Source: Allocatelliglobosispora scoriae (GTDB taxonomy: Bacteria > Actinomycetota > Actinomycetes > Mycobacteriales > Micromonosporaceae). Taken from it: DNA of 64,000 bases. The notes beneath the pieces are model-generated. The model had not been told where the DNA came from, searched no databases, and saw only the letters and a list, made by a program, of their open reading frames with translations. This document shows, one piece after another, positions 1 to 64,000 of the stretch; position 1 is the stretch's first letter, and every line of letters starts with the position of its first letter. The stretch is from positions 2,914,001 through 2,978,000 of the forward strand of contig NZ_JACHMN010000003.1 of assembly GCF_014204945.1 (NCBI RefSeq). The letters are read 5' to 3'. The translations under genes and the position numbers were made by a program.

Positions 1-244
1 GCTGCGCTGGCCCGAGGAGTGAGGGAGCGTAGCGACTGAGCCCCGCCGGGCGCGCCGGGGAGCTGCGCTGGCCCGAGGAGTGAGGGAGCGTAGCGACTGA
101 GCCCCGCCGGGCGCGCCGGGGAGCTGCGCTGGCCCGAGGAGTGAGGGAGCGTAGCGACTGAGCCCCGCCGGGCGCGCCGGGGAGCTGCGCTGGCCCGAGG
201 AGTGAGGGAGCGTAGCGACTGAGCCCCGCCGGGCGCGCCGGGGA
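1..244. repeat. 61-bp tandem repeat, four identical copies
   Basis: Four head-to-tail copies of a 61-bp unit begin at 1, 62, 123 and 184 and show no mismatch between copies. The array touches the window edge, so more copies may lie upstream. The unit length is not a multiple of three and each unit contains TGA in more than one frame, so it is not a coding repeat. Each unit holds GAGTGAGGGAGCG, which looks like sequence just after a stop codon. It may be an amplified gene end. There are no spacers, so it is not CRISPR. Confidence 0.95.
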
Positions 245-276
245 GACTGTCGGTGGTCGCCGCTAGCCTGCGGGTC

Positions 277-1392
277 ATGCAGACCACCGTCGTCACCGCG
301 CGGCTCGCCGAGGCCGCCGCCCTGCTGGTCCGGCTCATGCCCGGGCGTCCGGCCTTCGCCGCTCATGCCGGGGTGCTCCTCACCGCCGACGACGACGGCA
401 TCGAGCTGGCCGCCACCGACGGCGAGCTGACCGCGCGGGTGCGGGTGCCGGGCTTCGGCCACGAGCCCGGTGCCGCGCTCGTCTCCCGGCGCGGTTTCGC
501 GGCGACGACGGCGGCAATCGACTCCGCCGAGATCCGCCTGATGGCGGAGGGGTCGCGGCTCGCGGTGCGGACGCCGAACGCCCGGTTCGCGCTGCCGCTG
601 CTGGACCGGGTCGGTTACACGCCACCGGCGCAGCCGCCGGCCGTGGTCGGCACGATCGACGGCGGGCTGCTGCGGTCGGCGGCGGTCCCGGTGGCCGGGG
701 CCGCGTCGCAGAAGGACGCGCTGCCGATCTTCACCGCGGTCCGGGTGCGGTCCGAGGGCGATCGGCTGGAGCTGGTCGCGACCGACCGGTTCCGGATGGC
801 GATGGCGGCTCCGGCCTGGTCTCCGGCGGCTCCGGCCGGGGTGGACGCGCTGGTCCCGGCGGGGTTCCTCGCCGAGGCGGCCCGGCAGGCGGCGGGCTCG
901 GGCGACGTGGCCATCCACGCGGACGGCGACCGGTTCGGGTTCTCCTTCGGCGGGATCAGCGTCTTCGGCCATGTGCTGGCGCAGGCCTTCCCCGATGACC
1001 AGGTCCGGCGCCTCTTCCTGGCGGAGCCCGAGGCCGAGGCCGGGCTCGACGCCGGTGAGCTGGCCGGGGCGGTGGAGCGGGCAGCCCTCTACGCCGGGGC
1101 GCGGGGCCGGGTGTCGTTGCAGCTCGGCGGCGGGGTGATCATGGTCCGGGGGAGTGACGAGCAGGCGGGGGAGTCCGAGGAGTCGGTCAAGGCGACGGTG
1201 CGGGGCGGGTTGATCAGCCGGACCTACCAGGCGCGCTACCTGCTGGATGCGCTGCGCGGGTTCACCGGCGGTCCGGTGGTGCTGCGGATGCAGGCCGGGA
1301 TCCGGCCGACGGTGTTCGCCCGGCCGGAGGGCGCCGATCCTCGGGAGCTGCGCTATCTCGTGGTGCCGCTGCGGCTCGCCCGAGACGAGTGA
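277..1392 (+). CDS. DNA polymerase III beta subunit (sliding clamp) paralogue
   Basis: The 371-residue protein has the length and layout of DnaN, the ring clamp that tethers DNA polymerase to DNA. Visible family marks are the central stretch ending LVATDRFRMAMA and the C-terminus YLVVPLRL, which resembles the usual DnaN ending YLLMPVRL. The ATG at 277 (MQTTVVTARLAEA) is preferred over the in-frame GTG at 253, because DnaN homology starts there. Nothing nearby (no dnaA, recF or gyrB) marks this as the chromosomal dnaN locus, so it is probably a second, divergent clamp. It may serve a specialised polymerase or be non-essential; its role is inferred only from the family. It is convergent with the membrane gene that follows. 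Confidence 0.85.
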   Translation: MQTTVVTARLAEAAALLVRLMPGRPAFAAHAGVLLTADDDGIELAATDGELTARVRVPGFGHEPGAALVSRRGFAATTAAIDSAEIRLMAEGSRLAVRTPNARFALPLLDRVGYTPPAQPPAVVGTIDGGLLRSAAVPVAGAASQKDALPIFTAVRVRSEGDRLELVATDRFRMAMAAPAWSPAAPAGVDALVPAGFLAEAARQAAGSGDVAIHADGDRFGFSFGGISVFGHVLAQAFPDDQVRRLFLAEPEAEAGLDAGELAGAVERAALYAGARGRVSLQLGGGVIMVRGSDEQAGESEESVKATVRGGLISRTYQARYLLDALRGFTGGPVVLRMQAGIRPTVFARPEGADPRELRYLVVPLRLARDE

Positions 1393-1408
1393 GCCGCAGC
1401 GAGGCTGC

Positions 1409-2536
1409 TCAGGGCGTGCGCGGGGCGATCCCGTCCTTCGGCTCCGGATCGATGTGGAACCCGGCCTGGATGCTGAGGAAGCGGTATGTCGCCTGCTTCA
1501 ACGCCCACAGCAGCCATCCCGGCTCGCCCTCGGCGATGGCCCGCCCGTCGGCGTGCCCCGACGTCCCCACGAGCACCCACGAGTGCGCGACCGAGAACAC
1601 CGACCGCACCGGCCCGTTGACCCCGAGCGGGGTGACCGCACCGATGCCGTCGCGTACCTCGCGAGCGGCGTCGTCGCTTCCGTAGAGCACGGCCCGCAGC
1701 GTGACGAGCGCGTCGCTGTCGTCGGTGGTGTAAGTCGCTGTGACCGTTCGGATGCAGTGCCGGTACTCCAGCAGCGAGTCGGCGGCGAAGACCCCGGCGC
1801 AGCCGTCGAACTCGTCCCGGTCGACCCGCTGCAGGACGTCGCCCGAGGCGGTGATGGTGGTGTCCGGGAACGCGTCGGCGGCCCGGTAGTAGGTGGGGTC
1901 GGCCCGGGTGATCGCCACGGGAAGCGCGGCGAGGACGGCGAGCACGGCCAGGCCGACCGGAAGCAGCGGCGAGGTGCGCCCCTTCGAGACGACCGAGGTG
2001 GCGAGGACGAGCACGATCCCGATGCCGATCCCGATGCCGGCCCAGCGGATCCCGGTCGCCATCTGGTCGCTGCCGGGTCCGGCCAGGATATCGTCGAGGT
2101 CGGTGTGCTTGCCGGGGACGAAGAGCAGCACCTGCAGGAAGAGCGGAACGCCCAGCAGCGCATAGCCGATCCGAAGCCAGCCGGGTTTGACAACGGCGGC
2201 GAGGTTCCACCCGATGAGGCTCCATCCGGCTAGGTAGAGCATGGGGAGGCTGATCACGAGCCATCCCGCAGCCGCCATCCCGCCCGAGGTGCAGCCGGTG
2301 ACGACGCAGGCCGTCTGCATGATCGCCGACCGGGAGTCGCGGCCGAGCAGGACGTAGAAGGCGATCAGCGCCGCGATCCCGAGGAAGACGAGCATGCCCC
2401 ACCGGCCCGAGCCCTGCTTGCGTTTCGCCGCCTTGGGGGCGGTCGCGGAATCCGCCGCGCGCTTGGCTGCGGCGGCAGCCCGGCGCTCAGCGCGAGTCGT
2501 GACCTGCTGGACGGGATTGGGGGTCTCCTCGCTCAT
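1409..2536 (-). CDS. Multi-pass membrane protein of unknown function
   Basis: The 375-residue protein was not recognised as a named family. Residues 1-45 are Ala/Arg/Lys-rich and probably cytoplasmic. About five hydrophobic segments follow (roughly 47-65, 86-108, 122-140, 163-183 and 191-209). A soluble domain of about 165 residues ends the protein and has a cysteine pair (DGCAGVF and YRHCIRT). The ATG at 2536 (MSEETPNPVQ) is chosen because upstream in-frame codons lack coding character. It converges on the clamp paralogue with a 16-bp gap. The final domain could be an extracytoplasmic sensor, but that is only inference. Confidence 0.75.
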   Translation of the reverse strand: MSEETPNPVQQVTTRAERRAAAAAKRAADSATAPKAAKRKQGSGRWGMLVFLGIAALIAFYVLLGRDSRSAIMQTACVVTGCTSGGMAAAGWLVISLPMLYLAGWSLIGWNLAAVVKPGWLRIGYALLGVPLFLQVLLFVPGKHTDLDDILAGPGSDQMATGIRWAGIGIGIGIVLVLATSVVSKGRTSPLLPVGLAVLAVLAALPVAITRADPTYYRAADAFPDTTITASGDVLQRVDRDEFDGCAGVFAADSLLEYRHCIRTVTATYTTDDSDALVTLRAVLYGSDDAAREVRDGIGAVTPLGVNGPVRSVFSVAHSWVLVGTSGHADGRAIAEGEPGWLLWALKQATYRFLSIQAGFHIDPEPKDGIAPRTP

Positions 2537-2656
2537 GATCGGCGATCGTAGTAGGCGCGCGCACGTCCGGTCGTTCCAGGTCACGAAGTATGTGATCGGT
2601 ATCAGTGCACGAATACCCACCATCGTTTTACATGACGAGCATCCGTCCGCTCGCAA

Positions 2657-2670
2657 TGACAACGTTGTCT
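2657..2670. promoter_or_regulatory. LacI-type operator-like palindrome (GACAACGTTGTC)
   Basis: A perfect 12-bp palindrome with a central CG sits about 35-45 bp before the decayed GH/lectin gene. Its core ACAACGTTG is shared with the sites at 6558 and 59159. LacI-family operators typically have a central CG of this kind. The regulator is probably the LacI protein encoded at 5157-6197, by inference. Confidence 0.5.
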
Positions 2671-2701
2671 GGCCTTATGTGCTGAAAATAGACCCGCAGG
2701 T

Positions 2702-3192
2702 CGGCGGGTGCCTGCCGCACTTCGCGTCTCGGCGACGGCGCCGGGTACGTTCGACCTGCCGCTGCCCTACAACGACAACTTCGACGGGTAGGCCACCCGT
2801 CCGATGGCGAAGCTCTTGCCCGACATGCAGGGCTCCTACGAGGTGCGGCCCTGTGCCGCCAGCCAGACCAGCGGCATCCGCCCGGCGCTGTGGGACTGCA
2901 ACAACGGCTTCAACCAGGACCGGGTCTCCACCACCTCCAACCAGCTGAAGGTCTTCGACACCAGGTGCCTGGAGGCGGCCGGTGGCGCGACCGCCGACGG
3001 CACCGCGGTGCAGATCTACCACTGTGCAAAGGCTCGGCCGCCCAGCAGCGGCGGATCCGCACCGACGGCGCCGTCGTCGGAGTCGGGTCGGGCGAGTGCC
3101 TGGATGCCTCCGGGAACGGCACCGCCAACGGCACGCTGTTCGTCATCTGGACCTGCGGCGTCGCCGACAACCAGAAGTGGTCGCGTAGCTGA
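2702..3192 (+). pseudogene. Remnant of secreted galactocerebrosidase-like enzyme with ricin-B lectin tail
   Basis: Only the C-terminal part of a glycosidase survives. The open frame gives ATAPGTFDLPLPYNDNFDG and is then broken by TAG where a Tyr codon is expected. It resumes as MQGSYEVRPCA and a beta-trefoil start (RCLEAAGGATADGTAVQIYHC). Just after this Cys the sequence reads TGTGC, consistent with a dinucleotide duplication. The lectin continues in another frame as GECLDASGNGTANGTLF and ends in QKWSRS. The PYNDNF... and YEVRPC motifs resemble the region after the barrel in GH59/galactocerebrosidase-like proteins. No signal peptide or catalytic barrel is left. One nonsense and one frameshift lesion make it non-functional. 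Confidence 0.75.
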
Positions 3193-3213
3193 CGACGATC
3201 CGTCCCTGTAGAT

Positions 3214-3249
3214 CGCCCGCCGATTGGCCACGTGGCCAATCGGCGGGCG
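3214..3249. terminator. Perfect 36-bp palindromic hairpin
   Basis: An 18-bp perfect inverted repeat with essentially no loop (centre CCAC/GTGG at 3231/3232) follows the decayed lectin gene. There is no T-run. It is probably a rho-independent-like terminator of the sort common in actinomycetes. Confidence 0.6.
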
Positions 3250-3305
3250 CCCCAGCCTGCCCCAACGGGGCAGAGCGCATCAGTTCAGCGGCCGTTGCCT
3301 CTTGA

Positions 3306-3665
3306 TCAATAAGACCCGATCTGCCGGTGTCTAGGCGCCAGGCGTTGTCCCAGCCGAGGGCGATGCGAGTGTGGCATCGCACGACCGGAACCTGGTGCGG
3401 TTCGACTGTCGGGCCGGCGGCGTCGTACGGCCGGTCCGACACCTCCGGACGTGTGGAGCCGCATGTTCATCCGCTCCAGGACCGTGAGTCTTCCCGGCTC
3501 CCCGTAAGCGGTGCAGAGCGCGAGCAGCCAGGTGTCGAGGATCTTCTGGTGTGCGTTGACGCGAAATCGGCTGTCGGCCCGGAAGTGCTCGGAGGGATGC
3601 GCGTGGCAGCAGCGGCTCGCGAGCGGTAGGCAGGTGGGCACGGCGGCGGCCCAGTTCTTGAGCAT
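3306..3665 (-). other. Possible decayed gene; nothing clear in 3250-3895
   Basis: This 650-bp stretch holds no convincing intact gene. A 119-codon minus-strand frame contains coding-like sequence (VNAHQKILDTWLLALCTAYG) vaguely reminiscent of the C-terminal helix-turn-helix of PucR-type regulators. Downstream, a second frame (RIALGWDNAWRLDTG) looks coding as well, as if one gene were split by a frameshift. Neither segment could be assigned to a family. It may equally be non-coding. Confidence 0.2.
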
Positions 3666-3961
3666 GGAGGTACACCGGTTCCAGTGAGAAGTCCGCAGCA
3701 GGAAGGAGCGCGGCGCACAGGGGCGACGCGCGACGAATCAGTGTTCGGGAGGTCTCACAGGGTGTACAACGGAGTGTCCTTGCCTTGTCGACTTGGCTGG
3801 GCAGCACGGTAGCGGCGCGAAGCGCCGGTAATCCACCGGTTTTCGAGCACCTCGCCGGCGGGTGTGGCTTACCCGGCTCCGGGTGACACGATCGAGTGAG
3901 GTTCGTGTCAAATATTTGGCTTAATGAATGTCTAGGTGGGTGGAAGCTCGATCATCGGGAG

Positions 3962-5137
3962 ATGATTTCCAGCACGGAGAGCCCGTTCACCGTCGGCTCG
4001 CCATCGCCCGGGGCGCTGGGAAGCGCGCTCGCGGCGATCGGCCGCGACCAACCCGTCGTCATGGACGAACACATGGGCGCGCCCCTCGTGCTGCGTCACC
4101 GCGACGTCTCGGCCGCGCTGCGCAACCCGGCCGCGTTCAGCACGCGGTTCTACGGCGTGGGCCCGATGGCCGACTCGCTGATCGCGCGCGAGGGGTCCGA
4201 CCACGCCCTCCAGCGGCGCATCCACAACCGATTCTTCAGCCCTGCGGCGAGCGCGCGCTACGCCGCGGTCGTCGCGCCGATCGCCCGGGCGGCCTTCGGT
4301 GGCCTCGCCGCGCGAGGTGAGGCCGAACTCATCGAGGATGTCATCGCCAGGTATCCGATGAAGGTCTTCCTGAGCCTGCTCAACGTTCCCGACGAGCTCG
4401 GCGATCAAGGACTCACCTGGGTACGGGAGATCATGATCTGGCTCAGCTCGCCGATGAACGCCGAGTTCGCCGCGCAGGGCACCCGGTCCTTCGCCGAACT
4501 TCAGGACTACACGACCGGGCTGGTGGAGCGGGAGCGGGTCAGCCCGAGTGACAGCATGCTCGGCGAGATCGTCAAGGCGCACCTCGACGAGGGCGGCTAC
4601 TCCGCCGAGGCGGTCACCGTCGCGGTCGTATCGCTGCTGCTGGGCGGGTTCGAGACCACGGTGCAGCTGCTCACCGCCACGGTCGCCTCACTGCTGCTGC
4701 ACCCCGAGGCGCTGCAGCGGGTGCGGGCGGACCCGTCGCTGGTGAACGCGGCGTTCGACGAGGCGTTCCGGTGGGCGAACCCCACCGCCGGGCTCTACCG
4801 GCAGGTCGTGCGGGACATCGAGATCGCGGGCGAGCCGGTCCTGGCGGGCGGCATGGTCTATCTCGCCATCGCCGCCGCGCACTTCGACGCGGACGCCTTT
4901 CCGGATCCGGAGCGCTTCGTGCTCGGCCGGACCGCCTCACACCTGGGTTTCGGTCTCGGCGCGCACTACTGCGTCGGTGCGCCGCTCGCCCGCATCGAGG
5001 CCCGGGCCGCGCTCTCCGAGCTGCTGGCCGCCTGCCCGGGGCTGCGGCTGGACCCCTCGGCCGAGCTGAGCTTCCGCTATGGCGCCAGAGGATTCCCGCA
5101 GCACGGCGCCGAGGCGCTGCACGTCCTGACGTCCTGA
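3962..5137 (+). CDS. Cytochrome P450
   Basis: The 391-residue protein is a typical soluble bacterial class I P450, a heme monooxygenase that takes electrons from ferredoxin. Visible motifs are the I-helix GGFETT (228-233), the K-helix ExxR (E267-R270) and the heme loop FGLGAHYCVG with ligand Cys337. The ATG at 3962 (MISSTESPFT) is chosen since family homology begins shortly after. An upstream GTG at 3896 would add 22 residues. No ferredoxin or ferredoxin reductase gene lies next to it, so the redox partner is elsewhere. The substrate cannot be read from the sequence. It converges on the LacI regulator. Confidence 0.93.
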   Translation: MISSTESPFTVGSPSPGALGSALAAIGRDQPVVMDEHMGAPLVLRHRDVSAALRNPAAFSTRFYGVGPMADSLIAREGSDHALQRRIHNRFFSPAASARYAAVVAPIARAAFGGLAARGEAELIEDVIARYPMKVFLSLLNVPDELGDQGLTWVREIMIWLSSPMNAEFAAQGTRSFAELQDYTTGLVERERVSPSDSMLGEIVKAHLDEGGYSAEAVTVAVVSLLLGGFETTVQLLTATVASLLLHPEALQRVRADPSLVNAAFDEAFRWANPTAGLYRQVVRDIEIAGEPVLAGGMVYLAIAAAHFDADAFPDPERFVLGRTASHLGFGLGAHYCVGAPLARIEARAALSELLAACPGLRLDPSAELSFRYGARGFPQHGAEALHVLTS

Positions 5138-5156
5138 CCGGCCGGGTGTCGCCGGA

Positions 5157-6197
5157 TCAGCGCACCAGGCTGGCCGGATCCGGCGGGACCTCGCCCGAGC
5201 CGCGCAGCACGAGCTGCGTCGGGATCACGGTCTGCAGGGGTGGCCCGTAGAGGTCGGAGGAGCGGGCTATCGCCAGGCTGACTGCTTCGCGCCCCATCCG
5301 CTCGGGGTCGTGGGTGACCACGGTGACGCCGAGGGTGTCGGCGAGGTCGAAGTCGTCGAAACCGATGAAGGCGACCTGCTGCGGCACGTCGCGCAGTGCG
5401 CGCAGGACACCCGTACTCACCCGGTTGTTGCCCGCGAGGATCGCGGTCGGCGTGACGGGCCCGGCGAGCAGCTCCCGGACGACCCGCTCGGCGTCGGCGG
5501 CCGTGACGGCGTCCTGGCGCTCCCATTGCGGCACCGCGGCGACACCGGCCTCGAGGAGTGCCTGGCGGTAGCCGGCGAGCCGCTCGTCGTGCGTGTACAT
5601 CGCGCTGCCGATGAAGGCGATCCGCCGGTGGCCGTGTGCGAGCAGGGACTGGACCGCCTCGGCGGCGCCGGCCCGGTTGGCGAAGACGACGCTGTCGGCG
5701 GCGAGGTTGTGCGCGGGCCGGTCGATGCAGATCACCGGCGTGCCGAGCTGCTGCTCGCCCGCGAGATAGCTCTGGTCGCCCGCGATGGGGACGAGGAGCA
5801 GGCTGTGCACCCGCCGCTCCAGCATCGCCCCGACGACGCGGGCTTCCTGCGCCGGGTCGTCGCCGGTGGCGGCGAGGACCATGGTGAGGCCGTGCTCGGC
5901 GAGGAAGCGCTCGATCCCCGCGGCGACGTGGGAGTAGAACGGGTTCTTCAGGTCGCCCATGACGAAGGCGACGGTCCGGGAGACGCCGCCCTGGCGCAGG
6001 TCCCGCGCGAGGTGGTTGGGGCGGAACCGCAGCCGCTGGGCGGCCTCGAGGACCCGTTCGCGCGTCGACGGGCTGACGTTGTGGTGTCCGGTGATGACCC
6101 GGGAGACGGTCTTGGCGCTGACGCCGGCGAGCCGTGCCACGTCGGAGAGGCGTGCGCGACCCGGAGGCAGGCGCATCGGGTCTTCGTCGCCGAGCAT
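5157..6197 (-). CDS. LacI-family transcriptional regulator
   Basis: This 346-residue repressor has an N-terminal helix-turn-helix (LSDVARLAGVSAKTVSRVI, about 16-35), the hinge helix region (RPNHLARDLRQG) and a periplasmic-binding-protein-like effector domain with VAFIGFDDFDLAD. The ATG at 6197 has GGGGAG seven bases upstream. It is divergent from the sugar importer starting at 6629, so it most likely represses that importer and responds to the imported sugar. The shared palindrome at 6558 is its probable operator. The same motif at 2657 and 59159 suggests additional targets. Confidence 0.93.
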   Translation of the reverse strand: MLGDEDPMRLPPGRARLSDVARLAGVSAKTVSRVITGHHNVSPSTRERVLEAAQRLRFRPNHLARDLRQGGVSRTVAFVMGDLKNPFYSHVAAGIERFLAEHGLTMVLAATGDDPAQEARVVGAMLERRVHSLLLVPIAGDQSYLAGEQQLGTPVICIDRPAHNLAADSVVFANRAGAAEAVQSLLAHGHRRIAFIGSAMYTHDERLAGYRQALLEAGVAAVPQWERQDAVTAADAERVVRELLAGPVTPTAILAGNNRVSTGVLRALRDVPQQVAFIGFDDFDLADTLGVTVVTHDPERMGREAVSLAIARSSDLYGPPLQTVIPTQLVLRGSGEVPPDPASLVR

Positions 6198-6557
6198 CCG
6201 CAGACTCCCCAGGACCTATCGACTAACCGCTGGTCGAGCAGAATCTACACGGTCTCCGCGCTGCGTCGATGGGGGGAGCGGTACGCCTTCTCCGCCGACG
6301 AAGATCACTTAAGGTTGCAGTTTCATAAACGGCGGGTATCGGGCGGGTGCCTCCCGGCGACGGCCTCGATTGCTGGTGCTCGATCTGCGGAGTGCGAGTT
6401 TGTTCGAGTGTGTTGATAAGTGTGGCAGGTCACCGCACTCGCGCCGTTCGAGGCGCTGGATCCCCTGGATTGCCGGTTCGATCGGTGCGGGATAGCTTGC
6501 GTGTCTGCTCACTGCGCGACGGCCGGGAAACCGGCCGGAAACAACGGTTGCCGCGAT

Positions 6558-6571
6558 TGACAACGTTGACA
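6558..6571. promoter_or_regulatory. LacI-type operator TGACAACGTTGACA
   Basis: This near-palindrome lies about 60 bp before the binding-protein start codon. A weaker relative (ACAACGGTTGCC) sits about 20 bp upstream, suggesting tandem sites. The identical 14-mer occurs again at 59159-59172. Confidence 0.6.
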
Positions 6572-6628
6572 GCTTTCGCCATGGTGAGTTCCGCATCTGA
6601 GAAATCAACTTCTGTGACCGGAGGAAAC

Positions 6629-7891
6629 ATGCGTTTTACCAGGAGTACGGCGGTGGCAGCGCTCGCTGTCGCAGCCCTGTTCTCTGCTTCGGCCTGCTCC
6701 GCTGACGAGACCGCCGCGGCGAGCAAGGACGTCGAGGTGTTCACGTGGTGGGCGGACGGTGGTGAGAAGGCCGGACTCGACGGTCTGGTCGCGCAGTTCG
6801 GCACCTCCTGCGCGGACTACAAGTTCGTCAACGGCGCGGTCGCCGGTGGCGCGGGCACCAACGCCAAGGCCGTTCTCGCCAGCCGCCTGCAGACCAACGA
6901 CCCGCCGAGCACCTTCCAGGCGCACGCGGGTGCCGAGCTCAGCGACTACATCAACGCCGGGCAGGTCGAGGACATCTCCGCCGAGTACGCGACCTGGGGC
7001 CTGACCAGTGCGTTCCCGAAGGGCCTCATCGACAACATCACCGTCGACGGCAAGATCTACTCCGTCCCGGCGAACATCCACCGCGCCAACGTGCTGTGGA
7101 GCAACAAGACCGTCACCGCCAAGGCCGGCATCACCAAGGACGCCGACACCCTCGACGGCTTCATCGCCGACCTGGACAAGCTGAAGGCCGGCGGCGTCGC
7201 CGCCCCGCTCGCCCTGGGCAAGGACTGGACCCAGGTCATGCTGCTGGAGGCCGTGCTCATCAGCGACCTCGGCGCCGACAAGTTCACTGGCCTGTGGAAC
7301 GGTTCGACCGACTGGAAGGGCGCCGATGTCACGGCGTCCATCGAGAAGTTCAAGAAGCTGCTCACCTACACCAACAAGGACCGCGACACCCTCGACTGGA
7401 CCGACGCCGAGAAGTCGATCATGGAGGGCAAGGCCGCCTACCAGCTCATGGGGGACTGGGAGGCCGCCGACCTCGACGCCAAGGGCTTCAAGGACTACGG
7501 CTACTCGGTCTTCCCGGGCAACGGCTCGACCTTCCAGTGGCTCGCCGACGCGTTCGTGCTCCCGAAGGGCGCCAAGAACGTCGACGGCACCAAGTGCTGG
7601 CTGAAGACCGTCGGCTCGGCCGAGGGCCAGAAGGCGTTCAACAGCAAGAAGGGCTCCATCCCGGCCCGTACCGATGTCAGCTCGGACGGCTTCCCGGCCT
7701 ACCAGCAGGCCGCCATGGCCGACTGGAAGTCCGCCAAGCAGGTCCCGAGCTGCGCCCACGGTGCCGCGTGCTCGCAGGGCTTCCAGGGCGCGATCGTCAG
7801 CGCCGCCGGTAAGTTCTCCTCCGACGGCAACGTGGCCGCGCTGCAGGCCGCGCTCGCCGCTGTCGCCGCTCAGTTCGCCGGCAAGAAGTAG
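6629..7891 (+). CDS. ABC sugar importer, solute-binding lipoprotein
   Basis: The 420-residue protein is an extracellular carbohydrate-binding lipoprotein of the maltose/oligosaccharide class. The signal peptide ends in a lipobox (SASAC, Cys near residue 24) and the mature part starts with a typical EVFTWWADGGEKAGL strand. The ATG at 6629 is fixed by a strong GGAGGAA at 6620-6626; the long open frame upstream is non-coding. It heads an operon with two permeases. A hairpin after the stop codon probably lowers expression of the permeases relative to the binding protein. No ATPase gene is present, so a shared MsiK-type ATPase elsewhere is likely. The ligand is unknown. Confidence 0.93.
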   Translation: MRFTRSTAVAALAVAALFSASACSADETAAASKDVEVFTWWADGGEKAGLDGLVAQFGTSCADYKFVNGAVAGGAGTNAKAVLASRLQTNDPPSTFQAHAGAELSDYINAGQVEDISAEYATWGLTSAFPKGLIDNITVDGKIYSVPANIHRANVLWSNKTVTAKAGITKDADTLDGFIADLDKLKAGGVAAPLALGKDWTQVMLLEAVLISDLGADKFTGLWNGSTDWKGADVTASIEKFKKLLTYTNKDRDTLDWTDAEKSIMEGKAAYQLMGDWEAADLDAKGFKDYGYSVFPGNGSTFQWLADAFVLPKGAKNVDGTKCWLKTVGSAEGQKAFNSKKGSIPARTDVSSDGFPAYQQAAMADWKSAKQVPSCAHGAACSQGFQGAIVSAAGKFSSDGNVAALQAALAAVAAQFAGKK

Positions 7892-7901
7892 CACAGCCGA
7901 C

Positions 7902-7935
7902 CGGGGGCGCCGCGTGACCTCGCGCGGCGCCCCCG
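7902..7935 (+). terminator. Intra-operon hairpin after binding-protein gene
   Basis: A 13-bp GC-rich stem (CGGGGGCGCCGCG and its complement) with an 8-base loop lies between the binding protein and the first permease. Such hairpins protect the upstream message or attenuate downstream genes in sugar importer operons. Confidence 0.65.
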
Positions 7936-7965
7936 ACCGGAAACCATTGTCAAAGGAGCCCCTGC

Positions 7966-8865
7966 ATGCGCGCCTGGAAGCGGCCGTGGCTATCCGGCCT
8001 GCTGCTGATCTCACCCTCGCTGATCCTGCTCGCGATCCTGGTCTACGGCCTCATCGGCTGGACCATCAACCTCTCGATGCAGGACCGTCACAACGCTCGT
8101 GACTCCAAGGGTTTCGTCGGCCTCGACAACTACACGAAGCTCTTCACCGATGACATCAACGACCGGTTCCTGCACTCGCTCAAGAACCTTCTGATCTTCA
8201 CCGCCGTCTTCATGATCGGCACCCTGGTACTCGGCATGATCTGGGCGCTGCTGCTGGAGCGCGGCGCGCGTGCCGAGGGTATCTTCCGGACCGTCTACCT
8301 CTTCCCTATGGCCGTCTCGTTCGTCGCGTCCGGCGTGGTGTGGCGCTGGCTGATGAACCCCGGCCAGGACGACAACTCCGGCGGCATCAACGCGATCTTC
8401 CACGGATTCGGGCTGGACTTCCTGCAGAACCCCTGGTGGACCGACCCCGACTGGGGCATGGCCGCGATGGCGGTGCCGGCCATCTGGCAACTCGCCGGGT
8501 ACGTGATGGCGCTGTTCCTCGCCGGGTTCCGGGGGATCCCCGACGAGCTCCGAGAGGCGGCCGCGATGGACGGCGCCACCACCTACCAGCTCTACCGCCG
8601 GGTGCTCTTCCCGCAGCTCACGCCGACGGTGCTGTCCGCGATGATCATCACCGGGCACATGTCGATGAAGATGTTCGACCTGATCATGTCGGTCTCCGGT
8701 GCCCAGTGGATCACCGAGGTCCCCGCGGTCTACGTCTGGCAGACCCTGCTCACCAGCGACTACGCCAAGGCGGCGGCCATCTCGGTCTTCCTGCTGATCG
8801 TCGTCGCGATCGTGGTCGTGCCCTACCTCGTCAACGTCAACCGGGCGGAGAAGCGTTCATCATGA
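7966..8865 (+). CDS. ABC sugar importer permease, MalF/UgpA type
   Basis: The 299-residue inner-membrane permease has six predicted membrane segments, starting with LLLISPSLILLAILVYGLIG. The ATPase-contact EAA loop is visible as REAAAMDGATTYQLYRRVLFP-like sequence near residue 190. AAGGAG lies 8-13 bases before the ATG. It pairs with the next gene to form the heterodimeric channel, and its stop codon overlaps that gene's start (ATGA), showing translational coupling. Substrate is whatever the upstream lipoprotein binds. Confidence 0.94.
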   Translation: MRAWKRPWLSGLLLISPSLILLAILVYGLIGWTINLSMQDRHNARDSKGFVGLDNYTKLFTDDINDRFLHSLKNLLIFTAVFMIGTLVLGMIWALLLERGARAEGIFRTVYLFPMAVSFVASGVVWRWLMNPGQDDNSGGINAIFHGFGLDFLQNPWWTDPDWGMAAMAVPAIWQLAGYVMALFLAGFRGIPDELREAAAMDGATTYQLYRRVLFPQLTPTVLSAMIITGHMSMKMFDLIMSVSGAQWITEVPAVYVWQTLLTSDYAKAAAISVFLLIVVAIVVVPYLVNVNRAEKRSS

Positions 8866-9749
8866 CCACCCTCGCCCCCGACGTGACCCGGCATGCCCCG
8901 CCGCTGCTGAACAAGAAGAAGTCCCGCAGCCCGTTCAGCGCCGGCAACATCGCGCGTCACGTGCTGCTGATCTTCTTCGTCCTGATCGTGCTGATGCCGC
9001 TCTACGTCCTGATCGTGACGAGCTTCAAGTCCGGCCGCGAGATCGGCGTCAACGGCCAGTGGACCCTGCCCGAGACCTGGACCCTCGCGTCCTGGCAGAA
9101 GGCGTGGACCGCGCTCGGGCCGTCGTTCCTGCGGACGTTCCAACTCGCCATCCCGGTCGCCCTCATCTCGTCGTTCGTCGGCGCGGCGAACGGCTTCGTG
9201 CTGTCGCGCTGGCGGTTCCCCGGTGCCGACGTGGTGTTCACGCTGATCCTGTTCGGCATGTTCATCCCCTACCAGGCGGTCATGATCCCGCTGCGGGAGG
9301 TCGTGCAGTTCATCGGCCTGCCCAGCGGCATCCCGACGCTGACCTTCGTCCATGTCATCTACGGCATCCCGATCTGCACGCTGATCTTCCGCAACTACTA
9401 CGCCACCACGGTGCCGGTCGAGCTCATCGAGGCCGGCCGGGTGGACGGTGCCGGGCTGCTGCGGACCTTCCGCTCGCTGATCCTGCCGATCTCCGTACCC
9501 GGATTCGTGGTCACGATCATCTGGCAGTTCACCTCGTCGTGGAACGACTACCTGTTCGCGATCTTCCTCTCCAACACCCGCAACGGGCCGATCACGATCG
9601 CGCTCAACGCCCTCGCCGGTGCGCAGTCCCCGGACTACGCGGCGTCGATGGCGGGCGCGCTCATCACCTCACTGCCGACCCTGCTCGTCTACGTCCTGCT
9701 CGGCCGGTGGTTCATCGGCGGACTGATGGCCGGAGCGGTCAAGAGCTAG
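8862..9749 (+). CDS. ABC sugar importer permease, MalG/UgpE type
   Basis: The 295-residue permease is the second half of the sugar channel. Membrane segments begin with HVLLIFFVLIVLMPLYVLIV, and the EAA loop appears as IEAGRVDGAGLLRTFRSLI. The start is the ATG overlapping the previous stop. A strong terminator follows at 9797, so the operon has three genes and no ATPase. Confidence 0.94.
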   Translation: MTTLAPDVTRHAPPLLNKKKSRSPFSAGNIARHVLLIFFVLIVLMPLYVLIVTSFKSGREIGVNGQWTLPETWTLASWQKAWTALGPSFLRTFQLAIPVALISSFVGAANGFVLSRWRFPGADVVFTLILFGMFIPYQAVMIPLREVVQFIGLPSGIPTLTFVHVIYGIPICTLIFRNYYATTVPVELIEAGRVDGAGLLRTFRSLILPISVPGFVVTIIWQFTSSWNDYLFAIFLSNTRNGPITIALNALAGAQSPDYAASMAGALITSLPTLLVYVLLGRWFIGGLMAGAVKS

Positions 9750-9796
9750 GCGGTCCTGGGCTGGGCGTTCCGGCCTTCCGGACCGGGACGCTCGAC

Positions 9797-9841
9797 GGCG
9801 GTGCCCGGCCTTCGTCGACACCGCGAAGACCGGGCACCGCC
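9797..9841 (+). terminator. Terminator of the sugar importer operon
   Basis: A 12-bp perfect stem (GGCGGTGCCCGG and complement) with a 21-base loop lies 48 bp after the last permease. Confidence 0.7.
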
Positions 9842-9993
9842 CAGAACGGGCGGTGTGGCACACGTCGCCGAACGCGTGGCCGCACCGTCCGTTCGCCGAT
9901 TGGCTCGCCCCGCCGCTGTCCTGCATATATGGTTTGGGTGGCTAGGAGTCCGTCGCCCCGGAAGCCGTGGGTTGCGAACCGACGGGGGTGGCG

Positions 9994-11250
9994 ATGCAGC
10001 AGTTCGGCGTTCATTCCGAGGTCGGCACCCTGCGCAAGGTGATGGTGCACCGGCCGGACCTGAGCCTGCTGCGGCTCACCCCGTCCAATCACGACGAGCT
10101 GCTCTTCGACGACGTGCTGTGGGTGGAGCGCGCGCAGTACGAGCACGACGAGTTCGTCGACCGGATGCTCGAACGCGGCGTGGAGGTCTTCCACCTGCAC
10201 AACCTGCTGGCCGAATCGCTGGCGGCGAGTGACGAGGCGCGCCTGCAGGTCATCGAGATGACCGCGTCCGAATACACGGTCGGGGTGTCGCTCGTCGACG
10301 AGGTGCGCAGCGTGCTGGCCGCCTTGAAACCGGAGGATCTCGCCACCCACCTCATCGGCGGGCTGACCGTGGCCGAGTCCGGCCTCGACGTCGGCAAGTT
10401 CAAGAAGACCTCGCTCCCCGCGGCGGCGCTGACGGACACCGGCACCTTCATCCTGCCCCCGCTGCCGAACACCCTCTACACGCGCGACTCGTCGTGCTGG
10501 ATCTACGGCGGTGTGTCGATCAACCCGATGTACTGGGAGGCCCGGCGGCTGGAGGCGTACAACGTCGCCGCGATCTACCGCTGGCACCCGATGTTCGCCG
10601 GGGGCGGGTTCGACCACTGGTATTCGGAGTTCGGCGAGCGCTTCAACGCGATGGACTTCGGTCGCACCTCGCTGGAGGGCGGCGACGTGCAGCCGATCGG
10701 CAACGGCACCGTCCTGATCGGACAGAGCGAGCGCACCCAGGCGCGCATGATCGAGCTGCTCGCGAGGGAGCTGTTCGACAAGGGCGCCGCCGACCGCGTG
10801 ATCACGGTCGTCATGACCAAGGACCGGGCGCACATGCACCTGGACACCGTCTTCACGATGCTCGACCGCGACGCGGTGACGCTCTACCCCAAGGTGATCG
10901 ACAACGCGCGCACGATCAGCCTGCGTCCCGGGCGGAAGTCCGGCCAGTTCCACGTGACCCAGGAGAAGGGGCTGCTGCCCGCCGTGGCCGATGCCATGGG
11001 CGTACCCAGGCTGAGGGTCGTGGAGACCGGTGGCGACGCCAATCAGCGCGAGCGCGAGCAGTGGGACGACGGCAACAACGTGGTGGCGCTGGCGCCCGGC
11101 GTGGTGGTCGCCTATGAGCGCAACACCTACACGATCGAGAAGATGCGCCAGGCCGGGATCGAGGTCATCACGATCGAGGGGTTCGAGCTCGGCAAGGGAC
11201 GCGGCGGCGGACACTGCATGACCTGCCCGCTGCTCCGCGATCCCGTCTGA
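9994..11250 (+). CDS. arcA: Arginine deiminase
   Basis: The 418-residue cytoplasmic enzyme hydrolyses L-arginine to citrulline and ammonia, the first step of the arginine deiminase pathway. It shows the family landmarks [27 protein letters not shown], the catalytic-His region AHMHLDTVF and the C-terminal nucleophile motif [10 protein letters not shown]. The ATG at 9994 ([11 protein letters not shown]) matches family N-termini; the upstream GTG at 9967 does not. No carbamate kinase, ornithine carbamoyltransferase or antiporter gene is adjacent, so the gene is a solitary arcA, which may serve acid tolerance or nitrogen recovery instead of fermentation. Confidence 0.96.
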
Positions 11251-11299
11251 GCGTCCGGCCCGCCGAGTCCCGCGGGCGCGTCCGTGGAACGATGCCCCG

Positions 11300-12163
11300 A
11301 TGAGCAATGTGAATTTCTTGATCAACGGACGCCGGGCCGCCGTCGGTGCGCTGGTGGTCGCAGTGACCGCGGCCCTCGGCCTGGTGGCCACGCCGGGGAT
11401 CGCGGCGGCGGCGAGCTTCTCCTCCTTCAGCGCGGGCGTTTTCGCGCCGGGCCAGGTCAAGCACGTGTGGTGGAACAACGCCAACTCCGACGCGTACGCG
11501 CCGGGTCTGCAGGCGGTGGGGGTCGACGACCCGGACGTGTTCTGCAACGTGGAGGTGCTGCGGACCTGGTACCAGCGCACCTCCGCCGGCGAGCGCGAGT
11601 TCCACCTGGAGATCGAGGGCGACCAGGCGGAGCGGTGCCAGGTGACGGTGTGGCTGGCCCGGCTGACCAAATTCCGCGAGTCCGCGACCGGCGACCTGGC
11701 GCCGGGCGCCTCCAAGGCCTCGGTCTGGAACAACGCCCACTCGGACCAGAACATCTACGCCGTCGGCGTGCTCGCCGCGCAGCCGGCATCGGGTTCCTGC
11801 GCGATCGAGGTGACGACGCAGTACCGCACCCAGCCCAACGGGGAGAACGAGTTCGTCTACCGGGCCACCAACGTCGGGACCGTCACCTGCTCGGCCCAGC
11901 TGCGGCACGTCGTGCTGCCGGTCTACAACAGCCTCGACATGATCCCGGTCAATCCCGGCATCGGCATCAGCATCTGGCCCGAGCTCTTCCCGGTCGGCCG
12001 GAAGGTGGTCGTGCCGGGAGCCGCGCCCGCCGCCGTGTCGGCGGGACCGTGCCAGTTCAGCGTGGGGACGACGAGCTATGTCGGGGCGGACAGCTCCTTC
12101 ACCCGCTACAAGAACACCGGCGCGGTGGCGTGCGGGGTGAAGGCCGTTTTCGCGGCGCTGTGA
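11300..12163 (+). CDS. Secreted protein with three internal repeats, function unknown
   Basis: The 287-residue protein has a Sec signal peptide (about residues 1-38, ending GIAAAAS). The mature region consists of roughly three related beta-rich modules of about 80 residues. The first two share the pattern PGxxKxxxWNNAxSDxxxYAxGV followed by two cysteines that bracket TxYRT...GExEFxxx. The third is shorter and keeps the terminal Cys pair. I did not recognise a family. Six regularly spaced cysteines suggest one disulphide per module. Adhesion or carbohydrate binding outside the cell is possible but unsupported. It is followed by a long inverted repeat. Confidence 0.8.
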   Translation: MSNVNFLINGRRAAVGALVVAVTAALGLVATPGIAAAASFSSFSAGVFAPGQVKHVWWNNANSDAYAPGLQAVGVDDPDVFCNVEVLRTWYQRTSAGEREFHLEIEGDQAERCQVTVWLARLTKFRESATGDLAPGASKASVWNNAHSDQNIYAVGVLAAQPASGSCAIEVTTQYRTQPNGENEFVYRATNVGTVTCSAQLRHVVLPVYNSLDMIPVNPGIGISIWPELFPVGRKVVVPGAAPAAVSAGPCQFSVGTTSYVGADSSFTRYKNTGAVACGVKAVFAAL

Positions 12164-12171
12164 CGACCGCT

Positions 12172-12265
12172 TCCCTGAACTTTGATGCTGGACCGGCGGC
12201 GTGTCGGAGTCGATCCTGACGGTTGTTGCGGAATGCGCGGCGTGTCCAGCATTAAAGTTCAGGGA
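12172..12265. terminator. Long inverted repeat between convergent genes
   Basis: Arms of 22 bp (12172-12193 and 12244-12265) match at 21 of 22 positions and enclose 50 bases. The arm core GAACTTTGATGCTGGAC is unusually AT-rich for this genome. It sits between two convergent genes, so a bidirectional terminator is likely; a small MITE-like element is an alternative. Confidence 0.55.
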
Positions 12266-12286
12266 GGTGCGGGGGCCAGGCGGGTC

Positions 12287-13306
12287 TCAGAAGAGGGCCA
12301 GCTGGCCGGGGGTGGGGTCCCGGCGGGAGGCCATGCCTCGGCGGAAGGTCCACGGGCGCAGCTCCACCACCGGCTCCTCGGCCCGCTGCGGCGGCAGTCC
12401 GCCGGTGAGCGCCCACAGCGACGGACCGAGGTTGATGCCCCGGTCCGACAGGGCCTGCCGCATCACCATCCGGTTCAGCGGCAGCCGCACGGTGTCGAGC
12501 TCCGGCACCGGCAGGTCGTCGCGCATGCTCATGATCCGGCGGTTGCGCTCGACGATCGCCCGCATCGCCGGTTTGCCCAGCTCCTCGGCGGCGAGCTCGC
12601 CGACGACGTCGCGGACGGACTGCTCGTCGCCGCGGTCCAGGGCGGCCCAGGCGGCCTCGACGGTGTCGAAGGCCTGGAGCAGGCGCGCGGCGGTGGCGGC
12701 GCCGAATCGGCGTACCCCGTGGAGGTTGTCGGAGGGATCACCGCGCAGCGCGGCGTAATCGCGGTATTGCCGGGGTTGCACGCCGCAGATCGCGAGCAGG
12801 CTCGCGGCGTCGACCATGACCGCCTCGTCGAAGCCGCCGTTGCGGATGCGCAGCACCGAGGTCGTGTCGTCGATGAGGGCGAAGGCGTCGCGGTCGCTGG
12901 TCATCAGCACCGAGCGCCAGCCGCTGCGGCGGGCGTGCTCGGCGGAGCTGGCGAGCACGTCGTCGGCCTCGAACGCGGTGGGGACCACGGTGCAGATCCC
13001 GGCGGCCCGCAGCAGCTCCGGCGCACCGGCGAGCTGCTCGACGAGGTCGGCGGCCTTCTCCGGGCGGTGGCCCTTGTATGCCGGGTAGTCCAGGCGGCGG
13101 GCGGAGTGGTCGGGGCAGTCGAAGCCGACGACGACCGCTTGCGGCCGCAGGTGCGCCGCCGCGCGGGCGACGTAGTTGAACAGGCCCCGCAGTGCCCAGA
13201 CCGGGCGGCCGGACCGGTCGGTGAACCCCTCCAGCGACGCGGCGTGGTAGGCGCGGTGGAGCAGGCTGTTTCCGTCGAGAACGAGCAGCAGGGGTGCGGG
13301 GGGCAC
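12287..13306 (-). CDS. Stand-alone 5'-3' exonuclease (PolA N-domain type)
   Basis: The 339-residue protein corresponds to the 5'-3' exonuclease domain of DNA polymerase I without the polymerase. Such nucleases remove RNA primers and flaps. Metal-ligand regions are visible as LLVLDGNSLLHRAYH, VVGFDCPDHSARR, FEADDVLA and MTSDRDAFALID. The DNA-binding H3TH follows as LRGDPSDNLHGVRRFGAAT. The C-terminal extension past about residue 250 ends in GQLALF and is not part of the core domain. The start at 13306 gives the expected short N-terminus. A full-length polA is expected elsewhere. Confidence 0.92.
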   Translation of the reverse strand: MPPAPLLLVLDGNSLLHRAYHAASLEGFTDRSGRPVWALRGLFNYVARAAAHLRPQAVVVGFDCPDHSARRLDYPAYKGHRPEKAADLVEQLAGAPELLRAAGICTVVPTAFEADDVLASSAEHARRSGWRSVLMTSDRDAFALIDDTTSVLRIRNGGFDEAVMVDAASLLAICGVQPRQYRDYAALRGDPSDNLHGVRRFGAATAARLLQAFDTVEAAWAALDRGDEQSVRDVVGELAAEELGKPAMRAIVERNRRIMSMRDDLPVPELDTVRLPLNRMVMRQALSDRGINLGPSLWALTGGLPPQRAEEPVVELRPWTFRRGMASRRDPTPGQLALF

Positions 13307-13341
13307 CGGACCAGACTAACCGGCGCCCCCGCCCGGTCCCG

Positions 13342-14205
13342 TCAGGCGTCGGCGAGCGCCGGGATGACGTCGCGGCCGATGAGCCGCAGCGGTTCGAGGT
13401 CCCACACGCCCTGGACCGAGCCGAGCGCGCCCTGGAAGCCCAGGCCGGCGAGGCGGCGCAGGTCCTCGACGATCGCGTCGGCGCCCTTGGCGGGGTCGAA
13501 GCTGTAGTAGACCGTCTTGTAGATCTCGTCGTAGTCGCGGCCCTCGCGCTCGCAGTGCTCCTTGAGGATGTCGAGCTTGCGGCCGACATCGGGGGTGGCG
13601 AAGAGGTTGCAGGCGTCGCCGTACTTCGCGACCAGGCGCAGGGTCTTCTTCTCGCCGCCGCCGCCGATCATGATCGGCGGGTGCGGCCGCGACAGCGCCT
13701 GCGGCGAGTTGATCGGCCGGTCGAGCTGGAAGTGCTTGCCCTGGAACGGGGTCTCGTCGCCCTGCCACATCTGGTGGCAGATCCGCAGCGTCTCCTCGAG
13801 GATCTCGAAGCGGGCCGAGACCGGCGGGAAGCCGAAGCCGAGCCCGAGGGACTCCTCCTCGTTCCATCCCGCGCCGATGCCGAGCCAGGCGCGGCCCTGG
13901 GAGAGCACGTCGAGCGTGGTGATCGTCTTGGCGAGCAGGCCGGCGGTGCGGTAGTGGCCGCCGGTCACGACCGTGAGCAGCTTGATCCGCTCGGTGCGCG
14001 CGGCGAGGAAACCCAGCGTGGTGTACGCCTCGAGCATCTCGTTCTCCGGCGGGCCGACCATGCTGATCTGGAAGAAGTGGTCCATCACCGCCAGCCACTC
14101 GAAGCCCTGCTCCTCGGCGACGGAGGCCACCTCGGCGAGCGCGGGACCGAGGGTGGCGGGGCCCTGCGGGCGGGTGAAATCGGGAATCTGCAGACCGATA
14201 CGCAT
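13342..14205 (-). CDS. LLM-class F420-dependent oxidoreductase
   Basis: The 287-residue protein is a luciferase-like monooxygenase-fold TIM barrel of the actinobacterial F420-dependent type. Landmarks are the N-terminal MRIGLQIPDF, DHFFQI, the central GIGAGWNEEES and HPPIMIGGGGEKKTLRLVAKYGD-type segment. These bind reduced F420 or flavin. The substrate is unknown. It lies 36 bp upstream of the exonuclease gene on the same strand, so the two may be cotranscribed. Confidence 0.9.
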   Translation of the reverse strand: MRIGLQIPDFTRPQGPATLGPALAEVASVAEEQGFEWLAVMDHFFQISMVGPPENEMLEAYTTLGFLAARTERIKLLTVVTGGHYRTAGLLAKTITTLDVLSQGRAWLGIGAGWNEEESLGLGFGFPPVSARFEILEETLRICHQMWQGDETPFQGKHFQLDRPINSPQALSRPHPPIMIGGGGEKKTLRLVAKYGDACNLFATPDVGRKLDILKEHCEREGRDYDEIYKTVYYSFDPAKGADAIVEDLRRLAGLGFQGALGSVQGVWDLEPLRLIGRDVIPALADA

Positions 14206-14222
14206 CCATCGACCCTATATCG

Positions 14223-14257
14223 GCGGTGGGCGCTCCTGGCGGAGAAGCACCCACCGC
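14223..14257 (-). terminator. Terminator after the alginate lyase gene
   Basis: An 11-bp stem (GCGGTGGGCGC against GCACCCACCGC, one G:T-type mismatch) lies just after the lyase stop codon and before the oxidoreductase start. Confidence 0.5.
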
Positions 14258-14265
14258 GGCTGCTC

Positions 14266-15435
14266 CTAACCGTGCGAGACGTTCAGCGCGTAGAACTTGA
14301 CCTTGGCACCGTTGCTCGTGCTGCTCGACGACGACTGGTTGTAGTCGCCGGCCTTGAAGTACTGGCGGTACTGGTTGAACGACGACGGGATGGGGTAGCT
14401 GGTCGTGGTGCCGTTGATGGTGAGGTTGATCCGGCCGCCGGAGATGTTGATGACATAGCTCCACTGGGTGCCGAGTGCCACGTGGCCGACCGGGTGCCGG
14501 GTCTGGCCGCCGTCGGGGGAGTTCTCGGTGCCGAGCGCGATGTCGCCGTTAGCCGCGTAGTAGAGCTCCAGCAGCGGCTTGGTCGACGGTCCGCCCGAGC
14601 CGAGGTGGACCTGCCCGACGCAGACGCTCTTGGTGACGGAGACGACGCGCAGGCGGGCGCTGAGGGTGTGGTTGCCCGACAGCGTCCAGTCGGCGGCGCT
14701 GCCGTTGGCGTTCATCTCCCGCAGCTCCGTGCGCGCGTAGTTGGAGTTCGGCGTGGTGACGCCCGCCTCCGGGTCCCAGAAGGTCATCGAACCGTCGTTG
14801 GCGTCGGTCCAGAAGTAGCTGGGGTTGGTGTAGCCGTTGGGGCCCTTGAGCTGCGCGGGCTGGATCGTGGTGGGGGAGCCCGGCGACCCGATCGGCAGCT
14901 GCAGCGACCAGATCGAGAGGTTGAAGTTGCCGCCGGGGGCGACGTTGGGGTTCAGCCCGCCGGCGGCGACGTCCACGTCGAGGTAGTCGAGGTTGGGCGG
15001 CCCGTTGGCGGTGGTGCCGGTGATGCGGATCTTGCTGGTCCCGGCGGCGATCGGGGCGGTGACCGCCTTGCTCGCCCAGGTGTCCCAGTTGGCGGTGGCC
15101 GGGAACGACAGCCCGGTCGCGATGGCGCTGCCGTTGAGGGCCACGGTGGAGGGCCGGTCGACGGCGGTGCCGTTGGCGTAGCGGATGGTGATCGTCGCCG
15201 TGCCCGCGCTCGCGGCGGTGACGGTGAACTCGACGTAGCTGCCGGTCACGTTGTCGGAGTTGACGTACGAGCTGCCGGAGTAACCGGTGTGCAGCGTCTC
15301 CAGGATGCCCTGCGAGATCGTGGCGTTCTCGGCCTCGTAGCGGATCGGTGCGGCGTGGGCGGGGGTGGCGACCGGGGCGAAGACCGCCACCGAGGCGGCG
15401 ACGATCAACGCTGAGAGGCGGGTGTGGAACCTCAT
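14266..15435 (-). CDS. Secreted PL7 alginate lyase with N-terminal CBM
   Basis: The 389-residue extracellular enzyme cleaves alginate-type polyuronates by beta-elimination. A Sec signal peptide (1-28, ending AHAAP) is followed by a carbohydrate-binding module of the CBM6/35 type (about 30-155, RYEAENATISQG to LDYLDVDV). The PL7 domain covers about 170-389. Its three signatures are present: RTELRE, the catalytic QVH within VGQVHLG, and YFKAGDYNQ near the C-terminus. The ATG at 15435 fits the signal peptide. A split repeat upstream may be a regulatory site. No other alginate genes are adjacent. Confidence 0.94.
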   Translation of the reverse strand: MRFHTRLSALIVAASVAVFAPVATPAHAAPIRYEAENATISQGILETLHTGYSGSSYVNSDNVTGSYVEFTVTAASAGTATITIRYANGTAVDRPSTVALNGSAIATGLSFPATANWDTWASKAVTAPIAAGTSKIRITGTTANGPPNLDYLDVDVAAGGLNPNVAPGGNFNLSIWSLQLPIGSPGSPTTIQPAQLKGPNGYTNPSYFWTDANDGSMTFWDPEAGVTTPNSNYARTELREMNANGSAADWTLSGNHTLSARLRVVSVTKSVCVGQVHLGSGGPSTKPLLELYYAANGDIALGTENSPDGGQTRHPVGHVALGTQWSYVINISGGRINLTINGTTTSYPIPSSFNQYRQYFKAGDYNQSSSSSTSNGAKVKFYALNVSHG

Positions 15436-15455
15436 GAACCCTCCGTACTAACAGA

Positions 15456-15470
15456 TAGGAAAGTTGCCTA
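15456..15470. promoter_or_regulatory. Inverted repeat TAGGAAAGTTGCCTA before the lyase gene
   Basis: On the lyase strand this reads as TAGG-CAACTTT-CCTA, a split inverted repeat 20-35 bp before the start codon. It overlaps the likely promoter or leader and is a candidate repressor site. The regulator is not identifiable. Confidence 0.35.
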
Positions 15471-15612
15471 ACAAAAAGAGATGAGAACACCTGCTCCTAT
15501 GCGTGTCAAGGGTGGGCATGCCTCGATCTCCGATCACCGGGTGACCGGATCGGTCCGGTGCGAGGCATGATGGTGCCTGTCGGGCCGAGGATCCGCGAGG
15601 AAGGATCGAGGC

Positions 15613-16200
15613 ATGAAGAAGCGAGCACTCGTCGTCATCGACGTCCAGGAGTCATTCCGCCAGCGCGACAGCTGGGCGCTGAGCTCCAACCCGGAGATCG
15701 CCAAGCAGGTGACCCGGCTGGCCGAATCGTTCCGCGCCAATGGCGAGGCCGTGATCTGGGTCCTGCACTCGGAGCCCGGCACCGGCGGCGTCTTCGACCC
15801 CGCGCTCGGCTTCGTGCGGCTCTTCGACGGACTGGAGGCGCTGGCCGGGGAGCCGGTGCTGACGAAGACCGCCCACAACGCCTTCACCACCACCAACCTG
15901 CAGCAGCGCCTCACCGAGCAGGGGATCGGCGAGGTCGTCGTCTGCGGCATCCGCACCGAGCAGTGCGTCGAGACCACCGCCCGGCTCGCGTCCGACCTCG
16001 GCTACGACGTCACCTTCGTCACCGACGCCACCGCCACCCAGCCCATCGAGCACCGCGACGCACCGGCGGGCCGCTCCAACGCGGAGATCCTCGCCGACCC
16101 GCGTACCCTGCACACCGCGGAGATCCTGGCCCGCACCGAATACGCCCTGGCCGGACGCTTCGCCACCATCGCCACCGTCGAGGAGTTGACCGCCGCGTGA
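15613..16200 (+). CDS. Isochorismatase-family cysteine hydrolase
   Basis: The 195-residue protein has the cysteine-hydrolase triad: Asp in LVVIDVQESF, Lys in VLTKTAHNAF and Cys in GIRTEQCVETTAR. The family includes nicotinamidases, isochorismatases and N-carbamoyl hydrolases; the substrate here is not clear. The GlxA-type regulator that follows overlaps it by four bases (GTGA), so the two are translated together. This pairing is common for amidase-like enzymes under GlxA control. Confidence 0.92.
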   Translation: MKKRALVVIDVQESFRQRDSWALSSNPEIAKQVTRLAESFRANGEAVIWVLHSEPGTGGVFDPALGFVRLFDGLEALAGEPVLTKTAHNAFTTTNLQQRLTEQGIGEVVVCGIRTEQCVETTARLASDLGYDVTFVTDATATQPIEHRDAPAGRSNAEILADPRTLHTAEILARTEYALAGRFATIATVEELTAA

Positions 16201-17102
16201 CCAGGGTCGTCTTCCTGCTCGCCCCGCAGGTGCACCTGCTGGACCTGGCCGGCCCGGCGCAGGCGTTCTCGTCCGCGACCGACTACGGCCAGGACTACAC
16301 GCTGCACTACGTGGGGGAGCAGGAGGACGTCCCGACGTCGCAGGGGGTCACCCTGCGCGCCCGTCTCGACTGGCCCGACCTCGACCCCGACGACCTGCTC
16401 GTCGTGCCCGGCTGGCGGTCGCGCACCCCGGCCCACCGGGGCAAGTTCGCCCGGCCGAACCTGGACCGGCTGCGGGCCCACCACGAGCGCGGCGGCACCG
16501 TCGCGAGCGTCTGTGCCGGAGCCTTCGCGCTCGCCGAGGCCGGGCTGCTCGCCGGTCGCCGCTGCACCACCCACCACGACCTGCAGGACGACCTCGCCGA
16601 CCGCTTCCCCGCCGCGACGGTCGTGCGCGACGTGCTCTACGTCGTGGACGGCCGCGTCGTCACCTCCGCGGGCATCGCCAGCGGCATCGACCTCGCCCTG
16701 CACCTGCTCGCGCTGCGCCACGGGCCCGGCTTCGCCGCCCGCATCGCCCGCGAGATGGTCGTCTTCGCCCGCCGCAACGGCGAAGAACCGCAGGCCAGCG
16801 TCATGCTCCGGCACCGCGCGCACATCAGCGACGCCGTGCACCGGGTCCAGGACCTCATCGACGCCGGGTACGCCGACCGCCTCCCCCTGGCACAGCTCGC
16901 GAGTGCCGGCGGGGTCAGCGAACGGACCCTGACCCGGCTCTTCGGGCGGGCGGTGGGGATGACGCCGCTGCGTTACCAGCAGGAGCTGCGGCTGGAACGC
17001 GCCGAGCACCTGATCGGCCACGGCGCCACGGTCGAGTCGGCGGCCCGGGCGGTCGGCTTCGAGGACGCGAGGATGCTGCGCCGCCTGCGCAGCCGGGCGT
17101 GA
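16197..17102 (+). CDS. GlxA-family transcriptional regulator (DJ-1/PfpI plus AraC HTH)
   Basis: The 301-residue protein combines an N-terminal DJ-1/PfpI-like sensor domain (about 1-170, with SVCAGAFALAEAGLLAG around the conserved Cys) and a C-terminal AraC-type DNA-binding domain (about 200-301). The second helix-turn-helix ends early at GFEDARMLRRLRSRA, so the usual final helix is missing or shortened; an end-of-gene frameshift should be considered. The GTG start overlaps the preceding hydrolase stop. It probably controls that hydrolase. Confidence 0.88.
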   Translation: MTRVVFLLAPQVHLLDLAGPAQAFSSATDYGQDYTLHYVGEQEDVPTSQGVTLRARLDWPDLDPDDLLVVPGWRSRTPAHRGKFARPNLDRLRAHHERGGTVASVCAGAFALAEAGLLAGRRCTTHHDLQDDLADRFPAATVVRDVLYVVDGRVVTSAGIASGIDLALHLLALRHGPGFAARIAREMVVFARRNGEEPQASVMLRHRAHISDAVHRVQDLIDAGYADRLPLAQLASAGGVSERTLTRLFGRAVGMTPLRYQQELRLERAEHLIGHGATVESAARAVGFEDARMLRRLRSRA

Positions 17103-17124
17103 CGGCGCAGCGGCCGCCCGGTGC

Positions 17125-17820
17125 CTATGCCGGCGGGAAGGCGCAGAACTCGTTGCCCTCCGGATCCGCCATGATCCACCAATCGATGTCGGCGTCCGGT
17201 CCGCGCAGCACCGTGGCGCCGAGCCGGACCAGCCCGTCCGGGCTCGGCTCGGTGAGGCTGACCTCCCAGTAGAGCCGGTTCTTCGCGTTCTTCGGCTGGC
17301 CGGCCGGCTCGAAGGTCCAGGACGGCCAGGGAAATCCGGCAGCATCGACGATCCGGCTGCCGTCCATGACCCGGCCGGCGGTGACGGTGGCCCACCAGCC
17401 GGCGAGCGTGTTCGGATCGTCGCACTCGACGGTCAGCTCGCAGGCTTGTCGCGGCCGCCCCGCCGGGCCGTCGGTGAACCGGTGCGCCCGGAACGGATTG
17501 CCCTCGGGGTCGGCCAGGGTCCACCACGGGTGCGCGTCGCTCGGGTTGTCGTGGACCACCGCGCCGGCGGCGGTCAGGGCGGCGAGATCCTGATCGTGCA
17601 GCTCGATGCCGAGCCGCACCCGGACCGGGTGCGGTACCGGCTTTTCTGCGGGGCTGATCCAGATCGAGGTCTCGCCGTGGTGGCTGGGGATGTCGTCGAT
17701 ACGCGCGGTACCGTCACGCAGCTCGACGGGGGTGGCGTTCAGCGCGTTGGCCCAGAACCGCGCGAGCCTCGCCGGCCGGTACGCATCCAGGCTGATGGCT
17801 TTGAACTGTGCGAGGCTCAT
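17125..17820 (-). CDS. VOC-fold (glyoxalase/bleomycin-resistance-like) protein
   Basis: The 231-residue protein contains two vicinal-oxygen-chelate modules, each ending in the repeated phrase LADPEGNPFRAH (first) and MADPEGNEFCAF (second). Such proteins are metal-dependent isomerases, dioxygenases or binding proteins, and no specific role can be assigned. A 20-bp palindrome lies 46-65 bp upstream in the divergent region shared with the acyl-CoA-binding protein gene. Confidence 0.9.
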   Translation of the reverse strand: MSLAQFKAISLDAYRPARLARFWANALNATPVELRDGTARIDDIPSHHGETSIWISPAEKPVPHPVRVRLGIELHDQDLAALTAAGAVVHDNPSDAHPWWTLADPEGNPFRAHRFTDGPAGRPRQACELTVECDDPNTLAGWWATVTAGRVMDGSRIVDAAGFPWPSWTFEPAGQPKNAKNRLYWEVSLTEPSPDGLVRLGATVLRGPDADIDWWIMADPEGNEFCAFPPA

Positions 17821-17865
17821 GATGGTGTCCCCTTGTCCGCGACGTCGTATCGCATCGTTATCCGA

Positions 17866-17885
17866 CTATGGGAGCGTTCCCATAG
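17866..17885. promoter_or_regulatory. LacI/CebR-like operator CTATGGGAGCGTTCCCATAG
   Basis: A 20-bp palindrome with one mismatched pair. Its core TGGGAGCGTTCCCA differs by one base from TGGGAGCGCTCCCA, the known operator of the cellulose-utilisation repressor CebR in Streptomyces. It lies between the divergent VOC and acyl-CoA-binding protein genes, neither of which is an obvious cellulose gene. Confidence 0.5.
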
Positions 17886-17987
17886 CGAGACGCGCTCAAA
17901 CTCCCGATGAAGCGGTGAAGCGCCGGTGCGCGTGAAGATGGCGGCAGGCCATAATGACCGGTACATACACCGACCGGAGGTTGCGAT

Positions 17988-18245
17988 ATGTCCCTGGCTG
18001 AGGCGTTCGAGCAGGCCCAGATCGACGTGAAGGCGCTGTCGAAGCGTCCCGACAACGACACCCTGCTGCGCCTGTACGCGCTCTACAAGCAGGGCACGCA
18101 CGGCGACGCCACCGGATCCCGGCCCGGCGTGCTCGACTTCGTCGGCAGGTCCAAGTGGGACGCATGGCAGAAGCTCCAGGGCGAGAGCGCCCAGAATGCC
18201 CAGCAGCGCTACGTCGACCTCGTCACCGAGCTCCGCTCGGCCTGA
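17988..18245 (+). CDS. Acyl-CoA-binding protein (ACBP)
   Basis: The 85-residue protein matches the full ACBP domain, a four-helix bundle that binds medium and long-chain acyl-CoA esters in the cytoplasm. The conserved stretch LYALYKQGTHGD, the GVLDFVGRSKWDAWQKL segment and the final RYVDLV helix carry the Tyr and Lys residues that hold the CoA ligand. GGAGG lies about ten bases before the ATG. ACBP is patchily distributed in bacteria and much commoner in eukaryotes. It is divergent from the VOC gene. Confidence 0.93.
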   Translation: MSLAEAFEQAQIDVKALSKRPDNDTLLRLYALYKQGTHGDATGSRPGVLDFVGRSKWDAWQKLQGESAQNAQQRYVDLVTELRSA

Positions 18246-18263
18246 CCGACCGGCGCCGAGGGA

Positions 18264-19070
18264 TCAGCCGCCGGTGCCGAACTCGGCGGCGAAGGCGGCG
18301 TGCACCGGCGTACCGGTGAGGTTGTCGTAGATCGCGAAGACGACCCGGTCGAAGGCCGGGACCTCCCGCAGCGCACCGGCGAACGCCGCCGCGACCACGG
18401 CCGGGTCGTTGCGGAACACCCCGCAGCCCCAGGCCCCGAGGACCAGCGTGCGGTGCCCGTGCGCGGCGGCGACCCGCAGCACCCGGACCGCCCGGCGCCG
18501 CAGCACCGCCGGGACCTCGGCGGCATCGTCGGGCTGGTTCCGAACGATCGCGCCCAGATTCGGCGCGGCCGCCACGAGGAACGACGTCAGGTACGGCTGC
18601 TCCAGCAGGTTGCCCTTGTCGTCGCGGAAGACCGGCACGCCCGGCGCGTAGATCACCTGGTCGGTGTAGCGCAGGTCGCGCTGCTCCCGATGCAGGCGGT
18701 AGAAGTCACCCGCGGCGAGCAGGCACGGGTAGAGCGCCGACGACCGGGCGATGCTCTCCTCCTGGGCCTTCGCCCCGCCCAGGAAGCCGCCACCGGGGTT
18801 CTTCGCCGACGCGAAGACCAGGCAGGCGGCGTCCGGTCCGGCCCGCCGGGCGGCGACGAGGGTCGACTCCCGGGTGACCTCGACGGCCGCCGTGACCGGT
18901 GCGGTCCCGGCGGAGGGCGGCTCGCCGTCGTGCGGGTAGAGCCTCGTCCCCGCGACTGCGGCGCGCACATCCCGGCCGATCGAGATCTCGGCACCGGCGT
19001 CGTTGGTGTAGGCGCCCCTGTCCGCGAACTCCACGGTCCGCCTGGCGATCTCGCGCAGGAGGCTGCTCAC
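18264..19070 (-). CDS. Bacterial PARG-like (TIGR02452/DUF2263) macrodomain protein
   Basis: The 268-residue protein carries the poly(ADP-ribose) glycohydrolase signature GGGFLGGAKAQEE (GGG, spacer, QEE) near residue 118, which supplies the catalytic glutamates. The later LVLGAWGCGVFRNDP fits the macrodomain phosphate loop. Such enzymes remove ADP-ribose chains from proteins. It is convergent with the ACBP gene and divergent from the acetyltransferase at 19171. No PARP-like gene is seen in the window. Confidence 0.92.
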   Translation of the reverse strand: MSSLLREIARRTVEFADRGAYTNDAGAEISIGRDVRAAVAGTRLYPHDGEPPSAGTAPVTAAVEVTRESTLVAARRAGPDAACLVFASAKNPGGGFLGGAKAQEESIARSSALYPCLLAAGDFYRLHREQRDLRYTDQVIYAPGVPVFRDDKGNLLEQPYLTSFLVAAAPNLGAIVRNQPDDAAEVPAVLRRRAVRVLRVAAAHGHRTLVLGAWGCGVFRNDPAVVAAAFAGALREVPAFDRVVFAIYDNLTGTPVHAAFAAEFGTGG

Positions 19071-19170
19071 GGGCTGATCCGGGTATCACGATGTGACATT
19101 CCTGAACGCTAGGCAAGCCGGCCCCCGACGGCAACCGATTTGATCAGGAGCGGCCGATACCGTCCACGCC

Positions 19171-19896
19171 ATGGCATTGCCTTCTCCGCTCGCTGGAAGG
19201 AGCGCGGTCCTCCAGGCCGCGCGGAACCACCCGTTCGCGCGCCTGCGGGCCCACGGGCAGAACCTCATCGGGTACGCCGGGGAGCGCTCGGTGGTGTGGA
19301 CGGCCGAGAACGGGGGTGTGTCCAGCGTCTGCGCTGTCGGCGACCCGGACGAGATCCTCGCGATCTGTGCCGGGGCCGACCTGATCCGCGGTGCGGCGGT
19401 CCTCGAACTGCCCCATGTGGACATCGACATCCTGGCACCGCTGTTCCGCATCGAGAAGCACGACCACTGGTCGGTCCTGTGGACCCGGGAGCCGTCCCCG
19501 CACCACGACGCCGACGACCGCGTGGTGCTGCTCCCCGAGAGCGAGTACGCCGCGATCGACTCGCTGCTGGACATCGCCTTCCCCGCCACCCGCAACCGTC
19601 CGGGCCAGGGGCCGATCCGGCGCTGGTTCGGCATCCACGAGGACGGTCAGCTGGTCGCGGTAGGCGCCGACCGCAGCCGGAACGGCGTCGGCTACCTCGT
19701 CGCCATCGCGGTCCTGCCCAGCAGGCAGAGCCGCGGCCACGGCGCGGCGCTGACCCGGCGGATGACCCGTGAACTGCTCGGCGAGTTCGACATCTGCGCC
19801 CTCGGCGTGACCGCGGCCAACACCCGCGCCCGGCTCCTCTATCACCGGCTCGGCTTCACCGAGGGCATCGACCTGACCTCGGTGCGCCTCCGATGA
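19171..19896 (+). CDS. GNAT-family N-acetyltransferase
   Basis: The 241-residue protein has a C-terminal GNAT fold: VGYLVAIAVLPSRQSRGHGAAL contains the acetyl-CoA pyrophosphate loop, and LGVTAANTRARLLYHRLGF is the closing segment. The N-terminal 120 residues are a less conserved arm. The substrate is unknown. Confidence 0.88.
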   Translation: MALPSPLAGRSAVLQAARNHPFARLRAHGQNLIGYAGERSVVWTAENGGVSSVCAVGDPDEILAICAGADLIRGAAVLELPHVDIDILAPLFRIEKHDHWSVLWTREPSPHHDADDRVVLLPESEYAAIDSLLDIAFPATRNRPGQGPIRRWFGIHEDGQLVAVGADRSRNGVGYLVAIAVLPSRQSRGHGAALTRRMTRELLGEFDICALGVTAANTRARLLYHRLGFTEGIDLTSVRLR

Positions 19897-19935
19897 CCTG
19901 CTGCGCGCGGTCCGGCGCGCATCGGGCCGGGAGGG

Positions 19936-20778
19936 TCAGGCGGTGATCCAGGCGAGGATGTCCTTCGTGGCCGTGGCGAGCCGTTGGGCGTCGCCGGGAT
20001 CGAGGGTCGACGTCTTCAGCGGCACCGGCTTGTGCCGGTCGATCGCGGTGAGCGGGGCATCGGGCGGGGTGTCGACCCAGCCGACGATGGGCCGCACGGA
20101 TTCGGCGACGGGCCGGGCCGAGATACTCGCCGCGGCCCGGATGACTGCGCGGAGGACGACCGGGAGCGGAGTGAGGTCACCGCTTCTCGTGAAGCCGGGG
20201 TGGTAGAGCACGTAGCGCGCGCGGGAACCGGAGTGGGCAGCGAAGTCCACACCGAGCAGGTCGTTGGCGCGTCCGGCCTGGAGCTGGGCGGAGATCATCG
20301 AGTATCGGTCCGCCGACTGCAGATCGTCCCAGCGGATCGAGCCCTTGGTGGTGCCGACCCCCGCGACGTTGACGATGACCGGGGCGGGTGCCCGGTCCAG
20401 AGCGGCGCGCAGCCCATGGCTGAGCAGGTAGCGGCTGAGGTAGTAGAGCGCGAAGGTGGCCTCGAGCCCGTCGGCCGTGACGATCCGCTTCGGCGCCTGC
20501 CGGTTGGCGAAGAGGGCCAGGGCGTCGACGACCGGCCAGCGCCCCCGGACGGTGTCGATGACACCGTGGGTGCCGGCGACCGAGCTGAGATCGGCCTGGA
20601 GGAACTCGACGCGGTCCGCCGCCCCGATCTCGGCCGCCCGGGCCAGGAGTGCGCGCCCCTTGTCCGCGTTGCTGCCGATCGCGACGACCTGATCACCCCG
20701 CTCGGCCCGGGCGAGCACCAGAGCGCGTCCCATGCCGTCGGTGCCGCCGCTGACCACGATGACGCGCTTGTGTGACAC
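19936..20778 (-). CDS. SDR-family oxidoreductase, atypical active site
   Basis: The 280-residue protein has the NAD(P)-binding glycine motif SGGTDGMGRA (residues 10-19), LQADLSS and VNVAGVG, so it is a short-chain dehydrogenase fold. The usual YxxxK catalytic pair is not evident: the expected segment reads DRYSMISAQLQAGRAND, with no Lys four residues after Tyr. It may be a non-catalytic or altered SDR. It is divergent from the HxlR regulator 75 bp away, a common arrangement in which HxlR controls the reductase. Confidence 0.87.
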   Translation of the reverse strand: MSHKRVIVVSGGTDGMGRALVLARAERGDQVVAIGSNADKGRALLARAAEIGAADRVEFLQADLSSVAGTHGVIDTVRGRWPVVDALALFANRQAPKRIVTADGLEATFALYYLSRYLLSHGLRAALDRAPAPVIVNVAGVGTTKGSIRWDDLQSADRYSMISAQLQAGRANDLLGVDFAAHSGSRARYVLYHPGFTRSGDLTPLPVVLRAVIRAAASISARPVAESVRPIVGWVDTPPDAPLTAIDRHKPVPLKTSTLDPGDAQRLATATKDILAWITA

Positions 20779-20852
20779 GGATCCTCCTGGTTACCGGCGG
20801 TGCGTACGCTCATCCTCGGTAACCACCCAGGCCTGCGGAAGAAGGCAGTTTG

Positions 20853-21308
20853 ATGTCTGCTGCGAACACCGATGTGCCCTCCCTGGTCAGCACCCGTCTC
20901 CCGAGCCCGGTGCCGTCGGCCGAGCACGACCAGTGCCCCGTCACGGAGATCCTGCGCCGGGTGGGGGACAAGTGGTCCGTCCTCGTCGTGGTCCTGCTCG
21001 GGCAGCGCACCTACCGCTTCAACGAGCTGCATCGGGGCATCGACGGGATCAGCCAGCGCATGCTGACGCGTACCCTGCGCGGTTTGGAATTGGATGGTCT
21101 GGTTCTCCGCACCGTCCATCCGAGCGTGCCGCCGAGCGTCGAGTACAGCCTCACGCCGCTGGGCAGCAGCCTGCTGCATCCGCTGTCGGCGCTCGCGGAC
21201 TGGGCGTTGCGCCACCAGCTGGAGATCGCCGCGGTCCGCGGCCGTCCAGCACACGGCTCTGTCGGGCTGGCGGGTTACGGCCTGTCTCGAAGTCCTTCTG
21301 GATCATGA
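20853..21308 (+). CDS. HxlR-family transcriptional regulator, 3' end fused to transposon end
   Basis: The protein is about 151 residues with the HxlR winged helix: the conserved Cys in HDQCPVTEILRRVGDKWSV, then FNELHRGIDGISQRMLTRTL and the wing. Start is the ATG at 20853 (MSAANTDVPS). The last 8-10 codons and the stop lie in sequence that appears to belong to the neighbouring TnpB element or an IS5-type end, so the natural C-terminus has probably been altered, though the DNA-binding core is intact. It is divergent from the SDR gene. Confidence 0.85.
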   Translation: MSAANTDVPSLVSTRLPSPVPSAEHDQCPVTEILRRVGDKWSVLVVVLLGQRTYRFNELHRGIDGISQRMLTRTLRGLELDGLVLRTVHPSVPPSVEYSLTPLGSSLLHPLSALADWALRHQLEIAAVRGRPAHGSVGLAGYGLSRSPSGS

Positions 21309-22774
21309 GACAGCGCCCTTCTCGGGCGTCCGCGCCTCACCCCTGGTGGGGTGGGTGTGGTTCCCGCGTCGTGGGGGCCGGTTTCACCCGCGCGGGTGCG
21401 CGGGCCAGTGCCTTCCCCTCGGCGGGCGTTGGTGACCGGGCCTCCTGCGTGGGGGTCCCGGGTCTGGGCGTGGTGCTGTTCGGCCCAGACGGCGAGGTTG
21501 ACCGCGGCGTTGTGGTCCCGGTCGGCCTGGTACCCGCACGCGTTGCAGGTGAACACGCGTTGGCCGAGCGGTACGACGGACGCGACGGTGCGGCATGCAC
21601 TGCAGGTCTTGGTCGACGGGTACCACCGGTCGACCAGGACCACCCGCCCGCCACGCCAGGCTTGTTTGTAGGTGACCTGGCGGGCGAGTTCGGCCCAGGC
21701 GGCGTCGGCGATAGCCGCAGCGAGGCGGTGATTCTGGAGCATGCCGGTGACGTTGAGGGTCTCCAGGGCGAGCCGGTCGTGGGTCTTGACCAGCTGGTTG
21801 GAGACCTGGTGCAGGAACCGCGCCCGGACCGCCCGCACGTAGGCGTGGTGGCCGGCCAGGCGGGCGGCGGTGTCGCGGCGGTTGGCGGAGCCGGGCTGCT
21901 TGCGGGAAAGGCTGCGGGCGAGGCGGCGCTGCCGAGCCATCCCGGCCCGGGCCGGGCGCGGCGAGTCGTCGATCCGCAGCACCTCCCGGCCGTCGGCGCG
22001 GGCGGCGACAACGAGCGCGCTCAGACCCCGGTCCATTCCCACCCACCCCCGGCCCTCCGTCCCGGCAGAACCGGCCTGCGTGTGCTGGTGGGCTTCGTGG
22101 AGATCCGCAGCTTCGCAGGTCAACACCACCGACCAGCGCCCGGCCCGGTAGGCCACAGTCGCGGACAGGACCCTCGCCCGGCCCTTGGACAGCATGCGCC
22201 GCAACCGACGTGTGTCCTCCCGCACCACCAGGACACCGATCCCGGGCAGGGTCACCGACCGCGGGCCGTCGTCGCCGACCCGGATACCCGGCCTGCCCGC
22301 AGTCGAGGTCTTGCACCGGATGCGGAACCCCGGCGGGACACGCCTCTTAGACTTGAACCTCGGGAACCCGACCCGCCGCCCCGCCCGGGCACCCGCCTTC
22401 GACCCCGTAAACGCCGCCAACGCGCGCCCGAGGTCGACCGCGGCCTCCTCGAACACCTGCTGACTGACCTCACCACGCCACACCAGACCCGTCGCCACGA
22501 CCGAAACCGACCCGTCCCCAGCGGCGACCATCACCCGCCCGGCATCCCCGGACCGCTTCCACGCGTTGAACGCGTTGATCAAATCGAAGCCCGTCCACGG
22601 CACCTTCACCACACCACCACGGGCCTTGGCATCGAGGGCGTCCTTGACCAGGCGCAGGCACTGGTTGTACCCGAACCGGGATGCACCCGCATGCCGCCGC
22701 AGCAGTACCTCCTGCCCGGGTGTCGGGTCCACAGTGAACCGGAACGCGGTGAAACGAGCCACGACACGCACCAT
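21275..22774 (-). CDS. tnpB: TnpB RNA-guided transposon endonuclease
   Basis: The 499-residue protein has the TnpB plan: N-terminal RNA/DNA-binding wedge (YNQCLRLVKDAL) and a RuvC nuclease with its three acidic motifs, GMDRGLSALV (Asp), LALETLNVTGM (Glu) and ADRDHNAAVNL (Asp). A four-Cys zinc finger (CSACR and CNACG) lies between the last two. All catalytic residues are present, so the nuclease is plausibly active. The ATG at 22774 is chosen near homology start. About 65 residues past the RuvC domain are Gly/Arg/Pro-rich and probably overlap the guide-RNA scaffold. TnpB cuts the empty donor or target site guided by an element-derived RNA. Confidence 0.92.
   Translation of the reverse strand: MVRVVARFTAFRFTVDPTPGQEVLLRRHAGASRFGYNQCLRLVKDALDAKARGGVVKVPWTGFDLINAFNAWKRSGDAGRVMVAAGDGSVSVVATGLVWRGEVSQQVFEEAAVDLGRALAAFTGSKAGARAGRRVGFPRFKSKRRVPPGFRIRCKTSTAGRPGIRVGDDGPRSVTLPGIGVLVVREDTRRLRRMLSKGRARVLSATVAYRAGRWSVVLTCEAADLHEAHQHTQAGSAGTEGRGWVGMDRGLSALVVAARADGREVLRIDDSPRPARAGMARQRRLARSLSRKQPGSANRRDTAARLAGHHAYVRAVRARFLHQVSNQLVKTHDRLALETLNVTGMLQNHRLAAAIADAAWAELARQVTYKQAWRGGRVVLVDRWYPSTKTCSACRTVASVVPLGQRVFTCNACGYQADRDHNAAVNLAVWAEQHHAQTRDPHAGGPVTNARRGEGTGPRTRAGETGPHDAGTTPTPPGVRRGRPRRALSHDPEGLRDRP
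21283..21480 (-). ncRNA. Candidate TnpB guide RNA (omega/reRNA) region
   Basis: In this family the guide RNA covers the 3' end of tnpB and ends at the transposon right end, with flanking host sequence as the guide. Here the tail of tnpB is rich in short inverted repeats (CCTGGTGGGG-type and GCCCTTCTCGGGCG at about 21317-21330). The guide would be the sequence just beyond 21283 toward the HxlR gene. This is inferred by position only. Confidence 0.3.
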
Positions 22775-22803
22775 GCCACACACCACCGACAACAACACCA
22801 CCT
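21283..22803 (-). mobile_element. IS200/IS605-type element carrying tnpB only
   Basis: The unit contains a TnpB gene without a TnpA transposase, as in IS1341-like elements. The right end lies near 21283 inside the HxlR 3' end. The left end is placed tentatively at 22803 because ATGAA (TTCAT on the tnpB strand) directly precedes it and could be the target/TAM motif. Both borders are approximate. The TIR-like word TGTCTCGAAGT at 21283-21293 also occurs in the ends of the adjoining IS5 element. Confidence 0.55.
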
Positions 22804-22826
22804 ATGAAACACGCCATTGGCCCTTA

Positions 22827-23828
22827 GGGGAGTGTCTCGAAGTGCGTGTAGCCATTCGTTGATCGCGGTGATGTGGATCGTGGCGAGGTAGCGGGTGGCG
22901 AGCTTGTCGTAGCGAGTGGTCATGGTTCGGTTGTGTTTGAGCTGGTTGATGCCGCATTCGACGGCGTGCCGCTGTCGGTAGGTGACCGGGTTGAATGCGG
23001 GTGGGCGTCCGCCTCGGGAGCCTTTGGCTTGGCGGTGGGCGTCCGGGTCGATCTTCGATGGGATGCATGCCTTGATTCCGCGGCGGCGCAGCAGTTCCCG
23101 GTTGGCCCTCGATGTGTAGGCCCGGCCGGCCAGGACCAGGTCCGGCCGGATCCTGGGGCGCCATCGAGGGTGCGGGGCACCCGGATGCCGGCCAGGACCG
23201 CCGCGAACTGTGGGCTGCCGCCGCGATCGCCGGCGGTCAGCAGCATCGACAAGGGTCTGCGGCCCTGGTCGCAGGCCAGGTGCAGCTTCGTTCCACCCGC
23301 CGCGCGACCTGCCGAACGCGTGGTCGTCGGGTTCTCCGGTCGGCGGCTCAGCCTGCAAGAGGCCGTGCCTACGAGCGCCGGCGGCATGCTGGTGGGCTCG
23401 GACGGTCGTGGCGTCGACGCTGACATCCCACCCGATCAGCCCGGCCGCGTCCGCCCGGGCCTGTAGTCCGGTGACGAAGCGCTGCCATGTCCCGGCCCGC
23501 TGCCAGCGTCGGAACAGGCCGTACACGGCCTGCCATGATCCATAGCAGGCCGGGACGTCGCGCCACGGCGCGCCGACCCGGACCCGCCACCGTACGCCGT
23601 CTATCAGTTGCCGTCTGCTCCACGCCGACGGCCGACCCGGCCGGATACCCGCAGGCAGCAAGGGTGGCAGCAGCCGCCATCGCGCGTCGGTCAGGTCGTG
23701 CCGCCTCGTCACCGATAAGGTGTCCACCGAGGTCTCCGGTATTGCTGGTTCTTCTTCGTCGATGAACCTTCTACCGGAGACCTCGCTACTTATCGATCAC
23801 CAACACACCGCAACTTCGAGACACTGCC
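22827..23828 (-). mobile_element. IS5-family insertion sequence (about 1 kb)
   Basis: Imperfect terminal inverted repeats share GTGTCTCGAAG (22832-22842, and inverted at 23814-23824), with outermost bases GGGGAGT versus GGCAGT. A TA duplication flanks the unit (22825-22826 and 23829-23830), as in the IS427 subgroup. It carries one transposase gene split by frameshifts. Confidence 0.75.
22830..23727 (-). pseudogene. IS5-family transposase, frameshifted
   Basis: The reading frame begins MDTLSVTRRHDLTDARW, continues through VDATTVRAHQHAAG, and leaves frame after HAFGRSRGG. The homology continues in another frame (TKLHLACDQGRRPLSMLLTA) and returns to the first frame at RPDLVLAGRAYTSRANREL up to TRYDKLATRYLATIHI. 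The first shift could be a programmed frameshift as in many IS5 elements; the second is more likely damage. The open frame runs through the terminal repeat into the neighbouring TnpB element, so its stop codon must originally have been supplied by flanking DNA. Confidence 0.8.
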
Positions 23829-23907
23829 TAGATCGGGTCGCGTCGACGGCCTTCGCCCTGTGGCCGCTACAGAAAGTGACCGCACCGGCTGGGGGACCTG
23901 ACAGTGC

Positions 23908-24001
23908 GCGCGAGGCTTTGCTCTGCTTACACCGACGCATCGGCGGGAATGTCCGGACTCAGTGGTCGATGCGCAGGTGTAAGCAGAGCAAAGCCTCGCG
24001 C
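23908..24001. repeat. 26-bp perfect inverted repeat
   Basis: Arms at 23908-23933 and 23976-24001 are perfect complements and enclose 42 bases. The arm core GGCTTTGCTCTGCTTACACC is AT-richer than its surroundings. The 290 bp between the IS and the next gene hold this and the terminator at 24069 but no gene. Confidence 0.8.
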
Positions 24002-24068
24002 AGAGCACGGCCTGCCCCCACAGCTCGCAGTCACGTCCGGTAGCGGTCGTCGGCCGCGGAGGTGAGAG

Positions 24069-24104
24069 CGGCCCGTCGCGGAGCGGGTGCTCCGCGACGG
24101 GCCG
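24069..24104 (-). terminator. Strong terminator after the CBM protein gene
   Basis: A perfect 16-bp GC-rich stem with a four-base loop (GGGT read on the plus strand) lies 17 bp after the stop codon of the minus-strand gene at 24121. Confidence 0.8.
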
Positions 24105-24120
24105 GTCCGGCAGTGCCGGG

Positions 24121-26712
24121 TTACTGCCTGGTGAGAGTCACCGCGTCGATCGACAGCCACTGCCCGCCGCTGCCGGCGGAGTAGAGGCCGATCGTGAGCT
24201 GCCCGTTGGTGACCGGGATGCCGGAGATGACGACGGTCTGCCACTTCGGCCAGCCGAGCGCCGGAATCGGTGCGGTGAGCTCCGGCTGGGCGGTGCCGTA
24301 GTTCTTCGCGCTGAGGTAGGCGCTGCTCTGCCCGCCACCGCCGACCGCCTGGACCGTCAGGGTGTAGGTGCCGTTGGCGAGCCCGGTGACGGTCTGGTCG
24401 GTGAAGACCTCGAAGGCGCTCGCCTTGTAGTGGGTGAGCCGGTAGCCGCCGGTGACGCCGCCCGCCTCGGTGAAGTCGGCGTCGGCGGAGGTGCCGGTGC
24501 TCCCGGCCCACGTGCCCCAACCGGTCGGAGTCTGGGTGGCCCCGGCGGCGTCGAAGCCGGCGTTGGCGACGGCCGCCGCGGTCTCGGCGGCGTAGACCGG
24601 GGTCGGGGCCGTGCCGAGGTCCAGGTAGTCGACCTCGGTGAACCCCACCCCGCCCTGGCGCAGGCGGATCGTGTTGCTCCCGGCCGCGAGGGTCACCGGC
24701 AACAGCTGCGGGGTCGCCGCGAAGTTACCCCACGCCTCGGTACGCGGGAACGGCGCCACGAACCGCTGCACCCCGTTGACGAGCACGTCGAGCCTGCTCA
24801 CGGCGCTGGTGCCGTTGGCGAAGCCGACCGCCATCCGGTATTCGCCGGCGCTCGGCACGGTCACCGAGAACTGGACGTAGTCGCCGGTGTTGTCGAGACC
24901 GCCGACATACTGGCCGCCGGACGCCGTGCCGGCGCTGCGGACCTGCCCGCCGGACCGGGTCGCCGACTCCGCCTCGTAGCGGGTCGTCGCCGGTGCGGTG
25001 ATCTGGGTGACGGTGAGGTTGTCGATCGCCGCGAACCCGGTGGCTCCGGTCGGCAGGTGCAGCCCGACCTGCGCCGTGGCGGCCGTCGCGGTGAACTCGA
25101 TCGACCGGTCGACCCACTGCCGGTTCGTGACGGCGTATGTGCCGACGGCGGAGGCGTAGCGGTTGTCGGCGAACAGGCGCGCCGTCTGATTGCCCTGGAT
25201 GAAGGCGCTGACCCGGTAGGTCGCACCGGTCTGGAGGCCCCGAACGGTGGTGGAGAGCTTCGCCTCGGTGACGGACGCGTCGGTGACGACCGTGCCCTTC
25301 CAGGCTCCGGACTGGGCGGTGCCGTTGTTCTCGGCGTAGACGTTCGGGCTGCCGGGGTCCGTTCCGGGGGTCCAGATGCTCCACCCGGCGAGGCTGCCCT
25401 GCTCGAAGTCGGCGTTGTTGACGAAGACCCGCTTCTCCGGGTCGACCGTCTGGCCGTTGATGCTGAAGGCGGTGGCGGTGGTGCTGCCGCCCCGAGCCGT
25501 CACCTGAGCTGCGGTGTTGGCCTCATAGAGGCTGACGATGCTGTCCCAGGACTGGCTGACCGGGTAGCCGCTCTTGATGTTGGGCGGGAAACCGGTGGTG
25601 AGGTCGTTGATGTAACGCCCGGCGTTGTTGGCGTAGATGCGGTCCTTGAACTCCTGCGGCGTACCCGCCATGCCCTTGATGATGCCCATGAGCCCGGCGA
25701 CGAACGAGGCCGTGCAGTCGGCGTCGTTGCCGATCAGCGACGCGATCTTCAGGCTGGTCAGGTAGTCGTTGTTGCCGTAGAGGATGGCGATGATCGCGGA
25801 CCCGTTGTTGCGGTCCGGGATCGCCATCTCGTTGTCCTGGCCGTAGACGTTGCGGACGAACGTCATCAGCTGCGCCTGCGCCCACCGCCAGTCGGTCGGG
25901 TTCTGGTCGTGCAGGGCGACCACCCGCTGATAGACGGCGTAGGGCCAGCTGTCGCGGGGCAGCACGACCGAGGCGTTCGCGAGCACCGTGCGGGCGTCGG
26001 TGGCGAAGTACGCCTGGCTGTACATCGTGCCGAGCAGCTTCGCCCAGACGACGGAGTCGAACTCGCCGGTGACGGACCCGAAGCGGCCGACGAGGTCGCG
26101 GGCGGTGGCGGGCATCCCCGGTGCGACGAGGCCCAGGGTGTCGTTCTCGATGTAGGGCTCGGTGAGCCAGTAGTGCCGGTCGTACTCGGCCTGCCCGGTC
26201 AGCGGCGGGACGAGGCCGTCGTTGCGCATGGCGGCGTTGGCGATGTCGCCGGGACCCCAGTCGCCGACGTTGTGTGCCACCCACTCGTCCTTGATGTCCT
26301 GATAGGAGGCGTCGGGGCCGTGGTCGGAGAGGATCAGCTGATTGAACAGGTCGATGTGGTAGTCGTCGTCGCTGCCGGTCTCGGCGGCCGCGAAGTGCGG
26401 TGCGCCGAGCCGGTCATAGCCGGGGTAGCCGTTCGGGGTCCAGCAGCTCAACGGTGCGTCCCCGCTGTAAGGGCCGTAGGTCGGCTGGAAGCAGACATCG
26501 GTGGGTTCGGGGCTGGGGCTCTTGTACTCGAACCCGGTCAGGACGCCGCCGACCTGCCCGAGCAGGGCGGCGAGCGTCTTGTCCCGGTAGTCGGCCCGGG
26601 TCAGCGTCAGGGTCGCTGCCTCGGCGGGGCCGGTGGGGTGCGCCGCCACCGGGAGCGTGGCGGCGGCGCTGAGGAGGATGAGGGCGGTCGTGGTTCTCGC
26701 GGTTCGGCGCAT
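24121..26712 (-). CDS. Secreted ADP-ribosylglycohydrolase-fold protein with carbohydrate-binding modules
   Basis: The 863-residue exported protein has a signal peptide (1-33, ending EAAT). Residues about 38-400 match the ADP-ribosylglycohydrolase fold. Both metal-binding motifs are recognisable: SDDDYHIDLF (114-123) and GNDADCTASFVAGLMG (328-343). Three beta-sandwich modules follow: about 428-572 (FVNNADFEQGSLAGW), a CBM6/35-like module at 577-698 (YEAESATRSGG to TEVDYLDLG), and about 708-863 (NAGFDAAGATQTPTGWGTW). The ATG at 26712 is supported by the signal peptide. It follows the TIM-barrel hydrolase gene across a long hairpin. A secreted enzyme of this fold with CBMs most likely acts on a glycan and not on ADP-ribosyl proteins, by inference. 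Confidence 0.85.
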   Translation of the reverse strand: MRRTARTTTALILLSAAATLPVAAHPTGPAEAATLTLTRADYRDKTLAALLGQVGGVLTGFEYKSPSPEPTDVCFQPTYGPYSGDAPLSCWTPNGYPGYDRLGAPHFAAAETGSDDDYHIDLFNQLILSDHGPDASYQDIKDEWVAHNVGDWGPGDIANAAMRNDGLVPPLTGQAEYDRHYWLTEPYIENDTLGLVAPGMPATARDLVGRFGSVTGEFDSVVWAKLLGTMYSQAYFATDARTVLANASVVLPRDSWPYAVYQRVVALHDQNPTDWRWAQAQLMTFVRNVYGQDNEMAIPDRNNGSAIIAILYGNNDYLTSLKIASLIGNDADCTASFVAGLMGIIKGMAGTPQEFKDRIYANNAGRYINDLTTGFPPNIKSGYPVSQSWDSIVSLYEANTAAQVTARGGSTTATAFSINGQTVDPEKRVFVNNADFEQGSLAGWSIWTPGTDPGSPNVYAENNGTAQSGAWKGTVVTDASVTEAKLSTTVRGLQTGATYRVSAFIQGNQTARLFADNRYASAVGTYAVTNRQWVDRSIEFTATAATAQVGLHLPTGATGFAAIDNLTVTQITAPATTRYEAESATRSGGQVRSAGTASGGQYVGGLDNTGDYVQFSVTVPSAGEYRMAVGFANGTSAVSRLDVLVNGVQRFVAPFPRTEAWGNFAATPQLLPVTLAAGSNTIRLRQGGVGFTEVDYLDLGTAPTPVYAAETAAAVANAGFDAAGATQTPTGWGTWAGSTGTSADADFTEAGGVTGGYRLTHYKASAFEVFTDQTVTGLANGTYTLTVQAVGGGGQSSAYLSAKNYGTAQPELTAPIPALGWPKWQTVVISGIPVTNGQLTIGLYSAGSGGQWLSIDAVTLTRQ

Positions 26713-26760
26713 GGGGGCGGAGCCTTCCGTGAGTGACGGGATGCCGCGGTCGCGGCCTTT

Positions 26761-26834
26761 TTCGCGTTGATCAAGGGAAGACTCGCCATCCGGGGCGTCC
26801 GATATGCGGCGAGTCTTCCCTTGATCAACGCGAA
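26761..26834. terminator. 27-bp perfect hairpin within the operon
   Basis: Arms 26761-26787 and 26808-26834 are perfect complements around a 20-base loop, abutting the stop codon of the upstream gene. The core GCGTTGATCAAGGGAA is AT-rich compared with flanking DNA. It may terminate most transcripts before the CBM protein gene. Confidence 0.65.
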
Positions 26835-28463
26835 TTAGAGGAACTTCTCGGCGTACTCGTGGGCGTCGCGGACGATCAGGTCGACCCGCTCGGGGGCCTG
26901 GTCTAGGGTGCCGTCTACGACGGTGAGGGTGGGGAGGACGCCTTCGCGCACCGGCAGGCGCCAGTGGGCGTTGTAGCCCGCCTCGTGGACTCCGGTCGAG
27001 CCGAAGGCCGGGTCGCCGAGGCAGACGTGGCCGAACGAACGGTTGGTGCCGGTGAACAGCGCCTCGTCCGGCTGGTCGTGGTGGGTGGGTACGGTGTCGC
27101 GGTGGCCGGCCTGGACCAGTGGGATGATGCCGCCGATCCCGTCGAACCAGGCCTCGCCCGCGATGAGCAGGTCGGGGCTGCCCGCGCGGATCAGCTCGAC
27201 GAGGGCCCGCAGCCCGGCGGTGGTGGAGCCGCGCGGGTCGTTGTTGTACATCGCCGAGATGTCGAGGAACGCCGCGTCGAACCCGTAGTCGTGGTGCAGG
27301 CGCACGATCTGCTCGGCGAGGTGGTGCCGCCACGGCTCGTAGGAGGGGTTGACGAGCGAACCCCAGCTGTGGTCGTAGTGGCGCGACGCGTCCCAGTCGA
27401 CGGAGCCGATGGGCGTGTGGCCGCTGGGGTTGAGCAGCTGCCCGGGAGCCGCCCAGGTCTCGAATCCGGGCAGGTCGCGGGCGGCGACGTTGGCACCGAA
27501 CATGGGCATGATCCGGGCGCCGAGGTCGTGCGCGCCCTCGACGAGGCGGCGGAACCCGGCGGCGCCGCCCATGCGCTCGTCGACGTCGAAGCGGCCGTAC
27601 CAGCGGTAGTAGCGGCCCTCCCAGCCGGGCAGGTAGGCGAGGATGCGCTTGGGGTCGATCTTCTCGCCGAGGCGGCGCAGCGTGTCGAGCATGCCGTCGT
27701 AGTCGAGGAAGATCCGGCCGGTGAAGTGCATGCCGTTGAGGCTGACGACGAGCGAGGTGTCGTCGCGCAGCCACGCCGGGACGTCGTCGCGGCCGGCCCA
27801 CTCCGGCAGGGCGTAGGCCTCGCGGATGTGCGCGGTGTGCTCGGCCCACACCGGGCCGAGGTCGGTCACCCTGCGCAACTCCCAGTCGGGTACGCCGAAC
27901 CGGCTGCGCGGCTTCGTCGCGTCGGTGTCGGCGATGAGCTCGAGGTCGCAGGTCTCGGGCGCGTCGAAGTGCGGCACGATGGCGAACCGCTTGGCGCGGA
28001 CCTCGGTGTCGAGGCTGCGTACCACGGTGGTGATGCCGTCGGGCCTGGTGAGCCCGAGCAGCGGCGTGGCGAGGTCGAACCAGCCGTTGGGGTACTGCAC
28101 GGTGCGCCCGGTGACCGGGACCGGCAGGGTGCCCTCGCGGACCGCCGTGACCTCGCCGGTGGGCTGGTCGTGCAGGACGACCGCGACGCAGCGGATGCCG
28201 TCGGGGTGGGTCGCGGTGACGCTCACCGTGACCCGGTCGTCGATCTCGGTGATGCGCACGACGGCCTGGCCGGGCCCCTGTTGCTGGCCCCCGGCCCAGG
28301 TCAGACCGTCTGCGCTGATGACGGTGGTGTCGCCGTCCTGCTCGACCCGCAGCCGGTCGGGGTCGAGTCCGTAGGCGTTCTCGCCGGTGTGGACGCGGAC
28401 GGTGACGGGCCCTAGCGCCGTGGTGAACCGGGGGTGGGGCCACCGGAAGCTCAGGTCTTGCAT
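26835..28463 (-). CDS. Putative glycoside hydrolase (TIM barrel), unclassified
   Basis: The 542-residue protein has no signal peptide and probably acts in the cytoplasm on the imported sugar. An N-terminal beta-rich domain (about 1-200) precedes a TIM-barrel region. Strand-end motifs include AYLPGWEGRYYRWYG, RIMPMFGANVAA, FDAAFLDISAMYNND and LLIAGEAWFDGIGG; the Asp of FLDIS and the Glu of AGEAWF are plausible catalytic residues. I could not place it in a GH family; it resembles uncharacterised alpha-glycosidase-like proteins near sugar importers. AAGGAG lies before the ATG at 28463. It follows the binding-protein gene by 35 bp in the same operon. Confidence 0.75.
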   Translation of the reverse strand: MQDLSFRWPHPRFTTALGPVTVRVHTGENAYGLDPDRLRVEQDGDTTVISADGLTWAGGQQQGPGQAVVRITEIDDRVTVSVTATHPDGIRCVAVVLHDQPTGEVTAVREGTLPVPVTGRTVQYPNGWFDLATPLLGLTRPDGITTVVRSLDTEVRAKRFAIVPHFDAPETCDLELIADTDATKPRSRFGVPDWELRRVTDLGPVWAEHTAHIREAYALPEWAGRDDVPAWLRDDTSLVVSLNGMHFTGRIFLDYDGMLDTLRRLGEKIDPKRILAYLPGWEGRYYRWYGRFDVDERMGGAAGFRRLVEGAHDLGARIMPMFGANVAARDLPGFETWAAPGQLLNPSGHTPIGSVDWDASRHYDHSWGSLVNPSYEPWRHHLAEQIVRLHHDYGFDAAFLDISAMYNNDPRGSTTAGLRALVELIRAGSPDLLIAGEAWFDGIGGIIPLVQAGHRDTVPTHHDQPDEALFTGTNRSFGHVCLGDPAFGSTGVHEAGYNAHWRLPVREGVLPTLTVVDGTLDQAPERVDLIVRDAHEYAEKFL

Positions 28464-28498
28464 GGTGGGTGCTCCTTGCAGTGCGGGTGCGGGTGAGG

Positions 28499-29791
28499 TC
28501 AGGAAGCCAGGCGGCTGCGGAAGCCGTCGTTGCCGGTGCTGATCGCCTTGGCGGTGTCGCCGACGAAGATCCAGTCGCGCAGGAACTTCAGGTAGGGGCC
28601 GGTCGGGTCGATGAACAGCGAGTTGTACTTCGCGGTCACCGGCACCTTGGCGGTGGCGATGAGCTTGTTGGCGACGAGCAGCCGGGGCTCGGCCTGGGTG
28701 GCGGCGTTGTCGGCGGCGTCGGCGCGGACGGTGAGCTGGCCGGTGTTGGCGACGACGGTCTTCTGCACGTCGGCGGACATGCTCCAGGCGATGAAGTCCC
28801 AGGCGGTCTGGGCGTTCTTGGCGCCCTTGGAGATGCCGATGACGTCGCCGCCGAGGAAGGCGGAGGTGCCCTGGGAGCCGGGGATGGCGGTGACGCCGAA
28901 GTCGAGGTTCTTGTCGGCCTTGTAGACGCTGACGCCGAAGCTGCCCAGCGCGACCATGCCGACCTTGCCGGACTGGAAGCCGGTGAGCCAGGTGGCGCCG
29001 TTGTCGTCCTTCGCCGCGGGCGGCATGAGCTTCTCGTCCCACATCGTCTTGTGGGCGTTGAGGGCGGCGGCGACGGCGGGGCTGTCGAGCGTGGCCTTGG
29101 TGCCGTCGGCGTTCATGATGTCGCCGCCGCTGGCCCAGATGTAGGGGAGCAGGGTGTAGGCGTTGCAGCCGGCGCAGTTGCCGGCCATGGTGAAGCCGTA
29201 GGTCCCGTCGCCGAGCGCGGTGATCTTGCGAGCGGCGTTGACGAGCTCGTCGAGGGTCGTCGGCGGCTTGGCCGGGTCGAGTCCGGCCTTGGTGAACAGC
29301 GCCTTGTTGTAGTAGAGCATCGACACGTCGAGCTGGTGTGGCAGGGCGTAGATCTTGCCGTCGACGGTGCTGATGTCGACGCCGGCCGGGGCGAGCTCAC
29401 CCTTGTAGGGCAGGGCGTTGACCTGAGCGGTGATGTCGGTGAGCAGGTTCTGGCTGGTCAGCGACTTGACGTTGGCGATGTCGACGGCCGCCAGGTCGGG
29501 TGTGTCGCCGCTGCGGACCGCCTGGACGTACTTCTGCACGTACTGGGCGTCGGGCACCGTCAGCATGGTGATCTTGCGGTCGGGGTTGGCGGTGTTCCAG
29601 GCGGCGACGAGTGCCTTGTCCAGGGGTTCGTCGGCGGCGCGTACCCAGAGGGTCGCGGGCCCGGAGCCGCTGAGCGCCGCGGGGGCGCCGGTGTCGGTGG
29701 CCGGAGTGTTACTGCAGGCGGAGACGGTGACGGCCGTGACGAGGACGGCCAGCACCGGCACCAGCCGGCGCAGCCGGGGTGCGGTAGACAT
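28499..29791 (-). CDS. ABC sugar importer, solute-binding lipoprotein
   Basis: The 430-residue extracellular lipoprotein has a signal peptide with lipobox TVSAC (Cys near 26) and the family 1 carbohydrate-binding fold (ATLWVRAADEPLDKALVAAWN, DISTVDGKIYALPHQLDVSMLYYNK). It is third in the operon, after the two permeases, an order opposite to the usual. The hydrolase gene downstream suggests an oligosaccharide ligand that is processed after import. Confidence 0.93.
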   Translation of the reverse strand: MSTAPRLRRLVPVLAVLVTAVTVSACSNTPATDTGAPAALSGSGPATLWVRAADEPLDKALVAAWNTANPDRKITMLTVPDAQYVQKYVQAVRSGDTPDLAAVDIANVKSLTSQNLLTDITAQVNALPYKGELAPAGVDISTVDGKIYALPHQLDVSMLYYNKALFTKAGLDPAKPPTTLDELVNAARKITALGDGTYGFTMAGNCAGCNAYTLLPYIWASGGDIMNADGTKATLDSPAVAAALNAHKTMWDEKLMPPAAKDDNGATWLTGFQSGKVGMVALGSFGVSVYKADKNLDFGVTAIPGSQGTSAFLGGDVIGISKGAKNAQTAWDFIAWSMSADVQKTVVANTGQLTVRADAADNAATQAEPRLLVANKLIATAKVPVTAKYNSLFIDPTGPYLKFLRDWIFVGDTAKAISTGNDGFRSRLAS

Positions 29792-29815
29792 TGTTGACTC
29801 CTATGTGAGTGGCAC

Positions 29816-30676
29816 TTATTCCTTGACGGCGCCGCCGGTGAGCCCGGCGACGTAGTAGCGCTGCAGGATGAGGAAGATGACGACGCACGGGACGGCCGAG
29901 ACGACGGCCCCGGTCTCCAGTACGCCCCAGTTGAGCGTCCCGCCCGCACCGGACTGCAGGTTGGCCAGGACGACCGGCAGCGTGTACTGCTCCTGCCGGG
30001 TGGTGAAGATGAGCGCCGCGAGGAACTCGTTCCAGGCGGTGAAGAAGGCGTAGAGCGCGACGGTGGCCACGCCCGGCGCCACGATCGGCAGCAGGACCCG
30101 TCGCAGGGTGGCGAACGGTCCGGCACCGTCGACGATCGCCGCCTCCTCGACCGCCGCGGGGACGGCGGCGAAGGCGGCCCGCATGGTGAAGATGCCGAAG
30201 GGGATGGCGAAGACGGTGTAGACGAGGACGAGACCGGCGAGCGAGTTGGTCAGGTTCAGGTCGTCGAGGATGACGTAGAGCGACGGGACGATCGACTGGA
30301 ACGGGATCATCAGGGTGGACAGGACGATGAGGAAGAGCACGCCGCGGAACCGGAACCGGAACCGGGCGAATCCATAGCCCGCGAGCACCGACACGACGCT
30401 CGCGGCGACGACGGTCCCGAGGGTGACCAGGGCACTGTTGAGCACGTTGCGGGCGAGACCGGCGTCGAGCAGGCGCCGGTAGTTCTCCAGGCTGGGGCTC
30501 GACGGCAGCAGGGTGGGCGGGGTCTGGGCGAACTCGGCGCTGGTCTTGACCGAGGCGAGCAGCAGCCAGCCCAGCGGTGCGACGAACAGCAGCGCGAGCA
30601 GGCCGAAGACGGTCCAGAAGGCGGCGGCGGGCAGCCAGTCCGGGCGCCGGAGCCGCCGGGGCGTCGGGGTGGTCAC
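29816..30676 (-). CDS. ABC sugar importer permease, MalG type
   Basis: The 286-residue inner-membrane permease has six predicted helices and the EAA loop VEEAAIVDGAGPFATLRRVLLP. The GTG at 30676 is chosen because it overlaps the preceding stop codon (GTGA) and has GGGAGGAA five bases upstream; the longer open frame upstream is the neighbouring gene in another frame. It pairs with the MalF-type permease. Confidence 0.93.
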   Translation of the reverse strand: MTTPTPRRLRRPDWLPAAAFWTVFGLLALLFVAPLGWLLLASVKTSAEFAQTPPTLLPSSPSLENYRRLLDAGLARNVLNSALVTLGTVVAASVVSVLAGYGFARFRFRFRGVLFLIVLSTLMIPFQSIVPSLYVILDDLNLTNSLAGLVLVYTVFAIPFGIFTMRAAFAAVPAAVEEAAIVDGAGPFATLRRVLLPIVAPGVATVALYAFFTAWNEFLAALIFTTRQEQYTLPVVLANLQSGAGGTLNWGVLETGAVVSAVPCVVIFLILQRYYVAGLTGGAVKE

Positions 30677-31590
30677 GCTTCCTCCCGGGTACGCGTCAGC
30701 AGCAGCTGGATGCTGGTGAGGATGAGCAGGATGACCATGAGGGCGATCGACATCGCGGCGGAGTAGCCGAGGTTGAAGTCGATGAACCCGGCCCGGTAGA
30801 TGAGGTAGACGACCGGGATGGTGCTGTTGTCGGGGCCGCCCTGGGTCAGGATGAAGAACTGGTCGAAGGCGAGGTAGCTGCCGATGACGGTCAGGATGAG
30901 CACCAGGCCGATCGTCGGCCGCAGCAGCGGCAGGGTGATCTTGAAGTAGGTCCGCAGCCGGGAGGCCCCGTCGACCTGGGCGGCCTCGTAGTAGTCCTTC
31001 GAGATCGCCTGCATGCCGGTCATGAGCAGCAGCATCGTCAGCCCGACGGTCTTCCAGACCACGAGCACCACCACGACGGCGAGGGCCGACGGGAAGCTGG
31101 AGAAGACCGAGACCGGCCCGTCGACGACGCCGAGGCGGCGCAGCAGGTCGGGGATGATGCCGATCCGGTCGTCGAGCAGCCACAGCGTCACGTAGCTCGC
31201 CGTGGCGAAGCCGATCACCACCGGCACCACGTACGCCGTCCGCAGCAGCCCGACCCCGCGACGGCGGTGGCGGACCGCCGAGGCGAGCACCATGCCGACC
31301 ACGAGCAGCGCCGCCGTGGCGATCACCGTGTAGACGGTGGTGAAGCCGAGGCTGTCCCGGAACGACGTGTCGTGGGCGAGCCGTTCGTAGTTGGCGAGCC
31401 CGACGAAGCGGCGCTGGCCGAGCAGCGACCAGTCGTAGAACGACATCACCCCGGTGACGATCACGGGGAGGATGAACATCCCCAGCACGAGCAGGACGGC
31501 CGGGGCGACGAAGAGCAGGCCGAGCCGCTGCCGGCGGGCCATCGGACCACGCCGATGCCGCCGGGACCGGGCCGGTGCCGCGCTCGTCAT
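30673..31590 (-). CDS. ABC sugar importer permease, MalF type
   Basis: The 305-residue permease begins with LGLLFVAPAVLLVLGMFILP and carries the EAA loop YEAAQVDGASRLRTYFKITL. The ATG at 31590 has GGAGGCGG just upstream. It is the first gene of the operon and is divergent from the LacI regulator, with an operator palindrome 15-34 bp before its start codon. Confidence 0.93.
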   Translation of the reverse strand: MTSAAPARSRRHRRGPMARRQRLGLLFVAPAVLLVLGMFILPVIVTGVMSFYDWSLLGQRRFVGLANYERLAHDTSFRDSLGFTTVYTVIATAALLVVGMVLASAVRHRRRGVGLLRTAYVVPVVIGFATASYVTLWLLDDRIGIIPDLLRRLGVVDGPVSVFSSFPSALAVVVVLVVWKTVGLTMLLLMTGMQAISKDYYEAAQVDGASRLRTYFKITLPLLRPTIGLVLILTVIGSYLAFDQFFILTQGGPDNSTIPVVYLIYRAGFIDFNLGYSAAMSIALMVILLILTSIQLLLTRTREEA

Positions 31591-31604
31591 AACCGCCTCC
31601 ACGT

Positions 31605-31624
31605 TTACTTAATCGATTTCGTAA
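31605..31624. promoter_or_regulatory. LacI-type operator, importer side
   Basis: TTACTTAATCGATTTCGTAA is a 20-bp near-palindrome centred on ATCGAT, positioned in the leader or promoter of the importer operon. It resembles the second site at 31704 and is the likely target of the divergent LacI regulator. Confidence 0.65.
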
Positions 31625-31703
31625 GCCGGAACGTTACCGCCAGATATCCGGATCATGTCAAGGGGCCACGCAGAATATTTCTGCTAGAGTCCGCTCGACC
31701 GAC

Positions 31704-31720
31704 GTTTACGAAACCGATTG
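31704..31720. promoter_or_regulatory. LacI-type half-conserved operator, regulator side
   Basis: GTTTACGAAACCGATTG shares the TTACGAAA half of the site 100 bp away and has the central CG. It lies just before the LacI gene's ribosome binding site, suggesting autoregulation. Confidence 0.5.
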
Positions 31721-31729
31721 AGGAGTCCG

Positions 31730-32758
31730 GTGGCCGGATCGCACAGCTCAGCCGCCCGCGTCACGATGCGCGACGTGGCGTCCGTCGCCGGCGTCTCGAC
31801 CGCGACCGTCTCCAAGGTGCTCAACGAGCGACCCGATGTGGGCGATGAGGTGCGCAAACGTGTTCTCGACACCATAGCTCGGCTCGGTTATCGCCCCAAC
31901 GCGGTCGCCCGGGGGCTGCGCTCCCGCCACACCGACACCATCGCGATCCTCACCGACGACCTCGAGGGGATCTTCACGACCGCGCTCATGCGCGGCGTCG
32001 AGGACGCCGCCTCCGACTACAACACCTCGGTGCTGCTCGCCAACAGCTACGGCGACCCTGAGAAGGAGCGCACCCACCTGCGGCGACTGCTCGACCGGCA
32101 GGTCGACGGGCTCATCATCATGTCCGGCAACCGGGTCCGCCCCCGCTCCGGCCCGGCGCTGCCCCTGCCCGGTACGCCGTATCTGTTCCTCTACGAGTAC
32201 GGCGTCACCGAAGCGGTGCCCAGCATCCTCCCCGACGACCACGGCGGAGCCGTCCTCGCCGCCCGGCACCTGCTCGACATCGGCCGCCGCCGGATCGGGT
32301 TCATCAACGGTCCCGCGTCCTGGGAGGTGACCGCCGACCGCTTCCAGGGCCTTGTGCAGACCCTCGACGCGGCGGGTGCCCCGCTCGATCCGATGCTGGT
32401 GCGGCAGTCGCCGTCCTGGGCGCCCGAGGACGGGTACGCGCTGGCCAGCGCCATGCTCGACAATCCCGAGCCGCCCGATGCGATCTTCGGCGCCAGCGAC
32501 GACCTCGCCACCGGTGCGATGGCCGCCATCCACGACCGGGGCCTGCGCATCCCCGGCGACATCGCGGTCGTCGGGTTCGACGACCGGTCGCTCGCCGTGC
32601 ACCAGCGGCCGCCGCTCACCACGGTCGCCCTGCCGCTGCTGGAGATGGGCCGGGTCGCGGGCCGACGGCTGCTCGCCGCCGTCAACGGCGAGCCGCAGAG
32701 CCACGAGCTGATCCGGGTCCCCTGCGAGCTCAAGATCCGCGCCTCCACGATCGGCTGA
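31730..32758 (+). CDS. LacI-family transcriptional regulator
   Basis: The 342-residue repressor has an N-terminal helix-turn-helix (MRDVASVAGVSTATVSKVL), the hinge RPNAVARGLRS, and a sugar-sensing domain (GFINGPASWE, DIAVVGFDDRSLAVHQ). The GTG at 31730 is preferred because GAGGAG lies at 31720-31725; a TTG at 31718 is in frame but overlaps that site. It is divergent from the sugar operon, which it probably represses through the two AT-rich palindromes between them. Confidence 0.93.
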   Translation: MAGSHSSAARVTMRDVASVAGVSTATVSKVLNERPDVGDEVRKRVLDTIARLGYRPNAVARGLRSRHTDTIAILTDDLEGIFTTALMRGVEDAASDYNTSVLLANSYGDPEKERTHLRRLLDRQVDGLIIMSGNRVRPRSGPALPLPGTPYLFLYEYGVTEAVPSILPDDHGGAVLAARHLLDIGRRRIGFINGPASWEVTADRFQGLVQTLDAAGAPLDPMLVRQSPSWAPEDGYALASAMLDNPEPPDAIFGASDDLATGAMAAIHDRGLRIPGDIAVVGFDDRSLAVHQRPPLTTVALPLLEMGRVAGRRLLAAVNGEPQSHELIRVPCELKIRASTIG

Positions 32759-32764
32759 CCCACC

Positions 32765-32836
32765 CCGGTCACGTTTTGCAGCAAAGCGTGGCCATCTCGT
32801 TCGACGAGGCCACGCTTTGCTGCAAAACGTGACCGG
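32765..32836. terminator. 29-bp perfect bidirectional terminator hairpin
   Basis: Arms 32765-32793 and 32808-32836 are perfect complements with a 14-base loop, located between convergent genes. The core ACGTTTTGCAGCAAAGCGT is notably AT-rich for the genome. Confidence 0.8.
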
Positions 32837-32857
32837 AGTGGGGTGCTCAGGGCAGAT

Positions 32858-35800
32858 TCAGCGCGATTCGAGCCCTGCCGTGCCTCCCGCCCGGCGTGCG
32901 AAGCTGCACAGCAGGCCACCCGCCACCGTGAGCACACCCCCGGCGATCGCCGCGTCCCCCGGCAGCCCGGTCGGAATCCCCAGGTAGACGGTGATCCCCA
33001 GGATCCGGGACAGCCCCCAGGGCAGCAGTGCCATCTGGTCGTTCCAGATCGTCAGCGCCGCCTCCAGCCCGATCGCCGCGATCACCGACCCGAGTACCGC
33101 CAGTGGCACGCCGAGCCCGACGAGCACCGCCCCGATCGCCCGTCGCGCCTGCCAGCCGTACCCGTCGCGCAGCACCAGCCCGGCTGCGACGAAGACCCAG
33201 CAGAACGCGGCGAACGCGATGGTGATGTAGACCGCCCGCGAGGTCGGCGCGGTCCAGAACTGGAACCAGTAGCGTCCCGGTCCGCGGCCGGACAGGGCGA
33301 CGAGCAGCACCACCGTCCGCAGCAGCGCCGCACCGCCGACCGCGGCCCAGAGGTGGAACGGGTCGCGGCCGCGCACCAGCAGCCGCAGCACGACACCGAA
33401 GAGCAGCCAGGCACCGAGCACGAGCACCAGGTGCGCCGGTGCCGTGAACCAGGTGAAGACCGACCGGCTCGCCACCAGCGCGGCGACGGGCAATGCGAGC
33501 ACCAGCACCCGATCGGTCCGGGTCGGCGTCACGTCGAGGTCGGCCACGCGCCATGGCCGGGTCGCGCCGAGCCACAGCCCGCGCAGCGCCGCCGAACCCG
33601 GTAGCCCCGGGCCCAGCAGCCGCCGGCCGAGAGCGCTGCCGAGCAGCAGCCCGATCAGGACCAGACCGAGCAGGCCCCGGGCCAGCCACGACATCAGCTC
33701 GTCGCGGTCGGCGCGGTGCATGCCGATGTCGGCGGCGGTGAAGTTGTAGGCGGGCAGGTCGACGTCGCCGCCGTAGCGGTGGACATGGGCGTCGCGGGTC
33801 TTCCCGTAGCGCTCCTCGGCCTCGTGCCAGGCCCGGAAGGCGTCGTCGGACCCGGTGTCGAGCCACTGGGCGTGGCGCAGGAACATCGTCCGGTAGTCGG
33901 AGAGGGTCTGGAAGAGGTCCGCCTGGTAATCCGCGGCGGCTTCGAACCGGCGCCGGAGTTCGGGATCGCGCCACGAGGCCTCGGGGGTCGCTTCGACGAG
34001 GTAGGCGATCCGGCCGGCGAGCACGGCGGCCTGCTCGCCCTCGGCGATCACCTCGTCGATGTGGTCCCGGGTGACCTGGTAGATGCTGTCCAACGCGGCG
34101 GAGTCGCCGGTGACGATGTCCCACTCGAAGATCCACATCATCGGCGGCGGTTGGAGGCCGAGGGCTTTGACCGTGTTGTCGGCGTACCGGCTGAGGTAGA
34201 GGCCCTTGGTGATCGCCTCGCGGGAGAGCGCCATGGCCTCGCCCACGGCGGCGACCGTCGCCGGGTCGGTGGAGAGGGTCTGGCGGATCCAGTCGGCGGT
34301 GATCGCCGCCGGGTCGGCGTCGGGCTGCCAGGCGAGCCGGGCCGCGGCATAGGTGTTGAGGTCGTAGAGCTGCCAGAACCCGGTCCGCAGGTAGAGCGAC
34401 ATCGGTCCGGCTCGCAGCGGTCCGCCGTCCTGGGTCCAGGTCCACACGCCCTCGATGTGCGGGTTGGCCGACAGGGCGTACTGCAGTGCCTGCCGGTGCA
34501 GGTCGGTGAGGTCGTTGGGGAACGCGCCGAACCCCTCGAACTCGCGCCGGGACTGGAACTCCACGATCCGCCGCTGGTCGCCGACGGTGAGGGTCTCGTT
34601 GAGCGGCAGGTGGCTGTAGAAGTCGCCGAGGGAGTATTTCGTCGAGACGACGAGGTGCGGGTCGTTGAAGCCGCCGAGCACCGTCTCATAGGACGCCGGG
34701 TTGGTGTGCAGGTCGCCGACGGCGCCGACGCCCACGGTCCAGGTGCGGAAGATGACATCCTTGCCCGCCGGTCCGGCGGCGCCGAGCAGCGCGGTGAGCA
34801 TGGCGCGGACCGCCTCGGGGGTGGTGACGGCGATGCGCGAGCTGTAATCCCAGCCGTGCTGCTGGTAGACGTCGCCGCCCTCGCCGATGCGGACCATCAG
34901 CCCGGCGAGGAACGGCATCCGGTCGAAGAGCTCGGCGAGCCCGGCCCGGTAGACCGCCCAGAGCTGGTCGTTGCTCGTGTCGAGACCGCCCGCCACCCGG
35001 TCGAGGTAGCGCTCCAGCGGCGGCGAGAGCGCCAGCATGTCGGTCATCAGGAAGACCTTCATGCCCATGTCGTGGGCGTATCGGAAGACCGGTCCGAACG
35101 CGGCGACCATCGCCTGCGCGGTGGCGAGGTGGGTGTCGCCCGCCGGATAGACGGCGTGCCCGTCGCCGACGCCGGCGAAGGTGACGTACTCCAGGAATCC
35201 GGGCACGACCACGCCGTTGTAGCCCTGGGCCAGCGAGTGGTCGACGAACTGGCGGAACTGCTCGGCGATCCGGTCCACCGCCGCCTGGTCCACCCACGGC
35301 GCGGCCGGGAGCAGCGCGGATCCGACGACATCGGTGTTGAGGGAGTAGTCGGTGCCGGCCGCGAACGCCGTCCGGTCGGGCTCCCGGCCGACCGAGCCCG
35401 CGTCGGTGAGCCGCAGCCCGAGCTTGGGCGTGATCACGCCGCGCTGGATCTCGGCACCCGACCTGATCCGGTCGGCGACCGCGTAGAGCCCGGCGACCGC
35501 GCCCGCGACGTCTCCGGCGGCGACCGTCAGATCGGCACCGGCACCGTCGATCCGGAACGCCTCGGCGGATGTACCGACCGCGGCACCGAGCACGACCCGC
35601 AGCGTCCCGGGCCCGGTCGCGTCCGGTGCGATCCGAGGCCGGGCGAGGCCGCGCGCGACCAGCGCGTCGGCGACGCTCTCGGCGGCGAGTCCCAGCCGCG
35701 CGCCCTCGGGCACGGCGATCGCGGCGACCGGTGGCGCCGCCGCCATCGGCTCCGCGGGCCGTGGGGTGACCGATTCGACGGGTACGCGCACCGGCGTGAA

Positions 35801-35914
35801 CGACAATCCCAGCGTCCCGCCGATCCCCTGGGCGACGGCCGCTCCGACGAGGAGCAGCACCACGGCGATCCCGAGGGGGAGGTGCGGGCGGCGAAGGCGA
35901 GGGGAGGCTGGCAC
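32858..35914 (-). CDS. Membrane-anchored GH67-like glycosidase fused to a polytopic domain
   Basis: The 1018-residue protein begins with an N-terminal membrane segment (about 12-35). Residues about 60-155 resemble the GH67 N-terminal domain. A large region (about 165-720) has alpha-glucuronidase-like barrel features: NGVVVPGFLEYVTF, MGMKVFLMTDMLAL, MVRIGEGGDVYQQHGWDYSSR and GVWTWTQDGG. From about 742 to 1005 there are roughly seven hydrophobic helices. The GTG at 35914 starts the signal anchor. Known GH67 enzymes are soluble, so the fusion is unusual. It could process glucuronic-acid-bearing glycans at the cell surface or be involved in envelope polymer handling. No transport gene is adjacent on its strand. 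Confidence 0.75.
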   Translation of the reverse strand: MPASPRLRRPHLPLGIAVVLLLVGAAVAQGIGGTLGLSFTPVRVPVESVTPRPAEPMAAAPPVAAIAVPEGARLGLAAESVADALVARGLARPRIAPDATGPGTLRVVLGAAVGTSAEAFRIDGAGADLTVAAGDVAGAVAGLYAVADRIRSGAEIQRGVITPKLGLRLTDAGSVGREPDRTAFAAGTDYSLNTDVVGSALLPAAPWVDQAAVDRIAEQFRQFVDHSLAQGYNGVVVPGFLEYVTFAGVGDGHAVYPAGDTHLATAQAMVAAFGPVFRYAHDMGMKVFLMTDMLALSPPLERYLDRVAGGLDTSNDQLWAVYRAGLAELFDRMPFLAGLMVRIGEGGDVYQQHGWDYSSRIAVTTPEAVRAMLTALLGAAGPAGKDVIFRTWTVGVGAVGDLHTNPASYETVLGGFNDPHLVVSTKYSLGDFYSHLPLNETLTVGDQRRIVEFQSRREFEGFGAFPNDLTDLHRQALQYALSANPHIEGVWTWTQDGGPLRAGPMSLYLRTGFWQLYDLNTYAAARLAWQPDADPAAITADWIRQTLSTDPATVAAVGEAMALSREAITKGLYLSRYADNTVKALGLQPPPMMWIFEWDIVTGDSAALDSIYQVTRDHIDEVIAEGEQAAVLAGRIAYLVEATPEASWRDPELRRRFEAAADYQADLFQTLSDYRTMFLRHAQWLDTGSDDAFRAWHEAEERYGKTRDAHVHRYGGDVDLPAYNFTAADIGMHRADRDELMSWLARGLLGLVLIGLLLGSALGRRLLGPGLPGSAALRGLWLGATRPWRVADLDVTPTRTDRVLVLALPVAALVASRSVFTWFTAPAHLVLVLGAWLLFGVVLRLLVRGRDPFHLWAAVGGAALLRTVVLLVALSGRGPGRYWFQFWTAPTSRAVYITIAFAAFCWVFVAAGLVLRDGYGWQARRAIGAVLVGLGVPLAVLGSVIAAIGLEAALTIWNDQMALLPWGLSRILGITVYLGIPTGLPGDAAIAGGVLTVAGGLLCSFARRAGGTAGLESR

Positions 35915-36008
35915 CGCGCCATGCTAAAGGACCGGAGGGCTCCGCGCTGACCTGGGGATTCGGGGCTGACTGCCGCGGCAGCCTGGGGAAGCCGTCAGAT
36001 GCGATGCC

Positions 36009-36244
36009 TCAGGCCGGATCGAATCTGCCGTAGGGCCAGTTGCCGGGAGCGAGCGGGTCGGCGCTGGTGTAGAAGCCGCGCAGGTTGGCGGGTGATCTCC
36101 TCGTTGGTCAGCGTCCCGTCGCCGTCCGAGTCATAGGCGCCGAGGATCGCTTCGGCGACGGGTCCCATGACGCGCCGTCGGGCGGTACTCGGGCGCCGCA
36201 GACGAGGCGGCGGGCGAGCTCCCGGCCTGCACATCGTTGATCAT
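36009..36244 (-). pseudogene. Decayed EF-hand (calerythrin-like) gene
   Basis: A good ribosome binding site (GAAGGGAG) precedes an ATG at 36244, but that frame is lost after about 25 codons. Another frame gives MGPVAEAILG and a complete EF-hand loop DSDGDGTLTNEE. A one-base excess in the run of C after ATCAC then shifts the frame again, and the natural end reads NLRGFYTSADPLAPGNWPYG. That ending is typical of bacterial calerythrin-type calcium-binding proteins. At least two frameshifts make it non-functional. It starts 29 bp after the decayed idi gene on the same strand. Confidence 0.75.
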
Positions 36245-36272
36245 GATGGTGCTCCCTTCGGGTGACGGTTCG

Positions 36273-36775
36273 TCACGGCCAGAGCCCGCGCAGAGCCGAG
36301 GGCAGCGACGACGGTGGTGCGGTCGGCCACTGCCGCGGGTCGGCGCCGAGCTGCGCCAACTGCTCGATGGTCACCCGGCTCCACGGCGAGAGCGTGACTG
36401 GTCGTCGGCCGCGCTGTTCACGAGCCGCTGCCACGGCACCCACCGGGCCGCCTGCACCTCGTCGGGGTGGGGGGTGATGGTGCTGCCCGCCGACACCCGG
36501 AGCACCGGACCCATCTCGTTCTCCCGCACGCCCGCCATCTCCGCCTCGTAGCGCACCGAGCCCAGGACGAGGCGAGCCTGGGCTGCCCACGTGCCCAGCT
36601 CGGCGCCGAGCCGCCGGTTGACGGCATCGATGAGCCGCTCCCCGGGCATCGGGTGGCCGCAGCAGCTGTTGGTCCAGACCCCCGGGAACGCCTGCGAGCG
36701 GCAAGGCGGCTTTCCGCGTGACGGAACGCCGTGATCCCGCCAGCGTGTGCTTCGCTTCCGTGACGTGGAACGACC
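36273..36775 (-). pseudogene. idi: Decayed isopentenyl-diphosphate delta-isomerase (type 1)
   Basis: The diagnostic type 1 IDI segment FPGVWTNSCCGHPMPGE is present with its catalytic Cys, followed by AVNRRLGAELG, ENEMGPVL and HPDEVQAARWVPW. The C-terminus (LSPWSRVTIEQLAQLGADP to LRGLWP) lies in a different frame, and the N-terminal RRSVTRKAA piece lies in yet another. The first 40 or so residues are missing. Two frameshifts and the truncation make it a pseudogene. Intact IDI interconverts IPP and DMAPP for isoprenoid synthesis. Confidence 0.85.
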
Positions 36776-36845
36776 GCTGTCGGCGGCGTCGTGAAGGGTG
36801 CCAACGTGGTCTGGCTGCGCTGCAAGGGTCTGCGAGGAGTCGGTC

Positions 36846-38066
36846 ATGAGTGAATTCGTTTTGACGGAGCGCCATCGACGCCTTCGTGAGGAGGTACGGC
36901 ACTTCGCCGAACATGTCGTGCGGCCTCGAGTAGCCGAGATGGAGGCGGCCCAGGATGTGCAGCATGAGCTCCCTCGGCTGATCTCCGCGCAGGGTTGGAT
37001 CGGCGTCACCATCGACCGGGAGTACGGCGGTATGGGGCTTGGGCACCTCGCCAAGACCCTCGTCATCGAGGAGCTGTCCCGCGTGAGCGGCGCCATGGGA
37101 GCGATGGTTCAGGCCTCCCTGCTCGGCACCGCCAAGATCATCAACTTTGGCGATGAGGCTCAGCGGCTGAGATGGTTACCGGCCATTGCCGCAGGTCACT
37201 GCCTGCCCACGATCGCGGTCACCGAGGCGGCCTCGGGCAGCCACGTCCTCGGCATGACCTCCTCGGCCACCAGGGACGGGGACGCTTACGTCTTGAACGG
37301 AAGGAAGGTCTACGTCGGCAACAGCCACGTCGGCGACCTGCACGGAGTGGTGGTGCGTACGGGCATCGGCTCCCGAGGGCTGTCGGCCTTCCTCGTCGAG
37401 GCCGACCGGCCGGGACTGTCGCTGGGCGCCCACCGGCCGGCCATGGGGCTGCACGGCTTCAGCTTCGGCGAGCTCGTGTTCGAGAACTGCCGGGTGCCCG
37501 CAGCGAGCATGCTGGGCTGCGAAGGCGACGGGCTTGCCGTCGCCTATTCGTCGAGCGTCCTCTACGGCAGGCCGAACCTGACCGCGGTGGCACTCGGCAT
37601 CCATCAGGCGCTGATGGAGGAGACGCTGGCGTTCGTCTCGGAGCGGCATCGATATGGCGCCTCGCTGTCCGCGCTACCGACGATCAAGCTGAAGGTAGGT
37701 CAGATGCAGAGCCGGCTGATGACGGCACGACTCACCGCCTACCACGCGGTGCAGTTGCTGGATGAGGGGCTACCGTGCGACTCCGAATTGATCAACGCGA
37801 AGCTCGTCAATGTGAGTTGCGCGTTGGACTCGGCTCGCGACGCCATGGAGATCCATGCCGCCTGTGGGCTGTTCCCCGACCGGCCGGTCGAGCGGTACCT
37901 GCGCGACGCCCACCACATCTTCGCCCCTGCCGGCACGTCGGACATCCAGCTGCTGCGGCTGGCGGAGGTAGCGCTTTGCCTGTCCCAAGGCGAGTGGTCC
38001 AGGTCCGTCGGTGACCATCGGCCGGCGGGAGCGGAAGCACCCTCGTCCGGTACGGCGAACCGTTGA
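36846..38066 (+). CDS. Acyl-CoA dehydrogenase family protein
   Basis: The 406-residue flavoprotein follows the acyl-CoA dehydrogenase plan: helical N-domain, middle beta domain (AVTEAASGSHVLGMTSSATRDGDAY) and C-terminal helical domain (RHRYGASLSALPTIKLKVGQMQSRL, then PAGTSDIQLLRL). The ATG at 36846 has GAGGAG ten bases upstream. It heads an operon with a cupin and an EF-hand protein. Base composition is a little lower in GC than neighbours, hinting at acquisition. The substrate is unknown; in such clusters these enzymes often act on a carrier-bound or secondary-metabolite substrate. Confidence 0.9.
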   Translation: MSEFVLTERHRRLREEVRHFAEHVVRPRVAEMEAAQDVQHELPRLISAQGWIGVTIDREYGGMGLGHLAKTLVIEELSRVSGAMGAMVQASLLGTAKIINFGDEAQRLRWLPAIAAGHCLPTIAVTEAASGSHVLGMTSSATRDGDAYVLNGRKVYVGNSHVGDLHGVVVRTGIGSRGLSAFLVEADRPGLSLGAHRPAMGLHGFSFGELVFENCRVPAASMLGCEGDGLAVAYSSSVLYGRPNLTAVALGIHQALMEETLAFVSERHRYGASLSALPTIKLKVGQMQSRLMTARLTAYHAVQLLDEGLPCDSELINAKLVNVSCALDSARDAMEIHAACGLFPDRPVERYLRDAHHIFAPAGTSDIQLLRLAEVALCLSQGEWSRSVGDHRPAGAEAPSSGTANR

Positions 38067-38178
38067 TCTTCGTCACGGCTCGGGCGGGGCGTCCCCGATC
38101 GAGCTCCTTTCCGTGCGGCGGAACGCGCGCTGGGCGGGCCGTAAAAACCGGCGCACGATGACGGAAAGGAGTGTGGAT

Positions 38179-38613
38179 GTGAGCAGCGGGTCGATCGAGG
38201 AACCCGGTGACGTTCGGGACTGTGTCCTGATCCCGGGCGGGGGTCGTCAGTTCGAGGGGCGGCAGAACGTTTCCTACTTCGAAGGGATATCGGCGCAGTC
38301 CGCCGGATCCAAGGCGCTGTGCCTCCATGTGATGCGGCTGCCGCCTGGCGGGCACGCCGAACCGCACCTGCACGCCGACCACGAGTCTGCGGTCTATGTC
38401 ATCAGCGGGACGGTGGAGCACCGGTGGGGAGACGGACTGAGGGAACGCATGCTGGTCCTGCCGGGTGACTTCCTCTACATCCCGGCAGGTGTGCCGCACG
38501 CCCCCTACAACGCCAGCGATACCGAGCCCGCGGTCGCGGTGCTCGCGCGAACGGACCCGAACGAGCAGGAGAGCGTGGTGCTGCTGCCCGACCTCTCCGT
38601 ACCGGATCGCTGA
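38179..38613 (+). CDS. Cupin-domain protein
   Basis: The 144-residue protein is a single small beta-barrel cupin. Metal-ligand motifs are visible as GGHAEPHLHADHESAVYVISG (His-rich first motif) and PGDFLYIPAGVPHAPYN (second motif with His). The GTG at 38179 is chosen because AAAGGAG lies seven bases upstream; an ATG at 38158 is in frame but has no ribosome site. It sits between the acyl-CoA dehydrogenase and EF-hand genes in one operon. It may be an isomerase, dioxygenase or sugar-binding protein. Confidence 0.88.
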   Translation: MSSGSIEEPGDVRDCVLIPGGGRQFEGRQNVSYFEGISAQSAGSKALCLHVMRLPPGGHAEPHLHADHESAVYVISGTVEHRWGDGLRERMLVLPGDFLYIPAGVPHAPYNASDTEPAVAVLARTDPNEQESVVLLPDLSVPDR

Positions 38614-38632
38614 ATTCCATAAAGGAGGCAGC

Positions 38633-39181
38633 ATGCTGAACCATGCGCAGGTGGTGAAGATCCGTCGGCTGTTCCTGCTCTACGACAGCGACCGCGACGG
38701 GCGGTTGACGAGGGGCGATTACGAACTGGCGGTCGCCCGGTTCCAGGCCCATATCGGTGCGGCGGACACCTCGCCGCGGGTGCTCCGGATGCGGGAGCTG
38801 CTCGTCGGCCGCTGCTGGGCCGCTAACGCCGTCATGGACGGCGACGGCGACGGAATGATCAGCGTCGACGAGTTCGTGACGGCCCACGAGCGCCTGCTTG
38901 CCGCCGTCGACGCCGAGCAGCAGCTCCGCGACCGTGCCGCGGTCCTGTTCGAGGTCATCGACGAGGCAGGGAGGGGCGAGATGTCCCTGGCCGATTACCT
39001 GGCTGCGTTCAGCGCGTGGGGCGCTCCGGAGGAGTCCGTCCGTCGCTCTTTCCGGGTGATCGACTCCGATGGAAGCGGTCGGGTGACCCGCGACGAGTTC
39101 GAGGAGCATTCGATCGCGTATTTCCGCACCGATGACCTGAACGGTCCCGGTGCCGCCTTCTTCCCCCATCCGAGTCCGTAG
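38633..39181 (+). CDS. EF-hand calcium-binding protein, calerythrin-like
   Basis: The 182-residue protein has four EF-hand positions. Three look able to bind calcium: DSDRDGRLTRGD (18-29), DGDGDGMISVDE (69-80) and DSDGSGRVTRDE (144-155). The third (DEAGRGEMSLAD, 110-121) lacks ligands. The arrangement is like bacterial calerythrin and sarcoplasmic calcium-binding proteins, acting as a cytoplasmic calcium buffer or sensor. AAAGGAGG precedes the ATG at 38633. It is third in the operon after a cupin and an acyl-CoA dehydrogenase, and a decayed relative lies 2.4 kb away on the other strand. Confidence 0.92.
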   Translation: MLNHAQVVKIRRLFLLYDSDRDGRLTRGDYELAVARFQAHIGAADTSPRVLRMRELLVGRCWAANAVMDGDGDGMISVDEFVTAHERLLAAVDAEQQLRDRAAVLFEVIDEAGRGEMSLADYLAAFSAWGAPEESVRRSFRVIDSDGSGRVTRDEFEEHSIAYFRTDDLNGPGAAFFPHPSP

Positions 39182-39197
39182 GCGCCGCCTGCGGATG

Positions 39198-39226
39198 GTC
39201 CTGGGGCGGCGCGGCCGTCCCAGGAC
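39198..39226. terminator. Terminator between convergent genes
   Basis: A stem of eight plus four base pairs (GTCCTGGG and CGGC with their complements, one mismatch) closes on a three-base loop, just after the EF-hand gene and before the end of the amidase gene. Confidence 0.6.
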
Positions 39227-39245
39227 TCACGATGATGTGTGCTGA

Positions 39246-39884
39246 TCAGAGGCCGAGGAACAGGGCGATGCCCTGGGCGTGGCCGCGTGCGGTGGCGGTG
39301 ATGAAGTCGGCGCGCTTGAGCAGGTTGGCGTTGGCGACCGTGTCGATGAAGAGGTTCTCGGTGAGCACGGCCGGCATCGCGGTCTCCCGCAGCACGTGCA
39401 GGTTCTGCTCCTTCAGGCCCCGGTCGGTGACGGCGGCGACCGTCCGCATCCCGGCGATGACCTTCGAGTGGATGTTGTTGTGCAGCCGGAGGGTGGTGCC
39501 GCCGAGACCCGGGTAGCGGTAGCTCTCGAAGCCGGTGCCGCCGCCGGCGTTGATGTGGATGCTGATGAAGATCGCCGCGCCCCAGGCGTTGGCGTCGTCG
39601 GTGCGGTAGGTGAGGCTGCGGGTGATGTCGGTCGTGCGCGACATGCGGACGTCGACGTTCCAGTTCGCCTTGAGGATGTCGCGGGTCTGCAGGGCGATGC
39701 TCAGGGTGACGTTCTTCTCCTGCAGGCCGTTGGCGACCGCGCCGGGGTCGGTGCCGCCGTGGCCGGGGTCGATGTAGACCTTGGGAGCGGCGGCGAGGGC
39801 GGGAGTGGCGAGCCATGGCGCCACGGCGAGTCCGGCGGCGGCGGCGAGCAGGGTACGGCGCCGCGCGACAGAGTGACCGGTCAT
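39246..39884 (-). CDS. Secreted N-acetylmuramoyl-L-alanine amidase (Amidase_3)
   Basis: The 212-residue enzyme cleaves the amide bond between MurNAc and the peptide stem of peptidoglycan. The signal peptide (1-32) begins ARRRTLLAAAAG, which could be Tat-type. The zinc ligands and catalytic Glu are visible: His in YIDPGHGGTDPGA, Glu in LQEKN, His in FISIHINAG and Glu in VLTENLF. There is no separate wall-binding domain. It converges on the EF-hand gene. Confidence 0.94.
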   Translation of the reverse strand: MTGHSVARRRTLLAAAAGLAVAPWLATPALAAAPKVYIDPGHGGTDPGAVANGLQEKNVTLSIALQTRDILKANWNVDVRMSRTTDITRSLTYRTDDANAWGAAIFISIHINAGGGTGFESYRYPGLGGTTLRLHNNIHSKVIAGMRTVAAVTDRGLKEQNLHVLRETAMPAVLTENLFIDTVANANLLKRADFITATARGHAQGIALFLGL

Positions 39885-40048
39885 GGGGGTGCACCTCTCA
39901 GTGGGGGGCGAGGTGGAGCGGGGTGGTGCGACTGTATCGCATGCGAATCAATCAATGAAGGTCTCTTGCGTAAATCTATGATCACGGGAAGGTATTCTTC
40001 ACTGCTCCCGCTGACTACCGCCCGGTAGTGTCGCGGCATACTCACGCG

Positions 40049-40636
40049 ATGGAGATCCGCATCGGCGTACCCGGAGATCGGCAAGCGCTCGCCACCACGC
40101 TCGCCGAGGCGTTCGACGACGACCCGGTCTGGACCTGGCTCCTGCCCGAGTCGCAGCGCCACGAGCGGCTCGTGCGGATCTTCGGGGCACTGCTGCGCTT
40201 CGCGCTGCCGCGAGGACACGTCTACACCACCGCCGACCGCCGTGCGGTGGCGATGTGGTCACCGCCCGGCGAGTGGAGGCTGCCCCTGCCGGCCCTGGTC
40301 AAGGCCGCACCCGACATGGTCCGGGCGGCCGGTCCGCACCTGCCGCGGCTGCTCGGACGCCTCGGCGCCATCGAGAAGCTGCACGGCCGCCAGGGGCCGA
40401 ACCACTGGTACCTCGAGTTCATCGGCACCGCCACCGGCAGCCGGGGCGCCGGGGCCGGATCGGCGCTGATGGGCCAGGCGCTGCAGCGGTTCGACGCGGC
40501 CGGGATCGCGACCTACCTGGAGTCGTCGAACCCGCGCAACCTCGGCTTCTACCGCCGTCACGGCTTCGCCGTCACCGGCGAGCACACCTTCAGTGCCGGA
40601 CCGCCGCAGTGGACCCTCTGGCGCGACGCCCGCTAA
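40049..40636 (+). CDS. GNAT-family N-acetyltransferase
   Basis: The 195-residue protein has a GNAT fold with the acetyl-CoA loop GSRGAGAGSALMGQAL and the closing ESSNPRNLGFYRRHGF. The ATG at 40049 (MEIRIGVPGDRQ) is chosen over the upstream GTG at 40028. The stop overlaps the end of the ankyrin gene on the other strand. Substrate unknown. Confidence 0.9.
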   Translation: MEIRIGVPGDRQALATTLAEAFDDDPVWTWLLPESQRHERLVRIFGALLRFALPRGHVYTTADRRAVAMWSPPGEWRLPLPALVKAAPDMVRAAGPHLPRLLGRLGAIEKLHGRQGPNHWYLEFIGTATGSRGAGAGSALMGQALQRFDAAGIATYLESSNPRNLGFYRRHGFAVTGEHTFSAGPPQWTLWRDAR

Positions 40637-41040
40637 GCGGGTTTCGCCGCTGCCGCAGTCAGCAGGTCGACCATCTCCGGCAGGTCGAAGAAGTGTGCGA
40701 TCTCCAGGGCTGAGCGACCCCCGGCGGCCGGGTCGGCGCCAGCCGCGAGCAGCGCGCTGACGGTCTCGGCGTTGCGGCGGAAGACGGCCGCACCGAGGGC
40801 CGTCTGGCCCCGGTCGTTGACCCTGCTCGGGTCGGCACCGGCGGCGAGCAGCGCGCTCACCGTACCCGGATGGTTGTGGTATGCCGCGAGGATCAGCAGC
40901 GAGTCGCCCGTGCCGCCGGTGAGGTTGACCGGCACCCCCGCGTCGACGGCGCCGAGCAGTTCCTCGGTCTTACCCTCCCGGGCCAGGTCCAGCACGCTCT
41001 GCAGGAAGGCGAGTTCTTCGTCGGTCAGCGGCTCGGGCAT
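40633..41040 (-). CDS. Ankyrin-repeat protein
   Basis: The 135-residue cytoplasmic protein is built of about three ankyrin repeats; [13 protein letters not shown] and [23 protein letters not shown] show the consensus helix-turn-helix. It is a small protein-interaction module. In actinomycetes such genes often sit beside catalase, and here the catalase gene at 41181 is divergent from it, suggesting a role linked to catalase. Confidence 0.92.
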
Positions 41041-41057
41041 GCGGCCAGTCTAGCCAG

Positions 41058-41085
41058 AACTTGATTGGATCCAGATTGAAAGCCC
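41058..41085. promoter_or_regulatory. AT-rich promoter region of the catalase gene
   Basis: TTGATTGGATCCAGATTGAA lies between the ankyrin and catalase starts and is the only AT-rich patch there. It is a candidate site for a Fur/PerR-type peroxide regulator, but no such gene is nearby and the palindrome is weak. Confidence 0.3.
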
Positions 41086-41180
41086 GCGTCGGGGGTATGC
41101 GGTACATGCGGATTCTGCTGGTTTGCCAGCATCGGGAGGCGGTGGGCCAGCAAAATCGTAACGAACCCGAGGAGAGTGCC

Positions 41181-42827
41181 ATGACCGACGAGACTGCCGG
41201 CGCGCCCCAGGACCGGGCGGTGCTGACCACCAGGCAGGGCCACCCTGTCTTCGACAACCAGAACCAGCGCACGATCGGCTCGCGCGGTCCGGCGACGCTG
41301 GAGAACTACCACTTCATGGAGAAGCTGGCCCACTTCGACCGCGAGCGCATCCCGGAGCGGGTCGTGCACGCACGCGGTGCGACGGCCTTCGGGTATTTCG
41401 AGGCCACCGGCAAGCTCGGCGACGAGCCGATCGCCCGGTTCACCCGGGCCAAGCTCTTCCAGGAAGCGGGCAAGCGGACCGAGCTCGCGATCCGGTTCTC
41501 GACCGTCGCCGGCGGCCGCGACTCCTCCGAGCTCGCCCGCGACCCGCGCGGCTTCGCGGTGAAGTTCTACACCGAGGACGGCAACTGGGACCTGGTCGGC
41601 AACAACCTCGCCGTCTTCTTCATCCGCGACGCGATCAAGTTCCCGGACTTCATCCACTCGCAGAAGCCCGACCCGGTCAGCTTCGAGCGCCAGGTGGCGA
41701 ACCGGGTCTTCGACTTCATCAGCCAGTCGCCCGAGTCGCTGCACATGGTCACGCTCGTCTTCAGCCCGCGCGGCCTGCCGTCGTCCTACCGCACCATGCA
41801 GGGCTTCGGCGTCAACACCTATAAGTGGGTCAACGCCGCCGGAGAGACGAAGCTGGTCAAATACCACTGGATCCCGAAGCTGGGCGTCAAGTCACTCACC
41901 GCGGACCAGGCGGCAGAGCTTCAAGGCACCGAGTTGGGTACGCACACCAGGGACCTCTACGAGGCGATCGAGCGCGGCGACCACCCGGAGTGGGAGCTGA
42001 AGGTGCAGCTCATGGACGACAATGACCACCCGGAGCTCGACTTCGACCCGCTCGACGACACGAAGGTCTGGCCGGAGAACGAGTTCCCGCTGCACACGAT
42101 CGGGAAAATGGTGCTCGACCGGGTGCCGAAGAACTTCTTCGCCGAGAGCGAGCAGATCGCGTTCGGCACCGGCGTCCTCGTCGACGGGCTGGACTTCAGC
42201 GACGACAAGATGCTGGTCGGGCGGACCTTCAGCTACAGCGACACCCAGCGCTACCGGGTCGGGCCCAACTATCTGCAGCTCCCGGTCAACCAGGCCAAGG
42301 GCACCCAGGTGCGGACCAACCAGCGCGACGGCCAGATGGCGTTCTATGTGGACGACGCGGGGGCGAATCCGCACGTCAACTACGAGCCCTCCATCACCGG
42401 CGGGCTCGCCGAGAGTGCCGATCCGGGACCCCGGGAGCAGGGGCCGGTCATCAACGCGCGGCTGACGCGGCAGCGGATCGAGCGTACCGACGACTACACC
42501 CAGGCCGGGCAGCGCTACCTGCTGTCGGAGCAGTGGGAGCGCGACGACCTCGTCACCAATCTGGTCGGGCAGCTGAGCCAGTGCGACCGGCCCATCCAGG
42601 AGCGGATGGTGTGGCACCTGTTCATGTGCGAGGACGAGCTGGGCCGGCGCGTGGGGGACGGGCTGGGGATCAGTGCGGACGACGTACGCGGGCTGGCACC
42701 GCTGGCCACGCAGACGTTGACCGATGCGGAGCTGGAGCGGGCGGCGAACCTGGGCAAGAACGGTCCCCGCGACGTCACCGGCCTGACGATGACCCACTGC
42801 GTCCCCAACGAGAACACCACGGTCTGA
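41181..42827 (+). CDS. katA: Monofunctional heme catalase
   Basis: The 548-residue enzyme breaks down hydrogen peroxide to water and oxygen. The catalytic His63 lies in [15 protein letters not shown], the distal Asn in [19 protein letters not shown], and the heme-ligand Tyr in [17 protein letters not shown]. The C-terminal tail is helical and short, without the flavodoxin-like domain of large catalases. The ATG at 41181 has GAGGAGA upstream. It is flanked by the divergent ankyrin gene. The symbol katA follows the usual name for this group. Confidence 0.96.
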
Positions 42828-42891
42828 CCAACCCCCGGCCGTGTGGCGCGGTGCCACGTCGGACCGATGGGGGCATCCACCCATAGTGATC

Positions 42892-42935
42892 GTCAACCGC
42901 GGTCGCCCCGACCGGTCGGGGCGACCGCGGTTGAC
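42892..42935. terminator. Perfect 44-bp palindrome between convergent genes
   Basis: A 22-bp perfect inverted repeat with no loop (GTCAACCGCGGTCGCCCC on each arm) ends the catalase transcript and the convergent membrane protein gene. Confidence 0.8.
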
Positions 42936-42946
42936 ATACGGATCGC

Positions 42947-43492
42947 TTAGTCCCCGCCGCCGCCGTCACCCCCGCCGTCTCCGCCGCCGTCGCTGTCGCC
43001 GCCGTCATCGGAGTCGTCGTCGTAGTCATCGTCATCGTCGTCATGGTCGTGCCCGTGGTGGCCGCTGCTCCCGCGACGGCGCCGACGGCGCTTGCGGCGG
43101 AAGAGGGCGTACATGCCGAGGAAGAAGATCGGGATGGCGAGGAACGCCAGCAGCGTTTCGGTGTTGTCGACGGGAGAGGTGAACGCCAGGCCGGTCAGGC
43201 CGGGCAGCTCGTGCGCCTCCAGGGCCAGCTTGGGCGGGCTGGAGGCGTTCACGATCCGGCCCGCTTCGCCGTAGAGGGTGCCCTTGACCGTGGCGCCGCC
43301 GGACTGCCAGGCGATCTCGTTGCTCCCCGGCAGCCCCGCGTAGGGCGCCTTGCCGAGGCCGTCGGAGTAAGTGCCCACACTGGACACAGTGGTGATCTCG
43401 TCACCGGCGACCTTGGCGATGAGGGGAACGGTGGTGTTGAACGCCAGCAGGAGGCTGTAGAGGACGAGGAGGAGTCCGATGATACGTCGCAT
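42947..43492 (-). CDS. Membrane protein with Asp/Gly-rich tail, unknown function
   Basis: The 181-residue protein has two hydrophobic segments (about 3-24 and 116-136) flanking an extracytoplasmic domain of about 90 residues. A basic stretch (RRKRRRRRRGSSG) then leads to a low-complexity tail of Asp, His and Gly ending in repeated GGG/GGD. The tail should be cytoplasmic and may bind metal or nucleic acid. The ATG at 43492 (MRRIIGLLLV) fits a membrane start. No family recognised. Confidence 0.75.
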   Translation of the reverse strand: MRRIIGLLLVLYSLLLAFNTTVPLIAKVAGDEITTVSSVGTYSDGLGKAPYAGLPGSNEIAWQSGGATVKGTLYGEAGRIVNASSPPKLALEAHELPGLTGLAFTSPVDNTETLLAFLAIPIFFLGMYALFRRKRRRRRRGSSGHHGHDHDDDDDDYDDDSDDGGDSDGGGDGGGDGGGGD

Positions 43493-43540
43493 GGCGCGCA
43501 GACTAGCGGCGATCATCAACGTCCCGCATTCCTCTATCGG

Positions 43541-44623
43541 ATGCCAGACCCAGGACGATCGGCTCGGCTGCCGGTTGAGGCGCTATCCTGCGTTGTCGGC
43601 AGCTTCGGTGCTCCATCTATCGAACAGCCGGACCTGGGAGATTTCTTGTTCGCTGGGGGCGCCTTGCCATTCGCCGATGTCAAACAATCGAAGCAGCATG
43701 GTGCTCCGCTAGCTGTCGTGTTTATTTCTTTGATACCCCTGGCTTTCAGTGAAGTGTTCTTGGAAGCGCTCTGTGAGGTTCTGGGCCGAACCGAGCCGTG
43801 GTGGGGCCTGCTTGCGCTTGATCTCGGACTTTTGTCCTTGATGGGAGTACTCATTTGGGGCTTTGATCGGCGTCCCGTGGCGGCAAGACCCAGGCAGATC
43901 CGGTGGTGGGTGGCCGGCGCGGCGCTGACTCTCGTTCTTGACGGCATTGAGACCCTCCTCGAATTCGTTTTCAACCTGAAACCCGGTCAAAACACACCCT
44001 TGTGGACTGACATCCTCCTTGCGGCGTTCTACCTGGTATCCCTAGCCGTCATGCTGGCGGCAATCGTGGGAGCCAGTCCGGTCGCCCTTCTGCGGCCACG
44101 TGTTCGTCGAGCCGAATCGCATCAGTGGCGGCGTCTGAGGTCGGCGATACCTCTGCTTCTGGGTACCGCCGCAGGCTATGCCGGTGGGCTGATCTGGGAT
44201 CGCGCCCTCAACAACGATGATCGTAAGTATTATATGGATGGTGCGGTTGGCATGTGTTCTGGCGCCGTCAGCCAGGAATACTTCGCCCAGCTCAGCCAAG
44301 TAATCCCGCTTCTGCTCGTCGCCGTGGGCTTGGAAGCCGGACTCTTCCGCCACATGCTGCACGAACCGGTCCAACGTGCGATGACGGCCATGACCGTCAT
44401 CATTCTGTGCGCCGGTGAAGCGCTGGCGATCTCGACACTGCCGTGGACGAATGCCCGGTGCGGCGACACTTTGCAGGGCTGGCACGAGTATGTCGCGTTC
44501 ATTTTGACGCTGGAAGCGTGTTCAGTGGCGTTGGCAAGCCTGGTCTGGGCCGTCACCTTCCGGTCCCCCGAGCCTCGGGATCGACGCGGCACTCCTGTTC
44601 TCGTAAGAACGGGACGGCGGTAG
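43541..44623 (+). CDS. Multi-pass membrane protein, lower GC, unknown function
   Basis: The 360-residue frame contains six or seven hydrophobic helices (for example LAVVFISLIPLAFSEVFLEAL, LLALDLGLLSLMGVLIWGF, VIPLLLVAVGLEAGLF). Its codon use is visibly less GC-rich than its neighbours, with many codons ending in T or A, suggesting horizontal acquisition. No family was recognised. The ATG at 43541 is uncertain; a later start near residue 35, close to the first helix, is possible. The 267 bp after it, before the acetyltransferase, show no gene or clear signal. Confidence 0.7.
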   Translation: MPDPGRSARLPVEALSCVVGSFGAPSIEQPDLGDFLFAGGALPFADVKQSKQHGAPLAVVFISLIPLAFSEVFLEALCEVLGRTEPWWGLLALDLGLLSLMGVLIWGFDRRPVAARPRQIRWWVAGAALTLVLDGIETLLEFVFNLKPGQNTPLWTDILLAAFYLVSLAVMLAAIVGASPVALLRPRVRRAESHQWRRLRSAIPLLLGTAAGYAGGLIWDRALNNDDRKYYMDGAVGMCSGAVSQEYFAQLSQVIPLLLVAVGLEAGLFRHMLHEPVQRAMTAMTVIILCAGEALAISTLPWTNARCGDTLQGWHEYVAFILTLEACSVALASLVWAVTFRSPEPRDRRGTPVLVRTGRR

Positions 44624-44890
44624 CTCCGAGACTACGCGGATTCACCTTGCCCGGATCCCGGTCGCCGATCGCTAGGCCCGTGCAACGCCTGACGATAGCT
44701 GTGACCTCGGATTGTAGGAGCTGCGTCGAAGGTACGTCTAGCAGCTGCCAAGGTCCTCGCGGCGACCAACGGGAAGAAGCAAATCGTAACGATGAGGTGA
44801 GTGCCGACCAGTGCACGCACGAGAAGGCGGTCTGGCCGAGAAGGTGTGTTCGCCGGATAAACCAGTTGTGCGGGTTGCTAGACATACCTG

Positions 44891-45805
44891 GTGACCGACG
44901 TTCAGCTGCGCGACATGACCATCGACGACGTGCCCGCCGTGGCCCGCATCCGTGCCGCGGCGTACCCGTGGATGGTGGCGAGCGTCGACAACCAGCGCAA
45001 CTGGTTCCGGACCGTGCGCCCGCAGGCGCGGGCGATGCGCCTCGTCGCCGAGGTCGGCGGCGAGGTCGTGGGCTTCGGAACCGGCGGCTTCAACCTCTCC
45101 ACCGCCGAGCAGGCCGCCGCCGAGGTCAACGTCGCCGTGCTCCCCGATGCCCGCAGGCAGGGGACCGGCACCGCGCTCTACGCCTCGATCGAGGCGCACC
45201 TGCGCGAGATCGGCGCCCGCCGGGTCCGCGCCTACGTCCCCGATGAACCCGCCAACCTGAGCTGGGCCGCCGGGCACGGCTACGCCGAGGGTGCACGGGA
45301 CCGCTACTCCGAGCTTCGGACCGGGTCCCTGCCGCCGATGCCGCCGATCCCGGCCGGGGTCGAGCTGCGGAGCATCGCCGAGGTCGGACCCGAGGCCGTC
45401 TACGCCCTGGACATGGCCGCGTCGATCGACGAGCCGGGGGACATGACCTATGACGGGCTGCCCTATGAGCTGTGGCTGCACCGCTACTGGCAGAGCCCCG
45501 ACATGCAGCACGAGGCGAGCACGGTGGTCGTCGTCGACGGGGTCCCGGCCTGCGGCACGTTCCTGGAGGGCGATCCGGCGACGGGCCGGTGCACCTCCAC
45601 CGGCACCTGCACGCTGCGCGACTACCGGGGCCGGGGGCTGGCGAAACTCGCCAAGTCCGCCGCCCTGCGCAAGGCGCACGAGGCCGGCCTGCACACGGCG
45701 ATCACCTGCAACGACTACACCAACGGGCCGATGGTCGCGGTCAACGACTGGCTGGGCTACCGGGTGACAGCGGCGGAGTGGTCGATGCTCAAGCAGCTGT
45801 CCTGA
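44891..45805 (+). CDS. Tandem GNAT-domain acetyltransferase
   Basis: The 304-residue protein contains two GNAT folds. The N-terminal one shows VNVAVLPDARRQGTGTALYA (acetyl-CoA loop) around residue 85. The C-terminal one shows CTLRDYRGRGLAKLAKSAAL around residue 240 and ends TNGPMVAVNDWLGY. Double-GNAT proteins of this form include mycothiol-synthase-like and antibiotic-modifying enzymes; the substrate is not evident. GTG start at 44891. Its end overlaps the convergent gene by 17 bases. Confidence 0.9.
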   Translation: MTDVQLRDMTIDDVPAVARIRAAAYPWMVASVDNQRNWFRTVRPQARAMRLVAEVGGEVVGFGTGGFNLSTAEQAAAEVNVAVLPDARRQGTGTALYASIEAHLREIGARRVRAYVPDEPANLSWAAGHGYAEGARDRYSELRTGSLPPMPPIPAGVELRSIAEVGPEAVYALDMAASIDEPGDMTYDGLPYELWLHRYWQSPDMQHEASTVVVVDGVPACGTFLEGDPATGRCTSTGTCTLRDYRGRGLAKLAKSAALRKAHEAGLHTAITCNDYTNGPMVAVNDWLGYRVTAAEWSMLKQLS

Positions 45806-46607
45806 GCCGGAGACGACGCCAGGCCCGCAGCTCGGCGCGGAGCTCGGGATCGACGAGGTGCGCGCCGAGCGGGCTGACAGCGGCGACCAGGCGGAACGTG
45901 TCGCGGATCAGGTAGGCGTCGGCCGGCCTGGCGGCTCGCGCTTCGCGCACGGTCAACGGGATCCGGGCGAGGCACGCGCGGACCAACTCGTCCAACGGCG
46001 GCAGCAGGTCTGCCACCGCAGCGAGGTGCCCGTCGCGCAGGAGCGCGGCGGCGAAGCGGGCGTCCTGCAGCGCCACGTCATAGGCGGTGAAGGCGCCCGC
46101 GCGCTCGGCTCGGCGCACCTCCGCCATCCGGTGGGTGACCCATTCGCGCAGCCGGGAGCCCGTGCGCAGCCTGATCTGCCGGTCGAACGCCGCCAGGCTG
46201 CGGATCCACGGCGCGACATCGGTCTCGGCCGGGCGGAGCCGGTGGCCGAGCAGCTTCTCGACGCGCTCGATCCGCGCTTCGGCGATCGCCGCACCGGCCG
46301 GGTCGGCGTTGCCCCGGCGACCGAGCTGGTGGGTGACGACGGAGCCGAGCGGCTCGTCGCGCCACTTGCGGAAGCCGACCGGCCGCCGTCCGGCGAGGCG
46401 CTGCTCGGCCCGGTCGGCAGCCCTGTCGTCGATCGGGCCGTGGACGCCCTGCACGGTGACGAGGGCGGTGGACGCGCCGCGGCGGTCGGCGCGGTTGGCC
46501 CGCCGTTTACCGCGGGGGATGTTCTTGCGCGAACTCTTGTCGTTCTCGCCGTAGGTGTTGCGGCGGTCCCGCTCATAACTCAAGCGCTTCTTCTCCTGCG
46601 GCGTCAC
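45789..46607 (-). CDS. Hypothetical protein, helical and basic at the N-terminus
   Basis: The 272-residue protein was not recognised. The first 45 residues are strongly basic (KKRLSYERDRRNTYG, SRKNIPRGKRRANRADRRG), resembling a nucleic-acid-binding arm. The remainder is helical and rich in Ala, Arg and Leu (VEKLLGHRLRPAETD, LVRACLARIPLTVREARAARP). The GTG at 46607 is the likely start. It follows the SRPBCC gene terminator on the same strand, so it is probably a separate unit. Confidence 0.7.
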   Translation of the reverse strand: MTPQEKKRLSYERDRRNTYGENDKSSRKNIPRGKRRANRADRRGASTALVTVQGVHGPIDDRAADRAEQRLAGRRPVGFRKWRDEPLGSVVTHQLGRRGNADPAGAAIAEARIERVEKLLGHRLRPAETDVAPWIRSLAAFDRQIRLRTGSRLREWVTHRMAEVRRAERAGAFTAYDVALQDARFAAALLRDGHLAAVADLLPPLDELVRACLARIPLTVREARAARPADAYLIRDTFRLVAAVSPLGAHLVDPELRAELRAWRRLRLRTAA

Positions 46608-46667
46608 CGGCCCACGGTACGAACCGGCCCGGTCGGCGCGCCAACGAATTCCCGGACACCGCCACCG

Positions 46668-46707
46668 CGGCACGCCCCGACCGCTGGTGCTCGGTCGGGG
46701 CGTGCCG
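46668..46707 (-). terminator. Terminator after the SRPBCC gene
   Basis: A perfect 16-bp stem (CGGCACGCCCCGACCG and complement) with an eight-base loop lies just beyond the SRPBCC stop codon. Confidence 0.8.
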
Positions 46708-46723
46708 CCGTTCGGCTGGTGCC

Positions 46724-47608
46724 CTAATTGTTGGTGAGGAGTCCGTCCGGGATGCCGTCGAGGTGCACCTCGACCCACGCGGTGCGCCAGTTCTTGATCT
46801 CGTGGTAGCGGCGCAGCTCCACCAGGCCGGCGAGCGCGCCGAGCCAGCCGTCGTAGGGCGGCTGGGTCTCGTCGAATCCGCTGTGGACGAAGGCCAGCCG
46901 GGTGCGCCCGTCGGAGTCGGCCAGCTCCCAGGACTGGACCATCTCGCCCCAGTCGATCGACATCGAGCTCCCCGGCTGGATGTCGAGGACGCGCGCGGGA
47001 TGGGGGTTGGCTTCGAAACCGCCCATCGCCCAGCGGCCGCCCGGGTGCAGCTCGGCCTCGAGTTTCACCCCGGCCCAGCGGGAGAAGTGCTCCGGCTCGG
47101 TCAGCGACGTGTAGACGGCCTGTCGGTCGGCGTCGATCAGCACCTCGGCGCGCAGCTCCGGGCTGGTGAAGTCGCACAGCACGAGGGGTTCCCGCCCCTC
47201 GGCGTAGTCGGCCAGGTTGGCCAGGGCCAGCGCCCAGTAGGTGTGCATCAGGCTGCGGTCGCCGGGGGTCGTCAGGACCTCGGGCCAGCCCGGCACCTCG
47301 GTCTGGGTGAGCGTGAGCAGCGTCGATTCGCCGTCGGCACCGGAGTCGTCGACCAGTCCGATCTCGACGGAGGTGGCGACGCCGTCGAGGTCCCAGTCGA
47401 AGCGCAGCGAGCCGTCGTCGGCGTGCCGCAGGCGCTGGTGCGGCGCTTCGCCGTCCGGGGTGAAGCGGCCCCAGAACCGGTAGCGGTCGGGCAGGTCCAC
47501 CTCGGCGTGCTCGGCCAGCCAGACCCGTAGTGCCGCCGGGTCGGTGAGGGCGCGGTGCACCGCGCCGCGCGGGGCGGCGATCCGGATGCGCTTCTTCAAC
47601 GTGGTCAT
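46724..47608 (-). CDS. SRPBCC (AHSA1-like) protein, two domains
   Basis: The 294-residue protein contains two START/AHSA1-like modules: residues about 5-135 (KKRIRIAAPRGAVHRALTDPAALRVWL) and about 150-290 (AEVLIDADRQAVYTSLTEPEHFSRW). These bind hydrophobic ligands or act as Hsp90 co-chaperone-like proteins. Its start overlaps the stop of the winged-helix regulator (ATGA), the well-known regulator-plus-AHSA1 operon arrangement. Confidence 0.9.
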   Translation of the reverse strand: MTTLKKRIRIAAPRGAVHRALTDPAALRVWLAEHAEVDLPDRYRFWGRFTPDGEAPHQRLRHADDGSLRFDWDLDGVATSVEIGLVDDSGADGESTLLTLTQTEVPGWPEVLTTPGDRSLMHTYWALALANLADYAEGREPLVLCDFTSPELRAEVLIDADRQAVYTSLTEPEHFSRWAGVKLEAELHPGGRWAMGGFEANPHPARVLDIQPGSSMSIDWGEMVQSWELADSDGRTRLAFVHSGFDETQPPYDGWLGALAGLVELRRYHEIKNWRTAWVEVHLDGIPDGLLTNN

Positions 47609-48228
47609 CGGTCTTCTTCTCCTCGTCGGCTGCTGTCGTCTTCGTCGTGGGAGCGGTCGGGGTAGCAGGCGACGGCGAGCCGGAACGCGTCACCCTCGGC
47701 GCCGCCGTACTTCGTGAAGAGATCCTGCAGCGCGGCCTTCAGATCGGCCATGAACTCGGGGCGCCGGTCGGGGCGCACCCGGATCTCGCCGGCGACGCCG
47801 AGGGACGGCAGGTCCGGCTCGGCGGTGCGGAGCCCGGCGGCTCGGCGGGCCGCCTGGGTGTGGAGGGCGGCGACGTCGGACTGGACGTCCTCCATGAGGT
47901 CGAGCAGGTAGCCGAGGCTGGCCTCGTCGCGTTGCTGGCGCTGGCCGATCCGGCCGACGAGGCGGGGAGAGAGCCAGTAGGCGCGCGCGGTGGCCTGGTA
48001 GACGCCCTCGTTGATGCCGCGCACCCGGCGCTCGGCGACCTGGGTGGCGATGCCGTGCTCGACCAGCCGCTTGACGTGGTAGTAGACGCGCTGCTGGGTC
48101 TGGTCCAGCCGGGCGGCGACCTCGGTGCACGACCGCGGCTCGGCCAGCTGCCGCAGCACCTCGATGCGCTGTGGTTTGAGCAGCGTCTCGGCCTGCTCGA
48201 CCCGCTCCAGGTACAGGAGATCCCTCAT
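47605..48228 (-). CDS. ArsR-like winged-helix transcriptional regulator
   Basis: The 207-residue protein has an N-terminal winged helix (ETLLKPQRIEVLRQLAEPRSCTEVAARLDQTQQRVYYHVKRLVEHG, given here as adjoining short motifs of the recognition helix and wing) and a helical C-terminal domain that probably dimerises and senses a ligand. The ATG at 48228 (MRDLLYLERVEQ) is preferred over the frame's earlier start. A palindrome ACAAAATAGTTTTGT lies about 22 bp upstream. It is cotranscribed with the SRPBCC gene. Confidence 0.88.
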   Translation of the reverse strand: MRDLLYLERVEQAETLLKPQRIEVLRQLAEPRSCTEVAARLDQTQQRVYYHVKRLVEHGIATQVAERRVRGINEGVYQATARAYWLSPRLVGRIGQRQQRDEASLGYLLDLMEDVQSDVAALHTQAARRAAGLRTAEPDLPSLGVAGEIRVRPDRRPEFMADLKAALQDLFTKYGGAEGDAFRLAVACYPDRSHDEDDSSRRGEEDR

Positions 48229-48249
48229 CACAAAAATCATCCTGTACGC

Positions 48250-48264
48250 ACAAAATAGTTTTGT
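48250..48264. promoter_or_regulatory. Palindrome ACAAAATAGTTTTGT, candidate ArsR-type operator
   Basis: A perfect six-base inverted repeat with a three-base spacer lies just before the regulator gene in one of the most AT-rich patches of the window. It probably overlaps the promoter and mediates autoregulation. Confidence 0.5.
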
Positions 48265-48309
48265 CAATCGGCTGTGCTTCGGGCGGCGCTCCCGCGTTCG
48301 GCGCGCCGC

Positions 48310-49329
48310 TCAGAAGATGTAGGGCCACCCGGCGGCGTCGTAGCCGATGCTGTTGATGCCCAGCAAGGACGCGCCGTTGTCGGCGTAGTAGTGGTAGAAG
48401 AGCTGGTCGCCATCGGTGTCGGCGATGACCGCCTGGTGGCCCGGGCCGTGGATGCCGCCGTGGGAGGCGAGGAGCTGCGTACCTCCGCCGGCGGCCATGT
48501 CGGTGCCGTTGCGGTCCAGGAAGGGGCCGGTCGGACTGGCCGAGCGGCCGACCATGATCCGGTAGGTGCTCGCGGCTCCGCGGCAGCACAGGTCGAACGA
48601 GACGTAGAGGTAGTACCACGTGCCGCGCCGGAACACGAAGGGCGCCTCGATGGCGCCGCCGCCACGGCCGGCGATCCCGCGTACGGTGCCGTCGAGGCGC
48701 CGACCGGTCGCGGGGTCCAGTTGGACGAGCTTGATCCCGGACCAGAACGATCCGAAGGTGAGCCACCACCGGCCCTGGCTGTCGGTGTAGAGGTTCGGGT
48801 CGATGGCGTTGAAATTGTCGGAGGTCCGCGATTCGATGACGAGGCCCTGGTGGGTCCAGGTGCCGGTGGCGCCGGTGGTGCTGGTGGCCAGGAATATGGC
48901 CGACCGGTTCGAGCCGAACGTCGAGGCGGAGTAGTACAGGTAGTAGCGCCCGTTGCGGTAGGAGATGTCGGGTGCCCACAGGTTGCGGCTGTTGTTCGTG
49001 TAGGTCAGCGTCCACGGTGCGCCGTTGGGGAAGACGGTCCCGGCATTGCGGAACGTGATCCGGTCGGTCGAGGTCTTCAGGGTGATGTTGTTCCCGGTGT
49101 GCGCCAGCAGGTAGCCGCCCTGCGGGCGGGTGACGACCGCCGGGTCGTGGACGCCGATGTCGCCGGTCACGTAGCCGGGGTCGGGGTAGTTCGGCGCCGC
49201 CGACGCGGCACACTGATCGACGGCGACTCCGCCGATGGCCGCCATGGCGGTGGTCACGCCCGCGGCGAGCCACGCCCGCCATCCGTGCCGTCGGGAGAGC
49301 CGGGAGGGTGCTTCGGTGGAGGTGAACAC
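48310..49329 (-). CDS. Secreted GH43 arabinanase (endo-1,5-alpha-L-arabinanase type)
   Basis: The 339-residue exported enzyme cleaves alpha-1,5-linked arabinan. The signal peptide ends near residue 46 (AASAAP). The five-bladed propeller carries the GH43 triad: Asp62 in GVHDPAVV, the pKa-modulating Asp in FNAIDPNLYTD and the acid Glu in GAIEAPFVF. GIHGPGHQAV is typical of arabinanases. The ATG at 49329 begins a long n-region. It follows the GH54 gene on the same strand past a 20-bp hairpin and belongs to the arabinan locus. Confidence 0.93.
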   Translation of the reverse strand: MFTSTEAPSRLSRRHGWRAWLAAGVTTAMAAIGGVAVDQCAASAAPNYPDPGYVTGDIGVHDPAVVTRPQGGYLLAHTGNNITLKTSTDRITFRNAGTVFPNGAPWTLTYTNNSRNLWAPDISYRNGRYYLYYSASTFGSNRSAIFLATSTTGATGTWTHQGLVIESRTSDNFNAIDPNLYTDSQGRWWLTFGSFWSGIKLVQLDPATGRRLDGTVRGIAGRGGGAIEAPFVFRRGTWYYLYVSFDLCCRGAASTYRIMVGRSASPTGPFLDRNGTDMAAGGGTQLLASHGGIHGPGHQAVIADTDGDQLFYHYYADNGASLLGINSIGYDAAGWPYIF

Positions 49330-49370
49330 GGCGAGCGTCCCTTCCGCGAAGGTGATCAGGATGTTCAGCA

Positions 49371-49417
49371 GTCCCGGGCCGCCGGACCGCCCATGCCGCG
49401 GTCCGGCGGCCCGGGAC
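49371..49417 (-). terminator. 20-bp perfect hairpin between GH54 and GH43 genes
   Basis: Arms 49371-49390 and 49398-49417 are perfect complements around a seven-base loop. It lies nine bases after the GH54 stop codon, so it terminates or attenuates read-through into the GH43 gene. Confidence 0.8.
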
Positions 49418-49425
49418 CGGTCCTG

Positions 49426-50919
49426 CTACGGAGCGATCGACCAGAGCTGGCACGGGTTGTTGAGCCACATCCACAGGCGTGCGGGCGTACCGTTCGCCGT
49501 TCCGCAGTCCTGGTCGTCGAGGACCATGCCGCTGTTCTCGACGACGAGCTCGTATCGGCCGTTGCCGGCGGGAATGACCGCCCACTGCTGGCACAGGTTG
49601 CCGAGCGACTGCCACAGGTTGACGGCGGTGCCGAGGGCCTGCCCGCAGCCGACCGCGTCCAGCACCTTGTTGGCGTTGACGTTCGTCAGCGTCCACTTGT
49701 TGGCACCGACGCTGTTGAAGCGCCACTGCTGGCACGTGTTGCCCAGCGGCTGCCACTGGTCGATCTGCGTACCGTTGGCGGTGCCGCAGTTGACCGCGTC
49801 GAGCACCTTGCCGCTCTGGAGGTTGGTCAGGCGGTAGGTGGCACCGTTCACGGGGAAGCCGACGCTCTTGCTGTAGCCGACCGACACGATGTTGGCCTGC
49901 ACCGAATTCTCGGTGGCGTCGCTCGGGTAGCCGCTGGTCATGACGCCCTCGAAGAAAGAGCCTACGGAGCCGTTGCTGTTGTCGCCGCCGATGCCGAGGA
50001 TGATCGCGCCCTGCTTGGTCATCGGCCGGTAGCCGGCCTGGGTCGGCAGGCCGCCGTTGTAGCGGGTCGTGAGGCCCCCGGACTGCGCGTTGCCGTCCTT
50101 GATGGCGTAGGTGGTGGTGCCGTTGTTCTTCAGCACCGCGGTCACGAACGCCGAGGAGCGGCCGGTGTTCGCGGTCCAGGAGCCGTTGCCGCCCGCGAAG
50201 AGCCCGTTCTCGAGGTCGGCGGCGACCCGGGGGCCGCCCGCGCACGGCGAGAACCAGCACAGCGTGCCGAAGTAGATCGCGTCCATGTCGCCGTTGCCGG
50301 TGTCCATGTTGTTGGTCTCGGCGTTGCCGTAGTCGAAGCAGCACCGGTCGTTGGTGTGCGTGCCCTCGGTGACCATGTACATGCCCTCGGGCTGGCTGCC
50401 GGTCGCGATGCCGTTCGTCGCGTTGTTGCGGTAGCCGTTGCCCGCCGAGATGTAGACGCCGTAGACCTTGTGGCCACCCGCGGTGACGGGCAGTGCCGCC
50501 GCGTTCGAGCCCTGGTCGGCGGTGGGGTTGGCGCCGCCGCCGGGTGCGATGGTGAGATCGTTGTGACGCGAGGTCTGGTCATAGATGCGCACGATCGTGC
50601 AGTAGGTACCCGAGCAGAACGAGTCCTGCGCGGCCGCGTTCGCGTAGCCGCCCGCGCTGAGTACGCCGATGTTGGCGGTCGCGCCGTCGGACCAGCGCCG
50701 CACCTGGTAGAGCGCACCGTTGTAGGTGCCGAAGAGCGCGCGGGTGGTGCTGTGCGCGGCGACGCACGGCGTGCCGCCGTTGGCGTAGATGTCGCAGGAG
50801 AGCGTGCCCGCCGCCTGCGCGGGAGCGGACGCCGTCACCAGCACGGTCATGCCGAGCGCGGCGGCGGCGCCGAGAGCGAGGATGGATCGCCGCCATCGAG
50901 TTGAGGACCAGGGAGCCAT
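49426..50919 (-). CDS. Secreted GH54 alpha-L-arabinofuranosidase with ricin-B lectin domain
   Basis: The 497-residue enzyme removes arabinofuranose side groups. After a signal peptide (about 1-36, ending PAQAA), the GH54 domain runs from CDIYANGGTPCVAAHSTTRA to about residue 365. The likely nucleophile Glu is in CCFDYGNAETNN and the acid Asp in GIGGDNSNGS, by comparison with fungal AbfB. Residues about 370-497 form a ricin-type beta-trefoil with three QxW repeats (CQQWRF, CQQWAV, CQLWSI). Fungal GH54 enzymes commonly carry an AbfB (CBM42) domain; here that domain is on the neighbouring sigma factor. The ATG at 50919 is preceded by GGAAGGA. Two operators lie upstream. Confidence 0.93.
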   Translation of the reverse strand: MAPWSSTRWRRSILALGAAAALGMTVLVTASAPAQAAGTLSCDIYANGGTPCVAAHSTTRALFGTYNGALYQVRRWSDGATANIGVLSAGGYANAAAQDSFCSGTYCTIVRIYDQTSRHNDLTIAPGGGANPTADQGSNAAALPVTAGGHKVYGVYISAGNGYRNNATNGIATGSQPEGMYMVTEGTHTNDRCCFDYGNAETNNMDTGNGDMDAIYFGTLCWFSPCAGGPRVAADLENGLFAGGNGSWTANTGRSSAFVTAVLKNNGTTTYAIKDGNAQSGGLTTRYNGGLPTQAGYRPMTKQGAIILGIGGDNSNGSVGSFFEGVMTSGYPSDATENSVQANIVSVGYSKSVGFPVNGATYRLTNLQSGKVLDAVNCGTANGTQIDQWQPLGNTCQQWRFNSVGANKWTLTNVNANKVLDAVGCGQALGTAVNLWQSLGNLCQQWAVIPAGNGRYELVVENSGMVLDDQDCGTANGTPARLWMWLNNPCQLWSIAP

Positions 50920-50982
50920 AAGAGTCCTTCCATATGCATGCCACGCACGCGAAATGCGAAGTAAAACATCGATGACCACCGG

Positions 50983-50996
50983 TGTTAACGTTAACA
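50983..50996. promoter_or_regulatory. LacI-type operator TGTTAACGTTAACA (proximal)
   Basis: A perfect 14-bp palindrome with central CG, 65-78 bp before the GH54 start codon. It is the nearer of two such sites in the divergent region shared with the sigma-factor gene. Confidence 0.7.
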
Positions 50997-51018
50997 TTGC
51001 TCCGAAAGAGCCCGCGGT

Positions 51019-51032
51019 TGTTAACGTTAACG
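51019..51032. promoter_or_regulatory. LacI-type operator TGTTAACGTTAACG (distal)
   Basis: Thirteen of the 14 bases match the proximal site; the centres are 36 bp apart. Paired sites at this spacing suggest cooperative binding by a LacI-family protein encoded outside the window. They could control the GH54 gene, the sigma gene, or both. Confidence 0.65.
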
Positions 51033-51252
51033 GAGCCTTACATGGATGTTTCGATCCGTCAACAGACTCCCGCGGGCTGAGTGTTTATGGCATCACGCGA
51101 CGTCGGCCGCGCCGACGATCTCGACCCCGGAGGTCCGCAGGCTCGCAGCCGGGCGGGTGAGCCAGGGCCAGAACTTCTGCCGCGTCTTGACTGGACGCCG
51201 CAGGCTCCGTCAGAGTCAACCACCACGATCCATCTACGACAGCGAATTGCGG

Positions 51253-52800
51253 ATGCCACCCAACAGCTCCAACGACCCGGCGCTCGTCGTCGCGGCGCAG
51301 GCCGGTGATCAGCGGGCGCTCGACGACCTGATCGCCGCCTACCTGCCCTTCGTCTACACGATCGTGCGCAGGGCGATGATCGATCCTCCCGAGTGCGACG
51401 ACGTCGTGCAGGACAGCATGGTGCGAGCCCTGCGGGAGCTGCGGGAGCTGCGCACCCCGGAGAGCTTCCGGGCCTGGCTGGGCGCCATCACCGTTCGGCA
51501 GATCAGCACCCACCTGCACCGGCGGAGCGTCAACGCCCGGCGTACCGCCCCCTTGGACGACCTGGCCGGAATGCCGGACGCCGACGCGTCCTTCGAGGGT
51601 TTGACGATGCTGCGGCTGGACCTGGCCGACCAGCGCCACCAGGCGGTACGCGCCGCGCGCTGGTTGGACGGCGACGACCGGACGCTGCTGTCGCTGTGGT
51701 GGCTGGAGGTCGCGGGCAAGCTGTCGCGTACCGAACTCGCCACGGCGACCGGGGTGAGCGTCGCGCACGCCGGGGTGCGCGTCCAACGGATGCGCCAGCA
51801 GTTCGACCAGTGCCGTGCCCTGGTCGCCGCGGTGTCGGCGCAGCCGCGCTGCACCGATCTCGACGGGGTGCTGAAGGGCTGGGACGGTACGCCCAGCACC
51901 GCCTGGCGCAAGCGGATCACCCGGCATGTCGGTTCCTGCGGCACCTGCACGCCCACCGTCGACCGGCTGGTGAGTGCGGACCGGCTGCTCGTCGGGGCGG
52001 CCCTGCTCCCTGTCCCGGCCGCGCTCGCCGCCGCGCTGATCGGCAAGGGCGCGCTCGCCGGTGCCGCATCGTCGGCGGCGCTGACGGCCGGAGCGAAGGC
52101 GGGCCTGCTGGGGAATCTGACGAAGGCGGTCGCGTCCCACTCCGTCGTCACGGTGCTCGTCGCGGGCACCCTGGCTGCGGGCACGACGGCCGCCGTCCTG
52201 AACTGGCCCGCCAGCCCTCCGGCGCTCCCGGCGGTAGCGGCGCCGCTGCCTCCGGCTGACACCCCGGCGCTGCCGAGCCCGTCCGCCGCCCAACCGAGCC
52301 CCTCCGCCGCCCAGGCCAGCCGCCGGTCGAGCCCGAGCCCCTCCCGCAGCGCAGCCGGGCCGCTGACGGCTGGACCCGCCTCGCTGGAGTCAGCCGCGCA
52401 GCCCGGCCACTACGCCACCATCCAGAATGGTGTCGGCGTGCTGGCGGCCCTCTCGGCGACGAGCGCTGCCACAGCCCGCCAGCAGGCCACCTTCGACGTG
52501 GTGGCGGGCCTGGCCGACGCCGGCTGCTTCTCCTTCCGCGCAGCCGACGGACGGTACCTGCGCCACCAGAACTGGCGGACGAAGTCGAACTACAACGACG
52601 GCACCGAGCTCTTCCGGTCGGACGCGACGTTCTGCGTCCGACCGGGATCGACGAGCTCATCGCTGGTCTTCGAGTCCCAATACGCGGGGTGGTTCCTGCA
52701 CCGCCGGGGTGGCGAGCTGTGGGTCGACTACACCGACGGCAGCGCCGCGTTCCTCGCGGACAGCTCCTTTCGGATCCGGCCGCCGCTTGCGGATCGGTGA
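51253..52800 (+). CDS. ECF sigma factor fused to anti-sigma zinc motif, membrane segment and AbfB arabinose-binding domain
   Basis: The 515-residue protein has, in order, a sigma-70 region 2 (about 21-90, YLPFVYTIVRRAMIDPPECDD then DVVQDSMVRAL), region 4 helix-turn-helix (about 135-188, LSRTELATATGVSVAHAGV), a zinc-binding anti-sigma motif H225-x3-C229-x2-C232 (RHVGSCGTC), hydrophobic segments (about 244-288 and 296-318), a Pro/Ser/Ala linker (319-385) and an AbfB/CBM42 beta-trefoil (about 386-512). The trefoil repeats are YLRHQNWRTKSNYNDGTELF and FLHRRGGELWVDYTDGSAAF. The ATG at 51253 begins the coding-like sequence. It is divergent from the arabinofuranosidase gene. The simplest reading is a membrane-tethered sigma factor that senses external arabinan and activates arabinan genes. 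Confidence 0.88.
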   Translation: MPPNSSNDPALVVAAQAGDQRALDDLIAAYLPFVYTIVRRAMIDPPECDDVVQDSMVRALRELRELRTPESFRAWLGAITVRQISTHLHRRSVNARRTAPLDDLAGMPDADASFEGLTMLRLDLADQRHQAVRAARWLDGDDRTLLSLWWLEVAGKLSRTELATATGVSVAHAGVRVQRMRQQFDQCRALVAAVSAQPRCTDLDGVLKGWDGTPSTAWRKRITRHVGSCGTCTPTVDRLVSADRLLVGAALLPVPAALAAALIGKGALAGAASSAALTAGAKAGLLGNLTKAVASHSVVTVLVAGTLAAGTTAAVLNWPASPPALPAVAAPLPPADTPALPSPSAAQPSPSAAQASRRSSPSPSRSAAGPLTAGPASLESAAQPGHYATIQNGVGVLAALSATSAATARQQATFDVVAGLADAGCFSFRAADGRYLRHQNWRTKSNYNDGTELFRSDATFCVRPGSTSSSLVFESQYAGWFLHRRGGELWVDYTDGSAAFLADSSFRIRPPLADR

Positions 52801-52888
52801 GCCTGCCGCTCGCGGATCGGTGAGCCCGCCGACACGGCGGTGCGGTGCCGGAGGGCCGCCGCGGGCAGCCACGCGGGATGGTACGCGG

Positions 52889-54097
52889 TCACCAACTGTG
52901 CATCGTCCCGTCTTCGAGGCGGTTGACCGGCAGCGCCGCCGGGCGGTAGGGGTACCGTGCGGCGAGCTCCTCGTCGATGTCGACGCCGAGGCCGGGCTCC
53001 TCGGACGGGTGCAGGTAGCCGTCGGCGAAGTGGTAGCCGTGCGGGAAGACCGCGTCGGTCTCCGGGGTGTGCCGCATGTACTCCTGCAGCCCGAAGTTGG
53101 GGATGCTGAGGTCCACGTGCAGCGCCGCCGCCATGCAGACCGGCGACAGGTCGGTGGCGCCGTGCGAGCCGCTGCGGACGTGGTGCAGCGCCGCCAGATC
53201 GAAGATCCGCCGCAGGTGGCTGATCCCGCCGGCGTGTACGACGGTGGTGCGGATGTAGTCGATGAGCTGCTCCTGGATCAGCTCCCGGCAGTCCCAGACG
53301 GTGTTGAAGACCTCGCCGACGGCGATCGGGGTGGTGGTGTGCTGCCGGATGAGGCGGAAACCCTCCTGCAGCTCGGCGGGGACCGGGTCCTCCATCCACG
53401 TCAGCGCGTACGGCTCCAGGCTCTTGCCCAGCCGCGCCGCCTCGATCGGGGTGAGCCGGTGGTGCACGTCGTGCAGCAGCTTCAGCCCGGGGCCGAACGC
53501 GTCGCGGACCTGCGCGAAGACGCCCGGCACGTGGGCGAAATAGCGGTCGGTCGACCAGACCGCCTCGCTGGCGATCGCGGCGTCGGCGGGCTCGTAGTAC
53601 ATCTGGCCCCGGCCGACGCCGTAGGTGGTCGCGAGCCCCGGCACCCCGGTCTGGACCCGCACCGCCTTGTAGCCGAGGTCCACATAGCGGGCGACCTCGG
53701 TGAGCACCTCGTCGACCGTCTCGGCGCTGGCGTGGCCGTAGACGGTGACGCCGTCGCGGCAGCGCCCGCCGAGCAGCTGGTAGACGGGCAGCCCGGCGAC
53801 CTTTCCTTTGATGTCCCACAGCGCGGTGTCGACGGCGGCGATCGCGGTCATCGTCACCGGGCCGCGCCGCCAGTAGGCTCCCTTGTAGAGGTACTGCCAG
53901 GTGTCCTCGATCCGGGCCGGGTCCCGGCCGATCAGCGCCGGGATGACGTGCTCGGTCAGATAGGCGGCGACGGAGAGCTCGCGGCCGTTGAGGGTGGCGT
54001 CGCCGACCCCGGTGACGCCGTCGTCGGTGATGATCTTCAGCGTGACGAAGTTGCGGCCCGGGCAGGTGACGATGACGCGAGCATCGACGATCTTCAC
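52889..54097 (-). CDS. manD: ManD/RspA-type D-mannonate dehydratase (enolase superfamily)
   Basis: The 402-residue cytoplasmic enzyme dehydrates D-mannonate, and some relatives D-gluconate, to the 2-keto-3-deoxy acid in hexuronate breakdown. Family marks are [37 protein letters not shown], the metal-ligand [23 protein letters not shown] and the C-terminal [11 protein letters not shown]-like segment. A dehydratase in this region would fit use of glucuronic acid side chains. It is convergent with the sigma gene and divergent from an acetyltransferase. Some ManD-fold proteins have little activity, so function is probable, not certain. Confidence 0.87.
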
Positions 54098-54192
54098 GTG
54101 CCCAGCCTGAAATTCGCTTCCGCCGATGTCAAGAGGTACCGGGAAGGCGCTGCGGCCGGCTGCCGATCTCCCGGCCTCGTTAGGCTGGGCCG

Positions 54193-54756
54193 ATGAGCGT
54201 GACTGACGGGCGATCCGGGCCGCCGCGCTTGCGGCTCGCCGGAGCGGACGACTTCGAGCAGGTCGCGGCCCTGCACGCCGACAGCTGGCGGCGGCACTAC
54301 CGGGGTGCCTTCGCCGACTCCTACCTCGACGGCGACGTCCTCGCCGAACGCCGGGCGGTGTGGGCGGAGCGGCTGGCGGCTCCCGCCGGCACCGAGACCG
54401 TCCTCGCCGAGCAGGGCGAGGAGCGCCTGGTGGGCTTCATCCACGTCGTGTTCGACGACGACCCGCGGTGGGGGAGCTTCATCGACAACCTGCACGTCGC
54501 CCACGACCAGCGCCGCACGGGCATCGGCTCACTGCTGCTGGGGCAGGTCGCCCGGACCGTCGCCGAGCGGCCGACCGGCGGCGGGCTCTACCTGTGGGTG
54601 CTCGAGCAGAACGCAGCCGCGCAGCGGTTCTACATCGCCGCCGGTGCCACCTGCGTCGAAACGGCGACAGTGGCTCCGCCGGGCGGCGATCCGACACGGC
54701 TGAACGGCCATCCGCGCAAGCTGCGCATGGTGTGGGCGGCCGATGCGCTGGTCTGA
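54193..54756 (+). CDS. GNAT-family N-acetyltransferase
   Basis: The 187-residue protein is a single-domain GNAT enzyme: [20 protein letters not shown] carries the acetyl-CoA loop, and [19 protein letters not shown] closes the fold. It is divergent from the ManD gene. Substrate unknown. Confidence 0.9.
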
Positions 54757-54840
54757 GACGGTCGTGGGCCGCCGATTGTCTTTCGCTCCAACGTCGTCTT
54801 CTCGATAGCCGGGGTTGTCGTCGATTGCTAGGTTCTGGCG

Positions 54841-56775
54841 ATGGCCGTCCTGATGATGATCGCCGCGTGTTACGGCGTATGGCAATTGGCGATCCTGAGC
54901 TCCTGGACCCGGACCGTGCGCTTCGGCGTGCTCCTGCTGGCGGTCACCGTCGGTCTCTACGGTGCCGGTGTCCTGTCGGTGTTCGCGCAGCTCCTCTACA
55001 CCCGGGGTGTGGTGGCGCTGACCGACACGCCGCTGCCCGAGGTGGTCCGCACCGCTTCGTACACAATGGATCCCTTCATCGAGGAGCTGGCGAAGATCGC
55101 GCCGCTGGCGCTGCTGGTGCTGCTGCACAAGCGGATCCGCGCGCAGTGGGGCCTGACCGACTACGTGCTCGTCGCCGCGGCGATCGGTTCCGGCTTCACT
55201 CTCGCCGAGGCGCTGCTGCGATTCAGCAACGAGGCCGCGCGGATGCCCGACGCGCAGGGCGGCATCGTGTCCGGGTGGACGGAGATGTCGGGCTTCTCGC
55301 TGACCTACTTCCCCGGCCTGAGCAGCATCCTCACCTCGTGGCTCCCGGCGCCCGTCGTCAACGGCGACCTGTTCGCCGGGGCATCCGACAGCGCGACCAA
55401 CCCGCACCTGGTGCTCAGTGCGCTGGCCGGGCTCGGCCTGGGGCTGCTGCTGCGCAAGGGCTGGAAGCTGCGCCTGGCCGGGGCGGCGCTCATCTTCTAC
55501 GCCTGGCTGGACCACGCCAGCTTCAACCAGCGCATCGCGGCACCCGACGACGGCGGGGTGATCGGTCTGGTGGCCGGTCCCATGAAGGTGATCGGCACCG
55601 TGGGCTGGCTCTACCCGCTGCTGGCCCTCGCAGCGGCGTCCTATCTGGACTTCGTGGCCGCCCGGACGTCGAAGCGTGCCTTGCCCGACGTGCAGACCCA
55701 GGTGTCCCTGCTCGACTTCGCGACGAAGGGCCTGCCCTGGACGCCGCTGATCGCGTGGCGGTTCGTCCTGGCCCGCCGCAACCTGTACTTCGCCCACGCG
55801 TCCGGTCGGGACACCGCCGACCTGCACCGGGTGGTGCGGGAGATCCGTGACCGGATCGACGCGTCCAACACCGCCGCGGCCTGGAGCAACGTCAAGCCGC
55901 CGCTGCCGAACCCGTTCGCGTCGGGCAGCGGCATCCGCCGCTACCTGCCGCTGCTGGTCCCGCTGGTGCTGCTGGTGCCCGCCTTCCTCTACTTCGTCGT
56001 CGGCACGATCCCGCTCACCGCCGGTGTGCAGAAGCTCATGATGTCGGCGTTCGCCACCCCGGTGATCCTCCTGTTCAGCCTCGTCGGCCTCGCCTGGCTC
56101 GGCTGGCGGCTCATCGGCATGCTCCGCCAGCGGCGGCAGCTCGCGGCGGCACCCTCCGCCGAGCTGATAGCCAAGGGCGAGCTGCAGCTCATCACCGCCT
56201 TCGGCGCGCTCGCGACCGGGGTGACCTCCCTCATCATCGGTCTGACCGGCAGCGGTCTGGACCAGCCGCTGGTGTCCAACATCCACATCCTCGACGCGCT
56301 GGGCAGGGGTGTCGCGCTCAGCGGCCTCCTGCTGATGCTCATCGCCCTGGCCCTCGTCCTCTTCCCGCCGGGCGGGCTGGCCCTGGCCGGCGGCGGCATG
56401 ATGGCCGGTGCGCTGTCCCCGGCCGCCCTCGCCGGATTGGGAGCCGCGCTCGGTGCGCTCGGTGCTCTGCTCATGCACGCCTCCAGCGGTGGCGGCAGCG
56501 GGGGCCGGGGCGACGACTACTGGGAGGACAAGTACGGCGACGAGGCCAACAAGTACGAGGACGCGCCGCGCAACGAGCGGATGAGCGACGCGAACAAGCA
56601 GGAGCTGCAGGAATCGGGCTGGCTGAAGGAGAAGGTGCCCGACACCGGCACCCGGCGCGAGTTCATGAAGTGGCTGGAGCAGGGTCACAAGCAGGGCGAG
56701 GCCCACGTCCACCTGCGGCCGGGCTCACCCGAGGCGGAGGCGGCTCTGCAGGAGTTCCTCGCCGAGACGCTCTGA
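54841..56775 (+). CDS. PrsW-like intramembrane protease fused to a soluble C-terminal domain
   Basis: The 644-residue protein starts with a multi-helix membrane domain with PrsW/CPBP features: the Glu pair E81-E82 in DPFIEELAKIAPL, E123 in GSGFTLAEALL, His189 in TNPHLVLSAL and the H225xxxN229 of AWLDHASFNQ. These are the presumed metal or catalytic residues of PrsW, which cleaves anti-sigma factors in other bacteria. Further helices lie at about 355-510. A soluble tail of about 100 residues (DDYWEDKYGDEANKYEDAPRN to GQAHVH-like EAHVHLRPGSPEAE) follows a Gly/Ser linker. The tail resembles small C-terminal domains of polymorphic secreted proteins, but that is a weak resemblance. Start is ATG 54841. 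Confidence 0.72.
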   Translation: MAVLMMIAACYGVWQLAILSSWTRTVRFGVLLLAVTVGLYGAGVLSVFAQLLYTRGVVALTDTPLPEVVRTASYTMDPFIEELAKIAPLALLVLLHKRIRAQWGLTDYVLVAAAIGSGFTLAEALLRFSNEAARMPDAQGGIVSGWTEMSGFSLTYFPGLSSILTSWLPAPVVNGDLFAGASDSATNPHLVLSALAGLGLGLLLRKGWKLRLAGAALIFYAWLDHASFNQRIAAPDDGGVIGLVAGPMKVIGTVGWLYPLLALAAASYLDFVAARTSKRALPDVQTQVSLLDFATKGLPWTPLIAWRFVLARRNLYFAHASGRDTADLHRVVREIRDRIDASNTAAAWSNVKPPLPNPFASGSGIRRYLPLLVPLVLLVPAFLYFVVGTIPLTAGVQKLMMSAFATPVILLFSLVGLAWLGWRLIGMLRQRRQLAAAPSAELIAKGELQLITAFGALATGVTSLIIGLTGSGLDQPLVSNIHILDALGRGVALSGLLLMLIALALVLFPPGGLALAGGGMMAGALSPAALAGLGAALGALGALLMHASSGGGSGGRGDDYWEDKYGDEANKYEDAPRNERMSDANKQELQESGWLKEKVPDTGTRREFMKWLEQGHKQGEAHVHLRPGSPEAEAALQEFLAETL

Positions 56776-56784
56776 GAACGCCGA

Positions 56785-56818
56785 CGGCGGCCGGCCCGGG
56801 GATCCGGACCGGCCGCCG
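56785..56818. terminator. Terminator between convergent genes
   Basis: A ten-bp stem (CGGCGGCCGG and complement) with a 14-base loop separates the PrsW-like gene from the lectin/beta-helix gene. Confidence 0.65.
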
Positions 56819-56827
56819 GCCGAGCGG

Positions 56828-59035
56828 TTACGGGAAGTTCAGCAGGTAGACGTTGTTGGTGGTGGAGTTCGCCGCCGCGCCGGTGTTGTTGATGACGCGG
56901 GCGATGGTGCCGACGCCGCCGAGGGAGACGACCGCCATGTTGTGGAACTTCACTCCGGCCACCGCCGGCACCTCGAACGCCCGGGCCGACACGACGGCCG
57001 GGTTGACGTTGAAGTAGCAGTAGCTGCCCAGGCCCCAGGCCTCGAAGGTGGTGACGCCCGACCCCACCTTGATGGCCGGGTAGCCCTGCGTGGAGCCGTT
57101 CATCCAGGACGCCTGGTTCGGCGGGTCGTAGGGCATCTCGTTCTGGAAGAAGATGATCCGGCCGTTGGCGCCGTTCCAGACCACCTCGTTCTTCTGGTAG
57201 TGCTCGACGAACAGGCCGGTCGCGAGCACGTTGTCGCCGTTCACGGTCAGGCCGTTGTCGGCGGTGTTGACGGTCCAGCCGATCCCGGCGCCGTGGTCGG
57301 CCCGCCAGGCCCAGGTGTGGTCGATGATCGTGTTGTTGGTGTTGACGACCAGGCTGTTGGTGGCCTTGCCCGCGACCATGCCGCCGATCCGGAAGAACAC
57401 GTCCTGGATCGTGGTCGGGTTGCCCGAGTGGGACACCGAGGTCTTGGCGAGGCCGACCTTGAGCAGGGTGTCGCTGTTGGTGGTGCCGGCGTCGAAGAGC
57501 AGGCCCTTGATGCGTACGCCGTCGACATCGGCGACGTCCATCGCGTTGACGCCGCCGTCGGGGATGATCGTCGCGTAGCCGATGCCGAGGACGATCGTGT
57601 TCGCCTTCGTCACGTGCAGCGTCTGGTTGACGTGGTAGACGCCGGGGGTGAAGAAGACGTTGCAGCCGTTGGCGAAGGCGGTGTTGATCGTCGCCGCCGA
57701 GTCGCTCGGGCGGGCCACGAAGAAGGTGCTCATCGGCAGTGAGCTACCGGGCGTGGAGCCGCCCGCCCAGCTCGGCCCGGACGCGTTGGTCCGCAGCGAC
57801 GGCACGAACACCCGGTACTTCCCGGCGCCGTCGAGGTAGAGGTAGGGCACGTCGCGGGAGATCGGCGTGGTGGCGAGGGTGGTGTAGCGGGGTCCGGCGG
57901 CCGGGTTGGTGTTGAAGTTGTTCGCGGGCGCCCCGTTGACGCCGGAGAAGACCATGTTCCAGTTGGAGCCGCTCCAGCTGCCGAGCTGGCTGTCGCGGGT
58001 GTACCACTGCTGCTGCGAGGCCGACTCGCTGTTGCCGTCGACCTTGGAGTCGGCGATGTAGCCGCCGCTGGCCCAGCCGTAGCTGGCCGGGAAGAGGTTG
58101 AGGCCGCCGATGATGTGCATGCGGCGGAACGGTGCCGCCTGGGCGACGGCCCAGCGGTTGGTGCCGCCGAGCGTGTTGACCGAGAGGTTCTCGGCGGAGC
58201 GCCAGAAGTTCTGGGTGGCGTTGCCGGCGTCGCTGGCGTTGAACGCGTCGACCGTCACGGCGCCGTTGATGCGGGTGTCGTCGGGGTTCAGGCCGAGCCC
58301 GGCGATCGAGGTGTTGAAGCCGATGTTGGCGCCCACAGCGTACGGCGTCGAGCTGGGCTTGAACAGCAGGGCGTCGCGGCGGGTGGCGAACTGCGCGGTC
58401 TGGGTGCTCTTCTGCGCATCGAAGACGGTGTTCAGCGCGGCCTGGATGGTGGCGTCGCTGGAGGAGTGGTCGAAGATGCGCACGTTGGGGCCGAAGTCGG
58501 GCGTGTCGGAGTAGGTCGGGCAGGTGCCCGTCGGCGGGGTCGCCGTCAGCGAGAACTTCTGCGCGCCGGTGCCGTTGCAGTCCCAGATCGTCAGGCGGGT
58601 GCCGTTGGCGGTGGCGCCGCCGGGGGAGTCCATGCAGCGGCCGGACTGGGGGTTGCGCAGGGAGCCGTCGGCCTGCGCGGTCCACTGCTGGGCGCCGGTG
58701 CCGTTGCAGTCCCAGAGCTGGAGCGGCGTGCTGTTGGCGGTGCCGCCGCTGGTGATGTCGAGGCAGCGGCCGATCGCGGTCAGGGCGGTGCCGCTCCAGG
58801 TCCAGTGCTGGTCGGCGGCTGCGGCCTGGCAGTCCCAGAGCTGGATCGCGGTGCCGTTGACGCCGATGTCGTCACCGGCCACGTCGACGCACTTGCCGCC
58901 CGGCCCGTTGATGGGGTTGCCGGCGACCGCGGCGTAGGCGGACTGGACGGGGCTGGCGAGGCTGACGGTGGCGCCCGCAGCCGTCAACGCCAGGACCAGT
59001 AATCCGATCCGGAGTGATCTTGATGGGCTTCTCAT
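56828..59035 (-). CDS. Secreted ricin-B lectin plus right-handed beta-helix protein
   Basis: The 735-residue exported protein has a signal peptide (about 1-36, ending SAYAAV), a ricin-type beta-trefoil with QxW-type repeats (about 40-165; DQHWTW, AQQWTA, AQKFSL) and a large parallel beta-helix like that of GH55/pectate-lyase-like proteins (about 175-735). Helix rungs are visible around GVNAMDVADVDGVRIKGLLF and NTIIDHTWAWRADHGAGIGW. Homologues are often mislabelled as adenylyl cyclases; no cyclase motifs are visible. It probably binds or degrades a polysaccharide. Three operator-like palindromes lie upstream, including the motif shared with the 6.6 kb importer. Confidence 0.83.
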   Translation of the reverse strand: MRSPSRSLRIGLLVLALTAAGATVSLASPVQSAYAAVAGNPINGPGGKCVDVAGDDIGVNGTAIQLWDCQAAAADQHWTWSGTALTAIGRCLDITSGGTANSTPLQLWDCNGTGAQQWTAQADGSLRNPQSGRCMDSPGGATANGTRLTIWDCNGTGAQKFSLTATPPTGTCPTYSDTPDFGPNVRIFDHSSSDATIQAALNTVFDAQKSTQTAQFATRRDALLFKPSSTPYAVGANIGFNTSIAGLGLNPDDTRINGAVTVDAFNASDAGNATQNFWRSAENLSVNTLGGTNRWAVAQAAPFRRMHIIGGLNLFPASYGWASGGYIADSKVDGNSESASQQQWYTRDSQLGSWSGSNWNMVFSGVNGAPANNFNTNPAAGPRYTTLATTPISRDVPYLYLDGAGKYRVFVPSLRTNASGPSWAGGSTPGSSLPMSTFFVARPSDSAATINTAFANGCNVFFTPGVYHVNQTLHVTKANTIVLGIGYATIIPDGGVNAMDVADVDGVRIKGLLFDAGTTNSDTLLKVGLAKTSVSHSGNPTTIQDVFFRIGGMVAGKATNSLVVNTNNTIIDHTWAWRADHGAGIGWTVNTADNGLTVNGDNVLATGLFVEHYQKNEVVWNGANGRIIFFQNEMPYDPPNQASWMNGSTQGYPAIKVGSGVTTFEAWGLGSYCYFNVNPAVVSARAFEVPAVAGVKFHNMAVVSLGGVGTIARVINNTGAAANSTTNNVYLLNFP

Positions 59036-59081
59036 AACGTACCTGCTCTCCTGGTGGGTCAGGGACGGACGCCCACGCTGT

Positions 59082-59093
59082 GAGAGCGCTCTC
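59082..59093. promoter_or_regulatory. Palindrome GAGAGCGCTCTC
   Basis: A perfect 12-bp palindrome with central CG, 47-58 bp before the beta-helix gene start codon. It is related to CebR-type LacI operators (GGGAGCGCTCCC) but differs at two symmetrical positions. Confidence 0.6.
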
Positions 59094-59112
59094 TTGCGAG
59101 GGTTGCCACAGT

Positions 59113-59128
59113 GTTACGGCGCTGTAAC
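59113..59128. promoter_or_regulatory. Near-palindrome GTTACGGCGCTGTAAC
   Basis: Sixteen bases with one mismatched pair, immediately upstream of the GAGAGCGCTCTC site. Its pattern GTTAC-n6-GTAAC could be a promoter element or a second repressor site. Confidence 0.35.
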
Positions 59129-59158
59129 TCGCGTGTCAAGTAGTGATGAACGCCAATC

Positions 59159-59172
59159 TGACAACGTTGACA
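59159..59172. promoter_or_regulatory. LacI-type operator TGACAACGTTGACA
   Basis: Identical to the 14-mer at 6558-6571, upstream of the sugar importer. It lies between the beta-helix gene (minus strand) and the ROK gene (plus strand) and could belong to either. The 400 bp of this interval hold no gene. Confidence 0.6.
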
Positions 59173-59440
59173 ATCATGGCGCATTCATGTTGGATGGTCG
59201 ATGTTGTAGTTCCCCCAGCATCACCCCCGGCACCGGTCCGCCTCGGCGGCGACCGGTGTGCTGCGCAGCGAGGGGTCGGGGCGCAGCCGGGTGGCGCTGC
59301 GGGACTGCACACCGGCCTTCCGCTGACGGCGGTGAAGGCCCTGCCCGCATGGGCACGACCCGCCTTCTCGTCGGTGCGCATCCTCGCTTAAGCTGCTGTA
59401 CTAGGGAATTCGCGTCACGGCGCCATGAGGAAGGGGCACG

Positions 59441-60688
59441 TTGCGGCAGGTTGGCACGAACCTTCCCAAGGTCGGGGCGTACAACCGCGCGGTGGTTCTG
59501 GATGTCATCCAGCTGGCCGACGGGATCAGTCGGGTCGAGCTCGCCCAGCACACCGGACTCACCGCGCAGACGGTCTCCGGCATCGTGCGCAGGCTGATCG
59601 ACGAGGGCGTGGTCCGTGAGGACGGTGCCAGCAGGATCGCCACCGGCGGCAAGCCCCGCACCATCCTGCGGGTCAACGCCGACGCGGGCAGCGCCGTCGG
59701 GCTGCACTTCGATCCCGTCGAGCTCACCTGCGTCGTGGTGGATCTTTTGGGCCGGGCCCTGGTGACGACCCGGCGGCCGCTGCCGCAGACGGCCGAGCCG
59801 GACGAGGTCATCCGGGCCATGGCGGAGCTGGTGGAGGCGGTCCTCGCGGTGGCCGGGGTGTCCCGGCAGCGCGTGCTGGGCCTGGGGGTGGCCACTCCCG
59901 GCCCGATCGACCAGGACCTCGGCCTGGTCATCTCGCCGCCGCAGCTCGCCAAGTGGCGCCGGGTGGCGATGAAGGAGCTGCTCGAGGCCGCGACCGGGCT
60001 CGCGGTCACCATCGACAACGACGCGACCGCCGCGGCGATCGGCGAGCGCTGGGCGGGTGCGGGCCGCGGTGTCGCCAACTTCGCATACTTCTTCCTGGGT
60101 ACGGGCATCGGCGGCGGCCTGTTCCTCGGTCACCAGGTGCACCGTGGCGGCTCGTTGAACGCCGCCGAGTTCGGCCACATCACGATCATGGCGGACGGAC
60201 CGGAGTGCTACTGCGGCAGCCGGGGATGCGTCGAGCGGCTGATCAACCCGAAGGCGATCGTCGCGGACGCCCGCGAGCGCCTGGCCGGTGCCGGCGGGGG
60301 CGGCAGCGGCCCGCTCGCGCAGCGCTTCCGCCGGGACCCGGCGACCGTCGACTACGAGGCCGTCTGCGATGCCGCCGAAGCGGGTGACGAGGTGGCGACG
60401 GCTGTCGTCCGGACCGCGGCGGACCGGCTCGCGTGGGCGGTCGTCAACGTGGCCAACACCGTCGATGTCGACCTGGTGATCCTGGGCGGCAACGGGATCC
60501 GGTCGGTCGGGACGGCCTACCGGGACGCGGTCGCCGCGGCCCTCGCCACCCGGCCGATGGCCCGGCAGATCCGCGTCGTCGACGTGGTGCTCTCCCCGCT
60601 CGGCGCTGACGCGGCCGTCGTGGGAGCCGCGTCCCTCGTCCTGCACAGCACCTTCTCGCCGCAGGTCACCTCACTGCTGGCGGAGTAG
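59441..60688 (+). CDS. ROK-family transcriptional regulator
   Basis: The 415-residue protein has an N-terminal winged helix (ISRVELAQHTGLTAQTVSGIVRRL) and a ROK sugar-kinase-like domain (IDNDATAAAIGERWAGAGRG, FLGTGIGGGLFLGHQV). The ROK zinc motif is present as ECYCGSRGCVE with the preceding GH pair in FGHITIM. TTG at 59441 is the start, with GGAAGGGGC upstream. ROK repressors such as XylR control sugar uptake genes. It faces the xylose-type importer across a terminator and is the likely regulator. Confidence 0.9.
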   Translation: MRQVGTNLPKVGAYNRAVVLDVIQLADGISRVELAQHTGLTAQTVSGIVRRLIDEGVVREDGASRIATGGKPRTILRVNADAGSAVGLHFDPVELTCVVVDLLGRALVTTRRPLPQTAEPDEVIRAMAELVEAVLAVAGVSRQRVLGLGVATPGPIDQDLGLVISPPQLAKWRRVAMKELLEAATGLAVTIDNDATAAAIGERWAGAGRGVANFAYFFLGTGIGGGLFLGHQVHRGGSLNAAEFGHITIMADGPECYCGSRGCVERLINPKAIVADARERLAGAGGGGSGPLAQRFRRDPATVDYEAVCDAAEAGDEVATAVVRTAADRLAWAVVNVANTVDVDLVILGGNGIRSVGTAYRDAVAAALATRPMARQIRVVDVVLSPLGADAAVVGAASLVLHSTFSPQVTSLLAE

Positions 60689-60698
60689 CCCCGACGCG

Positions 60699-60732
60699 GT
60701 CGTGGGGCCCCCGCGAACGGGAGCCCCACGAC
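60699..60732. terminator. Terminator between ROK and importer genes
   Basis: A ten-bp stem (GTCGTGGGGC and complement) with a 14-base loop lies between convergent genes. Confidence 0.65.
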
Positions 60733-60746
60733 GCTGTTCGTGCTGC

Positions 60747-61853
60747 TTACTTCGTCAGCGGGCCCAGCTTGGGGTCGTCGACGTAGGCCGTGGCCGCGTT
60801 GGCCTTGGTCACGATGATCGGCGGAAGCAGGTAGGACGGGACGACCTTGACACCGTTGTTGTAGGACGAGGTGTCGTTGACGGTCGGCGTGGCACCGGTC
60901 TGCAGCGCCTGGACCATCTTGATGGTCTCGGCGACCAGCTTGCGGGTGTCCTTGTTGATGGTGGAGTACTGCTCGCCAGCCATGATCGACTTGACCGACT
61001 CCACCTCGGAGTCCTGGCCGGTGACGACCGGGATCGGCTTGCCGGCGCCCTTGACCGAGGTGATGATCGCGCGGGCCAGGGTGTCGTTCGGCGAGAGGAC
61101 GCCGTCGAGGGTCTTGCCGGAGCTGTAGGTGGAGGTCAGCAGCGAGTCCATCCGCTGCTGGGCGCCCTCGGCCTTCCAGCCCTGGATGGCGGTCTGCTTG
61201 ACGTCCTTCTGGCCGGAGCCGACGATCAGGTCACCCTTGTCGATGAGCGGCTTGAGGACGTCGAGCGCGCCGTTGAAGAAGACGCCCGCGTTGTTGTCGT
61301 CCGGCGAGCCGGAGAACAGCTCGATGGTCCACGGACCGGTGGCCTTCTTGGCCTTCAGGCCCTCCACCAGCGCCTGGCCCTGGAGCTGGCCGACCTTGAA
61401 GTTGTCGAACGCGATGTAGTAGTCGATGTCCTTGGTGTTGGTGATCAGCCGGTCGTAGGCGATGACCACGGCACCGGCCTGCTTGGCCTGCGCCACCTGG
61501 GTCGAGAGCTGGGCGGCGTCGGTCGCGCCGATGACGATGACCTTCGCACCCTTGGTGACCATGGCGTTGATCTGCGCCTGCTGGTCGGCGACGGTGGTCG
61601 AGGCACCGGCGTACTGGACGTCGGACGCGAAGCCCGCGGCCTTGAGCCCGTTGGTGAACAGGTCACCGGCGAGGACCCAGTTCTCCGAGGTCTTCGACGG
61701 CAGCGCGACGCCGATCAGGGCGTCCTTCGCGAAGCCGACGGCCGGACCGGACGCGGTGCTGGAGGTCTCGCCCTCGCGGGCGGTCGTGCAAGCGCTCAAG
61801 GCCAGCAGCGCGGCGGCGCCGACCAGGAGGGTTTTGCTGAGGTACTTGCGCAT
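60747..61853 (-). CDS. Xylose-type ABC importer substrate-binding lipoprotein
   Basis: The 368-residue extracellular lipoprotein is a type I periplasmic-binding fold of the XylF/ChvE group. The signal peptide ends in lipobox ALSAC (Cys near 22). Core motifs are GVALPSKTSENWVLAG, AKVIVIGATDAAQLSTQ, IAYDRLITNTKDIDYYIAFDN and PVVTGQDSEVES, which line the pentose-binding cleft in XylF-like proteins. It is the last gene of the operon, after the permease. The ligand is likely xylose or another aldose, by family resemblance. Confidence 0.93.
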   Translation of the reverse strand: MRKYLSKTLLVGAAALLALSACTTAREGETSSTASGPAVGFAKDALIGVALPSKTSENWVLAGDLFTNGLKAAGFASDVQYAGASTTVADQQAQINAMVTKGAKVIVIGATDAAQLSTQVAQAKQAGAVVIAYDRLITNTKDIDYYIAFDNFKVGQLQGQALVEGLKAKKATGPWTIELFSGSPDDNNAGVFFNGALDVLKPLIDKGDLIVGSGQKDVKQTAIQGWKAEGAQQRMDSLLTSTYSSGKTLDGVLSPNDTLARAIITSVKGAGKPIPVVTGQDSEVESVKSIMAGEQYSTINKDTRKLVAETIKMVQALQTGATPTVNDTSSYNNGVKVVPSYLLPPIIVTKANAATAYVDDPKLGPLTK

Positions 61854-61915
61854 GCGGGAGTAACCCTTCTCTGTTGAGATGGTGCGGTGTGGGGTCGGGC
61901 GGCATTTCGCCGAGG

Positions 61916-63214
61916 TCAGCCGAGGGCGGGAGCCCTCTGTGGTTCGCTGTCCGCTTCGGACTGCGCCGGTGGCGGCTGCGGGTCGTCCTTGCGGAACGGG
62001 CGGGTGAGCGATTCGATGATCGAGAATCTTCCCTGGCTGCGGTTGTAGACGTCGAAGGCGACGGCGATCAGCAGGAAGAGGCCCCGGATGATCTGCCCGA
62101 CGTCGGTGCCGGTGCCGAGCAGCTGCATCCCGTTGATGAGGACCGCCATCACCAGACCGCCGACGATCGAGCCGCTGATGGTGCCCAAGCCGCCGGAGAC
62201 GGCCGCGCCGCCGACGAAGACCGCTGTGATCGCTTCCAGCTCCCAGCTCAGCCCGTCCTGCGGGCCGGAGGCGGTGGACCGGGCGACGAAGATCATGCCC
62301 GCGAGGGCGGCCAGGACCGACATGTTGGTCATGACGAAGAAGTTCACCCGCTGGAGCTTGACGCCGGAGAGCTCGGCGGCGCGGGAGTTGCCGCCGATGG
62401 CGTAGATGTGCCTGCCCCCCGCCGTGTTGCGGGTGTAGAACGAGTAGGCGAGGACCAGGACGGCCAGGATGATGCCGGAGATCGGGAAGCTCGTCCCGAC
62501 GCGACCGCCGGCGAATCGCAGGGTGGCGAAGGCGATGACGCCCACCATCACCGCCAGCCGCAGGATCGAGATCCACAGGGGAGCGGGGTCGGCGCCCATC
62601 TCCTGGCGGGTCTGCCGGGTGCGGTACTCCCGGACGGCGACCGCAGCGACGGCGACGATGCCGAGGAGCAGGGTGAGGTTGTTGTAACCGGTGGTGGGGC
62701 CGACCTCGGGGAGGTAGCCCGCGCCGATGACCCGGAAGCCCTCCGGGACCGGGACGGTGGCGGCGTCGCCGATCAGCTGGTTGCCGCCGCGGAAGAGCAG
62801 CATGCCGGCGAGCGTCACGATGAACGCGGGGATGCCGACGTAGGCGACCCAGAAGCCCTGCCATGCGCCGATCAGGGCGCCCACCAGCAGGCCCAGCAGG
62901 ATTCCGGCCGGCCAGGGGATGCTGAAATCGTGCATCGCCTTGGCGACGACGATGCCCGTGAACGCCGCGACGGAGCCGACCGAGAGGTCGATGTGCCCGG
63001 CGACGATCACCATCAGCATGCCGATGGCGAGGATGAGGATGTACGAATACTGGCTGACCACCGCGATCAGGTTGCCCGGTGTCAGGGTCAGTCCGTTGGT
63101 GAGGACCTGGAAGAGCACCACGATCGCCACCAGCGTGAAGATCATGCCGAACTGGCGGATGTTCGAAGTCGTACCCCCGAAGAGGTTCTTCTGTAGGTCT
63201 TTGAGCCGGCTCAT
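61916..63214 (-). CDS. Xylose-type ABC importer permease (XylH/GguB)
   Basis: The 432-residue protein has about ten membrane helices and resembles the long XylH/MglC group. Landmarks are MLMVIVAGHIDLSVGSVAAFTG, WVAYVGIPAFIVTLAGML and GGLGTISGSIVGGLVMAVLING. The ATG at 63214 overlaps the ATPase stop (ATGA). A cytoplasmic tail rich in Pro, Glu and Ser ends the protein. It works with the binding protein downstream and the ATPase upstream. Confidence 0.94.
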   Translation of the reverse strand: MSRLKDLQKNLFGGTTSNIRQFGMIFTLVAIVVLFQVLTNGLTLTPGNLIAVVSQYSYILILAIGMLMVIVAGHIDLSVGSVAAFTGIVVAKAMHDFSIPWPAGILLGLLVGALIGAWQGFWVAYVGIPAFIVTLAGMLLFRGGNQLIGDAATVPVPEGFRVIGAGYLPEVGPTTGYNNLTLLLGIVAVAAVAVREYRTRQTRQEMGADPAPLWISILRLAVMVGVIAFATLRFAGGRVGTSFPISGIILAVLVLAYSFYTRNTAGGRHIYAIGGNSRAAELSGVKLQRVNFFVMTNMSVLAALAGMIFVARSTASGPQDGLSWELEAITAVFVGGAAVSGGLGTISGSIVGGLVMAVLINGMQLLGTGTDVGQIIRGLFLLIAVAFDVYNRSQGRFSIIESLTRPFRKDDPQPPPAQSEADSEPQRAPALG

Positions 63215-64000
63215 GGCGTCGCCACCCTCCTCGTCGATGTCATCTGCTTCAGGAGGAGTTCGGGAGTGGCGTCGCGGCGCGCGATGTCTCCGGTGACAGC
63301 GCCCTCGAACACCGTGTAGATGCGGTCGCACACCCCGATGAGCTCGGGGAGCTCGGAGGAGATGACGATGACGCCCTTGCCCTCATCTGCCAGGCGCTGG
63401 ATGATGCCGTAGATCTCGTACTTCGCCCCGACGTCGATCCCTCGGGTGGGCTCGTCGAGGATGAGCAGGTCGGGGTCGGTGAACATCCACTTCGCCAGGA
63501 CGACCTTCTGCTGGTTGCCGCCGGAGAGCTTGGTGATGCCCTCGTCGACGGTGGGCGTCTTGATCCGCAGGCTGGTGCGGTAGGACTCCGACACCTGGTG
63601 CTCGGCGACCTTGTCCAGGACGCCGTGCCGGCTGATCTTCGACAGCTTGGCGGCGACCATCGAGGTCTTGATGTCGTCGAGCAGGTTGAGGCCGATCGCC
63701 TTGCGGTCCTCGCTGACGTAGGCGAGGCCGTGCCGGATCGCGGCGGCGACCGACTTCAGCTCGATCTCCTCGCCGTCCTTGATGATCTGCCCGCCGAGGT
63801 AGACCCCGTAGGACCGGCCGAAGACGCTCATCGCGAGCTCCGTGCGGCCGGCGCCCATCAGGCCTGCGAAGCCGACGATCTCGCCCCGGCGGACGTAGAA
63901 GCTGGAGTTCTTGCACACGAGGCGCTCGGCGGAGATCGGGTGCCGCACGGTCCAGTTGCGGACCTCGAAGAAGACATCCCCGATGTTCGGGGTGTGGTCG
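63211..64000 (-). CDS. Sugar ABC importer ATPase (XylG/MmsA type), partial
   Basis: Only the 3' end of the gene is inside the window: about 263 codons covering the second nucleotide-binding domain. It shows the Walker A variant AGLMGAGRTELAMSVF, the signature KLSGGNQQKVVLAK and Walker B DLLILDEPTRGIDVG. Its reading frame continues through the window edge without a stop, so the N-terminal half lies beyond 64000. These proteins carry two fused ATPase domains. It is the first visible gene of the xylose-type importer. Confidence 0.94.
   Translation of the reverse strand, partial: DHTPNIGDVFFEVRNWTVRHPISAERLVCKNSSFYVRRGEIVGFAGLMGAGRTELAMSVFGRSYGVYLGGQIIKDGEEIELKSVAAAIRHGLAYVSEDRKAIGLNLLDDIKTSMVAAKLSKISRHGVLDKVAEHQVSESYRTSLRIKTPTVDEGITKLSGGNQQKVVLAKWMFTDPDLLILDEPTRGIDVGAKYEIYGIIQRLADEGKGVIVISSELPELIGVCDRIYTVFEGAVTGDIARRDATPELLLKQMTSTRRVATP

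Follow-up and report, generated by a model that had tools for sequence, protein, structure and literature searches.

Introduction

Can a sigma factor, an anti-sigma segment and a polysaccharide sensor be carried by one polypeptide, and which genes would such a protein control? The question is raised by a gene on the plus strand of a 64,000-nucleotide stretch of the Allocatelliglobosispora scoriae genome (hereafter the window). An original prediction, made from the letters of the DNA, had read this gene as a one-chain fusion of an ECF sigma factor, a zinc anti-sigma (ZAS) motif, a hydrophobic stretch and an AbfB sensor.

Relatives of the window gene

Relatives were collected in one scan of genome contigs, with one genome per species and 84,980 species covered. 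This gave 304 confirmed relatives, the best 80 of which were analysed, so that the counts describe the nearest relatives only. AbfB was found in frame in 37 of the best 80 (of 304) relatives. Together with the window protein and a paralogue from the same genome these make up an alignment of 39 rows (A2), in which all 39 proteins match both AbfB and Sigma70_r2. A 38th AbfB locus among the best 80 of 304, L072, carries its AbfB part in another frame. The predicted fusion is thus a recurrent one, with 39 further sigma-ZAS-AbfB genes besides the window gene (paralogue included, one frame-broken) and 40 AbfB loci in all. A second alignment (A3) has 44 rows, comprising 43 loci and the window row.

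Domain architecture

The ORF runs from an ATG at 51253 to a stop ending at 52800 (51253..52800, +) and encodes 515 aa. A longer ORF from an in-frame ATG at 51046 was rejected, as homologue matches start at the 51253 position. Translations were scanned with Pfam and NCBIfam. Region 2 of an ECF sigma factor was found at residues 26-91 (51328..51525, +; Sigma70_r2, 48.9 bits, cut-off 24), and TIGR02937 (sigma70-ECF) matched residues 22-183 (51.1 bits, cut-off 42.9). Region 4 (HTH, about residues 138-187; 51664..51813, +) is covered by the span of TIGR02937 and has helices in the structural model; in Pfam it appears only as an HTH below threshold (E 0.015). Both predicted sigma regions are therefore present, and the two matches above cut-off, with a fold match to SigW, place the protein among the ECF sigma factors.

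The predicted zinc motif, H225-x3-C229-x2-C232, is present as letters and can be extended by Cys200. The resulting C200-x24-H225-x3-C229-x2-C232 (51850..51948, +) agrees with the ZAS anti-sigma signature, H/C-x24-25-H-x3-C-x2-C, and all four residues are invariant in the relatives (39/39 rows of A2 and 44/44 rows of A3). No zinc-finger or ZAS model of Pfam matched the window protein at E<=1, and residues 200-246 had no match among PDB sequences at E<=5. The C-terminal AbfB/CBM42 beta-trefoil occupies residues 377-508 (52381..52776, +) and scores 120.5 bits in Pfam against a cut-off of 22.8. The profile scans by which the prediction was to be checked therefore bear out Sigma70_r2 and AbfB, but place region 4 below threshold in Pfam and give no zinc-finger match. 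A linker precedes the trefoil at residues 319-372 (52207..52368, +), 54 residues with 15 Pro, 14 Ala and 11 Ser; it had been called Pro/Ser-rich, to which Ala can be added. Taken together, the data support a chain in which sigma, anti-sigma, TM and AbfB parts are joined and conserved in relatives.

Structural models of the sigma-ZAS part and the AbfB domain

The cytoplasmic part (residues 1-246) was modelled from a 72-row alignment with pLDDT 84.5 and pTM 0.75. Its best structural match is SigW from SigW-RsiW (Z 15.4, rmsd 2.7 A, 157 residues). Matches over two domains were also obtained with CnrH-CnrY (2.9 A over 154 residues) and RpoE-NepR (3.3 A over 155 residues), whereas RNAP-bound ECF sigma factors aligned on both domains gave 27.5-28.4 A. 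SigE-RseA (1or7), AlgU-MucA (6in7), SigK (4nqw) and the ZAS prototype SigE-ChrR (2z2s) matched one domain only, over 82-100 residues. The model suggests that residues 1-246 adopt an anti-sigma-bound arrangement.

The AlphaFold2 model of the AbfB part has pLDDT blocks of 94-98, falling to 85 at the extreme end. It matches the fungal GH54 enzyme 1wd3 with Z 25.2 and the CBM42 of RsgI5 (9fnk) with Z 23.1 and an rmsd of 1.2 A over 129 residues, confirming the predicted trefoil. In a study of the AtAbf43C CBM42, arabinose is held in the beta pocket via Y73, H70 and D89, and the D91A and D136A variants lowered arabinoxylan and arabinose binding (PMC12493170). H438 and D457 of the window protein have a spacing identical to that of H70 and D89 and are invariant in A2 (39/39), as is the Cys pair C425/C461. 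The gamma-pocket His is replaced by Arg in the window protein and is His in 23/39 of A2. As judged from its residues, the AbfB pocket would fit arabinofuranose, which supports the domain as a candidate sensor.

Membrane topology

The hydrophobic stretch noted in the original prediction resolves into hydropathy peaks at residues 245-263 (51985..52041, +; KD 2.35) and 299-317 (52147..52203, +; KD 1.58), a weaker peak at 285-303 overlapping the latter. The second, where the full model has a helix at 297-315 at low confidence, is the likely transmembrane helix. The first, with low pLDDT, may be amphipathic or a second TM segment. ECF groups 48, 52 and 53 are described as having one or two TM helices (PMC8999054), and most A2 members have two hydrophobic segments. 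Two membrane passes would leave AbfB inside the cell, and its ligand, if it had any, would then be intracellular. The positive-inside signal hardly discriminates, as the loop is richer in K/R in 15/39 members of A2, equal in 17 and poorer in 7. We nevertheless consider an internal AbfB very improbable. Alternative C-termini on the same frame are CAP, glycosyl hydrolase core and beta-helix domains, which are usual in secreted proteins, and the invariant C425/C461 pair and the Pro/Ala/Ser linker suit an outside location. With the TM helix placed by hydropathy, the C-terminus is likely to be outside.

Varied C-terminal domains among the relatives

In A3 the C-termini include CAP (5), Lcl_C (3), a glycosyl hydrolase core (1) and a beta-helix (1). 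A further common C-terminal domain of the non-AbfB relatives is unnamed and carries the words WTGLKGKLFHVASGGG. Six relatives end soon after the ZAS, with AbfB not found in their loci, and three are cut by a contig end (L038, L049 and L052). The relatives are actinobacterial; AbfB loci are mostly from Micromonosporaceae and other-sensor loci mostly from Streptomyces.

A quick tree of 72 sigma-ZAS parts revealed that the AbfB proteins are not one clade, with 6 changes of which at least 3 are forced by supported branches. The window gene groups with Catellatospora and Rhizocola (support 100) and the paralogue with two Streptomyces proteins (support 97). AbfB is thus scattered on the tree, pointing to sensor exchange or else repeated losses.

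Enzyme genes beside the sigma gene

Two enzyme genes lie on the minus strand beside the window gene. The divergent neighbour (49426..50997, -) encodes a GH54 alpha-L-arabinofuranosidase with a RicinB lectin domain (Pfam ArabFuran-catal, 496.9 bits), and the next (48310..49329, -) a GH43 that is endo-arabinanase-like (Glyco_hydro_43, 166.1 bits; NF053747 AbnA, 281.6 bits, under its cut-off of 480). Neighbour tables for the relatives rest on a simple GC-frame gene caller rather than annotation, and locus enzymes were labelled by BLAST with seven seeds, each taken from an AbfB locus or from the window; two seeds, a GDSL esterase and a GH27, count as enzymes in the motif analysis below and are excluded from the locus count. 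GH10, GH62, GH43 or GH54 was found within two genes in 27/40 AbfB loci, 25 of them with the enzyme immediately adjacent, compared with 0/33 full-length relatives with other sensors. The value was 4/6 for the sensor-less sigma-ZAS loci (GH10 beside all 4) and 1/3 for loci cut by a contig end. At the remaining 13/40 AbfB loci no gene of these four families occurs within two genes; some loci are short. Several loci stop near a contig end, and the paralogue locus (L002) contributes 1 neighbour to the locus count.

The same picture emerges from Pfam. The 132 neighbours of at least 100 aa within two genes of 39 AbfB loci (L072 excluded), searched as two sets (A4, 62 proteins; A5, 70 proteins), contain GH62 7+7, GH10 8+6 and GH43 7+6 times. 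GH54 occurs twice in A5 and is absent among the 25 of 119 families listed for A4. A third set (A6) holds 69/157 neighbours of the remaining loci. Most of these are immediate neighbours at 33 full-length loci with other sensors, and two come from L072. The 25 of 73 families listed for this set include none of GH10, GH62, GH43 and GH54. Those listed do include 2 AbfB proteins, 2 PL4-type and 2 alginate-lyase matches, and other sensors can therefore also adjoin polysaccharide genes. When sensor and enzyme neighbours were compared in a phylogeny-aware pair test, 1 independent pair was supported, with which significance is unreachable. Given the lineage split and this one pair, the sensor-enzyme contrast, though strong as a count, is not proven phylogenetically.

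The prediction that arabinose-polysaccharide genes would adjoin homologues is upheld by the 27/40 loci. Its description of the window gene as lying beside arabinan-degrading enzymes stands for the adjacent GH54 and GH43, but 'arabinan' proved too narrow. Neighbours in the relatives are mainly arabinoxylan enzymes, namely GH62, GH10 and GH43 with a beta-xylosidase C-domain, and the arabinan-only reading was rejected on these grounds. The relatives thus favour arabinoxylan over arabinan, and the interpretation given in the original prediction is, as a whole, partly supported.

AbfB might instead serve mainly to attach the cell, or the protein itself, to plant polysaccharide, or it may have drifted; the protein would then answer another signal. 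The altered gamma pocket of the window protein, the 13/40 AbfB loci free of such enzymes within two genes, and the six sensor-less sigma-ZAS relatives, 4 of them beside GH10, would all suit such a role. Set against these are the beta-pocket His and Asp, invariant in 39/39, and the variation of enzyme neighbours with sensor type, in view of which we hold anchoring or drift to be improbable and prefer AbfB as a sensor.

A gene for a PrsW-family protease in the window (54841-56775) was considered as a dedicated site-1 protease. It was dropped, since BLAST of its first 400 residues (E<=1e-10, called neighbours up to 8 per side) gave only the self-match among the neighbours of relatives.

A promoter-like motif at enzyme and sigma genes

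A search for over-represented split words returned GTTAT-N18-GTCG in 14/59 enzyme upstream regions (0.0 in shuffles) and in 8/40 sigma upstream regions (0.1 in shuffles). GC-rich words such as GCCGG-N15-CGGC (12/59 against 1.0) were also listed and are read as base composition. The motif has a wider form, GAAAAnyGTTAT-N18-GTCG, and 18 sites in the AbfB sigma upstream regions, on either strand, were used to build a matrix (consensus GAAAAnyGTTATG-N17-GTCGC). At a matrix score of 17, the AbfB loci (727 kb) gave 45 sites, including the 18 training sites, and the other loci (803 kb) gave 21, with no training site among them; reversed sequences gave zero.

Sites were concentrated at the enzyme genes. 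With training sites removed, a sense-strand site was found at 20/57 enzyme neighbours in AbfB loci (13 loci) compared with 3/402 other neighbours (Fisher p about 4e-17, the genes not being independent); with training sites included the values are 21/57 and 5/402. The corresponding counts are 2/5 and 0/73 in sensor-less loci, and 1/3 and 1/454 in the remaining loci.

Sites also precede sigma genes. Outside the training set, 17/36 sigma genes of non-AbfB loci have one (15/33 for full-length genes; 0/36 reversed). Of these 17 other-sensor genes, 16 are from Streptomyces, near relatives, so few independent events are represented. The AbfB sigma genes have a site at only 8/36 examined, all of them training sites, and the sensor-less sigma genes at 0/6.

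We infer that the motif is the promoter of the sigma factor itself, an association drawn from its place before sigma genes and from its two-word spacing, which we take to fit ECF -35/-10 geometry. A different regulator, for instance a dimeric activator of hemicellulase and sigma genes, could instead bind there as at an operator, leaving the architecture of the protein unchanged and the sigma factor's own promoters elsewhere. The sites do often occur as divergent pairs, with 76-77 bp the commonest distance between them, also where a called gene is near one side only; such pairing could suit a dimer. Besides the word spacing, what speaks for a promoter is that Streptomyces other-sensor sigma genes keep the upstream word and change the downstream word to CGTCTCC, and that hemicellulase seeds are absent near these same genes. 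An operator of this kind seems unlikely, if worth keeping in mind, and the promoter reading is retained below.

Sites in the host genome

The window itself does not follow the pattern of its relatives. Neither the sigma gene nor GH54 has a good motif copy, whether by matrix or by spacing of 17-19 with mismatches allowed; at the sigma gene, sites with spacing 17-19 have two mismatches or a low score only. The highest-scoring matrix sites of the window are away from both genes (15.3, and 16.3 at a spacing shorter by one); near GH54 the top score is 14.1, also at a spacing shorter by one, and this site is inside the GH54 coding start. When aligned with seven relatives, the window upstream region is without the -35-like word common to the others. 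TTGAC and AGTC by the sigma gene start are kept in 8/8 aligned upstream regions and the full CAGAGT word is not; on this partial conservation, TTGACT-N18-CAGAGT (51187..51216, +) is perhaps a basal vegetative promoter of the sigma gene. Control of the adjacent GH54 and GH43 by the window sigma factor, as the original prediction had it, is therefore unsupported by the promoter motif.

Genome-wide, GTTAT-N18-GTCGC occurs at 8 sites compared with 1 in the control. Four of the eight form two divergent pairs on contig C1, one at a GH62 gene (C1:842347/842431) and one at a GH43-GH62 cluster (C1:1292612/1292695), and in each the minus-strand site points at the enzyme gene. A site at C1:161158 (score 34.8) faces no called gene start close by; the next called gene on the same strand is the paralogue, about 5.7 kb further along. 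Two sites are on contig C2. Strict sites at L096 and L097 (scores 12.2 and 14.6) were treated as chance; that of L096 is at the start of an ORF which, with GH127 and RicinB domains, would be an arabinose enzyme. The paralogue itself lies beside GH10 and near another GH54. Since there is no good site at the window gene and there are pairs at the C1 loci, the targets are likely to be elsewhere in the genome. Direct control is more likely at the GH62 and GH43-GH62 loci on C1 than at the adjacent GH54 and GH43, and these C1 loci would either be shared with the paralogue or belong to it.

A further possibility is that the window copy, as a duplicate, has been rewired or is decaying, and that its neighbours answer to another repressor, perhaps of LacI type. 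In addition to the missing motif, two perfect palindromes, GTTAACGTTAAC, operator-like, occur near the GH54 start (0.01 expected in the window). One copy falls within the called GH54 ORF, towards its 5' end (50984..50995), and the other between GH54 and the sigma gene (51020..51031), as might be the case for a LacI-type operator. Against this explanation, the frame is intact, the key residues are kept and Catellatospora proteins are 62% identical over residues 1-513 and 1-510; we regard it as distinctly unlikely. A working switch with targets on C1 is preferred.

Comparison with known systems

The general architecture is known. According to PMC8999054, PMC5826349 and PMC10766802, the actinobacterial groups ECF48, ECF52 and ECF53 comprise sigma factors fused to a ZAS, TM and carbohydrate-binding extension, and proteolytic release has been proposed for them. 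The window protein resembles these groups (e.g. SCO4117) in combining an ECF sigma factor, a ZAS, one or two TM segments, a Pro-rich stretch and an extension. Compared with the group descriptions, it shows the ECF52/ECF53 order of sigma, ZAS, TM (by hydropathy) and a long C-terminal extension, and its relatives are likewise actinobacterial. The extension modules described there are carbohydrate-binding or glycosidase-like, and the window protein has AbfB/CBM42 in their place. SCO4117 is there linked to differentiation and antibiotics, in contrast to the hemicellulases beside the AbfB relatives, and its putative motif, CSGYN-17-SRHA, is unlike GTTAT-N18-GTCG. IutY of Pseudomonas putida (ECF243) is a similar fusion of sigma to a membrane anti-sigma factor with proteolytic activation; its signal, the siderophore aerobactin, differs from that proposed here (PMC8999054).

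RsgI5 of Clostridium thermocellum is a TM anti-sigma factor with a CBM42 (PMC4711584), to which the trefoil is close in fold. The partner of RsgI5 is a separate sigma-I factor, unlike the arrangement here, and an RsgI N-terminal domain stands where the window protein has its ZAS; Pfam at E<=1 lists only sigma region 2, AbfB and two sub-threshold HTH models in the window protein, with no RsgI N-terminal domain. Proteolysis of RsgI involves RseP and ClpXP steps, according to PMC12203970. The CBM42 domains of GH54 and GH43 arabinofuranosidases (1wd3, 3akf and 9nxg) share the fold and the beta-pocket His/Asp, but are parts of enzymes whereas here the domain is joined to a sigma factor.

The original prediction knew of no described AbfB sensor of this kind. 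In the literature searched no one-chain ECF sigma and AbfB protein was found, with a mention in the ECF classification papers still possible, and among the matches listed for CBM42 with anti-sigma or ECF those on CBM42 concern Clostridium thermocellum by title. In that form the claim holds; on the other hand the ECF48/52/53 fusions and the CBM42 of RsgI5 are in print. What is new is the group of AbfB relatives with its invariant beta pocket, enzyme neighbours and promoter-like motif.

A proposed arabinofuranosyl switch

The sigma-ZAS-TM-AbfB finding is real, conserved and coherent. We propose, with a probability of about 0.6, that the protein is a single-chain, membrane-tethered ECF sigma switch in which AbfB senses arabinofuranosyl side chains, leading to release of the sigma factor and transcription from GAAAAnyGTTAT-N18-GTCG promoters of GH62, GH10 and GH43 genes, those in its own genome being the GH62 and GH43-GH62 loci on C1. 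Inside the cell, the ZAS segment would clamp the sigma regions intramolecularly, as motif and model suggest. The TM helix and the flexible linker would place the AbfB/CBM42 trefoil outside, where its pocket, judging from its residues and the neighbouring genes, may bind alpha-L-arabinofuranosyl side chains of arabinoxylan or arabinan. By analogy with related systems, ligand binding would lead to a cut of the chain in or near the membrane and removal of the inhibitory part. The freed sigma factor would then direct transcription at the motif seen before the enzyme genes and, in part of the relatives, presumably of its own gene.

A broader and more tentative reading, to which we give somewhat less than an even chance, is that the sigma-ZAS-TM chassis is a toolkit, widespread in actinobacteria, that swaps its outer sensor (AbfB, CAP, Lcl_C, beta-helix, glycosidase core or the unnamed WTGLKGKLFHVASGGG domain) while the -35-like word is kept, each sensor rewiring a regulon, for polysaccharide or the envelope, that is already in place. 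The AbfB form would read the arabinofuranosyl side chains of arabinoxylan and fire paired divergent promoters.

Sensor type, enzyme neighbours and promoter motif together narrow the ligand to a single class open to testing and the targets to a short list. They also raise a mechanistic question, namely how a protease would remove an inhibitor covalently joined to the sigma factor it guards and not destroy the sigma factor. From their gene neighbourhoods, the relatives suggest that proteins of this family may have a role in switching on enzymes that digest arabinose-decorated plant fibre.

Relatives of the sigma-ZAS gene

Six relatives (loci L040, L041, L042, L043, L045 and L061) carry the sigma domain and the zinc anti-sigma segment (ZAS), and no AbfB was found in their loci. 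The hydrophobic peak that follows the ZAS is absent from five of these sensor-less relatives and present in L042. GH10 adjoins the sigma-ZAS gene in 4/6 cases. An enolase-superfamily gene, with 27-28% identity to the one in the window, lies on the opposite flank in four loci, a set that differs from the GH10 four. Elsewhere, at L047, L050, L053 and other loci from Streptomyces, Saccharothrix and Nonomuraea, the sigma-ZAS frame ends in a common C-terminal domain containing the words WTGLKGKLFHVASGGG and QQMWQNE; the one member checked (L057) gave no Pfam match in this domain at E<=0.01. At L072:9986-11448 the AbfB part is in a different frame from the sigma-ZAS part, reflecting either a broken gene or a sequencing error.

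The genome to which the window belongs encodes a third one-chain sigma-ZAS protein (L108:1489-3654, ZAS motif identified by eye), the C-terminus of which is a Pel9A-like beta-helix. In a further sigma of that genome, at L109:1450-3015, an H-x3-C-x2-C motif is accompanied by a long tail rich in Pro. Two AbfB repeats are also found in this genome (L001/L004, G000 C1:591476-592312), and the stretch adjoining them contains, by eye, an HE-x2-H-like metallopeptidase motif.

Genes and sites near the sigma gene

A PrsW-family protease gene is located near the sigma gene, at window 54841-56775. At the other loci, a BLAST with its first 400 residues (E<=1e-10) against the called neighbours, up to 8 genes each side, found no relative of it.

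Divergent pairing of the promoter-like sites (GAAAAnyGTTAT-N18-GTCG) is frequent, occurring at L005, L006, L009, L015, L094, L095 and others, with a spacing of 56-83 bp, most commonly 76-77 bp. Such pairs occur even where one side has no nearby called gene. Near the GH54 start, two copies of a perfect, operator-like GTTAACGTTAAC palindrome are found 36 bp apart (window 50984-50995 and 51020-51031).
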